A stretch of 64,000 nucleotides of DNA from Rhodoblastus sp. 17X3 (GTDB lineage Bacteria; Pseudomonadota; Alphaproteobacteria; Rhizobiales; Beijerinckiaceae), in the NCBI RefSeq assembly GCF_030056575.1, contig NZ_JASHHX010000009.1, positions 62,001-126,000 of the forward strand. The letters run 5' to 3'. A model generated the notes under the pieces. The model was not told the DNA's origin, did not search any database, and saw only the letters and a list, made by a program, of their open reading frames with translations. The translations under genes and the position numbers were made by a program. The stretch's first letter is position 1. Every line of letters begins with the position of its first letter. Below are positions 1 to 64,000 of the stretch, piece by piece.

Positions 1-878
1 CGCGGGAATCGCTCAGCGCCGCCGGAATCCTGACGCCGGCGGGCGAATTTTCCTTCGCCATTTTCCCGCTCGCGGCTGCGGCCCATCTGATGCCGCAGGC
101 GGATTCCAGCCTGTTGTCGGCGCTCGCCGCGATCACCATGGTCGCCGGGCCCTTTTTCGCCAAGGGCGTGGAGTATTTCGCGGCCCGGTTCGAAAGCCGC
201 CATCCGCCCGAACCGGAAGGCGCGGTCGAGCCGCCGCCGCCGTCCGTTCCCAAGGAAAAGCGCGGAAAGGTGCTGGTGGTCGGCTTTGGCCGCTTCGGGC
301 AGATCTCGGTGCAGCCTCTGCTTGCCGAGCGCATCGACGTCACCGTGATCGATTCCTCGGTCAAGCGCATCCGCGACGCCGGCAAGTTCGGCTTCAAGGT
401 CTATTTCGGCGACGGCTGCAGGCTCGACGTGCTGCGCGCGGCGGGCGCCGGCGAGGCGCGGATCATCGCCATTTGCGTTGGCGACCGCGACATCGCCAAC
501 GCCATTGTCGCCCTGGCGCGCGACAATTTCCCGACGGCGAAGATTTTCGTGCGCGCCTATGACCGCATTCACGCCATCGACCTGCTCGACAGGGGCGTTG
601 ATTACCAGATCCGCGAAACGCTCGAATCGGCGCTGACCTTCGGCGGCGCGGCGATCGCGGAAATTCGCGGCGATCCCGACGCCGCCCGCGAGGCCGTGGA
701 CGCGGTGCGCCTGCGCGATCTCGACCGGCTGGCGATCCAGAAGGCGGGCGGCGCGCCGCCGCCCTTCTTCGCGCCCGACCAGCCGCGCTTCAATCCCGAG
801 CCGCTGGTCAAGCCGGCCAGCAAGTCGAAGGGGCTGACGCCGGAAAGCCAGACGATCGTCGATCAGGCCTCCGACTGA
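1..878 (+). CDS. Kef-type monovalent cation:proton antiporter, C-terminal part
   Basis: Open at the left edge; the frame runs through from base 3 without a start, so only about 291 C-terminal residues are present. The first residues contain AGEFSFAIFPL, like the GEF(A/S)FV segment of a late transmembrane helix in CPA2 antiporters. One more hydrophobic helix follows, then a Pro/Glu-rich linker, then a TrkA-N (RCK) Rossmann domain with the nucleotide-binding motif GFGRFGQ and an acidic residue ending the second strand (VTVIDSS). The family exchanges K+ or Na+ for protons at the inner membrane, and the RCK domain senses NAD(H) or a glutathione adduct. A glutathione-biosynthesis gene (gshA) follows on the same strand, which would suit a glutathione-gated KefB/KefC, but the subtype cannot be fixed without the missing membrane half. 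Confidence 0.88.
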   Translation, partial: RESLSAAGILTPAGEFSFAIFPLAAAAHLMPQADSSLLSALAAITMVAGPFFAKGVEYFAARFESRHPPEPEGAVEPPPPSVPKEKRGKVLVVGFGRFGQISVQPLLAERIDVTVIDSSVKRIRDAGKFGFKVYFGDGCRLDVLRAAGAGEARIIAICVGDRDIANAIVALARDNFPTAKIFVRAYDRIHAIDLLDRGVDYQIRETLESALTFGGAAIAEIRGDPDAAREAVDAVRLRDLDRLAIQKAGGAPPPFFAPDQPRFNPEPLVKPASKSKGLTPESQTIVDQASD

Positions 879-1276
879 CGCCAGATCAGGTGAGGCGGCC
901 GGCTTCTTATAAATCTCAGGAAGCGGGATTGGCTCTTGTCTGGCGCGAAACCTGCTTGTATCGAGCGGCCTCCGGCGCATTCCCGCGCCGGAGGGGTCGA
1001 ACGCCCGGCTGGCTTGCTGCTCTCTCCAGAAATGCAAAGCCGATTTTTCCGGGCGCGGACAGGCTGCGATTGCAGCTTCCGCCGCATCGTCCTATCTAGT
1101 GCATCGTCGGAGGGGAAAAGGCTGCGCTGCGCGCGACCGCATCCTGGGGCGTCGACCGCCCCGATGAGGAGCGCGCAAAACGGAATGGAACTGGACGGCG
1201 CCGCCCGGCGCATTCCAGGCATTTTGCGCCAGTTCCCGACCCTCCCCGACCTTGAGACCCCGTTTGAAAGCCGGAC
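879..1276. other. 398-bp gap between antiporter and gshA
   Basis: No convincing gene in either direction; the short frames here have low-complexity Arg/Pro/Ser translations. The only clear structure is a perfect 10-bp inverted repeat at 969-994 (listed separately). Confidence 0.5.
969..994. terminator. Perfect 10-bp stem-loop downstream of the antiporter gene
   Basis: Arms CCTCCGGCGC (969-978) and GCGCCGGAGG (985-994) with a 6-nt loop, 90 bp after the antiporter stop. There is no T tract on either strand, so this is at best a weak or factor-assisted terminator or an mRNA-end stabiliser. Confidence 0.35.
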
Positions 1277-2659
1277 ATGGCCCGTGACCTAGTCGATGAA
1301 AACCGCATCTCGTCGCGCGACGAACTGGTCGGATGGTTTGAGGCCGGGTGCAAGCCGCAGGGGCCGTTCCGCATCGGGACGGAGCATGAGAAGATTCCAT
1401 TCTATCGCTTGGGCCATGCGCCCGTGCCCTATGATGGACGTCCCGACGGACGCGGGGGCATTCGCGCGCTGATGGAAGGCCTGCGCGCGTCAAGCGGCTG
1501 GGAGCCGATCGAGGACGGCGACGCGCTGATCGGACTTTTCGATCCGCAAGGCGGCGGCGCCATTTCGCTCGAGCCGGGCGGGCAATTCGAATTGTCGGGC
1601 GCGCCGCTTGACAATGCGCACCAGACGGGCGCTGAGCTTGAGGCGCATTTCGCGGCGCTCGCGCCGATTTGCGAAAAGCTCGGCCTCGCCTTTCTCGATC
1701 TTGGCATGAGCCCGCTGTGGCGGCGCGACGAGACGCCGGTCATGCCGAAGCAGCGCTATCAGATCATGGCGCGCTACATGCCAAAGGTCGGAAAGCTCGG
1801 CCTCGACATGATGTTCCGCACTTCGACCGTGCAGACCAATATTGATTTCGGCTCCGAAGAGGACATGGTCGCGAAACTGCGGCTGGCCCTGAGCCTGCAG
1901 CCTTTGTTCACTGCGCTTTTCGCCAATTCGCCCTTCACGGACGGCAAGCCCAACGGCTTCCAGTCGATGCGCTCGCAGATCTGGACCGATACGGACGCCG
2001 ACCGCACGGGCATGTTGCCCTTCGCCTTCGAGCCGGGAATGGGCTTCGAGCGCTATGTCGATTACGCCCTCGACGTGCCGCTCTATTTCGTCAAGCGCGG
2101 CGACGTCTATCACGATGTCGCGGGGGCCTCGTTCCGCGACCTGCTGGCGGGCAAGTTGCCGCAATTGCCGGGCGAATTCGCAACGATCTCCGATTGGGCA
2201 AACCATCTTTCGACCATTTTCCCCGAAGTGCGGCTCAAGCGTTATATGGAGATGCGGGGCGCCGACGTCGGCCCGCGCGCCCACATCCTCGCCTTTACCG
2301 CGCTGTGCGCCGGCCTGTTCTACGACAAGGAGTCCAGCGCGGCGGCCTGGGAACAGGTGAAGGGCTACAGTGTCGGCGATCGCGCGGCGTTGCGGGCGGC
2401 GGTCCCGCGCGAGGGGCTTGCGGCGCGGATCGGCGGGCGCAGCCTGCTGGAGCTTGCGCGCGAAATTCTTCCCCTGGCGCGGTCCGGACTCGTGCGCCGT
2501 CGTCGGTTCGACGCCGAGGGGCGCGATGAAACGATTTATATCGATGTCCTGGAAGAGATCGCCGCGCGCGGGGAAAATCTCGCCCAGAAGCGGCTGGCCC
2601 TGTTTCACCGGGCCTGGAAGGGCGATATCGCGCCCGCCTTTGAAACCTGCGTGTATTAA
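1277..2659 (+). CDS. gshA: Glutamate-cysteine ligase, plant/alphaproteobacterial type
   Basis: 460 residues, the usual length of the plant-type GshA found in rhizobia and relatives, unrelated in sequence to the E. coli enzyme. It makes gamma-glutamylcysteine from glutamate, cysteine and ATP, the first step of cytosolic glutathione synthesis. Recognisable segments are the N-terminal RIGTEHEKIPF (residues about 36-46), EPGGQFELSGAP (substrate/metal-binding acidic residues) and MRGADVGPRAHI towards the C-terminal half. The ATG at 1277 agrees with family length. The next two genes lie on the opposite strand; the association with rsmE is common in Hyphomicrobiales. No gshB in the window. Confidence 0.95.
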   Translation: MARDLVDENRISSRDELVGWFEAGCKPQGPFRIGTEHEKIPFYRLGHAPVPYDGRPDGRGGIRALMEGLRASSGWEPIEDGDALIGLFDPQGGGAISLEPGGQFELSGAPLDNAHQTGAELEAHFAALAPICEKLGLAFLDLGMSPLWRRDETPVMPKQRYQIMARYMPKVGKLGLDMMFRTSTVQTNIDFGSEEDMVAKLRLALSLQPLFTALFANSPFTDGKPNGFQSMRSQIWTDTDADRTGMLPFAFEPGMGFERYVDYALDVPLYFVKRGDVYHDVAGASFRDLLAGKLPQLPGEFATISDWANHLSTIFPEVRLKRYMEMRGADVGPRAHILAFTALCAGLFYDKESSAAAWEQVKGYSVGDRAALRAAVPREGLAARIGGRSLLELAREILPLARSGLVRRRRFDAEGRDETIYIDVLEEIAARGENLAQKRLALFHRAWKGDIAPAFETCVY

Positions 2660-2673
2660 TCGACGCTTGCGGT

Positions 2674-2709
2674 CTTACACGCCCCCGAGCTTCCTTACAT
2701 GCCCCCGAG
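2674..2709. repeat. Imperfect 16-bp direct repeat across a stop codon
   Basis: CTTACACGCCCCCGAG (2674-2689) and CTTACATGCCCCCGAG (2694-2709), one mismatch, 20-bp period. The second copy encodes the last residues and stop of the minus-strand small exported protein; the first lies just beyond the stop and would encode the same residues again. Confidence 0.8.
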
Positions 2710-2985
2710 ATTCATGGGGCGCAGGCGCAGGCGGCCGCGCGGCTCGACGATCTCGGCGTTGCCGGCCATGTAATTCATATGCGCGGGCGCCGAAGCGGCG
2801 GGCCGGGCGGCGGGTATGTGCGTTTCGCCGGTCGTGATCGGCGGGGGGAGCGCGAGCGGCGCGCTGAGCCGGAGTTGATTTTCGGCCGCCACGGAGGCGG
2901 CTGCGCCCAAAAATGGGCTGAGAGCGAGCACAGCGCAGGCGATCAGGTGAATTGGGGCCGACTGTTCTTGCTTTTTGGCGGTCAT
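2695..2985 (-). CDS. Small exported protein of unknown function
   Basis: 96 residues from the ATG at 2985, which has a purine-rich AGAGAG ribosome site about 8 nt upstream; an in-frame ATG 14 codons earlier has less support. Residues about 10-34 form a classic signal peptide (hydrophobic stretch followed by AASVAAE), predicting export to the periplasm. The mature part is Pro/Ala-rich, with no cysteine and no domain I recognise. It lies convergent to gshA. Function unknown; I do not see a lipobox. Confidence 0.6.
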   Translation of the reverse strand: MTAKKQEQSAPIHLIACAVLALSPFLGAAASVAAENQLRLSAPLALPPPITTGETHIPAARPAASAPAHMNYMAGNAEIVEPRGRLRLRPMNLGGM

Positions 2986-3066
2986 CCCGAATCTCTCTGG
3001 AAAGGGTCGCCTTTTTGACCCCAACATGATGGCGACATCATGTCGCGCGGGTTGGCCGCGCCCCGA

Positions 3067-3816
3067 TCAGCCGCGCCAGTCGCCCAGCGTGGCCTGGACG
3101 AGAGCCAAAGCGGCGACAGCAGCCGTGTCGGCGCGCAGAACGCGCGGCCCCAGCGACAGGCGGGCGACCGGCGCGACGCGGGCGAGAGCTCCCCTTTCCG
3201 CCTCGTCGAAGCCGCCCTCGGGCCCGATCAGCACGGCGAATTTCTGGAAGCCTGCGCCAGCCCGGCGCAGGGCGTCGAGCGGATCGGCGATCTCCGCCGC
3301 CTCGTCGCAGAAGATCAGCAGCCTGTCTTCAGGCCAGTTGTGTAAGATGGCGTCGAGTTTCTGCTCCTCCAGCACCTCGGCGAGCGCAAGCAGGCCACAT
3401 TGCTCCGCTGCCTCGACGACATTCGCGCGCATGCGTTCGAGATTGATCCGGCTGGCCTGGGTGCGCCGGGTCAGCGCCGGACGCAGCCGCCGCGCGCCCA
3501 TTTCCACCGCCTTCTGGGCCATGTAGTCGAGCCGGGCGTGTTTCAGCGGCGCGAAGATATAGTCGAGATCGGGCAGGTTTTCCTGCGGACGGCTCTGCTC
3601 CTCGATGCGCAAGGACGCGGATTTCTTGCCTTGCGGAGCGAGCGCCGCGCGCCACTCGCCGTTGCTTCCGTTGAAGACGAGCAGCCGCGCGCCTTCGCCG
3701 AGACGCAGGACATTAACCAGATAATTGGTCTGTTCGCGCGTCAACTCGATGGTCGCGCCCGCCTGGAGCGGGGCGCCGACGCAAAGGCGATGGCTGGTGA
3801 AATCCAGTCGCGACAT
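3067..3816 (-). CDS. rsmE: 16S rRNA (uracil-1498-N3)-methyltransferase RsmE
   Basis: 249 residues from ATG 3816; a longer frame to 3873 runs into the upstream gene and is not preferred. This SPOUT/TrmD-fold methyltransferase methylates U1498 of 16S rRNA with SAM in assembled 30S subunits. Diagnostic C-terminal SAM-knot segments are IGPEGGFDEAE and LGPRVLRADTAAVAAL, both near-canonical for the family. The N-terminal PUA-like part contains the usual 'NYLVNVLRLGEG' segment. The start lies 25 bp after the stop of the DsbD-N-like gene on the same strand, so the two are probably co-transcribed. Confidence 0.95.
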   Translation of the reverse strand: MSRLDFTSHRLCVGAPLQAGATIELTREQTNYLVNVLRLGEGARLLVFNGSNGEWRAALAPQGKKSASLRIEEQSRPQENLPDLDYIFAPLKHARLDYMAQKAVEMGARRLRPALTRRTQASRINLERMRANVVEAAEQCGLLALAEVLEEQKLDAILHNWPEDRLLIFCDEAAEIADPLDALRRAGAGFQKFAVLIGPEGGFDEAERGALARVAPVARLSLGPRVLRADTAAVAALALVQATLGDWRG

Positions 3817-3841
3817 GGCGGCAGAATCCGTTTCGTATGGT

Positions 3842-4717
3842 TCAGTTGCTGGCGGCGGGCAGGGCGAGGTCAAATTCGGCGGGGGCGGGGCCGGAAACGG
3901 TGATCCGCAGCGGCAGGTCCGGCCGCTTCTTCTTGCCGGGGTGCTGGGCGAGGGTCAGAAGGAAGGCGTTTTTCTCCTTATCCGGCCGCACGTCGAAATA
4001 GAAGCCCGTCGGCGGCTCGACGAACAGGTCGCGCGCGTCAGCGTTGATTTTCACCTGCCATTGCGGCTTCCCGCTCGCGGGCGGCGCCGGCGCCGCGACC
4101 GCGAAGCTCGCGGCCGCCTCGCCTTCGAGAATTTTCGGAATCTGCCGCAGGGAATCGTCGAGCAGTTGGCTTTCGGCCTCGCGCGGCTGCGGCGGCAGGG
4201 ACAGGCTCAACTGCGCATGGGCGGGAATGCAGATCTTCTCGCAGGCGGCGTAATCGAGCTTCAGCGCCAAAGTCATCGGCTTTTTGGGATCGACGGGCGC
4301 GATCCGGATGGGAAAGAGGACCTCGCCGCGATAGCCGAAAACCTGATTGCCGTCCTCGTCGATCCGCTCAGGCTGAGGATAGACCACGTCCGCCTCGGCG
4401 ACATTGTCCGATCCGGCGAAATCGAAGGTCGGCGGAACGCCGGCCTCGCCGGGATCCCGCCAATAGGTCACAGCCGCGCCGGAGAGGCGGATTTGCGCTC
4501 CGGCATATCGGGCGCCATCATGAATCCCGCCATCGACCAGCCGCGCCTGGGATTTCGGCCCCGAGACCCAATCCGCGGCAAGAGTTGGGGCGTAAAAGGC
4601 GCTTGCGAGGGCGAGGGCCGCCGCCGCGAGAGAGAGGGCCGCCGCCGCGAGGGCGACAGGCGTCGCACGACCCGACCGGAAAGTGCGAAACGTTTTGGCT
4701 TCCCTTTGCGCGGCCAT
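3842..4717 (-). CDS. Exported protein with DsbD N-terminal-like (DsbD-alpha) domain
   Basis: 291 residues. A long Ala/Leu hydrophobic segment near residues 20-48 acts as signal peptide or anchor. The mature part resembles the N-terminal domain of thiol:disulfide reductase DsbD: a YPQPER segment, GYRGEVLFPI, and CEKICIPAHAQLSL with the paired cysteines (C-x3-C) seen in DsbD-alpha. The membrane and thioredoxin-like domains of full DsbD are absent, so it is a stand-alone alpha-type domain, probably periplasmic and handling thiol electrons or copper-related redox. Divergent from yqgE, with only 80 bp between starts. A 21-bp repeat lengthens the hydrophobic segment (see 4613-4651). Confidence 0.8.
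   Translation of the reverse strand: MAAQREAKTFRTFRSGRATPVALAAAALSLAAAALALASAFYAPTLAADWVSGPKSQARLVDGGIHDGARYAGAQIRLSGAAVTYWRDPGEAGVPPTFDFAGSDNVAEADVVYPQPERIDEDGNQVFGYRGEVLFPIRIAPVDPKKPMTLALKLDYAACEKICIPAHAQLSLSLPPQPREAESQLLDDSLRQIPKILEGEAAASFAVAAPAPPASGKPQWQVKINADARDLFVEPPTGFYFDVRPDKEKNAFLLTLAQHPGKKKRPDLPLRITVSGPAPAEFDLALPAASN
4613..4651. repeat. 21-bp-period tandem repeat inside a signal-peptide coding region
   Basis: The 18-mer GAGGGCCGCCGCCGCGAG occurs at 4613-4630 and again, identically, at 4634-4651. The 21-bp period equals seven codons, so the repeat adds one Ala/Leu-rich heptad to the hydrophobic core of the DsbD-N-like protein without shifting frame. Confidence 0.75.
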
Positions 4718-4797
4718 CCTTTAGCATGTCTCCTCAGTCTGCGTGCTGCGCCGGCGTCCGGCTTGGGACGCGGAAGGGCAGCGGGAAGGTTGCGAAA

Positions 4798-5394
4798 GTG
4801 AACAAAGCCGGGCCAGGACCATTTCTCGAAGGCAAATGTCTTGTGGCCATGCCCAGCCTGCAAGACGATTATTTCGTGCGGTCGGTCATCTATATCTGCG
4901 CCCATTCCGAGGAAGGGGCCATGGGCATTATCGTGAATCATCCCGCCCACGGCGTCAATTTCGTCGATCTGCTGCTTCAACTCAAGGTGATCGGCTCGCA
5001 GGACACGCCGCGATTCGCCGAAACCATGGGCCGGCATCGCGTTCTCGCCGGCGGGCCGGTGGACGCCAGCCGGGGCTTCGTGCTGCATTCGCCGGATTAT
5101 CGCGCCGAGGAGGCCACGTTGTTGATCGACGACAGCGTCTCCATGACGGCGACGCTCGATGTTTTGCGCGCCATCGCGCAGGGCGACGGGCCGGAAAAGG
5201 CCGTTCTGGCGCTGGGCTATGCCGGGTGGTCGCCAGGCCAGCTCGAAAAGGAGATTCTGGCCAATAGCTGGATGATTTGCCCGGCCGATTCGTTCCTGCT
5301 GTTCGATCCCGAGCACGAGACGAAATATGAGCGGGCTTTGGGCGCGATCGGCGTCGATCTGCGCTTCCTCGCCGACGACGCCGGTCACGCCTGA
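4798..5394 (+). CDS. YqgE/AlgH family protein
   Basis: 198 residues from GTG 4798, chosen because GGAAGG lies 8 nt upstream and the length fits the family (about 185-200); an in-frame ATG at 4726 would add 24 residues (MSPQSACC...). Family hallmarks are LVAMPSLQDDYFVRSVIYICAH near the N-terminus, GAMGIIVNHP, GGPVDASRGFVLH and the C-terminal GYAGWSPGQLEKEI. YqgE is conserved in proteobacteria; its biochemical role is not established. The gene is divergent from the DsbD-N-like gene and convergent with the GGDEF/EAL gene. Confidence 0.9.
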   Translation: MNKAGPGPFLEGKCLVAMPSLQDDYFVRSVIYICAHSEEGAMGIIVNHPAHGVNFVDLLLQLKVIGSQDTPRFAETMGRHRVLAGGPVDASRGFVLHSPDYRAEEATLLIDDSVSMTATLDVLRAIAQGDGPEKAVLALGYAGWSPGQLEKEILANSWMICPADSFLLFDPEHETKYERALGAIGVDLRFLADDAGHA

Positions 5395-5407
5395 CCGCCC
5401 GCTCTGA

Positions 5408-8293
5408 TTAAAGGGCGGGCTCGGCCGACGCGCCCACGAGCTTGCGGGCGTCGGTGGCGCTCAGCGGATGGCCGAAGGCGAAGCCGACGGCGTATTCGCA
5501 GCCGATTTGCGAAAATTCGATCACATCCGATTCGCTCTCCGCGCCCTCGGCGATCGCCTCCATGCCGAAATCATGGGCGAGCGTAACGACAGAGCGAAGC
5601 ATGGCCGGGCGATTGGTCAGTCCGTCCTGACGGGCGAAGGCGCGGTCGATCCGGATCATGTCGAACGGAAAGCGTTGGAGATAGGCCAGCGAGGAATAGC
5701 CCGAGCCGAAGCCGGAGAGGCCGAGGCCCGCGCCCAACTCCTTGAGGCGACCGAGAATCTGCGCCGCATATTCGGGATTGGCCATCACCAAAGCCTCGCT
5801 GAATTCCAGCTTCAGCGAGCCGGGGGCGACGCCGACTCGGGTCAGGACGTTCTTCACGTCGGGCAGCAGGTCGTGGCGCAGCAGGCGCGCCGAGGAAATA
5901 TTGACGCTGGCGAAAATCGGCGGATTGACGTCCAGCGCCTTCTGCCAGGCGGCAAGCTCTCGCGCCGCGCGCTGCATGACGAAGCGGCCGAGATCGACGA
6001 TCAGCCCGGTTTCCTCGGCGAGCGGCAGGAATTCGCTTGGCTCGACGCGGCCAAGACGCGGATGCTGCCAGCGCAGCAACGCCTCGAAGCCGGCGACGGT
6101 GCGGTCGTCCAGCCGGACGATGGGCTGGAAGAACAGCTTGATCTCGTCGCGATCGAGCGCATGGCGCAACTCGCTTTCCAGCGCCTGCCGATTGGAGCCC
6201 TGCGACCGCATGGAGGGCCGGAAAACCTCGATCCGGCCGCCGCCGTCGCGCTTGGCGTGGCGCATGGCGATCTCGGCGTCCTTGAGCATGTCCTCGCGCT
6301 TGGGATGCCATTGCGGGTCGAACAGGGCGATGCCGACCGAAACGCCGAGAGGGATTTCCTTGTTGGCGAAGGTGACCGGCGCGGAGACGGTGCGGCGGAT
6401 GCGGTCGGCCAGATTGACGATCTGCTCCGTCGCGGCCTCGGAAGCGAGAATCACAGCGAACATGTCGCCTGAAATGCGCGCCAGCGTGTCGCGGGGCTGC
6501 AACAGGCGGCCCAGCCGCCGCGCAACGGTCAGCAGGATCGAATCGCCGGCCGAGACGCCGACGGTTTCGACGATCTTGCTGAAGCGGTCGATATCGACGC
6601 ACAGCACGGTCGGGCGATGGTGGGGCGGCGTCTCGGCCTGGATCAGCGCCAGTTCAAGACGGTCGAAGAAGATTTCGCGATTGGGCAGGCCGGTCAGATT
6701 GTCATGGACGGCGTCGTGCAGCAGGCGCTCGAAGGCGTTTTTCTGCTCGGTCACGTCGGTCAGCGTGCCGACCAGCCGCACCACGTCGCCATCCGGCCCG
6801 ACCACAGGGCGCGCGCGCAGTCGGAACCAGAAATAATGGCCGTCGCTCGCATGAAGGCGGAAGTCCTGGCTGACGCGGCCGCGGCGCTGCTCCAGCACCG
6901 TGTCGAGGCAGGCGCGATAGCGGTCGCGCTCCAGCGGATGCAGCAGGCTCATCCAGGACGAGGCCGGACCTTCGAGGTCGCTGCGGCGCAGGCCGAGCTG
7001 ATCCTCGATTTCCGGGCTGACATAGATCTGGTCGTTGATGACGTCCCAGTCGAAAATGATGTCATTGGCGCCTGTCAGCGCCAGCGCCTTGCGCTCGACG
7101 TCGCTGATCGCGCCATGGGCGACGCCGCCGGCGGCGAAGGCGCTCTGCATGATGGTGAAGCCGATCAGCATCACCAGCAGCACGAGGCCGCCCAGCAGCG
7201 CGGGGGAGGCGAGGTCGTTGGCGATGGAGCCGTTGACCGTGAAGGCCGCCGCGCAGACCCAGACCACCAGCAGCAGCCAGGTCGGAATGAGCATGACCGC
7301 GCGTTCGACGCCATGGGTGGCGAGATAGATCACCAGGATCAGGCCGACGGCGGCCACGGTGGCCAGGGAAATGCGCGCCACGCCCGCCGCGACGGAAGGA
7401 TCATAGACGGCGAGGCCGACGAGGGCGAGCAGGAAGGCCAGCCAGACGCCCGCGATATGGGAGGCGCGGACATGCCAGCGGCTGAGGTTGAGATAGGCGA
7501 AAAGAAAGACCACAAGCGTGGCCGAGAGCACGGTTTCGGCGCCGGCGCGCCAGACGCGGTCGGCATTGGCCTCGGTGCCGAAGATCTTGGACCAGAAGCC
7601 GAAATCGATGGAGATATAGGCCAGAACCGCCCAGGCCAGCGCGGCGGCGGCCGGGAAGATCACGGCGCCCTTGACGACGAAGACGATGGTCAGGAACAGG
7701 GCGAGCAGGCCGGCGATGCCGATGACGATGCCCTTGTAAAGCGTCAGGCCGGTGGTCTTGTCCTTGAAGGCTTCGGGCTCCCAAAGATAGAGCTGCGGCA
7801 GTTTCGGCGTCTTCAGCTCGGCCACATAAGTCACGGTGGCGCCGGGGTCGAGCGTCACGCGGAAGACGTCGGCGTCGGGCGTGTCTTCCTTTTCGGGAGG
7901 AATGCCCTGGCTCGCGGTGATTTCGGAAATGCGCTCGGAGCCGAGGTCCGGCCAGATCACGCCAGAGCCGACCAGGCGGAAATGCGGCGCGACGATCAGC
8001 CGCTCCATCTGCTCGTCGGTGTCATTAGTGAGCGCGAACACGATCCAGGACGGATGCGCGCCGGCCTCGCGGGCGTGAACCTCGATTCGGCGGACGATGC
8101 CGTCGGGACCTGGCGCGGTGGAGACCTGGATGCGGTCGCCCTGATTGGAATAATTCTCGACCCAGTGCGTCAGGTCGATGGCCTGGGCGTCCGGCGGCAC
8201 GCGCACCGATTCGACGGCAGCGGCGGGATTAAGCCCGGCGAGCGCGGCGAAAAGCGGCAACAGCAGCAGGAAGGCGAAGCGGGACAGGCTCAC
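5408..8293 (-). CDS. Membrane 7TM-PAS-GGDEF-EAL protein with degenerate catalytic motifs
   Basis: 961 residues. Signal peptide (1-26), a periplasmic beta-rich region to about 180, about seven to eight transmembrane segments (185-395), PAS (405-515), GGDEF (530-695) and EAL (705-950). The architecture is that of a cyclic-di-GMP enzyme with a 7TM sensor. Both active sites look damaged: the GGDEF loop reads SGDMF (608-612), and in the EAL domain the metal-binding DDFGTGY motif is SGFGSGY (860-866), the KID lysine is Arg (881), and the QGY glutamine is Val, although EAL itself (737-739), Asn798 and Glu830 remain. By family knowledge, loss of the Asp pair abolishes phosphodiesterase activity. It is probably a c-di-GMP effector or partner protein rather than an enzyme. 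It follows the GNAT gene on the same strand. Confidence 0.93.
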   Translation of the reverse strand: MSLSRFAFLLLLPLFAALAGLNPAAAVESVRVPPDAQAIDLTHWVENYSNQGDRIQVSTAPGPDGIVRRIEVHAREAGAHPSWIVFALTNDTDEQMERLIVAPHFRLVGSGVIWPDLGSERISEITASQGIPPEKEDTPDADVFRVTLDPGATVTYVAELKTPKLPQLYLWEPEAFKDKTTGLTLYKGIVIGIAGLLALFLTIVFVVKGAVIFPAAAALAWAVLAYISIDFGFWSKIFGTEANADRVWRAGAETVLSATLVVFLFAYLNLSRWHVRASHIAGVWLAFLLALVGLAVYDPSVAAGVARISLATVAAVGLILVIYLATHGVERAVMLIPTWLLLVVWVCAAAFTVNGSIANDLASPALLGGLVLLVMLIGFTIMQSAFAAGGVAHGAISDVERKALALTGANDIIFDWDVINDQIYVSPEIEDQLGLRRSDLEGPASSWMSLLHPLERDRYRACLDTVLEQRRGRVSQDFRLHASDGHYFWFRLRARPVVGPDGDVVRLVGTLTDVTEQKNAFERLLHDAVHDNLTGLPNREIFFDRLELALIQAETPPHHRPTVLCVDIDRFSKIVETVGVSAGDSILLTVARRLGRLLQPRDTLARISGDMFAVILASEAATEQIVNLADRIRRTVSAPVTFANKEIPLGVSVGIALFDPQWHPKREDMLKDAEIAMRHAKRDGGGRIEVFRPSMRSQGSNRQALESELRHALDRDEIKLFFQPIVRLDDRTVAGFEALLRWQHPRLGRVEPSEFLPLAEETGLIVDLGRFVMQRAARELAAWQKALDVNPPIFASVNISSARLLRHDLLPDVKNVLTRVGVAPGSLKLEFSEALVMANPEYAAQILGRLKELGAGLGLSGFGSGYSSLAYLQRFPFDMIRIDRAFARQDGLTNRPAMLRSVVTLAHDFGMEAIAEGAESESDVIEFSQIGCEYAVGFAFGHPLSATDARKLVGASAEPAL

Positions 8294-8461
8294 ATGACCT
8301 TTGGGCGTGAAAGGGCGTAACGCGGCGCACGAAAGGCCGCAGGGGGTTTTCGCAAATCTCGCCGCGATTGCCTAGGCTCTCAAGGTGGGATTTCCGGCGC
8401 GATCGGGCGAAGGGGCTGCCGTGCCGCAGCTTAGTGTCGAAACTGTGACGAAGACGGCTCC

Positions 8462-9091
8462 TCAGCCCGGAAGCGACGGATGCGCGGCGGCGGCGTCTCC
8501 ACGCAGGAAATCGCCCTCCAGCATGGCGAAAAGAAGATGGTCCTGCCAGGCGCCGTCAATGAGCAGATAGGCCCGGGCGAAGCCCTCGCGCTGGAAGCCG
8601 AGATGTTCGAGCAGCCGGCGCGAACGCTCGTTTTCCGGCGCGCAGGCGGCCTCGACGCGATGAAGCCGCATTTCGAGAAAGGCGTGGCGCAGCAAGGCGC
8701 GAACGGCCTTGGCCATATAGCCTTGGCCGGCGTGTTTTTCGCCCATCCAATAGCCGAGCGTCGCGCATTGGGCGACGCCGCGCCGCACATTGCCGAGCGT
8801 GATTCCGCCGAGCAGGGCGTCGTCCCGGGAGCGAAAAATCAGGAAGCCATGGGATTCGTCCTCCGCGCGCTCGCGGTCCTGGCGCTGGATGCGGCGCTGA
8901 AAGGCGGGCTTGGTCAGGTCGTCGACCGGCCAACTCGGCTCCCAAGGCGTCAGAAAGGCGCGGCTCGCGCTGCGAAGCTGCCGCCACGGCTCGAAATCGC
9001 CGGGCAGCGCGGCGCGCAGATAGACGCCCTCGCCGTCGAGGCGGCCGGGGACGGGTTTTTTGCGCTGAAGTCCGAAAAAATTCATGGTCAT
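8462..9091 (-). CDS. GNAT family N-acetyltransferase, RimJ-like
   Basis: 209 residues. The GNAT fold is visible from LGYWMGEKHAGQGYMAKAV (acetyl-CoA-binding loop Q/R-x-x-G-x-G/A, here AGQGYMA) and the C-terminal HRVEAACAPENERSRRLLEHLGF, the standard motif B of RimJ/RimL-type ribosomal-protein or small-molecule acetyltransferases. Cytosolic. It lies between the M16 peptidase gene and the GGDEF/EAL gene, all on the minus strand. The true substrate cannot be told from sequence; RimJ (S5 N-terminus) is a family label only. Confidence 0.88.
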   Translation of the reverse strand: MTMNFFGLQRKKPVPGRLDGEGVYLRAALPGDFEPWRQLRSASRAFLTPWEPSWPVDDLTKPAFQRRIQRQDRERAEDESHGFLIFRSRDDALLGGITLGNVRRGVAQCATLGYWMGEKHAGQGYMAKAVRALLRHAFLEMRLHRVEAACAPENERSRRLLEHLGFQREGFARAYLLIDGAWQDHLLFAMLEGDFLRGDAAAAHPSLPG

Positions 9092-9147
9092 CGCGGCGTA
9101 TCTTGCGTCAGGTTAGCATAAAGCGCGCAATTTATGACAGTCTCGAG

Positions 9148-10410
9148 CTAGACGCCGCCGAGCAGCGCCGCAACCTCGGCGGCGCCCGGCGCCTTGCGGA
9201 CGGCGCCGAGAATGGCGACGGTCGGGGCCGTGCGCAACATGGCGGCGCCCGCCGCCTGCACGTCGGAGAGGCCGAGGGCGTCAATCTTCTCGATCATTTC
9301 CGCGCGCGTCAGAACCCGGCCGAATATCGTGATCTGCCGTGCGATCTGTTCCGCGCGCGCCGAAGAGCTTTCCAGCGCCGTCAGCAGGCCGACCTTGGTC
9401 TGCGCCTTCGCCCGGACGAGATCGGCCTCCCCCAAGGAATGCGCGGCCCCGGCGAGGCACGACAGGCTGACCTCCACCAGTTCGCGCACGCTGCGGCCCG
9501 AGGTCGCGGCTTCGAAGCCGAACAGGCCGGTGTCGAAGAAGGGCCAGTGGAACGAGGAAATGGAATAGGCGAGGCCGCGTTTTTCCCGCACTTCCTGAAA
9601 CAGCGGGCTGGCCATGCCGCCGCCGATAGCGTTGGCGAAGAGATGCGCGGCGTAATTCTGCGGGTCGGCATAGGCGCGGCCCTCGAAGCCGATCACGACC
9701 TGGGTCTGCTCCAGCTTTTTCGCGACCAGCTTTTCGCCGCCGGCATATCGTGCGGGCTCCAGCGCGACCGGCGGCGCGACGGGCAGGGAGGCGAACAGGC
9801 GTTCCGAGGCGTCGCGGATCTGCGCATGATCGACCGCCCCCGCGCCCGCGATCACGCAGGCCCGCGCGCCATAATGGCGCTGGAGATAAAGCTCGATGGC
9901 GTCGCGGTCGAAGCCGCGCACGCGCTCCGGCGTGCCGAGGATGGCGCGGCCGACGGGCTGGTCGGGAAAGGCGGCGGCGTTGAACAGATCGATCACGAAA
10001 TCGTCGGGCGTGTCCTGCAAAGCCGCGATTTCCTGCAGGATCACATCCTTCTCGCGCTCCAGCTCCGCCGGGTCGAACAGGCTTGCGGTCAGAATATCGG
10101 CGAGCACGTCCAGCGCCAGTTCGCAATCCTCGCGCAGCACGCGGGCGTAATAGGATGTGCTTTCCACGCCGGTCGCGGCGTTGAGATCGCCGCCCGCGCT
10201 TTCGATGTCTTCCGCTATGGCGCGGGCGTCGCGCCGCCGCGTGCCCTTGAAGGCCATATGTTCGAGCAGATGCGACAGGCCCTGTTCGGACGCGTCCTCG
10301 TTGCGCGAGCCGGCGGCGACGAAAACGCCGAGCGAGGCGGTCTCCAGCCCGGGCATGGAATCCGTGACGATTCGCAGTCCGGAGGGCAGTTCGCTGATTT
10401 CAACCGCCAT
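9148..10410 (-). CDS. M16 family zinc metallopeptidase (processing-peptidase type)
   Basis: 420 residues, typical of the bacterial relatives of mitochondrial processing peptidase beta. The inverted zinc motif HxxEH is present as HLLEHMAFKGT near residues 46-56, and the second glutamate ligand lies about 76 residues later in the ELEREKDVILQEI segment. The C-terminal half has the inactive-domain Gly-rich loop and the VREKRGLAYS segment of the family. No signal peptide, so cytosolic or membrane-associated. Begins 12 bp after thrC, a pairing common in alphaproteobacteria and almost certainly one transcript. Confidence 0.93.
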   Translation of the reverse strand: MAVEISELPSGLRIVTDSMPGLETASLGVFVAAGSRNEDASEQGLSHLLEHMAFKGTRRRDARAIAEDIESAGGDLNAATGVESTSYYARVLREDCELALDVLADILTASLFDPAELEREKDVILQEIAALQDTPDDFVIDLFNAAAFPDQPVGRAILGTPERVRGFDRDAIELYLQRHYGARACVIAGAGAVDHAQIRDASERLFASLPVAPPVALEPARYAGGEKLVAKKLEQTQVVIGFEGRAYADPQNYAAHLFANAIGGGMASPLFQEVREKRGLAYSISSFHWPFFDTGLFGFEAATSGRSVRELVEVSLSCLAGAAHSLGEADLVRAKAQTKVGLLTALESSSARAEQIARQITIFGRVLTRAEMIEKIDALGLSDVQAAGAAMLRTAPTVAILGAVRKAPGAAEVAALLGGV

Positions 10411-10422
10411 GCCGGGCCCGTT

Positions 10423-11838
10423 TCACTTTTGAGCCAAAGTGACGGCGCGGGCGCGGGCGCGGACGAAGCTCGCGATCGCCTGTTCGTCGTTCGGCAGCAC
10501 GTCGAAACGCTCCTTGCGCTCGAACAGGTCGGCGAGATGCGCCGGCAGCGGCGCGGACAGGCCGGTCGCCGCGCGCACGGCGTCGGGGAATTTGGCCGGA
10601 TGGGCGGTGCCGAGCGCCACCATTGGGGTCGCGGGATCGCGCGCCAGGTTTTTCCGCGCGACATGGACTGCGACGGCGGTGTGGGGATCGAGAATATATT
10701 CGCACTCGCGCCAGGTCCGCGCGATTTCGCCCGCGGTTTCCGCCTCGCTGGCCGCCCCGGCGGAGAATTCCTCGCGGATTTTTTCCAGCGCGGCGGGCGG
10801 AATGTCGAAAGCGCCGGACTGGTCGAGACTCGCCATCAGGCCCCGGATCTCGGCCGCGTCGCGGCCGACGGCGTCGAACAGAAGGCGCTCGAAATTGGAC
10901 GAGACCTGAATGTCCATCGAGGGCGACTGCGTCGCATGGACGCCGCGCACCTCATAGCGGCCCGTAGCCAGCGCGCGGGCGAGAATGTCGTTGGAATTGG
11001 TGGCGACGACGAGCTTTTCGATGGGAAGGCCCATCTGTCGCGCCATGTGGCCGGCGAGAATGTCGCCGAAATTGCCGGTCGGCACCGTGAACGAGACTTT
11101 CCGCAACGGCCCGCCCAGCACGGCGGCGGAGGTGAAATAATAGACCATCTGCGCCACGACGCGGGCGAAATTGATCGAATTCACGCCCGAGAGGCCAAGC
11201 TCTTCACGCAAGGGCTGGTTGCGGAAGAAGCGCTTCAGGATGGCCTGGGCGTCGTCGAAAGTGCCTTCGAGCGCGATGGCGTGGATATTGTCCGCCGCTA
11301 CCGTGGTCATCTGGCGGCGCTGCACGTCGGAGACGCGGCCGTGCGGATAAAGAATGAAGACATCGACCTGGTCGAGGCCGCGAAAGGCCTCGATCGCGGC
11401 GGCGCCGGTGTCGCCCGATGTGGCGCCGATGATGGTGGCGCGCTTGCCGCGCGCTTTCAGCGCCCGGTCCATCAGCCGCCCGAGCAATTGCATCGCCACG
11501 TCCTTGAAGGCGAGCGTCGGGCCGTGGAACAACTCCAGCACGAAGAGATTGTCGTCGATCTGGGCCAGCGGCGTCACCGCCTTGTGGCGGAAGCTCGCAT
11601 AGGCGGCCTCGAGCATGGGTTTGAATTCGTCGGCCGGCAGAGTCGCGTCGAGGTAGGGGGAGATGACCGACTGCGCCACATCGACATAGGGCTTGCCCGC
11701 GAAGCCGCGCAAGGTCTCGGCCGCGAGATGCGGCATGGCCTCCGGCACGTAAAGGCCGCCGTCGGGCGCGAGGCCGGCGAGCAGTGCTTCGGTGAAGGAG
11801 AGTTTGGGCGCTTCGCCGCGCGTCGAAATATAGGCCAC
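10423..11838 (-). CDS. thrC: Threonine synthase
   Basis: 471 residues, matching the long bacterial/fungal type of threonine synthase. It converts O-phosphohomoserine to threonine with PLP, in the cytosol. N-terminal MAYISTRGEAPKLSFTEALL, the PLP lysine in LAFKDVAMQLLGR, and the phosphate-binding Gly-rich IIGATSGDTGAAA are all present; VSFTVPTGNFGDILAG is another family signature. The ATG at 11838 is the natural start. It heads a minus-strand set: thrC, M16 peptidase, GNAT, GGDEF/EAL. Confidence 0.97.
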   Translation of the reverse strand: MAYISTRGEAPKLSFTEALLAGLAPDGGLYVPEAMPHLAAETLRGFAGKPYVDVAQSVISPYLDATLPADEFKPMLEAAYASFRHKAVTPLAQIDDNLFVLELFHGPTLAFKDVAMQLLGRLMDRALKARGKRATIIGATSGDTGAAAIEAFRGLDQVDVFILYPHGRVSDVQRRQMTTVAADNIHAIALEGTFDDAQAILKRFFRNQPLREELGLSGVNSINFARVVAQMVYYFTSAAVLGGPLRKVSFTVPTGNFGDILAGHMARQMGLPIEKLVVATNSNDILARALATGRYEVRGVHATQSPSMDIQVSSNFERLLFDAVGRDAAEIRGLMASLDQSGAFDIPPAALEKIREEFSAGAASEAETAGEIARTWRECEYILDPHTAVAVHVARKNLARDPATPMVALGTAHPAKFPDAVRAATGLSAPLPAHLADLFERKERFDVLPNDEQAIASFVRARARAVTLAQK

Positions 11839-12012
11839 GGGTTCTTTCCGGTGAGACGAGCCGCCTTTTAGCGCCTTGTCGCCCCGCTGTCATGTCCGGG
11901 CGGCGCTTTGAGTCCGATCCACGTTTCCAGCGGAGAGAGAACGGAAACAATTTTATGCGACCGTTCGACGCGCCATCAAACGGCGCTCAATCTGTCGAAA
12001 TCGCGGCCCATC

Positions 12013-12366
12013 TTGAGCAAGCATCAAATTTCCCGAGCCTTGACCGCCTCTCTCGCGGGTCTCGCCAGCGCCTGGCGGACCGAGCGCGCCTTCCGCCTGG
12101 AAACGGCCGTGCTCGCCGCCGCAGTCCCTGTCGCCTTACTGCTGACGCCGGATTTCTTTCGTCGCGCGGAACTGATCGCGTGTCTGCTGGCTGTGCTGGC
12201 GGTCGAGCTGCTCAATACGAGTATCGAAAAGCTCTGCGATCGAACGACGCCCCAAATCGATCCCGTCATCAAAATCGTCAAGGACATGGGCTCGGCCGCC
12301 GTCTTCTGCGCGCTTTGCATGGCGGGCGCGATCTGGATCGGCGCGGCCCTCGCGCGCTTCGCCTGA
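12013..12366 (+). CDS. dgkA: Diacylglycerol kinase, prokaryotic type
   Basis: Small trimeric inner-membrane kinase that phosphorylates diacylglycerol with ATP, recycling lipid from membrane-derived oligosaccharide or LPS modification. Matches to E. coli DgkA include ERAFRLE (EAAFRQE), VELLNTSIEKLCDR (VEILNSAIEAVVDR, containing the catalytic Glu) and KDMGSAAVF. Three transmembrane helices follow the expected spacing. There is no in-frame ATG upstream; the TTG at 12013 gives 117 residues, the usual length, while a TTG at 11908 would add 35 residues unlike the family. Start uncertain. It points away from thrC and towards the phosphatase gene. Confidence 0.88.
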   Translation: MSKHQISRALTASLAGLASAWRTERAFRLETAVLAAAVPVALLLTPDFFRRAELIACLLAVLAVELLNTSIEKLCDRTTPQIDPVIKIVKDMGSAAVFCALCMAGAIWIGAALARFA

Positions 12367-12412
12367 GGCTTGGCCATCGTCCCGCATCGACGCCGCCAGG
12401 GCGGTCCAGAGC

Positions 12413-12937
12413 CTATTCCAGCTCTCGCGGCGTAACGAAACGCGTCAGCCGTCCCGCTCCGCGACCAATTCGCGCCCATGAACAATCCAGGGCGAATTCC
12501 GCCAAAGCCCCCGTAGGAAAAGATTCGGCCAGACGTCGTCTGAGCGCATCCTCCGCCAAATGGTCGTTACCGCCGACGAGGAGAAGGGCCAATTCCTGCA
12601 GGCCGGGATTATGGCCGATCACGAGAACGGCGCGCGTCGAATCCGGGATTTTGCGCAACCGCTCCAGAAGTTGCGGCGCCGGCGCCAGATAGAGCGCTTC
12701 CTCGACCTTTATCTCTGGCGGTTCTTCCCACGGCTGGAGCGCCTCAAGCGTCTGCTGGGTTCGCAGCGCGCTGGACACGCAGATGAGATCCGGGCTTATC
12801 CGCTCGGAACGAACCAGCCGCCGCATGGCCGCGGCCGCCTTGCGCCCGCGCTTGTTCAACGGGCGGTCGTGATCCGGGAGCGACAGATCCTTCCACGACG
12901 ACTTGGCGTGACGAAGCAGGAACAGCCGCTTTTTCAT
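12413..12937 (-). CDS. SixA-type histidine phosphatase
   Basis: 174 residues from ATG 12937, with the purine-rich AGAAGAA just upstream; the open frame to 13207 overlaps the preceding gene and is not used. The histidine phosphatase signature LRHAKSSW (RHG-type, here RHAKS as in SixA) opens the protein, with the second catalytic histidine in VIGHNPGLQEL. SixA-like enzymes remove phosphate from phosphohistidine on signalling or PTS proteins in the cytosol. It starts 27 bp after the DUF6894-like gene and is likely co-transcribed with it. Confidence 0.9.
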   Translation of the reverse strand: MKKRLFLLRHAKSSWKDLSLPDHDRPLNKRGRKAAAAMRRLVRSERISPDLICVSSALRTQQTLEALQPWEEPPEIKVEEALYLAPAPQLLERLRKIPDSTRAVLVIGHNPGLQELALLLVGGNDHLAEDALRRRLAESFPTGALAEFALDCSWARIGRGAGRLTRFVTPRELE

Positions 12938-12963
12938 TTCTTCTTTTCTGAGGCGCGCTTTGG

Positions 12964-13296
12964 TCAGAGCGTCGGCGCTTCCTGATCGGGGCGGCGCCAA
13001 AATGAGGACTGTGACCGCATCGGGGAGAGCTTCGCCGCCGCGCCTTTCCTGGCCTTCAGAGGGCAGTCCGGGCGGCTGCACTTTCCAATCATGGCCAGCG
13101 CGGTGGCGACGCCGGTGAGAATGACGATGCCGCCATCGGCGTTCTTGACCCGAATGGAGGCGCCGTCGCGATGCCCGATCGTGAGCGCAAGAGCTTCGAC
13201 CTGACACCAGGCCGCGCGGATATCCGGCAAGGATTCGGTCCGCGCGACGAAGGGCGGCTTACCGCCTTGAGCGATCTCGAACGAGAACAGCGGCAT
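12964..13296 (-). CDS. Small DUF6894-like protein
   Basis: 110 residues from ATG 13296; the frame extends to 13482 but the upstream part overlaps SURF1 and lacks a good start. The segment MPLFSFEIAQGG...LPDIRAAWCQVEALA and a final strand pair (ASIRVKNADGGIVI) resemble the short rhizobial DUF6894 family, which has no known function. The C-terminus is Lys/Arg-rich with two cysteines (CSRPDCPLK). Cytosolic, no signal. It lies between SURF1 and the SixA-like gene. The family assignment is by eye. Confidence 0.55.
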   Translation of the reverse strand: MPLFSFEIAQGGKPPFVARTESLPDIRAAWCQVEALALTIGHRDGASIRVKNADGGIVILTGVATALAMIGKCSRPDCPLKARKGAAAKLSPMRSQSSFWRRPDQEAPTL

Positions 13297-13429
13297 GTCG
13301 ACCCCATTTCTGGTTTGGACGACACTATCCGCCCGTTGAGGAAGAGTCATCGAGCGCCGCAACAGAATTGATGTTGTTGCGCAGCATGAGTCGCGTCCGA
13401 TGCAAATCGCGGCGGCCTTCGAAAGAGGC

Positions 13430-14185
13430 TTAGCGGGTCTCGCGTCCCGCCTCTCGCCCGGCGATTTCTCGTCGCCAGACATAGAGTCCGGCGACGGCGG
13501 CGAGCGTCGCGGCGAGCGCGAACCAGGTCAACGCATAGGACAAATGATTGTTGGGAATGGTCGTCACGGTCGCGGCCCCCTTCGGCCAGCCGCCGGGATT
13601 GGGCGCCGCATCGGCGTCGACGCTGAAGGGCGCTGATTCGGCCAGGCTCCAATGCGCGGCCAGAGCTGAGGGGTCGCGAGTGAACCAGAGGTTTTTCGCC
13701 GGTTCGTCGGGCGGAGTGAAGAAATTGCGGCTTTCGGGGCGACGCATCAGTCCGGTGACTTGCGTTTCACCGGCGATCTGCCCAGTCGCGCGCGCCGCCG
13801 GATCTTTCAACTCGGCCGGCACAAAGCCCCTATTGACGAAGACCACGCCGCCACCGTCGAGGCGCAGCGGCGCGACGATCTCATAGCCGGGGCCGCCGCC
13901 CGCGGCGCCGGTGGCGCTGGCGCGGAAGAGGTAGGATTCCTTCGTGTGATCGAATACGCCGCGCAAGGTCACGGGACGGTAGTCGTAATCGTCGGGCTTG
14001 AGGCCGGGCCAGTCGGCGCGGGGCGGCGGGGGCGCGGGCGAGGCGTCGCGGCGCGCGGCGATCTGCGCCAGCAGGCCCTCTTTCCAGGCGAGGCGATGCC
14101 ATTGCCAGAACCCGAGCCCGGAGCACAGGCCGACGCCCAGAACGACACAGATCAGCAGAACGAAGTGGCGGCGCAGCAGGCCCAT
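13430..14185 (-). CDS. SURF1 family cytochrome oxidase assembly protein
   Basis: 251 residues with the family's two-helix plan: an N-terminal transmembrane helix ending GLGFWQWHRLAWK (the G-x-W-Q-x-x-R SURF1 signature) and a C-terminal helix in NNHLSYALTWFALAATLAAVAGLYVW. Between them is a periplasmic domain with VFVNRGFVP and RPESRNFFTPPDEP. SURF1 (Shy1) helps insert heme a into subunit I of aa3 oxidase. It follows DUF983 by 8 bp, downstream of the ctaC-ctaE block. Confidence 0.93.
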   Translation of the reverse strand: MGLLRRHFVLLICVVLGVGLCSGLGFWQWHRLAWKEGLLAQIAARRDASPAPPPPRADWPGLKPDDYDYRPVTLRGVFDHTKESYLFRASATGAAGGGPGYEIVAPLRLDGGGVVFVNRGFVPAELKDPAARATGQIAGETQVTGLMRRPESRNFFTPPDEPAKNLWFTRDPSALAAHWSLAESAPFSVDADAAPNPGGWPKGAATVTTIPNNHLSYALTWFALAATLAAVAGLYVWRREIAGREAGRETR

Positions 14186-14193
14186 TTTGCGCT

Positions 14194-14556
14194 TCAGTCC
14201 TTCAGCCGGCCTTCCTCGGCCTTGTGATGGAATTGCGCGGCGACCATGAAGCTTTTCAGCGGGCGCAACATGCCGAGGCAGATGATGATCGTCAGTGGGA
14301 AAAAAATGACGAGATGGAGCCAGAACGGCGGCTCATAGGTCAATTCGACCCATAAAGCGATGCCCAGCACGACGAAGCCGGCGAGCAAGGTGACAAAAAC
14401 GGCAGGGCCGTCGCCGGAATCGGCGAAGGAATAGTCGAGCCCGCAGGAGTCGCAGCGCGGGGCCAGCGTCAGGAAGCCGTCGAATAATTTGCCCTGGCCG
14501 CAGCGCGGGCATTTGCTGGTGAGGGCGGCCTTGATCGGAAAAGCTGTCTGGGGCAT
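14194..14556 (-). CDS. DUF983 family membrane protein
   Basis: 120 residues. Two CxxC pairs near the N-terminus (CPRCGQGKLFDGFL and CDSCGLDY) form a probable zinc ribbon, followed by two transmembrane helices. DUF983 proteins occur beside cytochrome oxidase genes in alphaproteobacteria and are thought, not proven, to serve oxidase biogenesis. Its place between ctaE and SURF1 fits. It begins just after the terminator at 14604-14642, so it may have its own promoter or depend on read-through. Confidence 0.9.
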   Translation of the reverse strand: MPQTAFPIKAALTSKCPRCGQGKLFDGFLTLAPRCDSCGLDYSFADSGDGPAVFVTLLAGFVVLGIALWVELTYEPPFWLHLVIFFPLTIIICLGMLRPLKSFMVAAQFHHKAEEGRLKD

Positions 14557-14603
14557 GGCGTCCTGCGGCGGGCGAGGCGCGCCAGTCTAGCATGATGGCG
14601 CCT

Positions 14604-14642
14604 TTGAAAAAACAAACCGGCCCGAAACAGGTTCGGGCCGGT
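14604..14642 (-). terminator. Intrinsic terminator after ctaE
   Basis: Perfect 11-bp stem (ACCGGCCCGAA at 14616-14626, TTCGGGCCGGT at 14632-14642, 5-nt loop), followed on the minus strand by TTGTTTTTTC. It lies 21 bp after the ctaE stop and before DUF983, separating structural oxidase genes from downstream assembly genes. Confidence 0.85.
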
Positions 14643-14662
14643 GGAAATCCGAGGGGGCGCGT

Positions 14663-15532
14663 TCAGCCCGGACTGGCCTCCATCACCGCGCCCCAGGAGC
14701 CCCAGACATAGATGGCGGAGAACAGGAACAGCCAGACGACGTCCACGAAATGCCAGTACCAGGCGGCGAATTCGAAGCCGAGATGCTGTTTCGGCGTGAA
14801 CTGGCCGGCCGTCGCCCGGATCAGGCAGACGATCAGGAAGATCGTGCCGACGATCACGTGAAAGCCATGAAAGCCGGTGGCCATGAAGAAGGTCGCGCCA
14901 TAGATCGAATCTTTGAAGCCGAAGGGCGCGTGGATATATTCATAGGCTTGGATCGAGGTGAACAGCAGGCCGAGCAGGATGGTGGCGGCCAGGCCTTTCT
15001 TAAGGCCTTCGCGGTCGTTTTCCAGCAGGGCGTGATGGGCCCAGGTCACCGTGGTGCCGGATGTCAGCAGGATCAGCGTGTTGATCAGCGGCAGGTGCCA
15101 CGGGTCGATCGCCTCGATTCCCTTGGGCGGCCAATGCCCGCCGGTGAAGGCGACGCGGGCATATTGAATGGGCTCGTTGGTGAAGAGGCTGGCGTCGAAA
15201 AAGGCCCAGAACCAGGCGACGAAGAACATCACTTCCGAGGCGATGAACAGGGTCATGCCATAGCGGTGGCTGAGCTGGACCACCAGAGTGTGGTCGCCGC
15301 TCTCGGCCTCCTTCACCACATCGGTCCACCAGAAGGCGATGACGGAGAGCAGGCCGATGATGCCGGCGCCGAACATCATGCTGCCGAGCTTGAGCCCGCC
15401 CAGTTCGAGATGCTTCATCCAGAAGATAAGGCCGACGGCGGTCAGGAAGGCGAAAATCGAGGCGAGTAGCGGCCAGGGGCTCGGCGCCACGAGATGGTAG
15501 TCGTGATTTGGCTTGGCGTGACCGTCGGCCAT
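14663..15532 (-). CDS. ctaE: Cytochrome c oxidase subunit III
   Basis: 289 residues from ATG 15532. That start is chosen over the ATG two codons earlier because GAGGAGG is about 8 nt before 15532 and too close to the other. It has seven transmembrane helices. The segments HDYHLVAPSPWPLL, ASEVMFFVAWFWAFFDASLF, GFHGFHVIVGT and the C-terminal WYWHFVDVVWLFLF are standard for CoxC. It stabilises the proton-uptake path of aa3 oxidase in the inner membrane. Last gene before the terminator in the ctaC-D-B-F-G-E order. Confidence 0.97.
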   Translation of the reverse strand: MADGHAKPNHDYHLVAPSPWPLLASIFAFLTAVGLIFWMKHLELGGLKLGSMMFGAGIIGLLSVIAFWWTDVVKEAESGDHTLVVQLSHRYGMTLFIASEVMFFVAWFWAFFDASLFTNEPIQYARVAFTGGHWPPKGIEAIDPWHLPLINTLILLTSGTTVTWAHHALLENDREGLKKGLAATILLGLLFTSIQAYEYIHAPFGFKDSIYGATFFMATGFHGFHVIVGTIFLIVCLIRATAGQFTPKQHLGFEFAAWYWHFVDVVWLFLFSAIYVWGSWGAVMEASPG

Positions 15533-15549
15533 GTGCATTTCCTCCTCGC

Positions 15550-15592
15550 GCCCGGCTTTGCCGGGCTTTGTTCTGCGCCGGTTTTTCCGGCG
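15550..15592. other. Two tandem hairpins between ctaG and ctaE
   Basis: Hairpin 1: GCCCGGC / GCCGGGC with a 3-nt loop at 15550-15566. Hairpin 2: CGCCGG / CCGGCG with a five-T loop at 15576-15592. They fill the short ctaG-ctaE spacer; no T tract follows on the minus strand. They could set mRNA processing or decay between assembly and structural genes. Confidence 0.5.
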
Positions 15593-15614
15593 GATCAGCT
15601 CTTGATCAGCTCTT
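15593..15614. repeat. Tandem 11-bp duplication at the ctaG stop codon
   Basis: GATCAGCTCTT occurs twice in a row. Read on the minus strand, the ctaG end ...AAGAGCTGA is followed immediately by a second copy of the same last codons and stop. Confidence 0.75.
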
Positions 15615-16235
15615 GCCGGGAACGGCCGCGATGTCGGCCGCCCCGGTGGTCTCTGCGTTTCTCTTGGCGCCCGGAGGCGCGAAAAAGGTGTAGGACAAGG
15701 TGATCGCGTCAACGGCAGCCATGGTCTCGTCCTGTTCCAGTTTCGGATCCAGGAAAAAGACCACCGGCCATTCGGCGGTTTCATGGGGCCCCAGCTTCTG
15801 CGCGTCGAAGCAGAAGCATTTCAGCTTGTCGAACCAGGCGCCGGCCTGATCCGGGGCGACATTGAAACGCGCCACGCCTTCGGTGGCGCGGTCGGACAGG
15901 TTGGCGGCGCGGAAAAAGACCGTGACGGTCTCCCCGGGGCGCAGCAGGATTTCAGGCGTTTCCGGCTCGAAGCGCCAGGCGAGACCGGGCGCGACATTGG
16001 CGTCGAAGCGCACCGCGATTTTCCGCAAACCGCGCTCATCAGGCGCGCGGGAAGCCGATTGCGTCGTGCCGCCATAGCCGGTCGCGGCGCAGAACAGCCG
16101 ATAAAGCGGAACGGCGGCGAAGGACGCGCCAAGCATCAGCCCCGCCACGACCGCAAGCGCCGCGGCAGTTCGATGCGCGGCGGCGGTTTTCTGCTGCGTT
16201 CCTGACGCTTTGTTCTGGCCCGGCTTCGCGGTCAT
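15606..16235 (-). CDS. ctaG: Cytochrome c oxidase assembly protein CtaG/Cox11
   Basis: 209 residues. One N-terminal transmembrane helix (about 24-46, ending AAVPLYRLFCAATGYGG, a family signature) and a periplasmic immunoglobulin-like copper domain with the copper-binding pair KLKCFCF. Cox11 delivers copper to the CuB site of subunit I. The tail after the usual end (PPGAKRNAETTGAADI...) is a little longer than in Paracoccus. It starts 3 bp after the coxF stop, so it is translationally close-coupled in the cox operon. Confidence 0.95.
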   Translation of the reverse strand: MTAKPGQNKASGTQQKTAAAHRTAAALAVVAGLMLGASFAAVPLYRLFCAATGYGGTTQSASRAPDERGLRKIAVRFDANVAPGLAWRFEPETPEILLRPGETVTVFFRAANLSDRATEGVARFNVAPDQAGAWFDKLKCFCFDAQKLGPHETAEWPVVFFLDPKLEQDETMAAVDAITLSYTFFAPPGAKRNAETTGAADIAAVPGKS

Positions 16236-16238
16236 GGT

Positions 16239-16400
16239 TCAATCCGGCCGCATGAAGACGTTCGGACCGAGCCGCACGATGGTGATGGCGTAGAAGATCG
16301 CCACCAGAGCTGCGACGGCCAGCGCAATGGCGATATTGCGTTGGCGGCGGCGCTTTTCCTGTTCGGGCGTGAGCGGCTTGTAAAGGATTTGCGTCGGCAT
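16239..16400 (-). CDS. coxF: CoxF-type small membrane protein
   Basis: 53 residues, easily missed because of its length. The translation begins MPTQILYKPLTPEQEKRRRQ, continues with one hydrophobic helix (IAIALAVAALVAIFYAITIV) and ends in RLGPNVFMRPD. A short protein with a basic N-terminus and a single helix between ctaB and ctaG is the CoxF position in alphaproteobacterial oxidase operons; its exact role is unclear. The ATG is 3 bp after the ctaB stop, and the stop is 3 bp before the ctaG ATG, strongly supporting a real gene. Confidence 0.88.
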   Translation of the reverse strand: MPTQILYKPLTPEQEKRRRQRNIAIALAVAALVAIFYAITIVRLGPNVFMRPD

Positions 16401-16403
16401 GGC

Positions 16404-17348
16404 TCAGGCTCCCAGCCAGATCGTCGTCAGGCGCTCGACCACCAGAACGGCGAAAAGCGTGAAGAGATAAAGGATCGAGAAGCCGAAATTGCGCATCGCG
16501 GTTTTCCGCGCCAGATCGCCCTCGCGGCGTGAGAACACCGCCCAGCCGCCAAGAATCATCCCGATTCCGCCGAGGCAGGCGACCGCGCCATAGACGGGGC
16601 CGGCGTAGCCCAGAACCCAGGGCAGGGCGCCGATCGGCGCCAGCAGCAGGGAATAAAGCAGGATCTGCAGGCGCGTGGCGTCTGGGCCCCAGACATTCGG
16701 GGCCATCGGCACGCCGGCGCGGCCGTAATCCCCAGCCTTGACCAGCGCCAGCGACCAGAAATGGGGCGGCGTCCAGACGAAGATCAGCGTGAAAAGCAGC
16801 AGGCTCGACAGGTCGAGCGATCCGGCGGCGGCGGCGTAGCCGACCATCGGGGGCAGGGCGCCCGCCGCGCCGCCGATCACGATGTTCTGCGGCGTCGAAC
16901 GCTTCAGCCACATCGTATAGACGACGACATAATAGAAGATGGTGAAGGCGAGCAGCCCGCCGGCGAGCCAGTTGGCGGCGAGGCCCAGCGTGAGGACCGC
17001 GAAGGCCGAGAGCACGAGGCCGAAAGCCAGAGCTTCGCCGCGCGCCATGCGTCCAGCGGGAATCGGGCGGTTGGCCGTGCGCGCCATCAGGCGGTCGATG
17101 TCGGAATCATACCACATGTTGAGGGCGCCGGAGGCTCCGGCCCCAACCGCGATCGCCAGCAGGGCGATCGCTCCGATCACAGGATGGACCGGATGGGGCG
17201 CCATCAGCATGCCGGCGAAGGCCGTGAAAATGGATAGCGACATGACGCGCGGTTTGAGCAGCGCGACATAATCGGACGGGCTGGCGTCCGAGGCCGCCAA
17301 TCCAAAATCGCTGCGTTGACCGAGATCGCTTTCGCTGACGAGACTCAT
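16404..17348 (-). CDS. ctaB: Protoheme IX farnesyltransferase (heme O synthase)
   Basis: 314 residues, UbiA-type prenyltransferase with about nine transmembrane helices. The family Asp-rich motif appears as [21 protein letters not shown] (residues near 78-98), and a second polar loop reads [24 protein letters not shown]. It converts heme b to heme o with farnesyl diphosphate in the inner membrane, feeding heme a synthesis for ctaD. No ctaA is seen in the window. It sits between ctaD and coxF on the minus strand. Confidence 0.96.
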
Positions 17349-17419
17349 CGGCTGTTCACTTCATTCCGGTTCTCTGGGGCGCCACGCCCCGCGAAGGACA
17401 GTGGGACGCCCCGCCAAGG

Positions 17420-19162
<1,743 letters not shown>

Positions 19163-20098
19163 TCAGCGGGCGGCTTGCGCGGCTTGATTCGGGCCTGGAT
19201 TCTCGGCGAACTGGTCATGCGCCGGGGCGGCGGCGAATTTCTTCTTCGCGCCTGCGAGCCAGTCGGCATAGTCCTTTTCGCTGACCACGCGGAAGGCGAT
19301 CGGCATGAAGGCGTGATCCTTGCCGCAAATCTTCGAGCACTGGCCGTAATAGATGCCGACCCGTTCGGCCTGGAACCAGGACTCGTTCAACCGCCCCGGG
19401 ACCGCGTCGATGCGCACGCCGAACGCCGGGATCGTGAACGAGTGGATCACGTCCGAGGCGGTGACCTGGACGCGGATCTTCTTCCCGACCGGCACCACGG
19501 CCTCGTTATCCACCGAGAGCAGGCGGATCTGGCCCTTGGACGGGTCGATCTGGTCTTCGGGGATCAACAGCGAATCAAAGCTGAAGCCGCCGCCCTGATC
19601 CTTGGGGTAGGCGTAGGACCAGTACCACTGGTTGCCGGTGACCTTGATCGTCACATCGGGCTGCGGAATGATCAGCTGATGCGCGAGCAGACGGAAGGAG
19701 GGAATGGCGATGAAGACCAGGATCAGCACCGGAAGGACCGTCCAGGCGACCTCCAGCAAGGTGTGATGGGTCGTGCGCGAGGGGTTCGGATTGGCCCTGT
19801 CGTTGAATTTCCATACGACATAGATCAGCAGACCCAGCACGAAGAGGCTGATGACGATGATGATCGGGAGCAAAATTCCGTTGTGGAACGCGTGAATCTC
19901 GTCAGCGATCGGCGAGTTGGCCACTTGCATGCCCATCTGGCCGGGGGCCGGAAAACCATCGCCCGGCGCCTGCGCGGCGAAGGCGGCGGCGGGCAAAGCC
20001 GAGAGCGCGGAGCCGACGGCGAAAGCCCCACGGCGGGCCGTGGGCCAAAAAACTGAAACCGCCGGCGCGTCGCCGGGCCGCAAATTCGCCTTGCGCAT
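19163..20098 (-). CDS. ctaC: Cytochrome c oxidase subunit II
   Basis: 311 residues. A signal sequence or first hydrophobic segment (to about residue 45, ending AAFAAQAPG), two transmembrane helices, then the periplasmic cupredoxin domain. CuA ligands are visible in YGQCSKICGKDHAFMPI (Cys, Cys, His, Met), with the earlier His in the DVIHSFTIPAFG segment and the aromatic GNQWYWSYAYP electron-entry patch. No cytochrome c domain is fused. It is the first gene of the minus-strand oxidase operon and is preceded by an FNR/FixK-type box (20192-20205). Confidence 0.97.
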   Translation of the reverse strand: MRKANLRPGDAPAVSVFWPTARRGAFAVGSALSALPAAAFAAQAPGDGFPAPGQMGMQVANSPIADEIHAFHNGILLPIIIVISLFVLGLLIYVVWKFNDRANPNPSRTTHHTLLEVAWTVLPVLILVFIAIPSFRLLAHQLIIPQPDVTIKVTGNQWYWSYAYPKDQGGGFSFDSLLIPEDQIDPSKGQIRLLSVDNEAVVPVGKKIRVQVTASDVIHSFTIPAFGVRIDAVPGRLNESWFQAERVGIYYGQCSKICGKDHAFMPIAFRVVSEKDYADWLAGAKKKFAAAPAHDQFAENPGPNQAAQAAR

Positions 20099-20191
20099 TG
20101 TCTGTTTTCACTCCCGAGAACGCGATCGCCCGATCAGCGTTGTCCCGTCTCGTTGGACGGCTTCTTGTTTGGATGCAGCGAAACACAAAGT

Positions 20192-20205
20192 TTGACGCAG
20201 ATCAA
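20192..20205 (-). promoter_or_regulatory. FNR/FixK-type box upstream of ctaC
   Basis: Read on the minus strand the site is TTGATCTGCGTCAA, which fits TTGAT-N4-ATCAA at nine of ten defined positions and the rhizobial FixK form TTGA-N6-TCAA perfectly. Its centre is about 100 bp before the ctaC ATG. It suggests oxygen-responsive control of the aa3 oxidase by a Crp/FNR-family regulator; the direction of control is not clear from position. Confidence 0.7.
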
Positions 20206-20300
20206 TACGCCTTCGATCCTCCCGCCAAGCTTTCGCCGTAATCATGGGTCGTTCAGCGCTCCGCGCTTGACAGGAGCGGCTCTTTTGATAGGCCTGTCCT

Positions 20301-20351
20301 GCCCGATTTTCTCGCGCGGGACGGATTTCGCGCCGCGTGAGAAAATCGGGC
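20301..20351. repeat. 51-bp imperfect palindrome
   Basis: Arms of 19 bp, GCCCGATTTTCTCGCGCGG (20301-20319) and its reverse complement with one mismatch (20333-20351), around a 13-bp centre. No T tract follows on either strand, so it is not an ordinary terminator. It looks like an interspersed palindromic element or a long hairpin. Confidence 0.7.
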
Positions 20352-20418
20352 GAAGTCGGGGCCATAGCGGCGGTTGAGCGGAATCGCGGGCGCCCCGCCG
20401 AGGCACATCGGAGGAAAT

Positions 20419-20952
20419 ATGGCGTCCCAAGGCAACGGCTCGAAAAAAGCCGGCAAGTTTCTTCACGCGATTCTTTTCGCCATCCTGCTGAGCGCCGGCT
20501 TCGGCTTCGCGCCCGCCGCCGCGCAAGGCGTGGTCAAATCGAAAAATGGCGATTGGGAAATGCGCTGCGAGACCCCGCCGGGCGCCGCGCGCGAGCAATG
20601 CGCGCTGATGCAGAGCGTCGCCGCCGAGGACAAGCCCAACGTCAATCTGGTCGTGATCGTTCTGAAGACGGCGGATGGCAAGAGCAAGCTGCTGCGCGTC
20701 ATCGCGCCGCTGGGCGTGCTGCTTCCCTCCGGCCTCGGCCTGAAGATCGACCAGGCCGATATCGGGCGCGCCGGCTTCGTGCGCTGCCTGCCCTCGGGCT
20801 GCATCGCCGAAGTTGTGATGGAAGACAAGCTGCTGGAGCAGATGCGCGCCGGGACCACGGCGACCTTCATCATCTTCCAGACGCCGGAGGAAGGCATCGG
20901 CATTCCGCTGGCGCTCAACGGCTTCAAGGATGCTTTCGAAAAGCTGCCCTGA
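20419..20952 (+). CDS. Invasion-associated locus B (IalB) family exported protein
   Basis: 177 residues from ATG 20419, preceded by GGAGGA at good spacing; a longer in-frame start at 20374 lacks support. The signal peptide covers about residues 1-36 (ending APAAAQG). The mature part has the IalB pattern: NGDWEMRCETP near the start, EQCALMQSV, LPLG-type strands (IAPLGVLLPSGLGLKID), then GFVRCLPSGCIAEVVM with a conserved cysteine pair, and FQTPEEGIGIPLALNGF at the end. Periplasmic; the family name comes from Bartonella, but free-living rhizobia carry many copies with no known role. Confidence 0.9.
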   Translation: MASQGNGSKKAGKFLHAILFAILLSAGFGFAPAAAQGVVKSKNGDWEMRCETPPGAAREQCALMQSVAAEDKPNVNLVVIVLKTADGKSKLLRVIAPLGVLLPSGLGLKIDQADIGRAGFVRCLPSGCIAEVVMEDKLLEQMRAGTTATFIIFQTPEEGIGIPLALNGFKDAFEKLP

Positions 20953-21030
20953 TCGGGCCGGCTTTTGCGCCGGGGCGGCGAATCGCCTTCGCTCCGGCCG
21001 CGAATCGTGGCGATTTCTGCTGGAGGGCGC

Positions 21031-22167
21031 ATGACGTCGGAACTTGAACAGGCTCCCGCCCGCACCCCGCTTTACGCCCGCCATATCGCGCTCGGCGGAC
21101 GCATGGTGGAATTCGCCGGCTATGCCTTGCCCGTGAACTACAGCAAGGGCGTGCTGGCCGAACATCTGTTCGCCCGCGCCAAGGCCGGCCTGTTCGACGT
21201 GTCGCACATGGGCCAGGCCTTTCTCTCGGGCCGCGAGGCCGCGCGAAAGCTGGAAAGCCTTGTGCCAGGCGACCTGCTCGCGCTGGAGCCGGGTCGCATC
21301 CGCTACAGCCAGTTCACCAATGAGCAGGGCGGCATTCTCGACGATCTGATGATCACGCGGCTGGCGCCGGGCGCGACAGGCGAGCGGCTGTTCCTCGTCG
21401 TCAACGCCGCTTGCAAGACGGCCGATTTCGCCCATTTGCGCGCCAGGCTGCCGGACCTGCGGCTGGAGATTCTGGAAGACCGCGCGCTTCTCGCCTTGCA
21501 GGGGCCGTCCGCCGCCGCCGTGCTGGAGCGCTATCTTCCCGGCGTGTCCGCGCTCGGCTTCATGTCGCAGGGCGCTTTCGTCTGGCGCGGCTTCGAGCTG
21601 TTCGTCTCCCGCTCCGGCTATACCGGCGAGGACGGATTCGAGATTTCCCTGCCGGCCGACGCAGCCCGCCCCTTCGCCGACGCCTTGCTGCTGGAGGAGG
21701 ATGTCGAGCCGGTCGGCCTCGGCGCGCGCGATTCGCTGCGGCTCGAAGCGGGGCTTTGCCTCTATGGCCATGACATCGACACGACGACCAGCCCGATCGA
21801 GGCCGGCCTCGCTTGGTCGATTTCGAAGCGCCGCCGCGAGGAAGGCGGATTTCCCGGCGCGGCGCGGATCAAGAAGGAACTGGCCGGCGGACTGACGCGC
21901 ATGCGCGTCGGCTTGCTGCTCGAAGGCAGGGCGCCCGCGCGCGAGGGCGCCGAAATCGCCAATGCCGAGGGCGTCGTGATCGGCCGGGTGACCTCGGGCG
22001 GCTTCGCGCCCTCGCTCGGCCGCCCCATCGCCATGGGCTATCTGCCGCCCGCCTACGCGCTGGAGGGAACGCTCGTGAACCTGATCGTGCGCGGAAAACC
22101 GCTGCCGGCGCGCGTCGTCGCGACGCCATTCGTCCCGAACCGCTATTATCGCCCCGCCAAAGCCTGA
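21031..22167 (+). CDS. gcvT: Glycine cleavage system T protein (aminomethyltransferase)
   Basis: 378 residues from ATG 21031 with GGAGGG upstream. It transfers the aminomethyl carbon from lipoyl-GcvH to tetrahydrofolate, releasing ammonia. Signatures: RHIALGGRMVEFAGYALPVNY, GLFDVSHMGQ (catalytic Asp region), SRSGYTGEDGFEI, and the C-terminal GRVTSGGFAPSLGRPIAMGYL. Cytosolic. It is followed 15 bp later by gcvH. The third gene of the usual gcvTHP set, gcvP, is missing here and is replaced by a DTW-domain gene. Confidence 0.96.
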   Translation: MTSELEQAPARTPLYARHIALGGRMVEFAGYALPVNYSKGVLAEHLFARAKAGLFDVSHMGQAFLSGREAARKLESLVPGDLLALEPGRIRYSQFTNEQGGILDDLMITRLAPGATGERLFLVVNAACKTADFAHLRARLPDLRLEILEDRALLALQGPSAAAVLERYLPGVSALGFMSQGAFVWRGFELFVSRSGYTGEDGFEISLPADAARPFADALLLEEDVEPVGLGARDSLRLEAGLCLYGHDIDTTTSPIEAGLAWSISKRRREEGGFPGAARIKKELAGGLTRMRVGLLLEGRAPAREGAEIANAEGVVIGRVTSGGFAPSLGRPIAMGYLPPAYALEGTLVNLIVRGKPLPARVVATPFVPNRYYRPAKA

Positions 22168-22182
22168 CCGCCGGAGTCCTTC

Positions 22183-22560
22183 ATGTCCGAAACGCTTTTC
22201 ACCAAGGATCACGAATATATTGTCGTCGATGGCGACGCGGGCCTCGTCGGCATTACCGAATTTGCTCAGGGCCAGCTTGGCGACGTGGTCTTTGTCGAGC
22301 TGCCGGAGATCGGCGTCGCGCGCAAGAAGGGCGAGCAGACGGCGGTGGTCGAGAGCGTCAAGGCGGCGAGCGAAGTCTATGCGCCGGTCGCCGGCGAAAT
22401 CATTGCGGTCAATGACGAGCTGGCTGACAATCCGGCGCTGGTGAACGAGGACCCCCACGGCAAGGGCTGGTTCTTCAAGATCAGGATCGCGGACGCCGGC
22501 GAATTGTCCGGCCTGCTTGACAAAGCCGCCTATGACGCGCTGATCGGCTCTTTGGCCTGA
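22183..22560 (+). CDS. gcvH: Glycine cleavage system H protein
   Basis: 125 residues, normal length. Lipoyl carrier that shuttles the aminomethyl group between GcvP, GcvT and GcvL. The lipoylated lysine is in VVESVKAASEVYAPVAGE, and the N-terminus MSETLFTKDHEYIVVDGDAGLVGIT is typical. It follows gcvT at 15 bp, so the pair is co-transcribed; no glycine riboswitch is visible before gcvT. Confidence 0.97.
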   Translation: MSETLFTKDHEYIVVDGDAGLVGITEFAQGQLGDVVFVELPEIGVARKKGEQTAVVESVKAASEVYAPVAGEIIAVNDELADNPALVNEDPHGKGWFFKIRIADAGELSGLLDKAAYDALIGSLA

Positions 22561-22588
22561 GCGGAATTGCGGGCAAGGGGGGAATGGC

Positions 22589-23344
22589 ATGGCGGAACAT
22601 GATCTGAGCGCGCCGGCCGCCGCCCCAGCGGAGGAGCCCATACTCTGCCCGCTCTGCGCCAAGCCGGAATTTCTCTGCGTCTGCGATTCCGTCGAGCCGG
22701 TCGCCAACCGCGTCTCCCTGCTTATTCTCCAGCACCCGCAGGAGCAGGACCGCCTGCTCGGCACCGCGCGGCTGGCGCTGCGCGCGCTGAAAGACGCCCA
22801 GCTCAAGATCGGCCTGTCCTGGCCGAGCCTGAGCAAGATTCTGGGGCGCGACGCTGATCCGGCGCAATGGGCGGTCCTTCACCTCGGCGCGGCCCATGTG
22901 AAGGATTTTCCGCCCGACCGCGAACTGGTCGCGCTGGACAAGAAAGGGCTGCCGCTGCCGGATCAGGACAAGGCGCTTGCCGGGCTGAAGGGCGTTGTGA
23001 TCTTCGACGGCTCCTGGGCGCAGGCCAAGACCCTGTGGTGGCGCAATCCATGGGTGCTCAAGGCGAGGCGGCTGGCGCTGAACCCGAAGCGCGCCTCGCT
23101 TTACGGCAATTTGCGGCGCGAACCGCGCCGTGAGGCGCTGTCCACCATCGAGGCGGCCGGACTGACTCTGAGCCGGCTGGAGCGCCGTCCCGAGATCGAA
23201 ACCGCGCTTGGGAAAAGCTTTGCGGCCATGCTGGCGAAGTATCGCGCCGCGCTCGCCTCGGGCGCCGTGGTCGAGCAGGCGCCGGCGCGCAAAGGCCGCC
23301 CGCCGAGGCGGCCGGCGAAGAAGTCAGCGGCGCCGACCGCGTGA
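22589..23344 (+). CDS. DTW-domain tRNA-uridine aminocarboxypropyltransferase
   Basis: 251 residues. Four N-terminal cysteines (CPLCAKPEFLCVCDS) match the zinc-binding head of the DTW family. The motif that names the family appears as FDGSWAQAKTL; PDQDKALAG and the preceding LVALD strand belong to the SAM pocket. TapT/DTWD proteins attach the aminocarboxypropyl group of SAM to uridine 47 of tRNA (acp3U). The last 40 residues are Arg/Lys/Pro/Ala-rich and probably disordered. It starts 28 bp after gcvH and its end overlaps the convergent DUF2809 gene by 21 bp. Confidence 0.88.
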   Translation: MAEHDLSAPAAAPAEEPILCPLCAKPEFLCVCDSVEPVANRVSLLILQHPQEQDRLLGTARLALRALKDAQLKIGLSWPSLSKILGRDADPAQWAVLHLGAAHVKDFPPDRELVALDKKGLPLPDQDKALAGLKGVVIFDGSWAQAKTLWWRNPWVLKARRLALNPKRASLYGNLRREPRREALSTIEAAGLTLSRLERRPEIETALGKSFAAMLAKYRAALASGAVVEQAPARKGRPPRRPAKKSAAPTA

Positions 23345-23758
23345 GGTCTTTTTGAAAGGGTTGCGGAAGCCGCCCGCAAGCAGGGCGTCGAGTCCGAGCG
23401 CGGAAGCGAGACCCGCCGCATAGGCGAGAAAATTGCTCCAGCCGAACAGACGGCCCAGCACCCAGGCGCCGACGGTCGTGAGGCGGAAGATGTCGAGCGC
23501 GGGCGTATGGCTCAGCTTGGAAAACTCTATCCCCGCGCAAATCACGGCGGCGACGATCAAGATCTGTTTGCGCGGGCGGGAGCGCAGCAGCAGCGCGATG
23601 ACGAAATAAATCGCCCCCGCCCAGAGCGCTCCCGCGCCCATGCGGATCACAAAGGGCGACAAGCCATGGGCCGGGCCGTAGCGGCGCAGGACGATTCCTG
23701 CCCCGATCAGCAAGACGAGGGCGAGGAATCGGCGGAAAGGCAGGGCGGAAAAGACCAT
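23324..23758 (-). CDS. DUF2809 family membrane protein
   Basis: 144 residues, mostly hydrophobic: about four transmembrane helices starting with [23 protein letters not shown] and including [15 protein letters not shown], followed by the charged [19 protein letters not shown] segment and a short basic tail. The pattern matches DUF2809, small integral membrane proteins of unknown function. It overlaps the 3' end of the DTW gene on the other strand, and divergent rlmN starts about 100 bp upstream. Confidence 0.82.
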
Positions 23759-23860
23759 GCCGCTGTGTGGCGAAAATCCGCGCCAGGCGCAATCGGTTTC
23801 CCCGGCCCGCGTCTTATGATAAAAGTCTTACTTTCCGTTTCCCTGACTTCCAAGGACGCC

Positions 23861-25069
23861 ATGACCCTGGCCGCCGAAGCCGCGCCGCAAGGCCCGGCCG
23901 AAACTTCCTCCGTTCCGCCTGCGAATACGCCTTCGCTGGTTGGCCTGACCCGCGCGGGGATGGCCGAAGCCCTGCGCGAAATCGGGACGCCAGAGCGCGA
24001 GATCCGCATGCGCGTCGCGCAATTGTGGCACTGGATCTATTTCCAGGGCGCGCGCGAATTCGACGTCATGCTGAACGTCTCCAAGACCATGCGGCAGAAG
24101 CTGGCAGAGCACTTCACGCTGGCGCGGCCGGAAGTTGTCGAGGAGCAGGTTTCCACCGACGGCACCCGGAAATGGCTGATTCGCATGCCCCCGGTCGATC
24201 GCCTCGACAAGGGCGCGGAAGTGGAATGCGTCTATATTCCGGAAAGCGACCGAGGCACGCTTTGCGTGTCGAGCCAGGTCGGCTGCACGCTCAACTGCAC
24301 TTTCTGCCACACCGGCACGCAGAAGCTGGTCCGCAACCTGACCACCCAGGAAATCGTCTCCCAGCTCATCGCCGCGCGCGAAATGCTCGGCGATTTCCCC
24401 GGCCTGACGCCGCCCGACAACGGCCTCATCCCTTCGGGCGAGGGCGTGCGGGCTGTGTCGAACATCGTCTTCATGGGCATGGGCGAGCCGCTTTATAATT
24501 TCGAGAACGTCCGCGACGCGGTGGAGATTCTCTCGGACGGCGACGGGCTTTCGCTGTCCAAGCGCCGCATCACTGTCTCGACCTCGGGCGTCGTGCCGGA
24601 AATCGAGCGGCTCGGCGCCGAGGCCGGCGCGGCGTTGGCGATCTCGCTGCACGCCGTGCGCGACGATCTGCGCGACAAGCTGGTGCCGCTGAACAAGAAA
24701 TACCCGATCAAGCAACTGCTGCAGGCCTGCCGCGACTATCCCGGCGCCTCCAACGCTCGTCGTATCACCTTTGAATATGTGATGCTGAAAGGCGTCAATG
24801 ATTCGCCCGCCGAGGCGCGCGAACTGGTGCGCCTGCTCAAGGGGATTCCGGCCAAGATCAATCTCATCCCGTTCAATCCCTGGCCCGGCGCGCCTTACGA
24901 ATGTTCGAGCTGGGACACGATCGAGAAATTCTCCGATATCGTCTTCAACGCCGGCTACGCCAGCCCGGTGCGCACGCCGCGCGGCCGCGATATTCTCGCG
25001 GCCTGCGGCCAGTTGAAAAGCGAAACGGAAAAGCTGCGCGCGCGGGCGCGGCTGGCGGCGCTGGACTAG
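23861..25069 (+). CDS. rlmN: Dual-specificity 23S rRNA/tRNA adenine-C2 methyltransferase RlmN
   Basis: 402 residues from ATG 23861 (AAGGA just upstream); an ATG at 23816 is an alternative. This radical SAM enzyme methylates A2503 of 23S rRNA and A37 of some tRNAs. The cluster motif CxxxCxxC appears as CTLNCTFC. Other landmarks are [64 protein letters not shown], and the catalytic C-terminal cysteine in DILAACGQL. Cytosolic. Its stop overlaps that of ohr by 4 bp on the opposite strand. Confidence 0.96.
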
Positions 25070-25509
25070 GCTCCTTCCACCTCCAGATGGAAGGCGATAT
25101 TGCCCCGGGTCGCGTGGCTGTATGGGCAGATGTTCTCGTGGGCTTCCTCGACGATCTTGCGCAATTCGGCCGTCGGCAGGCTCTTCGACGTAACTTTCAT
25201 CTCGGCTGCGATGCCGAAGCCGCCGCCCTCGCGCGGGCCGACCGAGACCGTGCAGGTCACCTTGGCGTCCGGAATTTTCACCTTGTGCTGCGAGGCGACG
25301 AAATCCACCGCGCCGCCGAAACAGGCGGCGTAGCCCGCGGCGAACAGATGTTCCGGGGTCGTCGTGCCGGGTAGCCCGGGCCCGCCCATGCCCTTGCGCA
25401 CTGACAGATCGACGCTGACCGAGCCGTCCTCGGTCTCGGAATGACCGTTGCGTCCGCCGGTATTATGGGCGACGGCGGTTTCGAGCGGCTTGATCGTATA
25501 GGCGGTCAT
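25066..25509 (-). CDS. ohr: Organic hydroperoxide resistance protein (Ohr/OsmC family)
   Basis: 147 residues from ATG 25509 with AGGAGA upstream. A thiol peroxidase that reduces organic hydroperoxides. The two active cysteines sit in [14 protein letters not shown] and [13 protein letters not shown], typical for Ohr rather than OsmC, with the N-terminal [12 protein letters not shown] segment. Usually controlled by the MarR-type OhrR, which is not encoded here. Confidence 0.93.
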
Positions 25510-25673
25510 CGGGTTCTCCTGTGAAAGGACTCGTCGCTCCACCAACCCGGCAGGAACGCTTAGGTTGCGCCCCAAAGCGATTTTCGCAGCCGCTCTCGCC
25601 TTTCCTGAAAATGTTCTGTAAAGGTTCTCTTTATTCGCCTTGGATTTGGCGCGAAACGAAACTGGAATTGCCC

Positions 25674-26768
25674 ATGGACTGGTCCGCGCAGCAGGAGAAG
25701 GCGCTTTCCACCGTCGCGGACTGGATTTCCGATTCCCGCGCGCCGCAGGTTTTCCGGCTGTTCGGTTATGCTGGCACCGGCAAGACGACCCTGGCGCGCC
25801 ATGTCGCGGAAAATGTTGATGGCGAGGTGCAGTTCGGCGCCTTCACCGGCAAGGCCGCGCTCGTCCTGCGCGAAAAGGGCTGCGGCGAGGCGCGCACGAT
25901 CCATTCCATGATTTACCGGCCCAAGGATCTCGACACGGAAGAGCCGAGCTTCGTGCTGAATGAGGACAGCTCGGCCTCCAAGGCCAGCCTGATCGTCATC
26001 GACGAATGCTCCATGGTCGATGAGGAATTGGGCCGGGACCTGCTCTCCTTCGGCAAGAAGGTTCTGGTGCTGGGCGATCCGGCGCAATTGCCGCCGGTCA
26101 AGGGCGGCGGCTATTTCACCGAGCAGGAGCCGGACGTCATGCTGACCGAGGTTCATCGGCAGGCGGCGGGCAATCCCATCGTGCGGCTGTCGATGCAGAT
26201 CCGTGCCGGGGAAAGGCTCGCGCTGGGTGATCACGGCGCAATGCGCGTGGTGTCGCGCACGGCGATCGACGCCGAACTGGTGAAAGGGGCCGATCAGGTC
26301 CTGGTCGGCCTCAACAAGACGCGCCGCGCCTATAACAAGAGGCTGCGGGAGTTGCTTGGCTTCAAGGAGGCCATGCCCGAAGTCGGCGAGAAGCTGGTCT
26401 GCCTGCGCAACGACAAGACCAAGGGCCTGCTCAATGGCGCGATTTTTCGCGTCAACAAGGCGGCGGGCCTGCGCCGGGCGCGCTATCGCATGAGCCTGAC
26501 GCCAGACGAGGCCTCGGGCGGCAAGCCAATCCGCGTCGGCGTGCTGCCGGCCTTTTTCGAGGGCGCGGAGGAAGGCCTGTCCTACGCCCAGCGCCGGGAA
26601 TCGGATGAATTCGATTACGGCTATGCGCTGACGGTGCACAAGGCGCAGGGCTCGCAATGGGACAATGTCGTGCTGTTCGACGAAAGCTGGGCCTTTCGCG
26701 AAAACCGCGAGCGCTGGCTCTATACCGGCGTGACCCGGGCGGCGAAAAGCCTAACGGTGGTGGTTTGA
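25674..26768 (+). CDS. RecD-like ATP-dependent DNA helicase
   Basis: 364 residues from ATG 25674, the first methionine before the conserved QQEKAL Q-motif; the frame extends to 25521 with no family match. Superfamily 1B helicase: Walker A GYAGTGKTT (residues about 31-39), Walker B IVIDECSMVD, motif III LVLGDPAQLPPV, motif IV-like EVHRQA, motif V/VI YALTVHKAQGSQWDNV and YTGVTRA. Much shorter than RecD or TraA, similar to the stand-alone Dda/RecD-type helicases carried by many alphaproteobacteria and their phages. No recB/recC nearby. It ends at a strong terminator. Confidence 0.88.
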   Translation: MDWSAQQEKALSTVADWISDSRAPQVFRLFGYAGTGKTTLARHVAENVDGEVQFGAFTGKAALVLREKGCGEARTIHSMIYRPKDLDTEEPSFVLNEDSSASKASLIVIDECSMVDEELGRDLLSFGKKVLVLGDPAQLPPVKGGGYFTEQEPDVMLTEVHRQAAGNPIVRLSMQIRAGERLALGDHGAMRVVSRTAIDAELVKGADQVLVGLNKTRRAYNKRLRELLGFKEAMPEVGEKLVCLRNDKTKGLLNGAIFRVNKAAGLRRARYRMSLTPDEASGGKPIRVGVLPAFFEGAEEGLSYAQRRESDEFDYGYALTVHKAQGSQWDNVVLFDESWAFRENRERWLYTGVTRAAKSLTVVV

Positions 26769-26770
26769 AT

Positions 26771-26807
26771 TGACAAAGCCGCCGGCTTTTTGCCGGCGGC
26801 TTTGTCA
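26771..26807. terminator. Bidirectional intrinsic terminator after the helicase gene
   Basis: Perfect 15-bp stem (TGACAAAGCCGCCGG, 26771-26785, and its complement 26793-26807) with loop CTTTTTG. It starts 3 bp after the helicase stop. Confidence 0.85.
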
Positions 26808-26984
26808 TGTTGATACCGATCGCGACGCGTCGCGATCAGGCGCCCTCGCGTCAGCTTGGCCGGGCGCAGACCATAAACCGTGAAATTGGTCTCCTGCATC
26901 GCCGCCAGAGCGGTGGAGAGCTGGCGGTCCGAATTCGAGACTTCCGCTGAAACGGCGTTGAGGCCTCGGCGTGGTTTCATTCAT

Positions 26985-27012
26985 TTGCATGTCATCATTT
27001 CTGGCTTATATT
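26985..27012 (+). promoter_or_regulatory. Sigma70-type promoter of the Pta-AckA-DUF3141 operon
   Basis: TTGCAT (26985-26990), 16-bp spacer, TATATT (27007-27012). One of the few AT-rich stretches here; predicted start near 27019, giving a leader of about 150 nt. Confidence 0.6.
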
Positions 27013-27025
27013 GCGGTGCAGCAAA
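27012..27025 (+). promoter_or_regulatory. Candidate PhaR-type operator
   Basis: TGCGGTGCAGCAAA, containing TGC-N3-GCA, the core of the PhaR site described in Paracoccus (CTGC-N3/4-GCAG, from memory). It overlaps the end of the -10 element and the predicted start site, a repressor position. It agrees at 12 of 14 bases with the site at 44624. Confidence 0.5.
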
Positions 27026-27127
27026 TCAGGATTCGCGGCGCGCGTCGGCGCGTTGACGCCAAGGATTATTGCAGGGGCGGCCCAGCGGCCCGTTCCGTCC
27101 GGCCCGCCTGAGCGCGAAAGCCGACGG

Positions 27128-27156
27128 CGGAACGGCGAGCGTTCCGGCCCCTTTTT
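27128..27156 (+). terminator. Terminator-like hairpin in the leader of the Pta operon
   Basis: Stem CGGAACG / CGTTCCG (27128-27134, 27140-27146), 5-nt loop, then CCCC and five Ts to 27156, ending 16 bp before the ATG. It could act as an attenuator or end a short leader RNA. Confidence 0.5.
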
Positions 27157-27172
27157 GTTTGCGAGGCGATTT

Positions 27173-28603
27173 ATGAAAACGGTGAAAACCATTTCAAACA
27201 AGACCTGGGCCCAGCTGCAGGTTGGCGATACGGCGACGATCGAGCGCGTCTGCGCCGACCGCGACCTGTTCCTTTTCGCGCATGTCTCGGGCAACATTAA
27301 TCCGCTGATGCTGCCCGTTGACGAGGACGCGCCTGTCGCCGACGCGCCGATCGCGCCGTCAATGTGGGTCGGATCGCTGATTTCGGCTGTTCTGGGCAAT
27401 ATCCTGCCCGGCCCGGGCACGCTCTATCGCGAGCAGAACTTCGAATTTCTCAATCGCGTTCACGTGGGCGACCATTTGCGGGTGACGGTGACCTGCCGTG
27501 AAAAGCGCGCGGAGCCGACGGTGGTGTTCGAGACGGTCATCGCCAATGGCGCGGGCGAACTCGTCTGCAAGGGAACGGCCCTGATCGACGCTCCGATCCG
27601 CAATGTCGAGACCCCGGTGCGCGAATTGCCGGCCCTGATCATGGACAAGAAGGACCACTTCTCCCATCTGCTGGCTCTCGCCGCGCAACTGCCGCGCCTG
27701 AAGACCGTGATCGTCTGCCCGGAGAGCCATAATGCGCTCAATGGGCCGCTACTGGCGTTCGAGAAGGGCCTGATCGAGCCGATCTTCATCGGCGATCCGG
27801 AGCGAATCGCCAAGGCGGCGCTGGAGCTGGAGGCGGATCTTTCGCCCTTCAGGATCATCGATGAGAAGAACCATCGCGCCGCCGCCGACAAGGCTGTGGC
27901 CATGGTGCGCGCGGGAGAGGCCGGCGCGGTGATGAAGGGCGATCTGCATTCGGATGACCTGCTTGCCGCGGTCGTCAAGAAGGACGGCGGCCTGCGCACC
28001 GGGCGCCGGATCAGCCATGTGTTCGTGCTCGACACGCTCACCCTCGACGACCTGCTGTTCGTCTCCGACGCCGCGATCAATATCGCGCCCGATCTCCTGA
28101 CCAAGGTGGATATCGTCCAGAACGCGATCGATCTTGCACTCGCCTGCGGCGTCGAGCCGAAGGTCGGCGTGCTCTCGGCGGTCGAGACCGTCAACCCCGC
28201 CATTCCCTCCAGTCTCGATGCGGCCATCCTGTCGAAAATGGCTGAACGCGGCCAGATTCGCGGCGGCGTCGTCGACGGCCCGCTGGCAATGGACAACGCC
28301 ATCGACGTGGACGCGGCGCGCACCAAGGGCATCGCCTCGCTGGTCGCAGGCCACGCCAATGTGCTGATCGCGCCCAATCTGGAATCCGGCAACATGCTGG
28401 CCAAGGAACTGACCTTCGTCGCCCATGCCGAAGCCGCCGGCCTGGTCGTCGGCGCCTCGGCCCCCGTCATGCTCACCAGCCGCGCCGACAACGACAAGGC
28501 GCGCCTCGTCTCCTGCGCGCTGGCGCAGCTTTATAATTATTGGCGTCAGAACGGCCACGCCTATGCCGGGGCGCAGGAGTCCAAGGCGCTCGCAGCCGAA
28601 TAA
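27173..28603 (+). CDS. Bifunctional MaoC-like enoyl-CoA hydratase / phosphate acetyltransferase
   Basis: 476 residues from ATG 27173 (GAGGCGAT upstream). Residues 10-140 form a MaoC hotdog domain (ADRDLFLFAHVSGNINPLM, then GTLYREQNFEFLNRVHVGD). Residues about 160-470 are a Pta/PTB domain: LKTVIVCPESHNAL, EPIFIGDPERI, GAVMKGDLHSDDLL, GGVVDGPLAMDNAI and APNLESGNMLAKEL. The second domain interconverts acetyl-CoA (or butyryl-CoA) and acyl phosphate; the first hydrates enoyl-CoA or is a remnant. The fusion is well known in Hyphomicrobiales, beside ackA. First gene of the operon pta-like, ackA, DUF3141. A PhaR-type site on the promoter suggests control by PHB state. Confidence 0.93.
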   Translation: MKTVKTISNKTWAQLQVGDTATIERVCADRDLFLFAHVSGNINPLMLPVDEDAPVADAPIAPSMWVGSLISAVLGNILPGPGTLYREQNFEFLNRVHVGDHLRVTVTCREKRAEPTVVFETVIANGAGELVCKGTALIDAPIRNVETPVRELPALIMDKKDHFSHLLALAAQLPRLKTVIVCPESHNALNGPLLAFEKGLIEPIFIGDPERIAKAALELEADLSPFRIIDEKNHRAAADKAVAMVRAGEAGAVMKGDLHSDDLLAAVVKKDGGLRTGRRISHVFVLDTLTLDDLLFVSDAAINIAPDLLTKVDIVQNAIDLALACGVEPKVGVLSAVETVNPAIPSSLDAAILSKMAERGQIRGGVVDGPLAMDNAIDVDAARTKGIASLVAGHANVLIAPNLESGNMLAKELTFVAHAEAAGLVVGASAPVMLTSRADNDKARLVSCALAQLYNYWRQNGHAYAGAQESKALAAE

Positions 28604-28703
28604 GGCCGCACGGACGCGCCGATCATCCGGCGGCGGCGCCGATGCGCCGCCCTCTCCCATGCGCGGCCCGGGCCGCCCCGGGGGCAAGGAAAAAAGGAAG
28701 AAC

Positions 28704-29912
28704 ATGGCCGACATCATTCTGACCATCAACGCTGGCTCCTCCTCGGTCAAATTCTCGGTGTACGAGATCGCGGAGGGCCAGCTGATCCCGCTCGCCCTCG
28801 GTCTGATCGACGGCATTGGCGCCAATGCGACCTTCACGGCCAGGAAGAGCAATGGCGACAAGACGCAGTTCGCGCTCGATCAGAGTCATTACGCGGTCGA
28901 TCACAAGATGGCGCTGGCGGCGGTGCTCGACTGGATGGAGAAGGAAGAGCGCGGCGCCACTGTCGTCGGCGTCGGCCACCGCGTCGTCCACGGCGGCCCG
29001 ATCTATTCCGAACCCCTGCTCATCGACGCCGAGAACTTCCGCATTCTTCACACCTTCGAGCCGCTGGCGCCTTTGCACCAGCCCTATAATCTCGCGGGAA
29101 TAGAGGCGGCGATCGAAGCTTTCCCCAACGCGGCGCAGGTCGCCTGTTTCGACACCGCGTTCCACCGCAGGCATCCCTATCTCGCCGATACATTCGCCTT
29201 GCCGCGCAAGTATTATGACGAGGGCGTGCGCCGCTACGGCTTTCATGGCCTGTCCTATGAATTCATTCATCGCATCCTGCGCTACGAGGAGCCGGTTCTG
29301 GCGCGCGGAAGGGTAATTGTCGCCCATCTCGGCAATGGCGCTTCGCTCTGCGCCATTCACGCCGGAAAATCGGTCGCCTCGACCATGGGCTTCACGGCGC
29401 TCGACGGCGTGCCCATGGGCACCCGCTGCGGCCAGCTCGACCCCGGCGTCGTGCTCTATCTGATGGCCGAGAAGAAGATGAGCGCGGCCGAGATCACCGA
29501 TCTGCTTTACAAGAATTCCGGCCTCAAGGGCATGTCGGGCATTTCGCATGACATGCGCGTGCTGGAAGCCTCGAACGAACAAGCCGCCAAGGATGCGATC
29601 GCCTATTTCGTCCGGCGCGTGCGCCGCGAGATCGGCGGCCTCTGCGCGATGCTCGGCGGCTTGGACTGCATCGTGTTCACAGGCGGCATTGGCGAGAACG
29701 CCGTCCGCGTCCGGCAGTCCATTCTCGAAAACATGGAATGGATCGGCATCCAGATCGACGCGGAGGCCAATGCGGCCAATGAACGCGTCATTTCCGAAAA
29801 GGGCTCGCCCGTCGTCGCGCTGGTCCTGAAGACCGACGAAGAACGCATGATCGCCGCCCATACCTCGGAACTTCTCGGCCTGAAGCAGCCGCTCGTCCCC
29901 GCCATTTCCTGA
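28704..29912 (+). CDS. ackA: Acetate kinase
   Basis: 402 residues from ATG 28704 with AAGGAAG upstream. ASKHA-fold kinase converting acetyl phosphate and ADP to acetate and ATP. The N-terminal NAGSSSVKFSVYE, VGHRVVHGGP, CFDTAFHR, YGFHGLSYEFI, HLGNGASLCAI and FTGGIGENA are all standard. Cytosolic; works with the preceding phosphotransacetylase. The 100-bp gap before it carries no terminator. Confidence 0.97.
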   Translation: MADIILTINAGSSSVKFSVYEIAEGQLIPLALGLIDGIGANATFTARKSNGDKTQFALDQSHYAVDHKMALAAVLDWMEKEERGATVVGVGHRVVHGGPIYSEPLLIDAENFRILHTFEPLAPLHQPYNLAGIEAAIEAFPNAAQVACFDTAFHRRHPYLADTFALPRKYYDEGVRRYGFHGLSYEFIHRILRYEEPVLARGRVIVAHLGNGASLCAIHAGKSVASTMGFTALDGVPMGTRCGQLDPGVVLYLMAEKKMSAAEITDLLYKNSGLKGMSGISHDMRVLEASNEQAAKDAIAYFVRRVRREIGGLCAMLGGLDCIVFTGGIGENAVRVRQSILENMEWIGIQIDAEANAANERVISEKGSPVVALVLKTDEERMIAAHTSELLGLKQPLVPAIS

Positions 29913-29923
29913 AGGAATGCCCC

Positions 29924-32311
29924 ATGACCTCGACCTATAGCCCCGAAAACATCTTCCGCCGCGAGGCTGAAGACGGCTCGACCCAGGCGGCGCAGGCGCA
30001 GCATCTGGGCGAAATTCTCAGCACGCATGTGAGGAAGATCACACGGAACCACGGCCAGCGCCTCCGCAGCGCCTGGGAGCAGTTGAACCCGCTGCTCAAC
30101 CGCCTGCAGGATTCCGCCAATCGTGGCGAACTGATCAAGGAGGCGCGCGCCTATGCCCGCGACGCAGGCGAGCGCTATGTCCTGACGCTCGATGTCCTGC
30201 GCGAGCGCGGCAATAACGACCTCGCGCATGAGGCCGCGGGCACGCCGCCGGTGCTGATCTATGATTACGAGGTCGCGCTCGATGGCAGGGATCTGTCCCC
30301 GCCGGTCAATTACCTGCTCCTGAAGATCAAGCCGCCACAGGGCGTCGAGGTGTTCGACTGGAAGCGCCCCTATCTGATCATCGACCCGCGCGCGGGTCAC
30401 GGCGCTGGCATCGGCGGCTTCAAGCAGGACAGCCAGGTCGGCGTCGCGCTTCACGGCGGCCATCCGGTTTATTTCGCCGTGTTCCGGCCGATGCCCGAGC
30501 CCGAGCAGACGCTTGCCGACGTGATGCGCGCCGAAGCCAAATTCGTCGCCGAAATCCGCCGCCGCCATCCCGAGGCGCCCAAGCCGATCGTCGTCGGCAA
30601 TTGCCAGGGCGGTTGGGCGACTTTGGTGCTCGCCGCGGCCAATCCCGACATCACCGGGCCGCTGGTCATCAATGGCGCGCCGGTCGCGGCCTGGTCCGGA
30701 CGTAAGGGCGAAAACCCGATGCGCTATAATGGCGGGCTGCTCGGCGGCATTCTGCCGGCCCTGATCCTGTCGGACATCGGCGGCGGCGTCTTCGACGGCG
30801 CCCATCTCGTGTCGAATTTCGAGCAGCTCAATCCGGGCCGCAATTTCTTTGGTAAATATTACGACCTCTTCGCCAATGTCGAGAAATCGCGCCACAGCTT
30901 CCTCGATTTCGAGCGCTGGTGGGGCGGCTTTCACTATCTCAACGAGGCCGAGATCCATTGGATCGTTGAGCAGATCTTCGTCGGCAACCGGCTGTCGCGC
31001 GGCGAGGCGCGCATTGAGCGCGGCCGTCGGCTCGATCTGCGCAGCATCCGCTCGCCGATCATCGTCTTTGCGTCGAAGGGCGACAACATCACCCCGCCGG
31101 AGCAGGCGCTCAACTGGATCGTGGACACCTTCGTCGACGAGCATGAAATCCGCATCCGCGGCCAGCGCATCATCTACATGCTGCATGACAAGGTCGGCCA
31201 CCTCGGCATTTTCGTGTCCTCCTCCATCGCGAAGAAGGAACATGCCGAAGTGACATCCACCTTGAAGACCATCGAGGCGCTTGCGCCCGGTCTTTATGAA
31301 ATGGTCATCGACGAGCAGACGGGCGAAGGCGTTCATGCGCATTTCCTCGTCAGCTTCCGCGAACGCAAGATGAGCGATCTGGCAGGCTTCGATGACTCGC
31401 GCGATGACGAGAAAATGTTCGCCACCGTGTCGCGCCTGTCCGAAATGGCCAGCGAAGTCTATGACATGGGCGTGCGCCCGATGGTCCAGGCCAGCTTCGG
31501 CGGCCAGACCGCCGAATTCCTGCGCAAGACCCATCCGTCGCGCGTGCAGCGGCGCATCTTCGCCGACGAAAATCCGGTGATGAAATTCGTCGCGCAAGCG
31601 GCGGAAAATGTCGCGAAGGCGCGCCAGCCGGCGGAGAGCGGCAATCCCTTCCTCGGTCTTGAGAAAGTCTGGGCCGACAGCGTCGTCCAGACTTTCGATT
31701 TCTGGCGCGATATTCGCGACGCCGCCTATGAACTGACCTTCTTCGGGATTTACGGCCAGCCGGGCATGCTGCGCCTCGGCGCCCCCAACGCCTATCAGCG
31801 CAAGCGGATGGATCCGGGCGAACTGGCGCATCTGCCGGAGGTCGAGGAGATACTGCTGGCGATTGATCGTGGCGGCTTCGAGGTCGCGGTGATCCGCATG
31901 CTGATCCTGATGGCGGAATCGCGCGGCGCGGTGCGGCGCGACCGTCTCGAGCGTTCGGCCAGGGTGCTCTGCAAGGACGAGCCCTTCGCCTCGCTCGGCG
32001 CCGAAAAGCGCAACGCCCTGATCCGCGAACAGACGATCGTCGTCGAGTTCGCGCCGGAGCGGGCCATCGCGACGCTGCCGGACCTGCTGACGGAGTTCGA
32101 GGACCGCCAGCGGGCCATCGACACCGTCGAGTTCATCGCCGGCTCCCATGATGAAATGGATCCGCAGACGGTCAAGACGCTGGAAAAAATGCGCGCAATT
32201 CTCGGCGTGCCGCTGCTGGTCGGCTCCGGCCCGGTCGCTGACCCGCTCGAAGGCGTCGTCCAGAAGTTACTTCCGGCGCGCGCGCGGAAAAAGGCGGCCT
32301 CGGACGCCTGA
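29924..32311 (+). CDS. DUF3141 protein, PHA-synthase-like alpha/beta hydrolase
   Basis: 795 residues. A helical N-terminal part, then an alpha/beta hydrolase domain (about 110-440), then a C-terminal region of 350 residues with no domain I know. The nucleophile elbow is GNCQGG (225-230, Cys227), matching the PhaC lipase-like box G-x-C-x-G-G. An Asp in ASKGDNITPPEQ (387) and a His in DKVGHLG (426) complete a Cys-Asp-His triad of PhaC/PhaZ type. No signal peptide; cytosolic. It starts 11 bp after ackA and ends at a terminator, so it is the third gene of the operon. The family has no assigned reaction; acyl transfer or hydrolysis on CoA or PHA-type esters is my inference. Confidence 0.88.
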   Translation: MTSTYSPENIFRREAEDGSTQAAQAQHLGEILSTHVRKITRNHGQRLRSAWEQLNPLLNRLQDSANRGELIKEARAYARDAGERYVLTLDVLRERGNNDLAHEAAGTPPVLIYDYEVALDGRDLSPPVNYLLLKIKPPQGVEVFDWKRPYLIIDPRAGHGAGIGGFKQDSQVGVALHGGHPVYFAVFRPMPEPEQTLADVMRAEAKFVAEIRRRHPEAPKPIVVGNCQGGWATLVLAAANPDITGPLVINGAPVAAWSGRKGENPMRYNGGLLGGILPALILSDIGGGVFDGAHLVSNFEQLNPGRNFFGKYYDLFANVEKSRHSFLDFERWWGGFHYLNEAEIHWIVEQIFVGNRLSRGEARIERGRRLDLRSIRSPIIVFASKGDNITPPEQALNWIVDTFVDEHEIRIRGQRIIYMLHDKVGHLGIFVSSSIAKKEHAEVTSTLKTIEALAPGLYEMVIDEQTGEGVHAHFLVSFRERKMSDLAGFDDSRDDEKMFATVSRLSEMASEVYDMGVRPMVQASFGGQTAEFLRKTHPSRVQRRIFADENPVMKFVAQAAENVAKARQPAESGNPFLGLEKVWADSVVQTFDFWRDIRDAAYELTFFGIYGQPGMLRLGAPNAYQRKRMDPGELAHLPEVEEILLAIDRGGFEVAVIRMLILMAESRGAVRRDRLERSARVLCKDEPFASLGAEKRNALIREQTIVVEFAPERAIATLPDLLTEFEDRQRAIDTVEFIAGSHDEMDPQTVKTLEKMRAILGVPLLVGSGPVADPLEGVVQKLLPARARKKAASDA

Positions 32312-32342
32312 TCCGCGCCGCTCAGGTCATCAAGAGCACCAC

Positions 32343-32373
32343 CGAAGCCCGGTCGCGCCGGGCTTCGGCTTTT
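32343..32373 (+). terminator. Intrinsic terminator after DUF3141
   Basis: Stem CGAAGCCCGG / CCGGGCTTCG (32343-32352, 32358-32367), 5-nt loop, then GCTTTT. It closes the Pta-AckA-DUF3141 operon. Confidence 0.75.
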
Positions 32374-32384
32374 CTGGAGCGCCG

Positions 32385-32398
32385 TTGCGGAAACGCAA
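32385..32398. promoter_or_regulatory. Short palindrome upstream of the efflux operon
   Basis: TTGCG-GAAA-CGCAA, five-base perfect arms, about 90 bp before the HlyD start. Possible operator; no regulator gene is adjacent. Confidence 0.3.
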
Positions 32399-32488
32399 TG
32401 GCGTCTTGTGCTGGGCTGGATCGAAGCCTCAAGACAAGCGCCGCCATTTGGTTTATGTCGAAACGGCAAGCGGCTCGGAGTTATCGGG

Positions 32489-33583
32489 GTGACGAATACG
32501 CAATCCACGGAGCCGGCGACGGTCGATCCCCGGGACGAAGCGCGAAATCGGCGCGCCGCGCGGCTCAAGCCAGTCGGGCTCGTCGTGGTCCTCGCGCTGG
32601 CGCTGGGCGGATTGTACCTCTGGTACGAGGGCCGCAACATCGAATCCACCGACGACGCCTATACCGACGGCCGGGCGATGATCATTTCGCCGCGTGTCTC
32701 GGGCAATGTCGTTTCGCTCGACGCGACGGACAATCAATTCGTCAAACAGGGCCAGGTCCTGTTGCGGATCGACCCGCGGCAATATCAATTCGAACGCGAT
32801 CTCGCCGCTGGCGCGCTGGCCTCGGCCAAGGCGCAGCTTGCCGCGCAGCAATATGGCTTCGAGGTCGCGCAGAAGAATTTTCCAGCGCTTCTGGCGCAGG
32901 CGCAAGCGCAGCTCGCCTCGGCCAAGGCGACCTTGGCCAAGGCGCAGGCGGATTACGACCGCCAGCGTTCGCTCAGCAAGCTCGCCACCTCGGCGCAGGA
33001 CGTCGACGCGGCCAAGGCGGCAATGGAGCAGGCCAGGGCGCAGGTGGCGCTGGCCGAGGCGCAGGTGGCGCAGGCCTCGCCCGTGCCGCAGCGGGTCGGC
33101 GAGATCGAGAAGCAGATCGGCCAGCTTCAGGGCGCGGTCCAGCAGGCGCAGGCGCGGCTGGATCAGGCCGAACTCAACCTGTCGTGGACGGAGCTTCGCG
33201 CGCCGGAGGACGGCTGGATCACCAAGCGCAATGTCGAACTGGGCAATGTCGTCTCGCCTGGCCAGCAGCTCTTCGCCATCGTCAGGCCGGAGCGCTGGGT
33301 GACGGCCAATTTCAAGGAAAACCAGCTCAATCGCATGCGCCTCGGCCAGAAGGTCAAGATCGAGGTGGACGCCTTCCCCGATCTCAAGCTCGAAGGCCAT
33401 GTCGACAGCATCCAGCAGGGCACGGGCTCGAAATTCACCGCCTTCCCGCCTGAAAATGCGACCGGCAACTTCGTGAAGGTGGTGCAGCGCGTGCCGGTGA
33501 AGATCGCCATCGATAGCGGCCTCGATCCAAACGCGCCGCTGCCGCTCGGCCTTTCGGTCGTTCCCACGGTGGCGCTGAAATGA
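32489..33583 (+). CDS. HlyD/EmrA-family membrane fusion protein of efflux pump
   Basis: 364 residues from GTG 32489, with GGAG 8 nt upstream; the frame extends to an ATG at 32408 with no family match. One N-terminal transmembrane helix (about 28-46), the biotinyl-lipoyl segment (DAYTDGRAMIISPRVSGNV), a long coiled-coil Ala/Gln-rich hairpin, and the barrel LRAPEDGWITKRNVELGNVVSPGQQLF. It spans the periplasm between the inner-membrane MFS pump and the outer-membrane channel. It overlaps the next gene by 4 bp (ATGA), so the three genes 32489-36641 are one unit. Confidence 0.92.
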   Translation: MTNTQSTEPATVDPRDEARNRRAARLKPVGLVVVLALALGGLYLWYEGRNIESTDDAYTDGRAMIISPRVSGNVVSLDATDNQFVKQGQVLLRIDPRQYQFERDLAAGALASAKAQLAAQQYGFEVAQKNFPALLAQAQAQLASAKATLAKAQADYDRQRSLSKLATSAQDVDAAKAAMEQARAQVALAEAQVAQASPVPQRVGEIEKQIGQLQGAVQQAQARLDQAELNLSWTELRAPEDGWITKRNVELGNVVSPGQQLFAIVRPERWVTANFKENQLNRMRLGQKVKIEVDAFPDLKLEGHVDSIQQGTGSKFTAFPPENATGNFVKVVQRVPVKIAIDSGLDPNAPLPLGLSVVPTVALK

Positions 33584-35160
33584 CCGACGCGACGGAAGCC
33601 TCGCACGCCGACTGGAAGCCGCGCGGCAATCCCTGGCTGATCGCGGTCGCCGTCACCATTGCGACCTTCATGGAGGTGCTGGACACCACCATCGTGAACG
33701 TCGCCCTGCCGCATATCGCGGGCAGTCTCTCGGCCAGCCCGGAAGAGGCGACCTGGGCGCTGACGTCCTATCTGGTGGCCAATGGCATCGTGCTGACCAT
33801 TTCCGGCTGGCTTGGCGATCTGCTCGGGCGCAAGCGCTATTTCGTCATCTGCATCGCCATGTTCACCGTCTGCTCCTTCCTGTGCGGGGCGGCGACAAGC
33901 CTTGGCCAGCTCATCGTGTTTCGACTCGCCCAGGGCTTTTTTGGCGGCGGCATGCAGCCCAACCAGCAGTCGATCATCATCGACACCTTCCCCGCCGCGC
34001 GGCGCGGCGCGGCCTTTGGCGTCGCGGCCATGGCCACCATTGTCGCGCCGGTGCTCGGGCCGACGCTCGGCGGCTACATCACCGATCAGGCGTCGTGGCG
34101 CTGGATTTTCTTCCTCAACATTCCGGTCGGCATTATCGCGGTCTTCCTCGTCGCGGCGCTGGTCGAGGACCCGCCATGGGTCAAGGAGCGCAGAAGCCGC
34201 GGCCTGGATTTCATCGGCCTGTCGCTCATCGCCATCGGCCTCGGCTGCCTCGAAGTGATGATGGATCGCGGCTCGGACGACGACTGGTTCAACTCGCCCT
34301 TCATCCAGCTGATGGCGCTGCTGGCCTTTCTCGGAATCCTCGGCGCGATCTTCTGGCTGCTGATTGCGCGCAAGCCCATCGTCCATCTCGAAGTGTTCAA
34401 GGATCGCAATTTCGCCACCGCCTGCCTGATGATTGCGGCGACGGGCGGCATCCTTTACGCCAGCGCCGTGATGATCCCGCAGATGGCCCAGCAATATCTG
34501 AATTATACGGCGACATGGTCGGGCATGATCCTGTCGCCGGGCGGCTTCATGGTCATCCTGCTCATTCCCTTCGTCGGCCGGCTGCTGAAGGTCACGCCGG
34601 CCCGCAATCTCATCGCGGCCGGCTTCACCATCATGGGCTTCGCCTTGCTCTATTCGAGCCATCTCGCCGCCAATATCAATTTCGGCGCGCTGGTCATGAT
34701 GCGCATGTTCCAGACGGCCGCGCTGGCCTTTCTGTTCGTTCCGATCAGCACCGTGGCCTATATGACCCTGCCGCGCGACCTGACGCCGGACGGCGTCGCT
34801 CTGTTCGCCATGTTCCGCAATGTGGCCGGATCGATCGGCATCGCGCTCGCCACCGCCAATGTGACGCATCGCGCCCAGACGCATCAGAGCCACCTGACTG
34901 AATGGGCCACGCCTTTCCACCAGCCCTTCAACGAGTTGCTCGCCCAATATGCCGATGCGCTGAAGGCGATGGGCCATTCCGCCGCCGCCGCGCATGACAT
35001 GGCGCTGGGGCAGATCTATCGCATGATCCAGACGCAGGCCGCGATCATGGCCTATTCCGACACCTTCGTCGTCTGCGCCGTCGTGGCTTTCGCGGTGACG
35101 CCGTTCTGCTTTCTGATGACGTCGCGCAAATCCTCTGGCGGACCGGGAGCGGCGCATTGA
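33580..35160 (+). CDS. MFS drug efflux pump, DHA2 family (EmrB/QacA-like)
   Basis: 526 residues, about 14 transmembrane helices as in DHA2 transporters. Signature FMEVLDTTIVNVALPHIAG (motif D1), the helix 2-3 loop GWLGDLLGRKRYF (motif A), and GPTLGGYITDQASWRWIFFLNIPVG (motif C) are intact. Exports hydrophobic drugs or other amphiphiles by proton antiport. Coupled by ATGA to the HlyD gene, and its stop overlaps the TTG start of the lipoprotein gene. Confidence 0.95.
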   Translation: MTDATEASHADWKPRGNPWLIAVAVTIATFMEVLDTTIVNVALPHIAGSLSASPEEATWALTSYLVANGIVLTISGWLGDLLGRKRYFVICIAMFTVCSFLCGAATSLGQLIVFRLAQGFFGGGMQPNQQSIIIDTFPAARRGAAFGVAAMATIVAPVLGPTLGGYITDQASWRWIFFLNIPVGIIAVFLVAALVEDPPWVKERRSRGLDFIGLSLIAIGLGCLEVMMDRGSDDDWFNSPFIQLMALLAFLGILGAIFWLLIARKPIVHLEVFKDRNFATACLMIAATGGILYASAVMIPQMAQQYLNYTATWSGMILSPGGFMVILLIPFVGRLLKVTPARNLIAAGFTIMGFALLYSSHLAANINFGALVMMRMFQTAALAFLFVPISTVAYMTLPRDLTPDGVALFAMFRNVAGSIGIALATANVTHRAQTHQSHLTEWATPFHQPFNELLAQYADALKAMGHSAAAAHDMALGQIYRMIQTQAAIMAYSDTFVVCAVVAFAVTPFCFLMTSRKSSGGPGAAH

Positions 35161-36641
35161 GTGGGCGGTGCGACAAGTTCAGCCTTTTGCGCCTGCTTTG
35201 CGCCTTGGGGGGCCTGTCGCCGCTCGCCGCCTGTTCGGTTGGCCCGGAATTCGCTCCGCCCGAAACCGGCCTGCCGTCAAGGTCTTTCGCCGCGCCGGAC
35301 GCCAGCGGTTCGCTGGCTGCGCCGCCCGATCCGAACTGGTGGGCGATCTTCCATGACCGAACCCTGACAGAGATCGAATCAAAAGTCGCCGCCGCCAATC
35401 TCGACGTTCGCGCCGCGACGATCAGGCTGGCGGAAAGCCGGTTCCAGCGCAATGTCGCCGCCGCGGCGCAATTGCCGAGCGTCAATGGCGACGCCAAGGT
35501 CAATCGTGAGAATTTCAGCCAGAACGGTCTGGTCAGCCTGTTCGCGCCGCTCGTTCCCGCCGGGCGGAATTTCTCGATCCAGCCGATCACCGATTACTAC
35601 ACCGGCTTCGACGCCTCATGGGAGCTGGACCTGTGGGGCCATGTCCGCCGCCAGGTCGAATCCGCCGACGCCACCGTGCAGGCCGGAGCCGAGCAGCGGC
35701 GAGGCGCGCTCGTCTCGGCGCTGGCGGAGGTGGCGCGCGATTATATCTCCCTGCGCGGCGCGCAGGTGCAGCTTGGCATCGCGCGGGACAATCTCAAGAT
35801 CAGCGAAGACGTGTTGCAGGTGACGCAGGAGCGCCAGCGCTCAGGCGTGCAAAGCGCGCTCGACAGCGAAAACGCCGCCGCCCAGATCGAATCCGTGAAG
35901 GCGGAATTGCCGGCGCTGGAGCAGAAGGAATCCGAGCTGACCAACGCGCTCTCCTTCCTGCTCGACGAGCCGCCGGGCGCCTTGCGGGCGAAGCTCGGCT
36001 CGCCTCGCGCGATGCCGTTGACGCCGCCGGTCGCGCCGGTCGGCGTGCCGTCGGAACTCGCGCGCCGGCGCCCCGACATTCGCGCGGCCGAGGCGCAATT
36101 GCATGAGGCCACGGCCAATATCGGCGTGGCGGTGGCGGCCTTCTATCCCACCGTGCAGCTCAATGGCGTCGTCGGCTTCGATTCGCTCACGCTGCCGAAA
36201 ATGTGGTGGGCGAATTCGCTGCAATATAATTTCGGCCCCAGCGTCTCGCTGCCGATCTTTAATGCGGGCCGGCTGCAGAATACGGTGGAATTGCGCACGG
36301 CGCAGCAGCAGGAGGCGGCGCTGCTCTATCACCGCACCGTGTTGCAGGCCTGGCATGACGTGGTCAACGCCCTGACCGCGCATCGGCTGGAGCGCGAGCG
36401 CAACGCCCGGCTCAAGGCGCAGGTCGAACATGCGGGCCGGGCGCTCGATATCGCCCGCACGCGCTACAAGCAGGGCGTGACGGAATATATCAACGTGCTG
36501 AACGCCCAGCGCACCGCGCTGCTCGCCGAACAGAGACTGGCCGAAAGCACCACCAATCTGGGGCTCGACCTCGTGCAATTGTTCAAGGCGCTCGGCGGCG
36601 GCTGGGAATCGACTTTTCCGGTGACGACGGCGGCGAAGTAA
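35157..36641 (+). CDS. NodT/OprM-family outer membrane efflux lipoprotein
   Basis: 494 residues. Start is TTG 35157, overlapping the preceding TGA, with GGGAG 7 nt upstream. The lipobox LAAC (Cys about 26) follows a short hydrophobic stretch, so it is exported and lipid-anchored. The rest shows two repeated outer-membrane-efflux domains with long coiled coils and beta segments: YYTGFDASWELDLWGHVRRQVESA, then the ARRRPDIRAAEAQLHEATANIGVAVAAFYP repeat. Completes the tripartite pump. Its end lies 4 bp from the stop of the convergent acyl-CoA ligase gene. Confidence 0.92.
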   Translation: MSGRCDKFSLLRLLCALGGLSPLAACSVGPEFAPPETGLPSRSFAAPDASGSLAAPPDPNWWAIFHDRTLTEIESKVAAANLDVRAATIRLAESRFQRNVAAAAQLPSVNGDAKVNRENFSQNGLVSLFAPLVPAGRNFSIQPITDYYTGFDASWELDLWGHVRRQVESADATVQAGAEQRRGALVSALAEVARDYISLRGAQVQLGIARDNLKISEDVLQVTQERQRSGVQSALDSENAAAQIESVKAELPALEQKESELTNALSFLLDEPPGALRAKLGSPRAMPLTPPVAPVGVPSELARRRPDIRAAEAQLHEATANIGVAVAAFYPTVQLNGVVGFDSLTLPKMWWANSLQYNFGPSVSLPIFNAGRLQNTVELRTAQQQEAALLYHRTVLQAWHDVVNALTAHRLERERNARLKAQVEHAGRALDIARTRYKQGVTEYINVLNAQRTALLAEQRLAESTTNLGLDLVQLFKALGGGWESTFPVTTAAK

Positions 36642-36644
36642 GGC

Positions 36645-38267
36645 TCACCCCTCGCGCGGCGCATAGATCCGCCGCAATTCGGACTTGAGGACCTTGCCAG
36701 TAGCGCCATGGGGCAGTTCCTCGGCGATGACGACGCGGTCGGGGATCGACCAGTTTGGTACCTTGCCGGTGAAAAAGGCGCGCACGTCGTCGGGCTGCGG
36801 CTCATGTCCGGTGCGCGGGACAACGACCAGCAGCGGGCGCTCGCCCCATTTTTCGTCCGGCTCGGCGATGGCCGCCGCTTCCGCAACATCGGGATGGCCA
36901 ACGGCGATATTTTCCAGCGCGATGGAGCTGATCCATTCGCCGCCGGATTTGATCAGGTCCTTGGTGCGGTCGGTGAGCAGAACATAGCCTTCGGCGTCGA
37001 CCACGCCGACGTCGCCGGTGGGGAACCAGGCGTCCGGCGCGATCCCGGTCTCAGGCAGGCGGTAATAGCCATTCGCCACCCAATGGCCGCGCAGCGCCAG
37101 ATTGCCCTGGGTGGCGCCGTCGCGCGGAACTTCCCCGGCCTCATTCTCGGCGCGCACATCCGCGCCATAGACGACGCGGCCCTGCTTGGCCTGCTGATCG
37201 AGCAGGGCTTCGGCGTCGAGCGCGGCGGTCGCCGGCTTGGGCGCATTGGCGGTCACCACCGGGCTGCTTTCGGTCATGCCCCAGCCATGCCGCACGCTGA
37301 CGCCGCGCTGCTCGAATTCCGGAATCAGGGCGCGCGGGAACGCCGCGCCGCCAGCGAGAATCCGCTGCAGCGTCTGGAAGCTTTCGCCGGTCTGGCGCAT
37401 GTGGCCGATCAGATTCAGCCAGACGGTCGGCACGCCGACGGAAAAAGTCGCGCGCTCGTCGTTCAGCAGGGCGAGCAGCGAGACCGGATCGAGATGCCGC
37501 CCCGGCATGATGAGCGACGCGCCGGACATGGGCGCGAGATAGGGCAGGCCCCAGGCGTTGACATGGAACATCGGCACGGCGGGCAGGACGCGATCCGTCG
37601 CGCGCAGCCCGAAAACATCCGGCGAATTGGTCGCCATGGCGTAAAGCACTGTTGAGCGATGCGAATAGAGTACGCCCTTGGGCTTGCCGGTGGTGCCGGA
37701 GGTATAGCAGAGCGCCGAGGCCGTCTCTTCGGCGAAAACGGGCCAGTCGGGCGCGTCACGCGCCTGGTCCAGCAGCGTTTCATAACAATAGAGGGCAACC
37801 TCGCCGGGCAGCTCGCAGGCCGGGATTTCGTCCGCGTCGCACAGCACGATCACGCCGCGCAGGACATGCGCGACCCGTGGCGCAATGGCGGCGACGATGG
37901 GCAGGAAGCCGGGATCGACGAAGATGAAACCGTCTTCGGCGTGATCGACGATATAGGCGATATCGTCCTGCGACAGGCGCGGATTGATGGTGTGGCAGAC
38001 TGCGCCCATGCCGGAAATGGCGTAATAAAGCTCAAGATGGCGGTCGCTGTTCATGGCCAGGGTGGCGACGCGGTCGCTGAAGGCCGCGCCGAGGTCGCGC
38101 AACACGCTCATCAGTTTTCGCGCGCGTTGTTCCAGAGCGGCGTATGTGGTTCGGGCGATCTGGCCGTCGTCGCGGCGTGAGACGACTTCGGCGTCGCCGT
38201 GATGCTGTGCGGCGTGGGCAATGAGCGACGAAATCAGCAGCTCGCGCCGTTGCATCAGTCCAAGCAT
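36645..38267 (-). CDS. Long-chain acyl-CoA synthetase (AMP-dependent)
   Basis: 540 residues from ATG 38267 with GAGGAT upstream; the longer frame to 38465 enters uvrB and is rejected. ANL-family ligase with the AMP-binding motif YTSGTTGKPKGV, the second motif WGMTESSP, FPTGDVGVVD, and the catalytic lysine near the end (LPHGATGKVLKSELR). Activates a fatty acid to acyl-CoA through acyl-AMP. The overall form resembles the medium/long-chain ligases of alphaproteobacteria. Chain length is not predictable from sequence. Confidence 0.93.
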   Translation of the reverse strand: MLGLMQRRELLISSLIAHAAQHHGDAEVVSRRDDGQIARTTYAALEQRARKLMSVLRDLGAAFSDRVATLAMNSDRHLELYYAISGMGAVCHTINPRLSQDDIAYIVDHAEDGFIFVDPGFLPIVAAIAPRVAHVLRGVIVLCDADEIPACELPGEVALYCYETLLDQARDAPDWPVFAEETASALCYTSGTTGKPKGVLYSHRSTVLYAMATNSPDVFGLRATDRVLPAVPMFHVNAWGLPYLAPMSGASLIMPGRHLDPVSLLALLNDERATFSVGVPTVWLNLIGHMRQTGESFQTLQRILAGGAAFPRALIPEFEQRGVSVRHGWGMTESSPVVTANAPKPATAALDAEALLDQQAKQGRVVYGADVRAENEAGEVPRDGATQGNLALRGHWVANGYYRLPETGIAPDAWFPTGDVGVVDAEGYVLLTDRTKDLIKSGGEWISSIALENIAVGHPDVAEAAAIAEPDEKWGERPLLVVVPRTGHEPQPDDVRAFFTGKVPNWSIPDRVVIAEELPHGATGKVLKSELRRIYAPREG

Positions 38268-38328
38268 GAAATCCTCCCGGCGTTTTTCCGGAAGTATCCG
38301 CCTGGCCGGGCCCGCAAGCAAGCGCCGC

Positions 38329-40872
<2,544 letters not shown>

Positions 40873-41219
40873 GCCCGCAATATGGGACGGCGCGGAAGGA
40901 TTGGCCAGAGTCCAGCGGGCAGAAATCCATGCCGGGCGGCATCGAGCGCCGCAGGCGAGGACGGCTCGGCGCCATAGGCGTCATTCAGCGGCCGCGCAGA
41001 TCGTTCGCGCCAAACGGAAAAGCGCCCCCGGCAAGCCGGACGTCCCGCACCTCCTTTGGTGGGAGATTGGCGCTATTTCGCAAAACGCGCCTGTGATGTA
41101 GCCTCATGGGCAGGCTGCGTGACGCGCCGAAATCACAAGACAAAAGCGGCAAGAACGCCGCTGCGAGCGCCTGCGCCACGCGCAAAAGTCAAAAAAATGC
41201 GCAATCAAGGGGAAATGAC
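40873..41219. other. 347-bp gap upstream of the Cache protein gene
   Basis: No gene or RNA that I can support; only short frames on both strands. It should contain the divergent promoters of uvrB (left) and the Cache protein (right), but neither is obvious by eye. Confidence 0.5.
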
Positions 41220-41702
41220 ATGCTACGGAAAATTATCATTGCTGCGGCGTCTGGCTTGGTCCTCGCGCTTTCGTCGGGGGCTTTCGCCCAGCAGAGTGAT
41301 CGATCGCCAGATGCGTACAAAGCCAGGGCCATGCTCCTGAATGTGGTTGCCGAGGTGAAGATCAACCGGGAGCAGGCCTTCGAAATGTTCAACCAGGGCG
41401 GAGGCAGGTTCAAGGACGGCGATCTTTATGTGTTTTGCACCGACGCCAAGAACGGGAAATTCGTCGCCATGGGCAACGCCAATGCGAAAGAATTGCTCGG
41501 CCAGGACGTGAGAACCCTCAAGGACCCGTCGGGCAAGGCTTTCGGTCAGGAAATTTACGATGCGGGCCAGAAGCCGGAAGATGAGATTACCGAGGTCAGC
41601 TATGTGTTTGTAAAGCCGAGCGACCCGAAGTCGGCCGCCAAGACGAGCTTCGTGACGAAGGTCGATGACGATTACGCCTGCGGCGTGGGCTATTACAAGT
41701 AG
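41220..41702 (+). CDS. Exported single-Cache domain protein
   Basis: 160 residues from ATG 41220 (AAGGGGA upstream). A signal peptide of 23 residues (ending SGAFAQQ) is followed by a small ligand-binding Cache domain: KARAMLLNVVAEVKINREQAFEMFNQ, the strand GRFKDGDLYVFCTDAKNGKFVAMGN, then SGKAFGQEIYDAGQKPEDEITEVSYVFV. No transmembrane or kinase/chemoreceptor part, so it is a free periplasmic version of a sensor domain. Two cysteines could form a disulfide. Ligand unknown. Confidence 0.82.
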   Translation: MLRKIIIAAASGLVLALSSGAFAQQSDRSPDAYKARAMLLNVVAEVKINREQAFEMFNQGGGRFKDGDLYVFCTDAKNGKFVAMGNANAKELLGQDVRTLKDPSGKAFGQEIYDAGQKPEDEITEVSYVFVKPSDPKSAAKTSFVTKVDDDYACGVGYYK

Positions 41703-41769
41703 ATCGCCGGCCTGGATCGAGCGGCGTTGCGACTGTTCGCTGCACTTGGAGCGCGAAGCGCGCGATCTG

Positions 41770-43820
<2,051 letters not shown>

Positions 43821-43830
43821 GGCCGGCCCG

Positions 43831-43848
43831 CATAGGTGCGAACCTATG
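43831..43848. terminator. Hairpin after the aminotransferase gene
   Basis: CATAGGT-GCGA-ACCTATG, seven perfect pairs, 10 bp after the stop; no T tract. Weak terminator or mRNA end structure. Confidence 0.35.
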
Positions 43849-43944
43849 AGCGCGGTTAGGCGCGAATGCGGCGCCGAGCTCTTGCGAGGGTTTCCGTCAT
43901 CGCGATGATGGAGAAATGGTATAAGTCGGGCATTGGAGGCGGCT

Positions 43945-44265
43945 ATGCGGGCTAAAATCTGGAATGTTCTCGCGATTTTTGGGGTCATGACTCTGGTCGG
44001 CGCGCGAATCGACTCCGCCGAGGCCGCCAATATCGCCATGGGAACGCCCTATCAGGAATTGCGCCCGCAATTGCTGGCGGAAGGCTGGAAGCCCAACACC
44101 GGCTATGGCCTGAAGCTCGCCAATGGCAAGCCGATGCATCGCTTTCCGGAAGTTCTGTGCGGCATGGAGCAATGCCGCGCCAAATGGCGCGACGCCTCTG
44201 GCGCGGAGCGCGCGATCATGCTCAATCGCGGCGGCCCGACCGACGATTACCGCGTCGCGCAATAA
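43945..44265 (+). CDS. Small exported protein of unknown function
   Basis: 106 residues from ATG 43945 with GGAGG five bases upstream. Signal peptide of about 27 residues (WNVLAIFGVMTLVGARIDSAEA). The mature part has two cysteines 5 apart (CGMEQC), a tryptophan pair and the segment MGTPYQELRPQLLAEGWKPN, which resembles the short periplasmic modules of rhizobial small proteins. No domain name that I can assign. Confidence 0.7.
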   Translation: MRAKIWNVLAIFGVMTLVGARIDSAEAANIAMGTPYQELRPQLLAEGWKPNTGYGLKLANGKPMHRFPEVLCGMEQCRAKWRDASGAERAIMLNRGGPTDDYRVAQ

Positions 44266-44274
44266 GCATTCCCG

Positions 44275-44427
44275 TCAGCCGATCTGCGTGAACAGCGTGG
44301 CGGCGAGAATGAGCGCGCCCACGAACAGGCTGGGATGATAGCCCCATTGCGATGAATGCGGCCAGGTTGGCAGCGTTGCGAAGAAGGCGAGAATCAAGGC
44401 GGCGATCAACAAGGTTCCAGGGGACAT
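44275..44427 (-). CDS. DUF3309 small membrane protein
   Basis: 50 residues from ATG 44427, with GAGGAGG 5 nt upstream. The translation starts MSPGTLLIAALILAFFATLP, then TWPHSSQWGYHPS and a second hydrophobic helix, the exact layout of DUF3309: helix, LPTWPxSxxWGYxPS loop, helix. Tiny inner-membrane protein found in many proteobacteria, function unknown. Convergent with the preceding small gene. Confidence 0.85.
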   Translation of the reverse strand: MSPGTLLIAALILAFFATLPTWPHSSQWGYHPSLFVGALILAATLFTQIG

Positions 44428-44623
44428 GGCGGCCTCCTCGAGGCGGCGACGTCCGGCGCGCCGGGGCGCATTTCGTCCTGGTCGACCAAAACCCGCGCCC
44501 TGGGGCGAGCCGTCAGCGGTCTTTTCCTGGCCTAAAACGCGCGAGGCCGAGCAAAGTTCCCCGGTGGCCCCTTGATTTTACGGTGGTTTCTCCCCGCGTG
44601 GCAATGTCATGCGAATTTTATGA

Positions 44624-44637
44624 TGCGGCGCAACAAA
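44624..44637 (+). promoter_or_regulatory. Candidate PhaR-type operator (upstream copy)
   Basis: TGCGGCGCAACAAA, core TGC-N3-GCA, just before the -35 of the sRNA promoter. Exactly 31 bp (three helical turns) from the next copy. Confidence 0.5.
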
Positions 44638-44643
44638 ATGGTC

Positions 44644-44672
44644 TTGACTATTTGTGCGACGCAACATAAGTT
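44644..44672 (+). promoter_or_regulatory. Promoter of the sRNA
   Basis: TTGACT (44644-44649), 17-bp spacer, TAAGTT (44667-44672). Predicted start about 44680. The second PhaR-type site fills the spacer. Confidence 0.55.
44655..44668 (+). promoter_or_regulatory. Candidate PhaR-type operator (spacer copy)
   Basis: TGCGACGCAACATA, core TGC-N3-GCA, lying between the -35 and -10 elements, a classic repressor position. Confidence 0.5.
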
Positions 44673-44679
44673 TAGAACC

Positions 44680-44768
44680 GTAGCACAAGCGGTGCTTGTG
44701 CTGCAGCCCTCCTTGGGCGTTTCCTCCCTAGACTTGGGCCGCTGGTTTGACCGGCGGCCTCTTTTTTT
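44680..44768 (+). ncRNA. Probable small RNA, MmgR (alpha-r8)-like
   Basis: About 89 nt. A 5' hairpin (AGCACAAGC-GGT-GCTTGTGCT parts at 44682-44702), an unpaired pyrimidine-rich middle with CCCTCC (44707-44712) and TTTCCTCCCT (44720-44729), then a strong Rho-independent terminator (44738-44768). The middle is complementary to ribosome-binding sites. From memory, TTTCCTCCCT is the conserved core of the alpha-r8 family, whose Sinorhizobium member MmgR (about 77 nt) limits PHB accumulation. Two PhaR-type sites on its promoter and the PHB-related genes nearby support that identity. No open frame in the transcript. It reads into the convergent dehalogenase gene but stops 23 bp before it. Confidence 0.68.
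44738..44768 (+). terminator. Intrinsic terminator of the sRNA
   Basis: Nine-base stem GCCGCTGGT / ACCGGCGGC with one wobble pair, loop TTG, followed by CTC and seven Ts (44762-44768). Confidence 0.85.
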
Positions 44769-44790
44769 ATCTGGTCGCGTCCCTGGCGAT

Positions 44791-45441
44791 TCAAAGCTCC
44801 GACAGCGTTGCGATCACGCGCTCGGGAGGCAGGTCCCGGTATTCGTCGGGCGCGCCGGCGCGGTTGACCCAGATAGTGCGGAAGCCGAATTTCCCTGCGC
44901 CCGCGATATCCCAGCGATTGGACGACTGGAACGAGACCTGTTCGGGCGCCACGCCGTAGCGCGCGCCCACCAGCCGGTAAATTTCCGGCGCGGTCTTGAA
45001 GCGGCCCAGAAAATCAGCGGAAAGCGATTCGTCGAGCAGATCCTGCAGTCCAGCGGAAGCGATGGCGCGCGTGAGCGCGCGGGGCGTGCCGTTGGAGAGA
45101 ATCACGGTCTTCGCGCCCCGGTCTCGCAGGGTTAGCAGGGCCGGGGCGGCGTCGGGAAAGGCGTCGAGCGTTTCATAGGCTTCAAGCAGGGCCGCGCGCG
45201 CCTGCGCGGAAATTCCGCCGCAGCGGGCGGCGGCGAAGTCGAGCGCCTCTTCGGTCAGGGCGTCGAAATCGCGATAGGCTCCCATCAAGCTGCGCGTCCA
45301 GGTATATTCCAGCTGCTTCGTACGCCAGAGTTCGGACAGTCGCACGGCCTGCGGGCCGACGAGGCCGCCGTGCCGCGCGACGGCGGAATGCACGTCGAAC
45401 AGAGTGCCGTAAGCGTCGAAGACGTAAAGGGGAAAGGTCAT
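44791..45441 (-). CDS. (S)-2-haloacid dehalogenase, type II (HAD family)
   Basis: 216 residues from ATG 45441. L-2-haloacid dehalogenase layout: nucleophile Asp in YVFDAYGTLFDVHS, Arg in the LMGAYRDF region, Ser/Asn in ILSNGTP, the Lys in FKTAPEIY, and SFQSSNRWDIAGA with the Ser-Ser-Asn and Asp of the type II enzymes. It hydrolyses 2-haloalkanoic acids to hydroxy acids; natural substrate may be another small acid. Cytosolic. Convergent with the sRNA. Confidence 0.9.
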   Translation of the reverse strand: MTFPLYVFDAYGTLFDVHSAVARHGGLVGPQAVRLSELWRTKQLEYTWTRSLMGAYRDFDALTEEALDFAAARCGGISAQARAALLEAYETLDAFPDAAPALLTLRDRGAKTVILSNGTPRALTRAIASAGLQDLLDESLSADFLGRFKTAPEIYRLVGARYGVAPEQVSFQSSNRWDIAGAGKFGFRTIWVNRAGAPDEYRDLPPERVIATLSEL

Positions 45442-45592
45442 GAAGCCCCGGCTTTTTGCGTCCCGACGCGGCAAGACGTCCTCCTTGGAGCGCGTCGCCG
45501 CTTCCCATTTTTATTGCGCCGTGCGGGAAGCGCGTCACAGCGTCCTGCTGGTGGAATGACGCGCTCCGGAGAACGCGCCATCCATGTCGCTT

Positions 45593-46234
45593 TTACAGTG
45601 CGACGGTGAACGTCGCCTCCGTCTTGGACTTGATTTCCTCCACCGTCACGCTCTCGGCGAGTTCGATCAGCTTGGCGCCGCCATTGCCGTGCTTGTCGAT
45701 GGAGAACACGCCGAGATCGGTGATCAGCAGGTCGACGACATGCGAGCCGGTCAGCGGCAGGTTGCATTTGTGGAGGAATTTCGGGCCGTCCTTGGCGACA
45801 TGCTCCATCACCACCACGACCTTCTTGACGCCCGCGACAAGGTCCATGGCGCCGCCCATGCCCTTCACCATCTTGCCCGGAATCATCCAGTTGGCGAGGT
45901 CGCCGTTCTCGGCCACCTGCATGGCGCCCAGGATCGACAGGTCGATATGGCCGCCGCGGATCATGGCGAAGGAATCGGCGGACGAGAAATAGCTCGTCGT
46001 CGGCAGTTCCGTGATGGTCTGCTTGCCGGCGTTGATCAGGTCGGCGTCCTCTTCGCCCTCATAGGGGAAGGGGCCCATGCCGAGCATGCCGTTCTCGCTT
46101 TGCAGCTGCACGCTCATGCCGTCGGGGATGAAATTGGAGACCAGCGTCGGAATGCCGATGCCGAGATTGACATAGAAGCCATCGCGCAGCTCTTTCGCCG
46201 CGCGGGCCGCCATTTGATCGCGTGTCCAGGCCAT
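45593..46234 (-). CDS. scoB: 3-oxoacid CoA-transferase subunit B
   Basis: 213 residues. Beta subunit of the family I CoA-transferase; the catalytic glutamate is in [11 protein letters not shown]. Also [15 protein letters not shown] and the Gly-rich [19 protein letters not shown]. With ScoA it moves CoA from succinyl-CoA to acetoacetate, the entry step for acetoacetate released by PHB breakdown. The gene starts one base into the scoA stop region (shared base 46234), so the two are tightly coupled. Confidence 0.95.
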
Positions 46235-46965
46235 CAGACTTCTCCTCCCGCGGCCGCCGCCGGGCTGGTGTGTTTGCGCGTGGTGCGCTGCTCGATATGT
46301 TTGGTCGGGTTTGGAATATGCACGATGCGCTGCACGTAGATGCCGGGGGTGTGGATCTCGTCGGGGTCCAGCTCGCCCGCCTTGAACAGGTGCTCGACCT
46401 CGGCCACGGTGATCTTGCCCGCCGTCGCCATCATCGGATTGAAATTGCGCGCGGTCTTGCGGAAGACGAGATTGCCCTCGGTGTCGCCCTTCCAGGCGTG
46501 GACGATGGAAATATCCGCGACGAGGCCCGTCTCCATGACGTAATTCTCGCCGTTGAAGACGCGGGTCTCCTTGCCTTCGGCGACGAGGGTGCCGTAGCCG
46601 GTCTTGGTGTAGAAGGCCGGAACGCCCGCGCCGCCGGCGCGGATGCGCTCCGCCAGCGTGCCCTGCGGGTTGAATTCGATCTCAAGCTCGCCGCCGAGAT
46701 ATTGCTGGGCGAACAGCTTGTTCTCGCCGACATAGGACGAGATCATCTTCTTGACCTGCTTGGTCTCAAGCAGCACGCCAAGTCCGATGCCGTCGACGCC
46801 GGCGTTGTTGGAAATGAAGGTGAGGTTCTTCGCGCCGGATTCCTTGACCGCTTCGATCAGGGACTCGGGGATGCCGCACAGGCCGAAGCCGCCGGCCATC
46901 AGCGTCATGCCGTCCTTCACCAGTCCGGCCATGGCGGAACTGGCGTCTGGATAAACTTTTTTCAT
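46234..46965 (-). CDS. scoA: 3-oxoacid CoA-transferase subunit A
   Basis: 243 residues from ATG 46965. Alpha subunit with the CoA-binding segment [16 protein letters not shown] (family signature), [14 protein letters not shown], and [36 protein letters not shown]. Forms the heterotetramer with ScoB. A short TGC-N3-GCA motif 26 bp upstream (46992-47000) might be a PhaR-type site. Confidence 0.95.
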
Positions 46966-46990
46966 GGGCGAATCCCGTATTTTGGACTTA

Positions 46991-47001
46991 TTGCCCTGCA
47001 A
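46991..47001. promoter_or_regulatory. Possible PhaR-type site upstream of scoA
   Basis: TTGCCCTGCAA: TTGC-N3-GCAA palindrome containing TGC-N3-GCA. It agrees less well outside the core with the sites at 27012 and 44624. Confidence 0.35.
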
Positions 47002-47043
47002 CCATAGAGCCGCCGCGCTTGGCGGTCCAGACGCCCGATAAGC

Positions 47044-47952
47044 CTAGATTTTACGCAGAATGACGGCCCATCCCGGCACGTCCGCGCCGCGATCCTTGCG
47101 GGTGACGGCGGGCGCCAGTTCAAGCGTCGCAAAGCCCGCCTGCGCCGCGCAGGCGCGCAGATAGGCCTCGCCGTGAGAGAATCGCATGTCCTCGCCGACG
47201 CAATAGCCGTCATGTTCTTGGCTTTGCGCCGTGAAGGCGAACAGGCCGCCCGACTCCAGAACGCGCGCGACGACGGCGAATAGGGGCGCAAGATCGCCGA
47301 TATAGACAAAAACATCCGCAGCCGCCGCCAGATCGGCGCTCTCCGCCGCCTCTGCGGCGAGAAAATCAACCAGGTCGGCGGCGATCAGACGATCGTAGAT
47401 CCCCTTGCCGCGCGCCTGTTCGATCATGGCGGGGGAGAGATCGATTCCGGTGAGCCGCTTCGCCCTGCCGCGAAAGGCCGCGCCGAACAGGCCGGCGCCG
47501 CAGCCAAGATCGAGCGCGTGGGCGAACATGCGGCCGGGCGCGGCGCGCGAGATGGCGGCGTCGAGGATTTGTGGCCCGCGATAGGCGAGCGCCTGGACGA
47601 GATGACGGTCGAATTTCGCCGCATATTGATCGAACAGCGCTGTTACATAGGCGCGCGGCGCCGTCGCGGGCTTTTCCCCGGCCAGAAAGGCGAGGTGCAG
47701 GCCGGCGCCGCCAATGTCGGCGGGGTCGAGCGCAAGTGCCTTGCGAAAGGCCGCGACGGCTTCGTCGCGCTTCTGCAGCGCCTCCAGCGCCTCGCCGAGG
47801 CCGCGCCAGCCGGGCGCCCATGCCGGGGCCAGTTCAAGCACCTGCGCGAAAAGATCGCGCGCGGCCTCGAAATCGCGCGATTCCAGGGCTCCGGCGGCCC
47901 ATTGGTAGCGGCGGTCAGCGGCAAGATCGCCGGAAGATCCGGTCACAACCAT
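47044..47952 (-). CDS. TPR-containing SAM-dependent methyltransferase
   Basis: 302 residues. About 80 N-terminal residues hold two TPR-like repeats (AAGALESRDFEAARDLFAQVLELAP, LGEALEALQKRDEAVAAFRKALALDP). The rest is a class I methyltransferase: LDLGCGAGLFG (motif I), TGIDLSPAMIEQA (motif II), VFVYIGDLAPLF and a C-terminal VLESGGLFAFTAQ strand. Cytosolic. Substrate unknown; TPR-methyltransferases of this shape are common in alphaproteobacteria. Confidence 0.87.
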   Translation of the reverse strand: MVVTGSSGDLAADRRYQWAAGALESRDFEAARDLFAQVLELAPAWAPGWRGLGEALEALQKRDEAVAAFRKALALDPADIGGAGLHLAFLAGEKPATAPRAYVTALFDQYAAKFDRHLVQALAYRGPQILDAAISRAAPGRMFAHALDLGCGAGLFGAAFRGRAKRLTGIDLSPAMIEQARGKGIYDRLIAADLVDFLAAEAAESADLAAAADVFVYIGDLAPLFAVVARVLESGGLFAFTAQSQEHDGYCVGEDMRFSHGEAYLRACAAQAGFATLELAPAVTRKDRGADVPGWAVILRKI

Positions 47953-48088
47953 GCTATTGCCCCATTCGGCTGGAAAAAGGGAACGGAATGCGCCACAATC
48001 CGTTCAGAAACCATTCAGCCGGTTGCGCGCAATTTGGCTTCAACAGCCTTTTGCGCCGGGAAGCAACCTTTTCGTGAGGAGAGCGAAT

Positions 48089-48394
48089 ATGACCATTTCA
48101 CTGAAATCGACCGCGATCGCGGCGTTGGCCGCGCTCTCGCTGAGCGCCGCCTTTGCGACGCCTGCCGCAGCCTGGTGCAACGGCTGGGGCTGCGGCGGCG
48201 GCTATAACGCCGGTCCGGCCGTCGCCGCTGGCGTCCTTGGCGGCATGGCGCTTGGCGCCGCGGCCGCAGGCGCGGCCAACGGCCCTTATTACGCCGCTCC
48301 CGCTTACGGCGGCGGATGCTGGGTCGAGCGTCGTCCGGTCTATGACGACTGGGGCAATTACATCGGCCGCCGCCGCATCCGCGTCTGTGAATGA
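48089..48394 (+). CDS. Small exported Gly/Ala-rich protein
   Basis: 101 residues from ATG 48089 (GAGGAGAG upstream). Signal peptide of about 28 residues (ending ATPAAAW). The mature protein has CNGWGCGGGYNAG, an Ala/Gly-rich hydrophobic stretch (VAAGVLGGMALGAAAAGAA), then CWVERRPVYDDWGNYIGRRRIRVCE. The CWVERRPVYDDWGNYIGRRRIRVC end is a motif seen in many small periplasmic or surface proteins of Hyphomicrobiales. Function unknown. Followed by a strong terminator. Confidence 0.78.
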   Translation: MTISLKSTAIAALAALSLSAAFATPAAAWCNGWGCGGGYNAGPAVAAGVLGGMALGAAAAGAANGPYYAAPAYGGGCWVERRPVYDDWGNYIGRRRIRVCE

Positions 48395-48416
48395 CGCAGG
48401 CCGGCCTGAGGCCAGC

Positions 48417-48446
48417 AAAAAGCCCCGCTCGCGCGGGGCTTTTTTG
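48417..48446. terminator. Bidirectional intrinsic terminator
   Basis: Stem AAAAAGCCCCGC / GCGGGGCTTTTTT (48417-48445) with a 4-nt loop, A tract on one side and six Ts on the other. Serves the small exported protein gene and the convergent USP gene. Confidence 0.9.
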
Positions 48447-48453
48447 TTGGATC

Positions 48454-49275
48454 TCAATGCGAGAACAGCACCGGCACGGTCATGTGCTTGAGCATGTAGC
48501 GCGAGCCGCTGCCGCGCGAAAACAGGGGATAGCCGCCGCCGCCGAAGGCGCCGATCGCCAGCAGGTCGGCGCCATGGTCGACCGCGCGGTTGAGCAGGGC
48601 GTCCATGAGCCCGATTTCGCTCAGGGCGAGCTGTTCCGGCAGCGCGGAGATCTTGTGAGCGGCGAGTTGCGCGACCGCGAGACGCAGCGATTCCTTCTGA
48701 TAGGCGAAGCCCTGGGCGTCCTCCGGCTTGGAGAGCCCGACGACGAGCGCGGCGGCGCCCGGCGCGACCAGATTCATGCCGTCATAGAATCCGCGCGCCG
48801 ACGAACGCGAGTCCGACCAGGCGAAGATTGGACGCGTCCCGACCTGGGCGAACGTCCCGGCAAAGGGCAGGACCAGCACCGGGCGGCCGGAATTGATGAT
48901 CAATTGCTCGGCGAAGTCTGGCGGGGTCAGGGGATCGTCCGAGCGGCGCTGGCCGAGCACGATCAGGTCGAAATGGCGCGAGAAGTCTGTCGCCAGCTTG
49001 ACGACCTCGCCCTCGTCGCCCCGGTTGAGGTCCTGCCATTCGGCATCGAGGCCCGCGGTTGCGGCGGTGAAGGCGGCGCGGCTGGCCCTGGCGGCCTCGG
49101 CATAGTCATGCGGCGGCCATTCGGCGACCAGGCCGATCTGGTGCGCGGGCGCAACCTGGGCGAACAGGCCGGTCAGTTTCGCGCCTTGCGCGCGGGCGAT
49201 GTCTGCGGCGAGCCTGAGCCGCGCGGCGGAGCGCTCGCCGCCGTCGAGGTGAACGAGAAGATTGCAAAGAGGCAT
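48454..49275 (-). CDS. Universal stress protein, two-domain UspA family
   Basis: 273 residues, two USP halves. The first half starts NLLVHLDGGERSAARLRLAADIARAQGAKLTGLFAQV; the second ends LLAIGAFGGGGYPLFSRGSGSRYMLKHMTVPVLFSH, with the G-x2-G-x9-G(S/T) ATP-binding pattern visible near GAFGGGG...GSGS. Cytosolic stress or energy-related protein; tandem-USP forms are common in alphaproteobacteria. Separate from the MBL hydrolase gene by 36 bp on the same strand. Confidence 0.9.
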   Translation of the reverse strand: MPLCNLLVHLDGGERSAARLRLAADIARAQGAKLTGLFAQVAPAHQIGLVAEWPPHDYAEAARASRAAFTAATAGLDAEWQDLNRGDEGEVVKLATDFSRHFDLIVLGQRRSDDPLTPPDFAEQLIINSGRPVLVLPFAGTFAQVGTRPIFAWSDSRSSARGFYDGMNLVAPGAAALVVGLSKPEDAQGFAYQKESLRLAVAQLAAHKISALPEQLALSEIGLMDALLNRAVDHGADLLAIGAFGGGGYPLFSRGSGSRYMLKHMTVPVLFSH

Positions 49276-49311
49276 GGGAGATTTCTTTCCGCCCGGCGCG
49301 CAGCCGCGATA

Positions 49312-49956
49312 TCAGGCCAGTTGTTGAAGAAATGGATTGTTCAGCCTTTCGGCCCCGATGGTGCTCAGCGGGCCGTGGCCGCTGATGAAGGTCATGGCGT
49401 CGTCGAGGGTCAGCAATTTCGTCTTGATCGACTTCATGAGGGTGGCGTGGTCGCCGCCGGGCAGATCGGTGCGGCCGATCGAGCCTTCGAACAATACGTC
49501 GCCGACGAGGCAGAACTGCATGGGTTCATTGATGAAGACGACGCTGCCCGGCGTATGGCCCGGGCAAAAACGCACGTCGAGGCTCGCTTCGCCGAAGGCC
49601 ACCGTGTCGCCTTCCTCGAGCCAGCGATCCGGCGCCACATTGCGGCAGGCGAAGCCGAAGCGCGCGGAAGCGGCCTCCAGGCTGTCGAGCAGGAACTTGT
49701 CGGCGACATGCGGCCCCTCGATCGGGACGCCCAGGATTTCCCGCAACTCTGCCGCGCCGCCGGCGTGATCTGCGTGGCCGTGGGTGAGGAAAATCTTCTC
49801 GACCTGCGCGCCGGTCTGTTCGATGGCGCGCCGGATCAGCGGGACGTCGCCGCCCGGATCGACCACCGCAGCTTTCTTGGTCGCCTCGCAGATCAGGATC
49901 GTGCAGTTCTGTTGGAACGGCGTAACCGGAACGATGGCGACCTTCACTTGCGACAT
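49312..49956 (-). CDS. MBL-fold metallohydrolase (glyoxalase II-like)
   Basis: 214 residues from ATG 49956 with GGGAGA upstream; the longer frame to 50073 has no support. The metal motif HxHxDH is THGHADHAGGA; the next ligands are the His in CPGHTPGSV, the Asp in LVGDVLFEGSIGRTDL and the His in ISGHGP. This YcbL-type subgroup is related to hydroxyacylglutathione hydrolase but lacks its C-terminal domain. Cytosolic. Confidence 0.92.
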   Translation of the reverse strand: MSQVKVAIVPVTPFQQNCTILICEATKKAAVVDPGGDVPLIRRAIEQTGAQVEKIFLTHGHADHAGGAAELREILGVPIEGPHVADKFLLDSLEAASARFGFACRNVAPDRWLEEGDTVAFGEASLDVRFCPGHTPGSVVFINEPMQFCLVGDVLFEGSIGRTDLPGGDHATLMKSIKTKLLTLDDAMTFISGHGPLSTIGAERLNNPFLQQLA

Positions 49957-50233
49957 AAATATCTCCCTCGGCCGCCATAATAGCGGCAGCCGCGCGCGGG
50001 GGCCAGAGCATTGCTTCACGTCGGGCGGCGCGAACCTAGATCGGCGCCAGCGCAAATTGTTTTCGATCCGCAAACAATAGGTTTTTCGTCCTCATCCTAA
50101 AGCATTAAGAGAGGTGAATTTGCTACAGAGCCGGCTTTCTTCTACACTTCACGGTTCGCATTCCGGGTAACCGGCGATGCTGTTCATCCGGCCGCCGAAT
50201 GGAGCCGGCGTCCGAGGGGAGAGGGATGGCAAG
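49957..50233. other. 277-bp divergent gap, MBL hydrolase / phaZ
   Basis: No gene. A few AT-rich stretches near 50055-50130 may hold the phaZ promoter; I find no TGC-N3-GCA site here, unlike at the other PHB-related promoters. Confidence 0.45.
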
Positions 50234-51508
50234 ATGAACCGGCATGCGTATCATTTCTTTGAGATGGCTCAATTAGCCATGGCTCCGGCGCGCGCGCTTT
50301 CGGATTTTACCCGGATCGCGTTCAAACATCCGGTCAATCCGTTCTCCTACACGGCCATCGGGCGCAATCTCGCGGCCTCGGCGGAATTGTTCGAGCGCAT
50401 GACGCGTCGCTACGGCAAGCCCGCCTTCGGCATCGACAAGACGGTCGTCGGCGGTCAGGAGGTCGCGGTCGAGCAGGAAATTGTCTGGATGCGGCCCTTC
50501 TGCCAGATGGTGCATTTCAAGCGCCATCTGCCGCTGAACGCCCCGCACCAGTCGCGCCTGCTGATCGTTGCGCCGATGTCGGGCCATTATGCGACGCTGC
50601 TTCGCGGCACGGTCGAAACCTTCCTGCAGACCCACGACGTCTACATCACCGATTGGGTCGATGCGCGCATGGTGCCGCTCAGCCTCGGGCGCTTCGATCT
50701 CGACGATTATATCGACTACGTCATCGAAATGTCCGAGTTCCTCAGCAAGTCCGGTCATTCGCCGGTCCATCTGCTCGCGGTCTGCCAGCCCTCCGTTCCC
50801 GTGCTGGCGGCGATGGCGCGGATGGAGGCCGAGAATAATCCGCATGTCCCCGCCTCGATGACCCTCAAGGGCGGCCCGATCGATACGCGCCGCAGCCCGA
50901 CGGGTGTGAACAAGCTTGCAGAGAAGCGCGGGCCGCAATGGTTCCGCAGCAATTGCATCCATGTCGCGCCCTTCCCCTATCCGGGCGTCGGCCGCGACGT
51001 CTATCCGGGCTTCCTGCAATTGTCCGGATTCATGGCGATGAATTTCGACCGCCACGTCAACGCGCATTATGAAATGTTCAATCATCTCGTTCAGGGCGAC
51101 GGCGATTCTGCGGAAAAGCACCGCGAATTCTATGACGAATATCTCGCGGTGATGGACCTGACCGCGGAATTCTACCTCCAGACCATCGACACGGTTTTCG
51201 TGCATCATTCCCTGCCCAAGGGGGAGATGATGCACCGTGAACACCCGGTCGAGCCCGCCGCCATCCGTCGCGTCGGCCTCATGACTGTCGAAGGCGAAAA
51301 GGACGATATTTCGGGCGTCGGCCAGACCGAGGCGGCGCAGGATCTCTGCGTCAACATTCCCGATGACATGCGCGTGCATTACGTGCAGAAGGACGTCGGC
51401 CATTACGGCGTGTTCAACGGCTCGCGCTTTCGCAAGGAAATCGCGCCGCGCGTCTGCGCCTTCCACGCCCGGGTCGAAGCGGTTCTGGAAGCGAAGAAGT
51501 CATCCTGA
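50234..51508 (+). CDS. phaZ: Intracellular polyhydroxybutyrate depolymerase
   Basis: 424 residues from ATG 50234, the start that fits family length. PhaZ1-type depolymerase of Cupriavidus and rhizobia, acting on native PHB granules in the cytosol. The nucleophile Cys is in LLAVCQPSVPVLAAM (Cys184), with the Asp in EGEKDDISGVGQT and the His in KDVGHYGVFNG. The N-terminal MNRHAYHFFEMAQLAMAPARAL and HVNAHYEMFNHLVQGD are standard. Product 3-hydroxybutyrate would feed acetoacetate to scoAB. Convergent with the histidine kinase gene. Confidence 0.95.
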   Translation: MNRHAYHFFEMAQLAMAPARALSDFTRIAFKHPVNPFSYTAIGRNLAASAELFERMTRRYGKPAFGIDKTVVGGQEVAVEQEIVWMRPFCQMVHFKRHLPLNAPHQSRLLIVAPMSGHYATLLRGTVETFLQTHDVYITDWVDARMVPLSLGRFDLDDYIDYVIEMSEFLSKSGHSPVHLLAVCQPSVPVLAAMARMEAENNPHVPASMTLKGGPIDTRRSPTGVNKLAEKRGPQWFRSNCIHVAPFPYPGVGRDVYPGFLQLSGFMAMNFDRHVNAHYEMFNHLVQGDGDSAEKHREFYDEYLAVMDLTAEFYLQTIDTVFVHHSLPKGEMMHREHPVEPAAIRRVGLMTVEGEKDDISGVGQTEAAQDLCVNIPDDMRVHYVQKDVGHYGVFNGSRFRKEIAPRVCAFHARVEAVLEAKKSS

Positions 51509-51526
51509 TCGGGCCTGCGGCGGCGC

Positions 51527-54500
51527 TCAGTCCTGCGCGGCGGGCGCCGCCGCAGCGCGCCATTGCGCGAGCAGGGCGCGCAAGATCGCCGGCTTGAGCG
51601 GCTTGTTGAGAACCATCAGGTCCTTCGCGGTCGCGCGCTCCCGCATATCGTCAGAGCGGTCGGCGGTGATCAGCGCCGCCGGAACGCCCGGTCCGAACTT
51701 CCAGCGCAACGCGACGATGGCGTCCACGCCGTCGCCCTCGTCGAGGTGGAAATCCGCGAGAATGGCGTCGGGCGCGCGTTTCTGGCGCGCGAGCTCCGCC
51801 AGCGCTTCGCGGTGGTTTCCCGCGACGATCGGCGCACAGCCCCAGGCCGAAAGCAGCGAGCGCATTCCGTCGGCGATCAGCTTGTCATTGTCGATCGCCA
51901 CCACGGTCATGTTGATGAGCGGCGACTGGCGCGTGGCGGTCGCGGGCTGCGCATCGCGGCTGGCGACTCGCGGCGGCGGCGCCGCAATCGTGGCCGTGAC
52001 AGCGAAGACCGACCCCTTTTCCGGCGCGGAACGCAACGTGATCTGGTGGCCGAGCACGCGGGCCATGCGCTCGACGATCGACAGGCCGAGGCCGAGGCCC
52101 GGCTCGGAGCCGGCCGTCTCCAGCCGCTCGAATTCCCGGAACACGCGTTTCTGCTTTTCGGCGGCGATGCCCATGCCGGTGTCCCATACCTCCAGCCGGA
52201 CCTTGCCGCGCAAATGCCGCGCGCCGACCAGAACGCGGCCCTCGCGGGTATATTTGATGGCGTTCGAAATCAGGTTCTGCAGCAGGCGGCGCAGGAGGCG
52301 GGGATCGGAGCGCACGGCGAGCGAGCAGCGCGCGAAGGTCAGCTTGAGGCCCTTCTTCTCCGCCAGCGGCGCGAATTCGATCCTGAGCTGGCGGAAGAGA
52401 TCGTCCACGCGGAAATTGCTCAACTCCACTTTCATCGCGCCGGCGTCGAGGCGCGACATTTCAAGCAAAGCGGAGAAAATATCCTCGACCGCTTCAAGCG
52501 CGGAATCCACATTTCGCGCGAGCGCCCCGGTTTCTCCGGCCGGGGCGCCGGCCGCCGCGCGCTGCATCATGGTGGCGGAATAGAGCCGCGCGGCGTTGAG
52601 CGGCTGCAGGATGTCGTGGCCGGCGGCTGCGAGAAAGCGGGTCTTGGAAATATTGGCCTCTTCAGCCTCCGCCTTGGCGCGCGCCAGTTCGCCATTAAGC
52701 CGCGTGAGCTGCTCAGTGCGTTCGCGCACGCGCCGCTCCAGCGATTCGTTGGCGGCCTCCAGCGCCTGTTCGGCGGCGAACTGATCGGTGACGTCGGTAT
52801 AGGTGACGACGAGGCCGCCGTCGGGCATGCGGGCCGAGCGCGTCTCGATGACTCTGCCTGAGGTCGCCAGCGGCACGCGGAACGGTTCGGTATTGGTGAG
52901 GCGCTCAAGCCGCCCGGCGACGAGTTCGTCGATTGGGCCGTCGCCATAGAGGCCGCGCTCGGCGTTGAAGCGCAGGATGTCGTCGATCGCGACGCCGGTG
53001 CGCGTGAAATTCCCCGGCAGATCGAACATGTCGCGGAATTCGCGATTCCAGCAGGTCATGCGGAGATCGGGATCGAAGACGGAGATGCCCTGGCGCGCGA
53101 AATCCAGCGCATGTTGCAGAATGTCGCGGTTGTAGAGCAGGGCCGCGGAGGCGTCATCCACCAGCCGCAGCGCCGCCGCGCTCGAAACATTGCGACGCCG
53201 CAGCAGCAGGGAAAGCACGAGCCGCGACGACGCCGCGCCGATGGCCGAGGCCAGCAGATGCTCTGACAGGCGAAGCAGGTGGATATCGGCTTCCGCCCGC
53301 GGGTCATAGGCTTGGCCGCGGCCGATGCAGAAATTCTCGAACGCCTCGCGCGTGCGCTGCGCGCCGAGATAGCGCGCGACGGTGGCCTCGACTTCGGCGG
53401 CGGTGACGCTGGTGCGCCAGAGCCGGAAAGCCTGCGCCATGGGCGCGGCGTTCTTGCTGACGAAAATATCCGCCTGCAGGCGCTCGATCGGCGTCGGCCG
53501 GCGCACGAGCGAGAAAGCGACATAGGCGAGGCTGTTGCCCAGCAGGCTCCAGAACACGCCGCGCACCAGCGATGACATCTGCAGGTTGAAAATATCCGGC
53601 GAGGGCAGGTCGGGCCGGGGCGGGAACTGCGCGGCGGCGATGATCCGCTGCATCACCCCGGCGTCGAGCGAGGGCGCGAGCAGCATGAAGGCCCAGATGG
53701 TCACGCCGGTGATCAGGCCGGCGATGGCGCCGAGCGCCGTGCCGCGCCGCCAGACCAGGGCGCCGACGAAGGCGGGGCCGAATTGCGCGACGCAGGCGAA
53801 GGAGAGAATGCCGATCGAGGCGAGCAGCGTCTCGCCGGTCAGACGGTAATAGCCGAAGGCGAGCAGGAGGACGACGAGAATGGCGGCGCGCCGCACGCGC
53901 AGGATGCGGCGGCCCGCTTCGCCTTCCGCGACCAGTCGCGCCCGGCCGTTGCGCCAGCGTCCGAACCGCAGCAGCAGCGGCAGGACGAGATTGTTCGACA
54001 CCATGATCGAAAGCGCGACCGATTCGACGACGACCATGGCGGTCGCCGCGGAAAGGCCGCCGAGCATGGCGATAAGCGTGATCGGGCCGTTCTCCGCGTC
54101 GATCGGCAGCGCCATGACGCTGACGTCGCGGTCCAGCACGTCGGGAAACAGGATCAGGCCGGCGATGGCGAGGGGGACGACGAAGAAGTTGATCGCCAGC
54201 AGATAGAGCGGAAAGACCACCGCGGCGGAGGGGATGTCGCTCTCGTCGCGGTTTTCCACGACGGCGACATGGAATTGCCGGGGCAACAGCATCATCGCGC
54301 CGCTGGAAAGCAGCGTCAGGGTGACCCAGACCGAGAGATCGGGCGGCGCGGCGAGCACGGCGCGGATGTGGGGGCTGGCCGCCGCGCGCTGGAACAGATC
54401 GCCCAGACCATCGAACATCCACCAGACGACGAAAGCGCCGACGACGAGAAAGGCGAGCAGCTTGGCGACCGATTCCGCGGCGATGGTGACCATCAGGCCG

Positions 54501-55075
54501 TTCTGATGTTCGCCGGCGTCCACGCGCCGCGTGCCGAACGCCATGGCGAAAAGCGCGAGCAGGAGCGCCACGCCAAAGGCGAACCTGTCCGGCCACGCCG
54601 ATGGCGGGGGCGGATCGAAGGGCGCGGCATGGCCGAGGCCGATGACGAGCGTCGCCGAAATGGCCTTGAGCTGCAAGGCGATATAGGGGATGAGCCCGAC
54701 GACCGCGATGATCGCCGCGACGGCGGCGACGGCCTCCGACTTGCCATAGCGCGCGGCGAGGAAATCGGCGATGGAGGTGATGTTCTGCGCGCGGGAGATC
54801 CGCGCCACGCGCGCGACCACCGGCCAGCCAAAGCCGAACACCAGCATGGGGCCAATATAGATTGGCAGGAAATCGAGACCGTTGGACGAGGCGAGCCCGA
54901 CCGAGCCGAAAAAGGTCCATGAAGTCGTATAGACGCACAGGCCGAGCGCATAGACGATGCGGCGCTGCGTCCTGCCCGAGAAGCGCCGCGCGTGACGGTC
55001 GGCATAGACCGCCAGCGCCAGCAGGCCGAGAAAATAGAGCAACGTCAGGGAAATATTGATCCAGCTCGGCGGCAT
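51527..55075 (-). CDS. Symporter-fused hybrid histidine kinase/response regulator
   Basis: 1182 residues. Residues 1-500 are a sodium:solute symporter (SSF) domain with about 13 helices. Then come a linker, a PAS domain (about 640-760), a coiled coil and HisKA with phospho-accepting His in AAAGHDILQPLNAARL. The HATPase has DTGMGIAAEKQKRVFREFERLE and GLGLGLSIVERM. A C-terminal receiver has the phospho-Asp in ILADFHLDEGDG. Same plan as the CbrA/NahK-type sensors that couple solute uptake or binding to signalling. Ligand unknown; no response regulator gene adjacent. Confidence 0.93.
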   Translation of the reverse strand: MPPSWINISLTLLYFLGLLALAVYADRHARRFSGRTQRRIVYALGLCVYTTSWTFFGSVGLASSNGLDFLPIYIGPMLVFGFGWPVVARVARISRAQNITSIADFLAARYGKSEAVAAVAAIIAVVGLIPYIALQLKAISATLVIGLGHAAPFDPPPPSAWPDRFAFGVALLLALFAMAFGTRRVDAGEHQNGLMVTIAAESVAKLLAFLVVGAFVVWWMFDGLGDLFQRAAASPHIRAVLAAPPDLSVWVTLTLLSSGAMMLLPRQFHVAVVENRDESDIPSAAVVFPLYLLAINFFVVPLAIAGLILFPDVLDRDVSVMALPIDAENGPITLIAMLGGLSAATAMVVVESVALSIMVSNNLVLPLLLRFGRWRNGRARLVAEGEAGRRILRVRRAAILVVLLLAFGYYRLTGETLLASIGILSFACVAQFGPAFVGALVWRRGTALGAIAGLITGVTIWAFMLLAPSLDAGVMQRIIAAAQFPPRPDLPSPDIFNLQMSSLVRGVFWSLLGNSLAYVAFSLVRRPTPIERLQADIFVSKNAAPMAQAFRLWRTSVTAAEVEATVARYLGAQRTREAFENFCIGRGQAYDPRAEADIHLLRLSEHLLASAIGAASSRLVLSLLLRRRNVSSAAALRLVDDASAALLYNRDILQHALDFARQGISVFDPDLRMTCWNREFRDMFDLPGNFTRTGVAIDDILRFNAERGLYGDGPIDELVAGRLERLTNTEPFRVPLATSGRVIETRSARMPDGGLVVTYTDVTDQFAAEQALEAANESLERRVRERTEQLTRLNGELARAKAEAEEANISKTRFLAAAGHDILQPLNAARLYSATMMQRAAAGAPAGETGALARNVDSALEAVEDIFSALLEMSRLDAGAMKVELSNFRVDDLFRQLRIEFAPLAEKKGLKLTFARCSLAVRSDPRLLRRLLQNLISNAIKYTREGRVLVGARHLRGKVRLEVWDTGMGIAAEKQKRVFREFERLETAGSEPGLGLGLSIVERMARVLGHQITLRSAPEKGSVFAVTATIAAPPPRVASRDAQPATATRQSPLINMTVVAIDNDKLIADGMRSLLSAWGCAPIVAGNHREALAELARQKRAPDAILADFHLDEGDGVDAIVALRWKFGPGVPAALITADRSDDMRERATAKDLMVLNKPLKPAILRALLAQWRAAAAPAAQD

Positions 55076-55203
55076 GAGGCTCCTATCGCCGTTCCGTTTT
55101 GGCGACTTTCATCGTTTTTTCCCCGCATTGACCATAAGCGCGGGCTCGGCTTACCCTTGCCGAAGCGCCGATCTGGCGCGCCGGACAGGGGGATTGTATC
55201 GGC

Positions 55204-55650
55204 ATGTTTGAAGAATTCAAAAAATTCGCCATGCGCGGCAATGCGCTCGACCTTGCCGTCGGCGTCGTCATCGGCGCGGCGTTCGGCAAGATCGTCAGTT
55301 CGCTGGTGGACGACCTGATCATGCCGATCATCGGCGCGATCACTCCCGGCAATCTCGATTTCTCCAATTATTATATCGCGCTCAGCACCAATATCGCCAA
55401 TCATCCGGCCTATGCCGACGCCAAGAAGGTCGGCGCGGCCTTCGGCTATGGCGCGTTCCTGACCGCGCTGCTGAATTTTCTGATCGTCGCCTTCGCCTTG
55501 TTCATCCTTATTCGCGCCGTCAACAAGATTGCAGCGACCAAGGCGGAAGCGCCCGCCGAGCCGGCCCCGCCGCCGCGCGAGGAAGTCCTGCTCGAAGAAA
55601 TTCGCGACTTGCTCGCCAAGGATATGATCGCCAAGGACGCAAAGCGCTGA
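55204..55650 (+). CDS. mscL: Large-conductance mechanosensitive channel
   Basis: 148 residues, normal length. Two transmembrane helices; the pore-lining first helix is [37 protein letters not shown], the family signature. The C-terminal helix ends in ...[10 protein letters not shown]. Opens under membrane tension on hypo-osmotic shock. Convergent with the PhaC-like hydrolase gene, 6 bp between stops. Confidence 0.96.
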
Positions 55651-55656
55651 GGCGGC

Positions 55657-56757
55657 TCAGGGAGCGCCGAGCCAGGCGACGACATCCGGCCAGAGCCCTT
55701 CGAGCGCGCGGCGCCCGATAAAAAGATGGAGATGGCCGCCTGGGACGACGGCCTCGCGAATCGCCCGCGACGGCGTTCCGACCAGACGGGCGCAGGCGAG
55801 AGTCTGCTCCGGCGCGGCCACTTCGTCGTCTCGCGCGGCGATCAGGTAGAGCGGGCGGCGAAAGTCGTGAAGGTCGATCCTCTTGCCGAGGGCGACGAAT
55901 TCGCCCCGCGCGAGCTGGTTCGCCTTGTAGAGCTTTTCGACCACTTCGAGATAATAGGCGCCCGGCAGGTCGAGCGGGCTCTCGCTCCAGTCCCGAAACA
56001 GGTCCGCCTGGGAGGCGAATCGCTCGGAATCGAGCGGGAGATCGCTCTGCAGCAGGTCGTGAATCTGCTCCGGGCTGTCGGCCATCAGGCCCCAGAATTG
56101 CTGGGCGTGCGATCCGCGCGCAAGGCCTTCGCCGAGCCGCAGCAGTTCCTGGAAGGTTTGGACCGGGGTCGAGCGGGCCAGGGCGGAAAGGGGCGAATCG
56201 ACGATATGGGTGTCGACCGGCGCGGCCGCGACGACCAGCTTGCCCGCCTTGGCGGGAAAGCGCGCCGCGTAGATCAGGCTCAGCCAGCCGCCCTGGCACA
56301 AGCCCACAAAATCGCAGCGGGTCCCGATCTCGTCGACCATGACATTGAGGTCGGAGAGATAATCGTCGATGTGGCGGAAGACCTGTGTCTTTCCCGCCGA
56401 TAGCCACTCGACGAGATAGACCGGACCGCCGCCGGCGAGCAGGCTCGCGACGAGGCTGTGGCTTTCGCAGAGATCGGCGATGCGCGCGTCATGCAGGGCG
56501 AAGGGCGCGCAGACGAGAACAGGGCGCGGCCCATGCCGCTTCTGTGGAGGACCGAACCGGCGCAGGCGCGCAGTGTCCAGTTGCAGGACGATCTCGTTCG
56601 GCGTCGCCCAGACCGCCTCGGGCTGCGGCTTTGGCTCCGGTTGCGGATCGAAAGCGCCCAGCATGCCGCGTGCGAAAATGGCGCCCGCCTCCGCCGCGAA
56701 AACGCCCGGCCAGAGCAGGTTCATCCATTCCGTCCCAAGATCGGTTTTGCGCGGCAT
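55657..56757 (-). CDS. PhaC/PhaZ-like alpha/beta hydrolase
   Basis: 366 residues from ATG 56757; an ATG 11 codons later is also possible. The nucleophile elbow is GLCQGG (152-157, Cys154), with an Asp in IAARDDEVAAP (310/311) and a His in VPGGHLHLF (342): the Cys-Asp-His triad of PHA synthases and their relatives. Too short for PhaC and lacking its N-terminal domain. The N-terminus (WMNLLWPGVFAAEAGAIFARGM) is amphipathic and may contact membrane or granule. Reaction unknown; PHA or acyl-CoA chemistry is inferred from the box only. Confidence 0.8.
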   Translation of the reverse strand: MPRKTDLGTEWMNLLWPGVFAAEAGAIFARGMLGAFDPQPEPKPQPEAVWATPNEIVLQLDTARLRRFGPPQKRHGPRPVLVCAPFALHDARIADLCESHSLVASLLAGGGPVYLVEWLSAGKTQVFRHIDDYLSDLNVMVDEIGTRCDFVGLCQGGWLSLIYAARFPAKAGKLVVAAAPVDTHIVDSPLSALARSTPVQTFQELLRLGEGLARGSHAQQFWGLMADSPEQIHDLLQSDLPLDSERFASQADLFRDWSESPLDLPGAYYLEVVEKLYKANQLARGEFVALGKRIDLHDFRRPLYLIAARDDEVAAPEQTLACARLVGTPSRAIREAVVPGGHLHLFIGRRALEGLWPDVVAWLGAP

Positions 56758-56763
56758 AGCCGC

Positions 56764-56793
56764 AATGTGACATGAAAAAGAGCGAATGTGACA
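56764..56793. promoter_or_regulatory. Two AATGTGACA repeats, 21 bp apart
   Basis: AATGTGACA at 56764-56772 and 56785-56793, exact copies two helical turns apart, just upstream of the PhaC-like gene (start 56757). They look like a tandem regulator site. No regulator gene nearby. Confidence 0.45.
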
Positions 56794-56943
56794 CTCTTAT
56801 ATTCTTGCGGCGGGAATCGCGATCCGCTTTGCAATTGACATAAGGCGCCGGGAAGCCGGTGTTGCGGCCGAGGCGCGCGAGCGGCTAAATTCGCCGCGCG
56901 GAACAAAAGACTGCATAATGGCCGCGCGGGACAGGGAGACGCC

Positions 56944-58227
56944 TTGGACATGAAATATTGCCGGCCCCGGCCCCGGGGAGCCTCGCTGCTGCGATCCGGC
57001 GCCCTGGGGGGCGTCCTGCTTTCGCTGGCGCTGTCGTCCGCCGCATGGGCCGGCGCGGAGACGGCTGTCCCGCCAGCTGCGCCGCAAGCCGAACCCGCCG
57101 AACCCGCCATGCAGAAGATCGTCATCGGCTATTTGCGCCGGGCGGAAAAAGGCTCGGCGGTCTCGCGGCTGGAACTGCCACCGGAAAACGACGGCGAGGC
57201 CGGCGCGCTGGCGGGAATCGACGACGACAACGCCTCAGGCGAATTCCTCGGCCAGAACTTCAGTCTCGTGACGCGCCGGCTGAAGCCGGGCGAGGACGCG
57301 GCGCAAGCCCTGGCGGAACTGGCCGGGCAGGGCGTGAAATTCGTGATCGCCGACCTTCCGGCCGGCGCGCTCGTCAACGCCGCCGATCTTCCCGCGGCGG
57401 CGAATCTTCTGATCTTCAATGTCGGCGCGCCGGACGACATTCTGCGCGAGGAGTTCTGCCGCGCCAATGTCATCCATGTCGCGCCGACGCGCTCGATGCT
57501 CGCCGATGGGCTGGCGCAATATCTGATCTGGAAGCAATGGCGCAAATGGTTCTTCGTCGTCGGTTCGCATCCCGAGGACAAGCTCTGGGCTGACGCCCTG
57601 AAACGCGCGGGCGCGCGCTTTGGCGCCAAATTCGTCGAGGAGCGGGTGTTCGAGGATCGCGGCGGCGCGCGCCGCTCCGACAGCGGCGTCGCACTGGTGC
57701 AGAAGCAGATCCCGACCTTTACCCAGGGCGTCGCCGCCTATGACGTGCTGATCGCCGCCGACGAAAACGCGGTCTTTGCGGATTACCTGCCGTTTCGCAC
57801 CTGGGACCCGCGCCCGGTGGCCGGTTCGGCGGGCCTTGTCTCGGCGTCCTGGGACGCCTCGAACGAACAATGGGGCGCGACGCAATTGCAGCAGCGGTTC
57901 GAACGCAAATTCGGCCGCGCGATGACCCCGCTCGACATGAATTCATGGACGGCGGCGCGGATGGTCGGCGAGGCGGCGGCCCATGATGCGGCGGGCGACG
58001 CCGCCGCGATGAAGGCCTATTTCCTGTCGAAGGATTTCGCGCTCGCCGCCTTCAAGGGCCAGAAGCTCACCCTGCGCGACTGGAACCTGCAATTGCGCCA
58101 GCCCATCCTGCTGTCGGACGGGCGCAATGTCGTTGCGACCTCGCCGCAGGAAGGCTTCATGCACCAGTTCTCGGAGCTGGACACATTGGGCTACGATCGA
58201 CCGGAGTCGAAATGCCGCTTCAAATGA
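56944..58227 (+). CDS. PQQ-associated ABC system substrate-binding protein
   Basis: 427 residues. Signal peptide to about residue 37 (SLALSSAAWAGAE), then a two-lobed periplasmic binding fold like the branched-chain amino acid binders: IVIGYLRRAEKGSAVSRLELP, FVIADLPAGALVNAADLPA, VIHVAPTRSMLADGLAQYL, YDVLIAADENAVFADYLPF. This matches the binding-protein family found with PQQ-dependent alcohol dehydrogenases. First gene of a four-gene unit; the beta-propeller gene overlaps its end by 16 bp. In Pseudomonas putida the matching four-component system (PedA1A2BC) was reported to serve growth at low lanthanide levels, from memory. Confidence 0.85.
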   Translation: MDMKYCRPRPRGASLLRSGALGGVLLSLALSSAAWAGAETAVPPAAPQAEPAEPAMQKIVIGYLRRAEKGSAVSRLELPPENDGEAGALAGIDDDNASGEFLGQNFSLVTRRLKPGEDAAQALAELAGQGVKFVIADLPAGALVNAADLPAAANLLIFNVGAPDDILREEFCRANVIHVAPTRSMLADGLAQYLIWKQWRKWFFVVGSHPEDKLWADALKRAGARFGAKFVEERVFEDRGGARRSDSGVALVQKQIPTFTQGVAAYDVLIAADENAVFADYLPFRTWDPRPVAGSAGLVSASWDASNEQWGATQLQQRFERKFGRAMTPLDMNSWTAARMVGEAAAHDAAGDAAAMKAYFLSKDFALAAFKGQKLTLRDWNLQLRQPILLSDGRNVVATSPQEGFMHQFSELDTLGYDRPESKCRFK

Positions 58228-59195
58228 AATCCCTCGCGCTGGCTCTGGTCATCTCGGGCGCTGTGGCGCCCGCTTGCGCCTTTGACGCCTTCGTCACCAA
58301 TGAAAAGGGCAACAGCGTCTCGGTCATCGACACCGAAACGCTGACGATGAAAAAGACCATTCCGGTCAGCCAGAGGCCGCGTGGAATCGTCGCCAGCCCC
58401 GATAATAAAAGGATCTATGTCGCGCTCGGCGATTCCGACGCCATCGCGGTGATCGACCCGCAGACATTCGCCGTGGTCGAGGATTTTCCGGCGGGGCGCG
58501 ATCCGGAGCGGATCGACATTTCGCCCGATGGCAAGACCCTCTATGTCACCAATGAGGACAGCAATTTTCTGACCTTTTTCGACGCCGCGACCAAGGAGCG
58601 CCTCGGCGGCGTGCGCGTCGGCGTGGAGCCGGAGGGGCTGGCGGTGAGCCCCGACGGCAAGCTCATCGTCGCCACCACCGAGACGACGAACATGGCGCAT
58701 TTCGTCGACGCCGCGAAGCGAAAGACCCTCGCCAATGTGCTGGTGGACGCGCGGCCGCGCATGGCCGCGTTCACACCCGACGGCGCTGAGGTCTGGGTTT
58801 CGGCGGAGATCGGCGGCGATGTGGTCGTCGTCGATTCCGCCACCTTCAAGATCAAGGATCGCGTGAAATTCGAGGTGCCGGGCCTGCGCTCGGAAAATGT
58901 CCAGCCCGTGGGAATCAATATTTCGCGCGACGGCAAGCTCGCCTTCGTCTCGCTCGGGCCGGCCAACCGCATCGCCGTGGTGGACGTGAAGACGCGGCAG
59001 GTGGTGAAATATCTGCTCGTCGGGCAGCGTGTCTGGCACGCCGCCTTCACGCCCGACGAGAAATATCTGCTGACGACCAATGGCGTCTCCAATGACGTGT
59101 CGGTGATCGACGTCGCGGCCCAAAAGGTGGTTAAATCCATCCAGGTCGGCGAATCGCCCTGGGATCTGGTCATTCCCGGCGCGCCCGAACCATGA
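58212..59195 (+). CDS. YVTN beta-propeller protein of the PQQ-associated ABC system
   Basis: 327 residues. A signal peptide of about 23 residues (VISGAVAPACAFD), then about seven YVTN/NHL-type blades with repeated phrases such as VSVIDTET, IAVIDPQTFAVV, SPDGKTLYVTNED, VVVVDSATFKI and DVSVIDVAAQKVVKSIQV. Periplasmic seven-bladed propeller, the family annotated as PQQ-dependent catabolism-associated. It overlaps the binding-protein gene by 16 bp and the ATPase gene by 4 bp (ATGA), so the four genes are translationally coupled. Confidence 0.9.
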   Translation: MPLQMKSLALALVISGAVAPACAFDAFVTNEKGNSVSVIDTETLTMKKTIPVSQRPRGIVASPDNKRIYVALGDSDAIAVIDPQTFAVVEDFPAGRDPERIDISPDGKTLYVTNEDSNFLTFFDAATKERLGGVRVGVEPEGLAVSPDGKLIVATTETTNMAHFVDAAKRKTLANVLVDARPRMAAFTPDGAEVWVSAEIGGDVVVVDSATFKIKDRVKFEVPGLRSENVQPVGINISRDGKLAFVSLGPANRIAVVDVKTRQVVKYLLVGQRVWHAAFTPDEKYLLTTNGVSNDVSVIDVAAQKVVKSIQVGESPWDLVIPGAPEP

Positions 59196-59962
59196 GCGCA
59201 GCAAAGATGAGCGAACAGGTCCCCGCGCTGGAATTGCGCCATGTCAGCCATCATTACGGCGCGCGGCAGGCGCTGGACGACGTCAGTTTCACTGTCGCGC
59301 CCGGCTCCTTCTGCGTGTTGCTCGGCCTCAATGGCGCGGGCAAGAGCACGTTGTTCTCGCTCATCACCCGGCTGTTCGCCTTGCAAAAGGGCGAAATCCG
59401 TCTGCTCGGCCTCGACCTGATGCGCCATCCCGGCGCGGCTCTGGCGGAACTCGGCGTGGTGTTCCAGTCGCGCACGCTCGACCTTGATCTGTCGGTGGCG
59501 CAGAATTTCTACTATCACGCCGCGCTTCACGGCATCGGCCGGAAGGAGGCGGATCAGCGCACGGCTGAGCTTCTGAAGGCGGTGGGCCTCGCCGATCGCG
59601 CCAAGGACAAGGTGCGCAACCTGTCCGGTGGACAGATGCGCCGCGTCGAAATCGCCCGCGCCTTGCTGCATCGCCCGCGCCTGCTGGTGCTGGACGAGCC
59701 GACGGTGGGCCTCGACATCGGCGCCCGCGCCGATATTCTCCTGCTGGTGCGCGGGCTGATCGCGCGCGAAGGCATGAGCGTATTGTGGGCGACGCATCTG
59801 ACCGACGAAATCGAGCCGGGGGATTCCGTGGTCGTGCTGCACAAGGGCCAATTGCGCGCCGAGGGCAAGGTCACGGACCTGCTGCTGAAAACCGGCGCCG
59901 GCGACATGAGGTCGGCCTTCGTCGCCCTGATCGCCGAGAATGAAACACGGGGAGCCGCATGA
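59192..59962 (+). CDS. ABC transporter ATP-binding protein, PQQ-associated system
   Basis: 256 residues. Walker A GLNGAGKST, Q-loop VVFQSRTLDLDLS, signature LSGGQMRRVEIARAL, Walker B LLVLDEPTVGLD, H-loop ATHLTDEI. The ABC-2 type layout pairs it with the permease gene, which overlaps its end by 4 bp. The PQQ-ABC-ATP family form. Confidence 0.93.
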   Translation: MSAAKMSEQVPALELRHVSHHYGARQALDDVSFTVAPGSFCVLLGLNGAGKSTLFSLITRLFALQKGEIRLLGLDLMRHPGAALAELGVVFQSRTLDLDLSVAQNFYYHAALHGIGRKEADQRTAELLKAVGLADRAKDKVRNLSGGQMRRVEIARALLHRPRLLVLDEPTVGLDIGARADILLLVRGLIAREGMSVLWATHLTDEIEPGDSVVVLHKGQLRAEGKVTDLLLKTGAGDMRSAFVALIAENETRGAA

Positions 59963-60804
59963 GCATCGAAGCCGCCGCGCCCCGCCGCCTCACGCCCGCC
60001 GCTTTTTTCATTTGCCTCAAGGGCATTTGCTGGCGCGAGGGCCTTCGCTTCCTGCACCAGCGCGAGCGCTTCATCTCCGCTCTGGTGCGCCCGCTGGTCT
60101 GGCTGTTCATTTTCGCCGCCGGCTTCCGGCAGGTGCTGGGCGTCTCGATCATTCCGCCCTATGACACCTATGTCCTCTATGACGTCTATATCACGCCCGG
60201 CCTGATGGCGATGATCCAGCTTTTCAACGGCATGCAGTCGTCGCTGTCGATGGTCTATGACCGCGAGATGGGCAATATGCGGGTACTGCTGCTCAGCCCC
60301 TTCCCGCGCTCCTTCCTGCTGTTCGGCAAGCTCATCGCCGGCACGCTGGTCTCGGTGCTGCAGGTCTACGCCTATCTCGTCATCGCCTGGTTCTGGGACA
60401 TTCAGCCGCCGCCGCTGGGCTATCTCACCGTGCTGCCGGCGCTGATCCTGGTCGGGCTGATGCTCGGCGCGCTCGGCATGCTGCTGTCTTCACTCATCAA
60501 GCAGCTGGAGAATTTCTCGGGCATCATGAATTTCGTCATCTTCCCGATGTTCTTCGCCTCTTCCGCGCTTTATCCGCTGTGGCGGGTGCAGGAGGGCAGC
60601 CCGGCGCTTTATTATGTCTGCCAGATCAACCCTTTCACCCATGCGGTCGAGCTGATCCGTTTCGCGCTCTATGGCCAGATGAACTGGCTCGCCTTCGCGG
60701 TCACCGCGGGATGCGCCCTCGTCTTCATGTCCGCCGCCATCCTCGCCTATGACCCGTCACGCGGATTGATGGCGCTGCGCGGGGCGCCAGGCGCGGGAGC
60801 GTGA
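59959..60804 (+). CDS. ABC-2 type permease, PQQ-associated system
   Basis: 281 residues, about six transmembrane helices with the ABC-2 pattern: an N-terminal amphipathic helix (FISALVRPLVWLFIFAAGFRQVL), YITPGLMAMIQLFNGMQSSLSMVYDREMGNMRVLLLSPFPR, and a final helix block MLGALGMLLSSLIKQLENFSGIMNFVIFPMFF. ABC-2 permeases usually export, which is odd beside a binding protein; the four genes together are the PedA1A2BC/PQQ-ABC set. Confidence 0.93.
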   Translation: MSIEAAAPRRLTPAAFFICLKGICWREGLRFLHQRERFISALVRPLVWLFIFAAGFRQVLGVSIIPPYDTYVLYDVYITPGLMAMIQLFNGMQSSLSMVYDREMGNMRVLLLSPFPRSFLLFGKLIAGTLVSVLQVYAYLVIAWFWDIQPPPLGYLTVLPALILVGLMLGALGMLLSSLIKQLENFSGIMNFVIFPMFFASSALYPLWRVQEGSPALYYVCQINPFTHAVELIRFALYGQMNWLAFAVTAGCALVFMSAAILAYDPSRGLMALRGAPGAGA

Positions 60805-60834
60805 AAACAGCTGGCGCTTGAGAGGGGATTTTAA

Positions 60835-60851
60835 TCTACTAAATTAGTAGA
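60835..60851. promoter_or_regulatory. Perfect 17-bp palindrome upstream of tam
   Basis: TCTACTAA-A-TTAGTAGA, 8-base perfect arms, 29 bp before the first tam ATG. AT-rich in a GC-rich genome, very likely an operator. A TTGAGA element at 60818 with 17-bp spacing would place a promoter over it. Confidence 0.6.
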
Positions 60852-60880
60852 CAAATATCGGGCGACGGCGTTAATTTCCC

Positions 60881-61654
60881 ATGATGACCGATTGGGATTG
60901 CGAACTTTACCTGAAATTCGAACGCGAGCGGGCGCAGGCGGCGCGCGACCTGATCGCGCGCATTCCCCCCTTGGCGCCGCGCAAAATTGTCGATCTCGGC
61001 TGCGGCCCGGGCAATAGCGCCTCCATGCTGACGCTGCATTTTCGCGGCGCGGATATTCTGGGAGTCGATACCTCCGGCAACATGCTGGCGGCGGCGCGGG
61101 AGCGCCTGCCCGTCGCGCGCTTCATTCAGCAGGATCTGAAGGATTGGGAGGCCGAGGAACAGGTCGATCTCATTTTCTCCAACGCCGCGCTGCATTTTGC
61201 GCCGGATCATCACAAGCTGCTGGCCCGGCTGATGTCCTTTCTGAATCCGGGCGGCGTGCTCGCCGTGCAGATGCCCAACGTGCTGCAGGACGCCGCCCAT
61301 GCCCTGATGCGCATGGTGGCGGTGGACGGGCCTTGGGCGGATCGTCTGGCGCGGGTGGCGAAAACGCGGGCGATCATCGGCTCGCTCGACGATTATTACA
61401 GCTGGACCGCGCCGCACTGCCAGACGGTCGACCTCTGGCAGACGACCTATGTTCATCCCCTCGACGGCCATGACGCCGTCGTGGACTGGTTCGTCGGCTC
61501 GGCCTTGCGGCCCTTCCTCAATGAACTCCAGGAAGACGAAATTCCCGCCTTTCTCGCGCAATATCGCCGCGAGCTGGAAATGGCCTATACACCCCAATCG
61601 GACGGGCGCGTGCTGCTGCTCTATCCGCGCCTGTTCTTCGTCGCCCGGAAATAG
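60881..61654 (+). CDS. tam: Trans-aconitate 2-methyltransferase
   Basis: 257 residues, usual length. Class I methyltransferase: VDLGCGPGNSASML (motif I), GVDTSGNML, VDLIFSNAALHFAPDHHKLL, and the Tam-specific WTAPHCQTVDLWQTTYVHPLDGHDAVVDWFVGSALRP. Methylates trans-aconitate, a spontaneous inhibitor of the TCA cycle, with SAM. Start ATG 60881 or 60884. It has its own control region with a palindrome. Confidence 0.92.
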   Translation: MMTDWDCELYLKFERERAQAARDLIARIPPLAPRKIVDLGCGPGNSASMLTLHFRGADILGVDTSGNMLAAARERLPVARFIQQDLKDWEAEEQVDLIFSNAALHFAPDHHKLLARLMSFLNPGGVLAVQMPNVLQDAAHALMRMVAVDGPWADRLARVAKTRAIIGSLDDYYSWTAPHCQTVDLWQTTYVHPLDGHDAVVDWFVGSALRPFLNELQEDEIPAFLAQYRRELEMAYTPQSDGRVLLLYPRLFFVARK

Positions 61655-61668
61655 CTTTCGCGCCTCGT

Positions 61669-62673
61669 CTATTTGCTCTTTTCCTCAAGCCTCCGGCCGA
61701 GCGAGACGGCATAGGCGGGCGACCTGTAGGCGAGAATGGGGTCCGGCGAGGCCTCGATTCCCGGGGCGAGAAGATTGGGGTCGAACATCACGTCCTCGCA
61801 GGTTCCGGCCGAGGCTTCACCCGCCTTGACCAGCGTCAGCACGCCCGCCTTGATCTCGCGGCGTTCCGCCGGCCAGAGCAGAGTCGGATTGTCGATCGGA
61901 TCGCCGGCCTCGCCGAGCGTCACGATCATGTCCCATTCGACCGGCCCGGTTTTCAGGCGCTCGGCCAGCTTGGCCTCCAGGAAGTCGGGCGGCGAAGCCT
62001 TCATTTCGTCGGCGGTGAGCGCCTTGGCGCCGTCGCGCGGCTCGAAGCGCCACTTCACCCAGTTTGGCCGCCCTGCGGCGTCGACGAATTTGAAGGCGTG
62101 GATGCTGAAATAAGGGGTCTCCGCATAGGAGGGCGGCGGGTTATGACCCTTCAGCCAGTCGGTGAGAGGTTTGGCGTCGGGATGGTCGGCGAAATAGGCC
62201 TTCAGCTTGTCCGGATCAGGCTTTCCCGTCGCCGGGTCGGGCGCGCTGACGACCTGCCGCTCAAAAAAGCTGCGCACTGTCGCGGCCGCGAAAACCGGCG
62301 CATTCAGCATGACCATGTCCTGCAGCGCGCCGCCCGGAAGAGTGATTTGCACGGCAAGGCCGCGCGGCGACGGCGCGGCGTCGCTCGCAGCCGGATTGGG
62401 GCCGGCGATGGAAAAGCGGAACAGGACAGACTCGGAAGCGCCGGAAAAGAGCGGGGAGCTCGACAGCGCCGCCGCCTCCGGGCTTCCCTTGAACGCGCCC
62501 TCGCCGCAAAAGCCCTTGCCGTGATTGCGGCGCAGGCCCTTGTGGAGGCCGGTGATATTCTGGATGGCGTCAACCATCTGGTCGGGCGAGGGGTCGTCCT
62601 CTGCGAAGGCGGAGGGCGCGGCCGCGCCCAACAGGGCCGCGATGCAGAACAGACGCAAGGGCAATCGAATCAT
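61669..62673 (-). CDS. Exported catalase-related (SrpA-like) heme peroxidase
   Basis: 334 residues from ATG 62673, with GGGGAGG upstream. A signal peptide of about 24 residues (ALLGAAAPSAFAED). The family's opening segment GLRRNHGKGFCGEGAFKGSP replaces the full catalase N-terminus; the core strands FRFSIAGPNPAASD and SPRGLAVQI match, and the axial heme-tyrosine region is ILAYRSPAYAVSLGRR. Periplasmic mini-catalase/peroxidase of the catalase-like family. Oxygen stress role inferred. Confidence 0.87.
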   Translation of the reverse strand: MIRLPLRLFCIAALLGAAAPSAFAEDDPSPDQMVDAIQNITGLHKGLRRNHGKGFCGEGAFKGSPEAAALSSSPLFSGASESVLFRFSIAGPNPAASDAAPSPRGLAVQITLPGGALQDMVMLNAPVFAAATVRSFFERQVVSAPDPATGKPDPDKLKAYFADHPDAKPLTDWLKGHNPPPSYAETPYFSIHAFKFVDAAGRPNWVKWRFEPRDGAKALTADEMKASPPDFLEAKLAERLKTGPVEWDMIVTLGEAGDPIDNPTLLWPAERREIKAGVLTLVKAGEASAGTCEDVMFDPNLLAPGIEASPDPILAYRSPAYAVSLGRRLEEKSK

Positions 62674-62816
62674 CGTTACCTCCCCGGATAGTTGCCGGAT
62701 TCGCTGAGACTCAAGGTAACAGATTTGCGTGACGGGCGGCAGACAGGAGCGCGCCGCGCCGTTCGGTCGCAACGGGCCGCCTTGCCAAAGCCATTATTTC
62801 GCGGCAAAGACGCCTT

Positions 62817-63767
62817 ATGACGCAACGACTGCCGCGACTGATCCTCTTCGCCGCCCTTGCCTTGCAAGGAGCCAGCCCCGTGCGCGCCGCGCCGCCGAAG
62901 CACCCGCCCGCGCCTCCCGTGCGGCCGGCATTCCCCGACGATCCGCCGCCGGATGCGCAGGCCGACGGAGCCCCGCAGCAATACGCGCCGCAGCAGGCGG
63001 CGCAATATGCGCCGAACCCGACGGTCTCGGAGGGTCCGTTCGGCGCACTGTTCGCGCCGTCGCAACAGGCTTTCGCCCAGCCGTCCCAGTCGGCCTTCGC
63101 CCCGCCGCAGCCGCAAGAAGCCAGATCCATGCCGGCGCAGCCCGCGCCGTCCCAGCCCCAGCCTGTGCAGACCGCATCGGTTCAGACGGCGTCCTTGCGG
63201 ACCCAGCCGCTGGACGCCGCGCCCGCGGATTACGCGCAAGGGGCTGGGGGCGCGCCCGTGGACCTTCGCCGGGATCGGGACGATGAGGTCGCCGGCTTCT
63301 CCATCGCGGAAAAGGCCGGGTTGGCCGACATGACGCGCAAATATGCGCGCCAGCACGGCATTCCGCTGGCGCTGCTCCATCGCGTCATCATGCGCGAGAG
63401 CAAATATTGCCCGCGTCTGGTTCACCGGAGCTATTTTGGCCTGATGCAGATCACGCCGGCGACGGCGCGCTCGATGGGCTATCACGGCGCGCCCAAGGGC
63501 CTGCTCGATCCCGAGACCAATCTGGCCTATGCCGCGCCTTATCTCGCCAATGCCTGGGCTCTTGCCGACGGCGACATGGACCGCGCGGTGCGCCTTTACG
63601 CGTCGGGCTATTATTACACCGCCAAGAGCAAGAAAATGCTCAGCCAGATGCGCGACGCCAGCTCGCCGCCGGTCAAGCCGCCTGTGCAGAGCATCGCCGC
63701 CGCGCCGCCGCCGCCCCGGCAGCCGGGAAATATCTTCGAGGCGATGTTCAGCTCGCCCAACCAATAG
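62817..63767 (+). CDS. Lytic transglycosylase, SLT domain
   Basis: 316 residues. A signal peptide to about residue 24 (ALALQGASPVRAA), then a Pro/Gln/Ala-rich disordered region of some 130 residues, then the SLT/goose-lysozyme-type domain: LLHRVIMRESKYCPRLVH (catalytic Glu in RES), YFGLMQITPATARSMGY, LLDPETNLAYAAPYLANAW, VRLYASGYYYTAK. Cuts peptidoglycan in the periplasm. A Pro-rich tail follows. It precedes the partial DUF2948 gene by 18 bp. Confidence 0.9.
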   Translation: MTQRLPRLILFAALALQGASPVRAAPPKHPPAPPVRPAFPDDPPPDAQADGAPQQYAPQQAAQYAPNPTVSEGPFGALFAPSQQAFAQPSQSAFAPPQPQEARSMPAQPAPSQPQPVQTASVQTASLRTQPLDAAPADYAQGAGGAPVDLRRDRDDEVAGFSIAEKAGLADMTRKYARQHGIPLALLHRVIMRESKYCPRLVHRSYFGLMQITPATARSMGYHGAPKGLLDPETNLAYAAPYLANAWALADGDMDRAVRLYASGYYYTAKSKKMLSQMRDASSPPVKPPVQSIAAAPPPPRQPGNIFEAMFSSPNQ

Positions 63768-63785
63768 GCCGCCGAGGCGCCCGTC

Positions 63786-64000
63786 ATGACGCAGGACAAG
63801 GACAGCGGGGCGCCGGCGGGACGCGATCTCCGTCTCATGGCCTGCGATTCCGAGGATCTCGCGGTGCTTGCCGCCCATGTCCAGGACGCCATCCTGCGCG
63901 TCGGCGACATGATCTACCTGCCGCGCGAAAGGCGCTTCGTCCTGTCGATGAAACGCTTCGACTGGCTTGGCGCGGTCGAGGGCGCGCCGCAGAGAACGCA
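63786..64000 (+). CDS. DUF2948 family protein, 5' part
   Basis: 71 residues to the right edge. The translation MTQDKDSGAPAGRDLRLMAC, then DSEDLAVLAAHVQDAILRVGD, MIYLPRERRFVLSMKRFDWL matches the start of DUF2948, short alphaproteobacterial proteins of unknown function. It lies 18 bp after the transglycosylase gene, same strand. Truncated by the window. Confidence 0.88.
   Translation, partial: MTQDKDSGAPAGRDLRLMACDSEDLAVLAAHVQDAILRVGDMIYLPRERRFVLSMKRFDWLGAVEGAPQRT

Follow-up and report, generated by a model that had tools for sequence, protein, structure and literature searches.

The window, i.e., the whole 64-kb stretch of Rhodoblastus sp. 17X3 DNA that was analysed, contains a single match above the gathering thresholds of an Rfam covariance scan. 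This match, to the family RF00519 (suhB/MmgR, alpha-r8; 'Makes More Granules Regulator RNA'), is located at 44699-44774 on the plus strand and covers the whole model (1-77) with 79.3 bits against a cut-off of 41. A first-pass annotation had proposed an MmgR-like small RNA (sRNA) of the alpha-r8 type at this place; the covariance model bears this out with an E value of 9.1e-15 and a score far above gathering. Likewise, each of the short elements that it had named (TGCGGCGCA, TTGACT, TGCGACGCA, TAAGTT, CCCTCC, TTTCCTCCCT and a run of seven T) is present where it had been placed.

The RNA is predicted to extend from 44681 to 44768 on the plus strand. The start near 44681, and with it the length of approx. 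88 nt, were deduced by analogy with Sinorhizobium meliloti, since the coordinates reported for mmgR place the beginning of transcription 9 nt downstream of the -10 hexamer (PMC7143759, PMC12542648). In the predicted fold, the three-hairpin arrangement of alpha-r8 RNAs, with an intrinsic terminator as the last hairpin, was found. The 5' hairpin (44680-44704) has 11 pairs, and the Rfam match does not include its left arm; a small second hairpin (44706-44718) closed by GCCC/GGGC carries the CCCTCC motif (44707-44712) partly in its loop; and the conserved 10-mer TTTCCTCCCT (44720-44729), the anti-Shine-Dalgarno core, is unpaired in the minimum-energy structure. The strong terminator claimed earlier was recovered by a terminator search and by the fold as an 11-pair stem followed by a T run (44736-44768, with T7 at 44762-44768). 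The folding energy of 44680-44768 is -46.9 kcal/mol (z -5.84), and none of 200 shuffled sequences was equally low.

Conservation of these helices was followed in an alignment of nine copies of the window locus, from Rhodoblastus and near relatives. All 11 pairs of the 5' stem are kept, and at four of them both sides have changed; for the two helices tested, 100% of the alignment cells are paired, versus 24-57% when the partners are slid. The pairs of the second hairpin are invariant in these nine sequences, so this hairpin is without covariation evidence. The window element is a well-conserved predicted sRNA gene of the alpha-r8/MmgR family. Contrary to the first-pass annotation, the flanking DNA is not fully empty, because a micro-gene for a 50-aa DUF3309 protein (PF11752, 55.3 bits) is located upstream on the minus strand, at 44275-44427.

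The sRNA promoter and its two predicted PhaR boxes

The promoter consists of a -35 element TTGACT (44644-44649, plus strand) and a weak -10 element TAAGTT (44667-44672) that shares three bases with TATAAT, separated by a spacer of 17 bp. A generic sigma-70 scan of the window did not list this promoter. The assignment, including that of the -10 element, is made by homology with mmgR of S. meliloti strain 4H41, which shows TTGACA-N17-TACAGT in the same register and a PhaR box at the matching place. Two predicted PhaR boxes accompany the promoter of the window: one upstream at 44618-44638 (core TGCGGCGCA, 44624-44632), and one between the -35 and -10 elements at 44649-44669 (core TGCGACGCA, 44655-44663), with 31 bp from core to core. 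The two TGC-N3-GCA sites had been put forward as candidate PhaR sites, and both indeed match the full consensus reported for S. meliloti, WNWD2NYGCRNYGCRNH2WNW (PMC12542648). This consensus occurs four times in the window (44618-44638, 44649-44669, 26314-26334 and 27006-27026) versus 0.38 expected, and none of 100 shuffles reached four. In the genome (4.18 Mb) the core TGCRNYGCA is found 484 times and the reversed pattern 215 times; two cores within 31 bp are therefore unusual. The B. diazoefficiens consensus TGCRNYGCASMA, which was derived from DNase I footprinting together with additional promoters (PMC6201568), is matched in its 9-base core, and the window sites, TGCGGCGCAACA and TGCGACGCAACA, have A where S is expected. 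The match at 27006-27026 (TTATATTGCGGTGCAGCAAAT) overlaps the TTG start of an ORF (27011-28603) that by eye looks like a phosphate acetyl/butyryltransferase fusion and whose true start may be further down; this ORF is a candidate further target of PhaR.

In S. meliloti, PhaR (AniA) was reported to bind the mmgR promoter and to repress mmgR; mmgR was EMSA-positive, and altered palindromes abolished the shifts (PMC12542648). The control of the sRNA by PhaR, suggested for the window from its letters, is thus supported here by the motif, but it is not new: the link is already known from S. meliloti. The available text of that report lists a single PhaR site for mmgR, and describes two palindromes flanking the -35 element for phaP1 and phaP2 (PMC12542648). 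A report of an mmgR promoter with two PhaR boxes was not found in the parts of the literature covered; the 2016 phylogeny and 2018 promoter papers could contain one.

The Rhodoblastus genome has one phaR gene (G000 C67:154568-154888; TIGR01848, 144.9 bits), divergent from reading frames that by eye resemble phaA and phaB; no TGC-N3-GCA site was found before phaR in this region (L110). Six Phasin_2 matches were detected. One of these phasins (L104) has the promoter TTGCACTGCA...CTTGACT..TGTGCGGTGCATATAA, in which two boxes, TGCACTGCA and TGCGGTGCA, lie 30 bp apart around TTGACT. Of the others, the neighbouring phasins L108 and L106 (region L111) show two boxes 20 bp apart before the first gene, L105 has a single box, L109 has a box within the reading frame that begins at its first ATG, and L107 has no box near its start. 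The predicted layout of the sRNA promoter is essentially that of L104: in both, a TTGACT -35 element is surrounded by two PhaR boxes that are 30-31 bp from each other.

PhaR boxes among the relatives

At the level of the order, RF00519 was detected in 131 of 150 genomes, and at that of the family in 117 of 119. Promoters were counted in the 138 genomes with a usable first copy; L132, L134, L140, L143, L149, L151 and L155 were left out, either because the anchor was lost at a contig edge or because no core was recognised, and L155 was later replaced by L311. The core TGCRNYGCA is present between -110 and -20 of the RF00519 start in 79 of the 138 genomes, versus 14, 4, 4 and 13 in four equally long control intervals. 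With the relaxed form YGCRNYGCR, a box was found in the -35/-10 spacer of 91 genomes and in the remaining 47 it was not. Among these 91, a partner box lies 18-24 bp downstream in 60, 27-34 bp upstream in 12, and on both sides in four. The downstream partner, approximately two helical turns away, is far in excess of the shuffled expectation (60 pairs versus 1.42, with 40 at exactly 21 bp), and so is the upstream partner at approximately three turns (12 versus 0.67). At the other spacings the observed and expected values were 2 and 1.45 (+27 to +34), 1 and 0.7 (-24 to -18), 6 and 2.15 (+9 to +17), 0 and 0.93 (-17 to -9), and 6 and 2.37 (-60 to -35).

The window and its genus-mates have the upstream, three-turn version, at 29-32 bp. 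This raises the question of whether both boxes act. It might be argued that the spacer box is the real operator and that the upstream one, at 44624, has no function or arose by accident, control being exerted from one box as in S. meliloti, where a single mmgR site is listed (PMC12542648). A pattern scan for a spacer box plus the 10-mer could be read in this way: it returned 69 stretches, including some from Sinorhizobium, Shinella, Nitratireductor, Hyphomonas, Azospirillum, Methylocystis and Rhodoblastus, and in 56 of them the spacer box is alone within the scanned stretch, in a scan that preselects the spacer box and hence says nothing on its frequency. Against this, all ten relatives of the locus examined (L038, L043, L131, L248, L256, L268, L270, L281, L283 and L302) show a second box, strict or relaxed, 29-32 bp upstream of their spacer box, although in L038, L256 and L281 it has only the relaxed form CGCGNYGCA; in addition, the -34 to -27 interval is enriched as described above, although four of its 12 cases are Rhodoblastus, the remainder coming from three further families. 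One-box control is therefore considered unlikely, and two operator boxes are the preferred reading. The promoter of one genus-mate (G216) is identical to that of Rhodoblastus acidophilus MO (L302). Taken together, these counts suggest that control of MmgR-type RNAs by PhaR is seemingly widespread and usually involves a partner box at helical spacing; the experimental evidence for such control comes from S. meliloti (PMC12542648).

The distribution of PhaR points in the same direction. PhaR is present in 128 of the 150 genomes. A strong RF00519 match, defined as a best E value up to 1e-7, a cut chosen after the tables were inspected, occurs in 110 of the 128 genomes with PhaR versus 3 of the 22 without it, and by family majority in 37 of 43 families versus 1 of 9; these numbers are inflated by common descent, families and genomes not being independent, and their Fisher values are descriptive. 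Six PhaR-positive families have no strong match, so the link between PhaR and the RNA is not obligatory. The box itself was evaluated in 102 of the 128 genomes with PhaR and in the 8 usable ones of the 12 PhaR-less genomes having RF00519 matches: in its strict form it is present in 65 of the 102 (79 in the relaxed form) and in none of the 8, which belong to four families and whose RNA matches are mostly weak.

These results also bear on the identity of the regulator. NtrC was reported to activate mmgR in S. meliloti (Ceizel Borella 2018, via review), and the dyad could in principle serve NtrC or another protein. Nevertheless, the motif equals the PhaR site that was footprinted and tested by EMSA (PMC6201568, PMC12542648), it precedes phasin genes in the host, and the PhaR-less genomes tested lack it, so that a regulator other than PhaR seems very improbable, and PhaR is retained as the predicted ligand of both boxes.

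Sibling copies and genomic context

Three RF00519 matches are present in the host genome: the window copy (L001), which has the best family score among them, a second copy (L002) with 51.1 bits, and a third (L003) that stays below the cut-off with 39.6 bits. In 104 of 155 loci examined the RNA has an FGase-like or a HisN/inositol-phosphatase-like gene as its neighbour, and both are present in 84, including S. meliloti mmgR (L278); the linkage to FGase has been reported for most species (PMC12559287). L002 occupies this place, since its flanking proteins match TIGR02067 (above the cut-off) and hutG_amidohyd (below it). The FGase-like neighbour, usual though not obligatory for alpha-r8, is absent from the window copy, which is flanked by a 110-aa ORF and a haloacid dehalogenase type II (HAD) gene (TIGR01428); at 11 of the 155 loci, all of the Rhodoblastus type, at least one of these two neighbours has a homolog. 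Because the FGase/HisN place is held by L002 and its own neighbours are only Rhodoblastus-type, the window copy is, as judged from gene order, a relocated paralog at a place that among these loci is occupied only in those of the Rhodoblastus type, and L002 is the positional ortholog of S. meliloti mmgR. L002 has a damaged box (TGCGGCGCG), and in two genus-mates (L147 and L145) the positional ortholog keeps good boxes.

The neighbourhood of the window copy is closely preserved in the metagenome-assembled genome of Rhodoblastus sp. BP08 (L248), whose HAD, CoA-transferase, 110-aa and aminotransferase proteins are 91.6% to 98.6% identical to those of the window, and the same neighbourhood is present in three MAG contigs classified as Proteobacteria (L256, L270 and L281). 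Subunits A and B of a 3-oxoacid CoA-transferase (TIGR02429 and TIGR02428) are encoded on the minus strand at 45593-47001, 0.8 kb from the sRNA. Such enzymes belong to the breakdown of acetoacetate and PHB. As a fixed partner of the sRNA they are unlikely, because in a survey of 155 loci, most of which span just 1.5 kb of flank, they are beside it only in L001 and L248 and partly in L270.

Other copies deserve a brief description. Genome G160, of the same family, has 14 RF00519 matches, two of which, on contigs C3 and C5, have equal scores, so some of its copies may be plasmid-borne. The second copies L318 and L319 (G171 and G208) have a diverged promoter with a TGCGACGCG box and no clear -35 element; upstream they share a conserved inverted repeat resembling TGGCAGCG..TGCTGCCA, which may be a further operator. 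Two weak matches that lack the CCTCCC core, L308 and L310, were set aside as probable false positives. Two of the 14 control genomes matched RF00519, one above the cut-off; one of the two is Thermus composti, where a match was unexpected because it is not an alphaproteobacterium, and its score may be the one above or the one below the cut-off.

A second type of promoter was detected among the siblings. In four Rhodoblastus genomes, with 14 copies, the FNR/FixK-type motif TTGM-N6-KCAA (e.g., TTGAGGCAAATCAA and TTGATCTCGATCAA) is located at -60 to -68 from the model start in all seven copies whose spacer lacks a PhaR-type box (L003, at C55:8851-8925 of the host genome itself, and L311, L146, L154, L309, L153 and L307) and in none of the seven that have it; one of the latter (L131) shows a poorer FNR-like match, TTGCAAGGGAGCAA, at -93. 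Between -80 and -50, the motif is absent from the remaining 169 of 176 loci, including the 162 outside the 14 Rhodoblastus copies, and eight control intervals gave 0 to 4 matches; this count does not include L132, L134, L140, L143, L149, L151, L308, L310 and L206, the last of which has too short an upstream stretch. In six of the seven copies a TATNNN hexamer follows 22 nt after the end of the box; in L309 the hexamer is poorer and the distance is 20 nt. A distance of 22 nt is the class II geometry of FNR activators. The host genome encodes a Crp/Fnr-type protein (L331) with an Fnr-like cysteine pattern, and we infer that FNR or FixK would be the actual regulator of these copies. Since four of the seven look closely related, they perhaps represent three independent lineages.

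From this distribution, it may be proposed, with slightly more for it than against it, that the alpha-r8 RNAs of Rhodoblastus are split into PhaR-switched copies that would respond to PHB state, including the relocated window copy, and FNR/FixK-activated copies that would respond to oxygen, both with one anti-Shine-Dalgarno core. If true, storage and oxygen state would be summed at a common set of mRNAs. The siblings suggest how promoter change alone can connect a single RNA family with different signals, which bears on why many α proteobacteria keep several copies. FNR/FixK-type boxes on alpha-r8 copies are not reported in the portions of the literature available, and here too the 2016 phylogeny and 2018 promoter papers could contain such a report.

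Proposed role and comparison with known systems

The reading that we favour, to which we give a probability of roughly three in four, is that a trans-acting alpha-r8/MmgR sRNA, produced from about 44681 to 44768, is repressed by PhaR at two boxes around the -35 element and brakes the build-up of PHB. It is based on family membership, structure, the PhaR motif, the phasin-promoter layout and the co-occurrence with PhaR, all of them read from sequence; we infer that PhaR binds at the locus and does so cooperatively, which mRNAs are bound, and that the window copy affects PHB. In this model, PhaR would repress the sRNA at the two predicted boxes flanking the -35 element until PHB granules form and PhaR is drawn off to the granule. 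Its titration would then release the sRNA together with the phasin genes that have a like promoter, a joint release that is predicted because the promoter layouts are alike. The unpaired UUUCCUCCCU of the sRNA would cover ribosome-binding sites and limit the granule proteins, and the result would be an incoherent feed-forward loop acting as a brake on PHB accumulation.

The least certain step concerns the mRNAs. The sources available name no direct target of mmgR (PMC7143759, PMC12559287). When the open region of the sRNA was paired with the start regions of the six phasins, energies of -16.3 to -20.9 kcal/mol were obtained, versus a background of 41 genes with a mean of -20.4 and a standard deviation of 5.1; these are duplex energies alone, with no accessibility term, and the background consists of crude gene calls from the window. 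There is thus no enrichment of direct phasin pairing over background, a negative result that is not a disproof, and direct targeting of the phasins is unsupported by these energies. An alternative, less probable than the favoured reading yet one to be taken seriously, is that a PhaR-controlled alpha-r8 sRNA acts mainly on a broad group of mRNAs with strong Shine-Dalgarno sequences, as SisA in Caulobacter, the effects on PHB being indirect. Broad targeting of this kind would agree with the lack of any pairing advantage of the phasin start regions over background; the layout shared by the sRNA promoter and a host phasin promoter argues against it, as does the deletion of the core in S. meliloti, which was reported to raise PHB by approx. 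20% and the PhaP1 and PhaP2 proteins while their mRNA was unaffected (PMC8401924). A PHB-braking role for the window copy remains the preferred reading, and this role may be shared, since the genome has two further copies.

The closest known relative is MmgR itself (SmelC689) of S. meliloti. Both RNAs have the RF00519 model, the 10-mer core and the terminator; both genes have a promoter of the form TTGACN-N17 whose spacer contains a PhaR box, and PhaR is encoded in both genomes. In contrast, the window promoter has two predicted PhaR boxes instead of one, the 5' stem is longer, the predicted length is approx. 88 nt versus 77, and the genome has three RF00519 matches, one of them below the cut-off. 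The genomic place also differs: S. meliloti mmgR lies between HisN/IMPase-like and FGase-like genes, like L002 and unlike the window copy. SisA-D of Caulobacter crescentus, which belong to the same family, are likewise several copies in one genome with unrelated promoters, and the available text reports no conserved motif upstream of sisA-D (PMC12559287), whereas the Rhodoblastus copies have PhaR-type and FNR/FixK-type promoters. The arrangement of the window promoter is also that of phaP1 and phaP2 of S. meliloti and of phaP1 of B. diazoefficiens, where two PhaR boxes flank the -35 element; however, those promoters drive phasin genes and the window arrangement would drive a non-coding RNA. 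To these systems the present comparison of genomes would add a phasin-like layout on an sRNA promoter, two helical arrangements of the PhaR boxes, the relocation of a copy and siblings of the FNR type.
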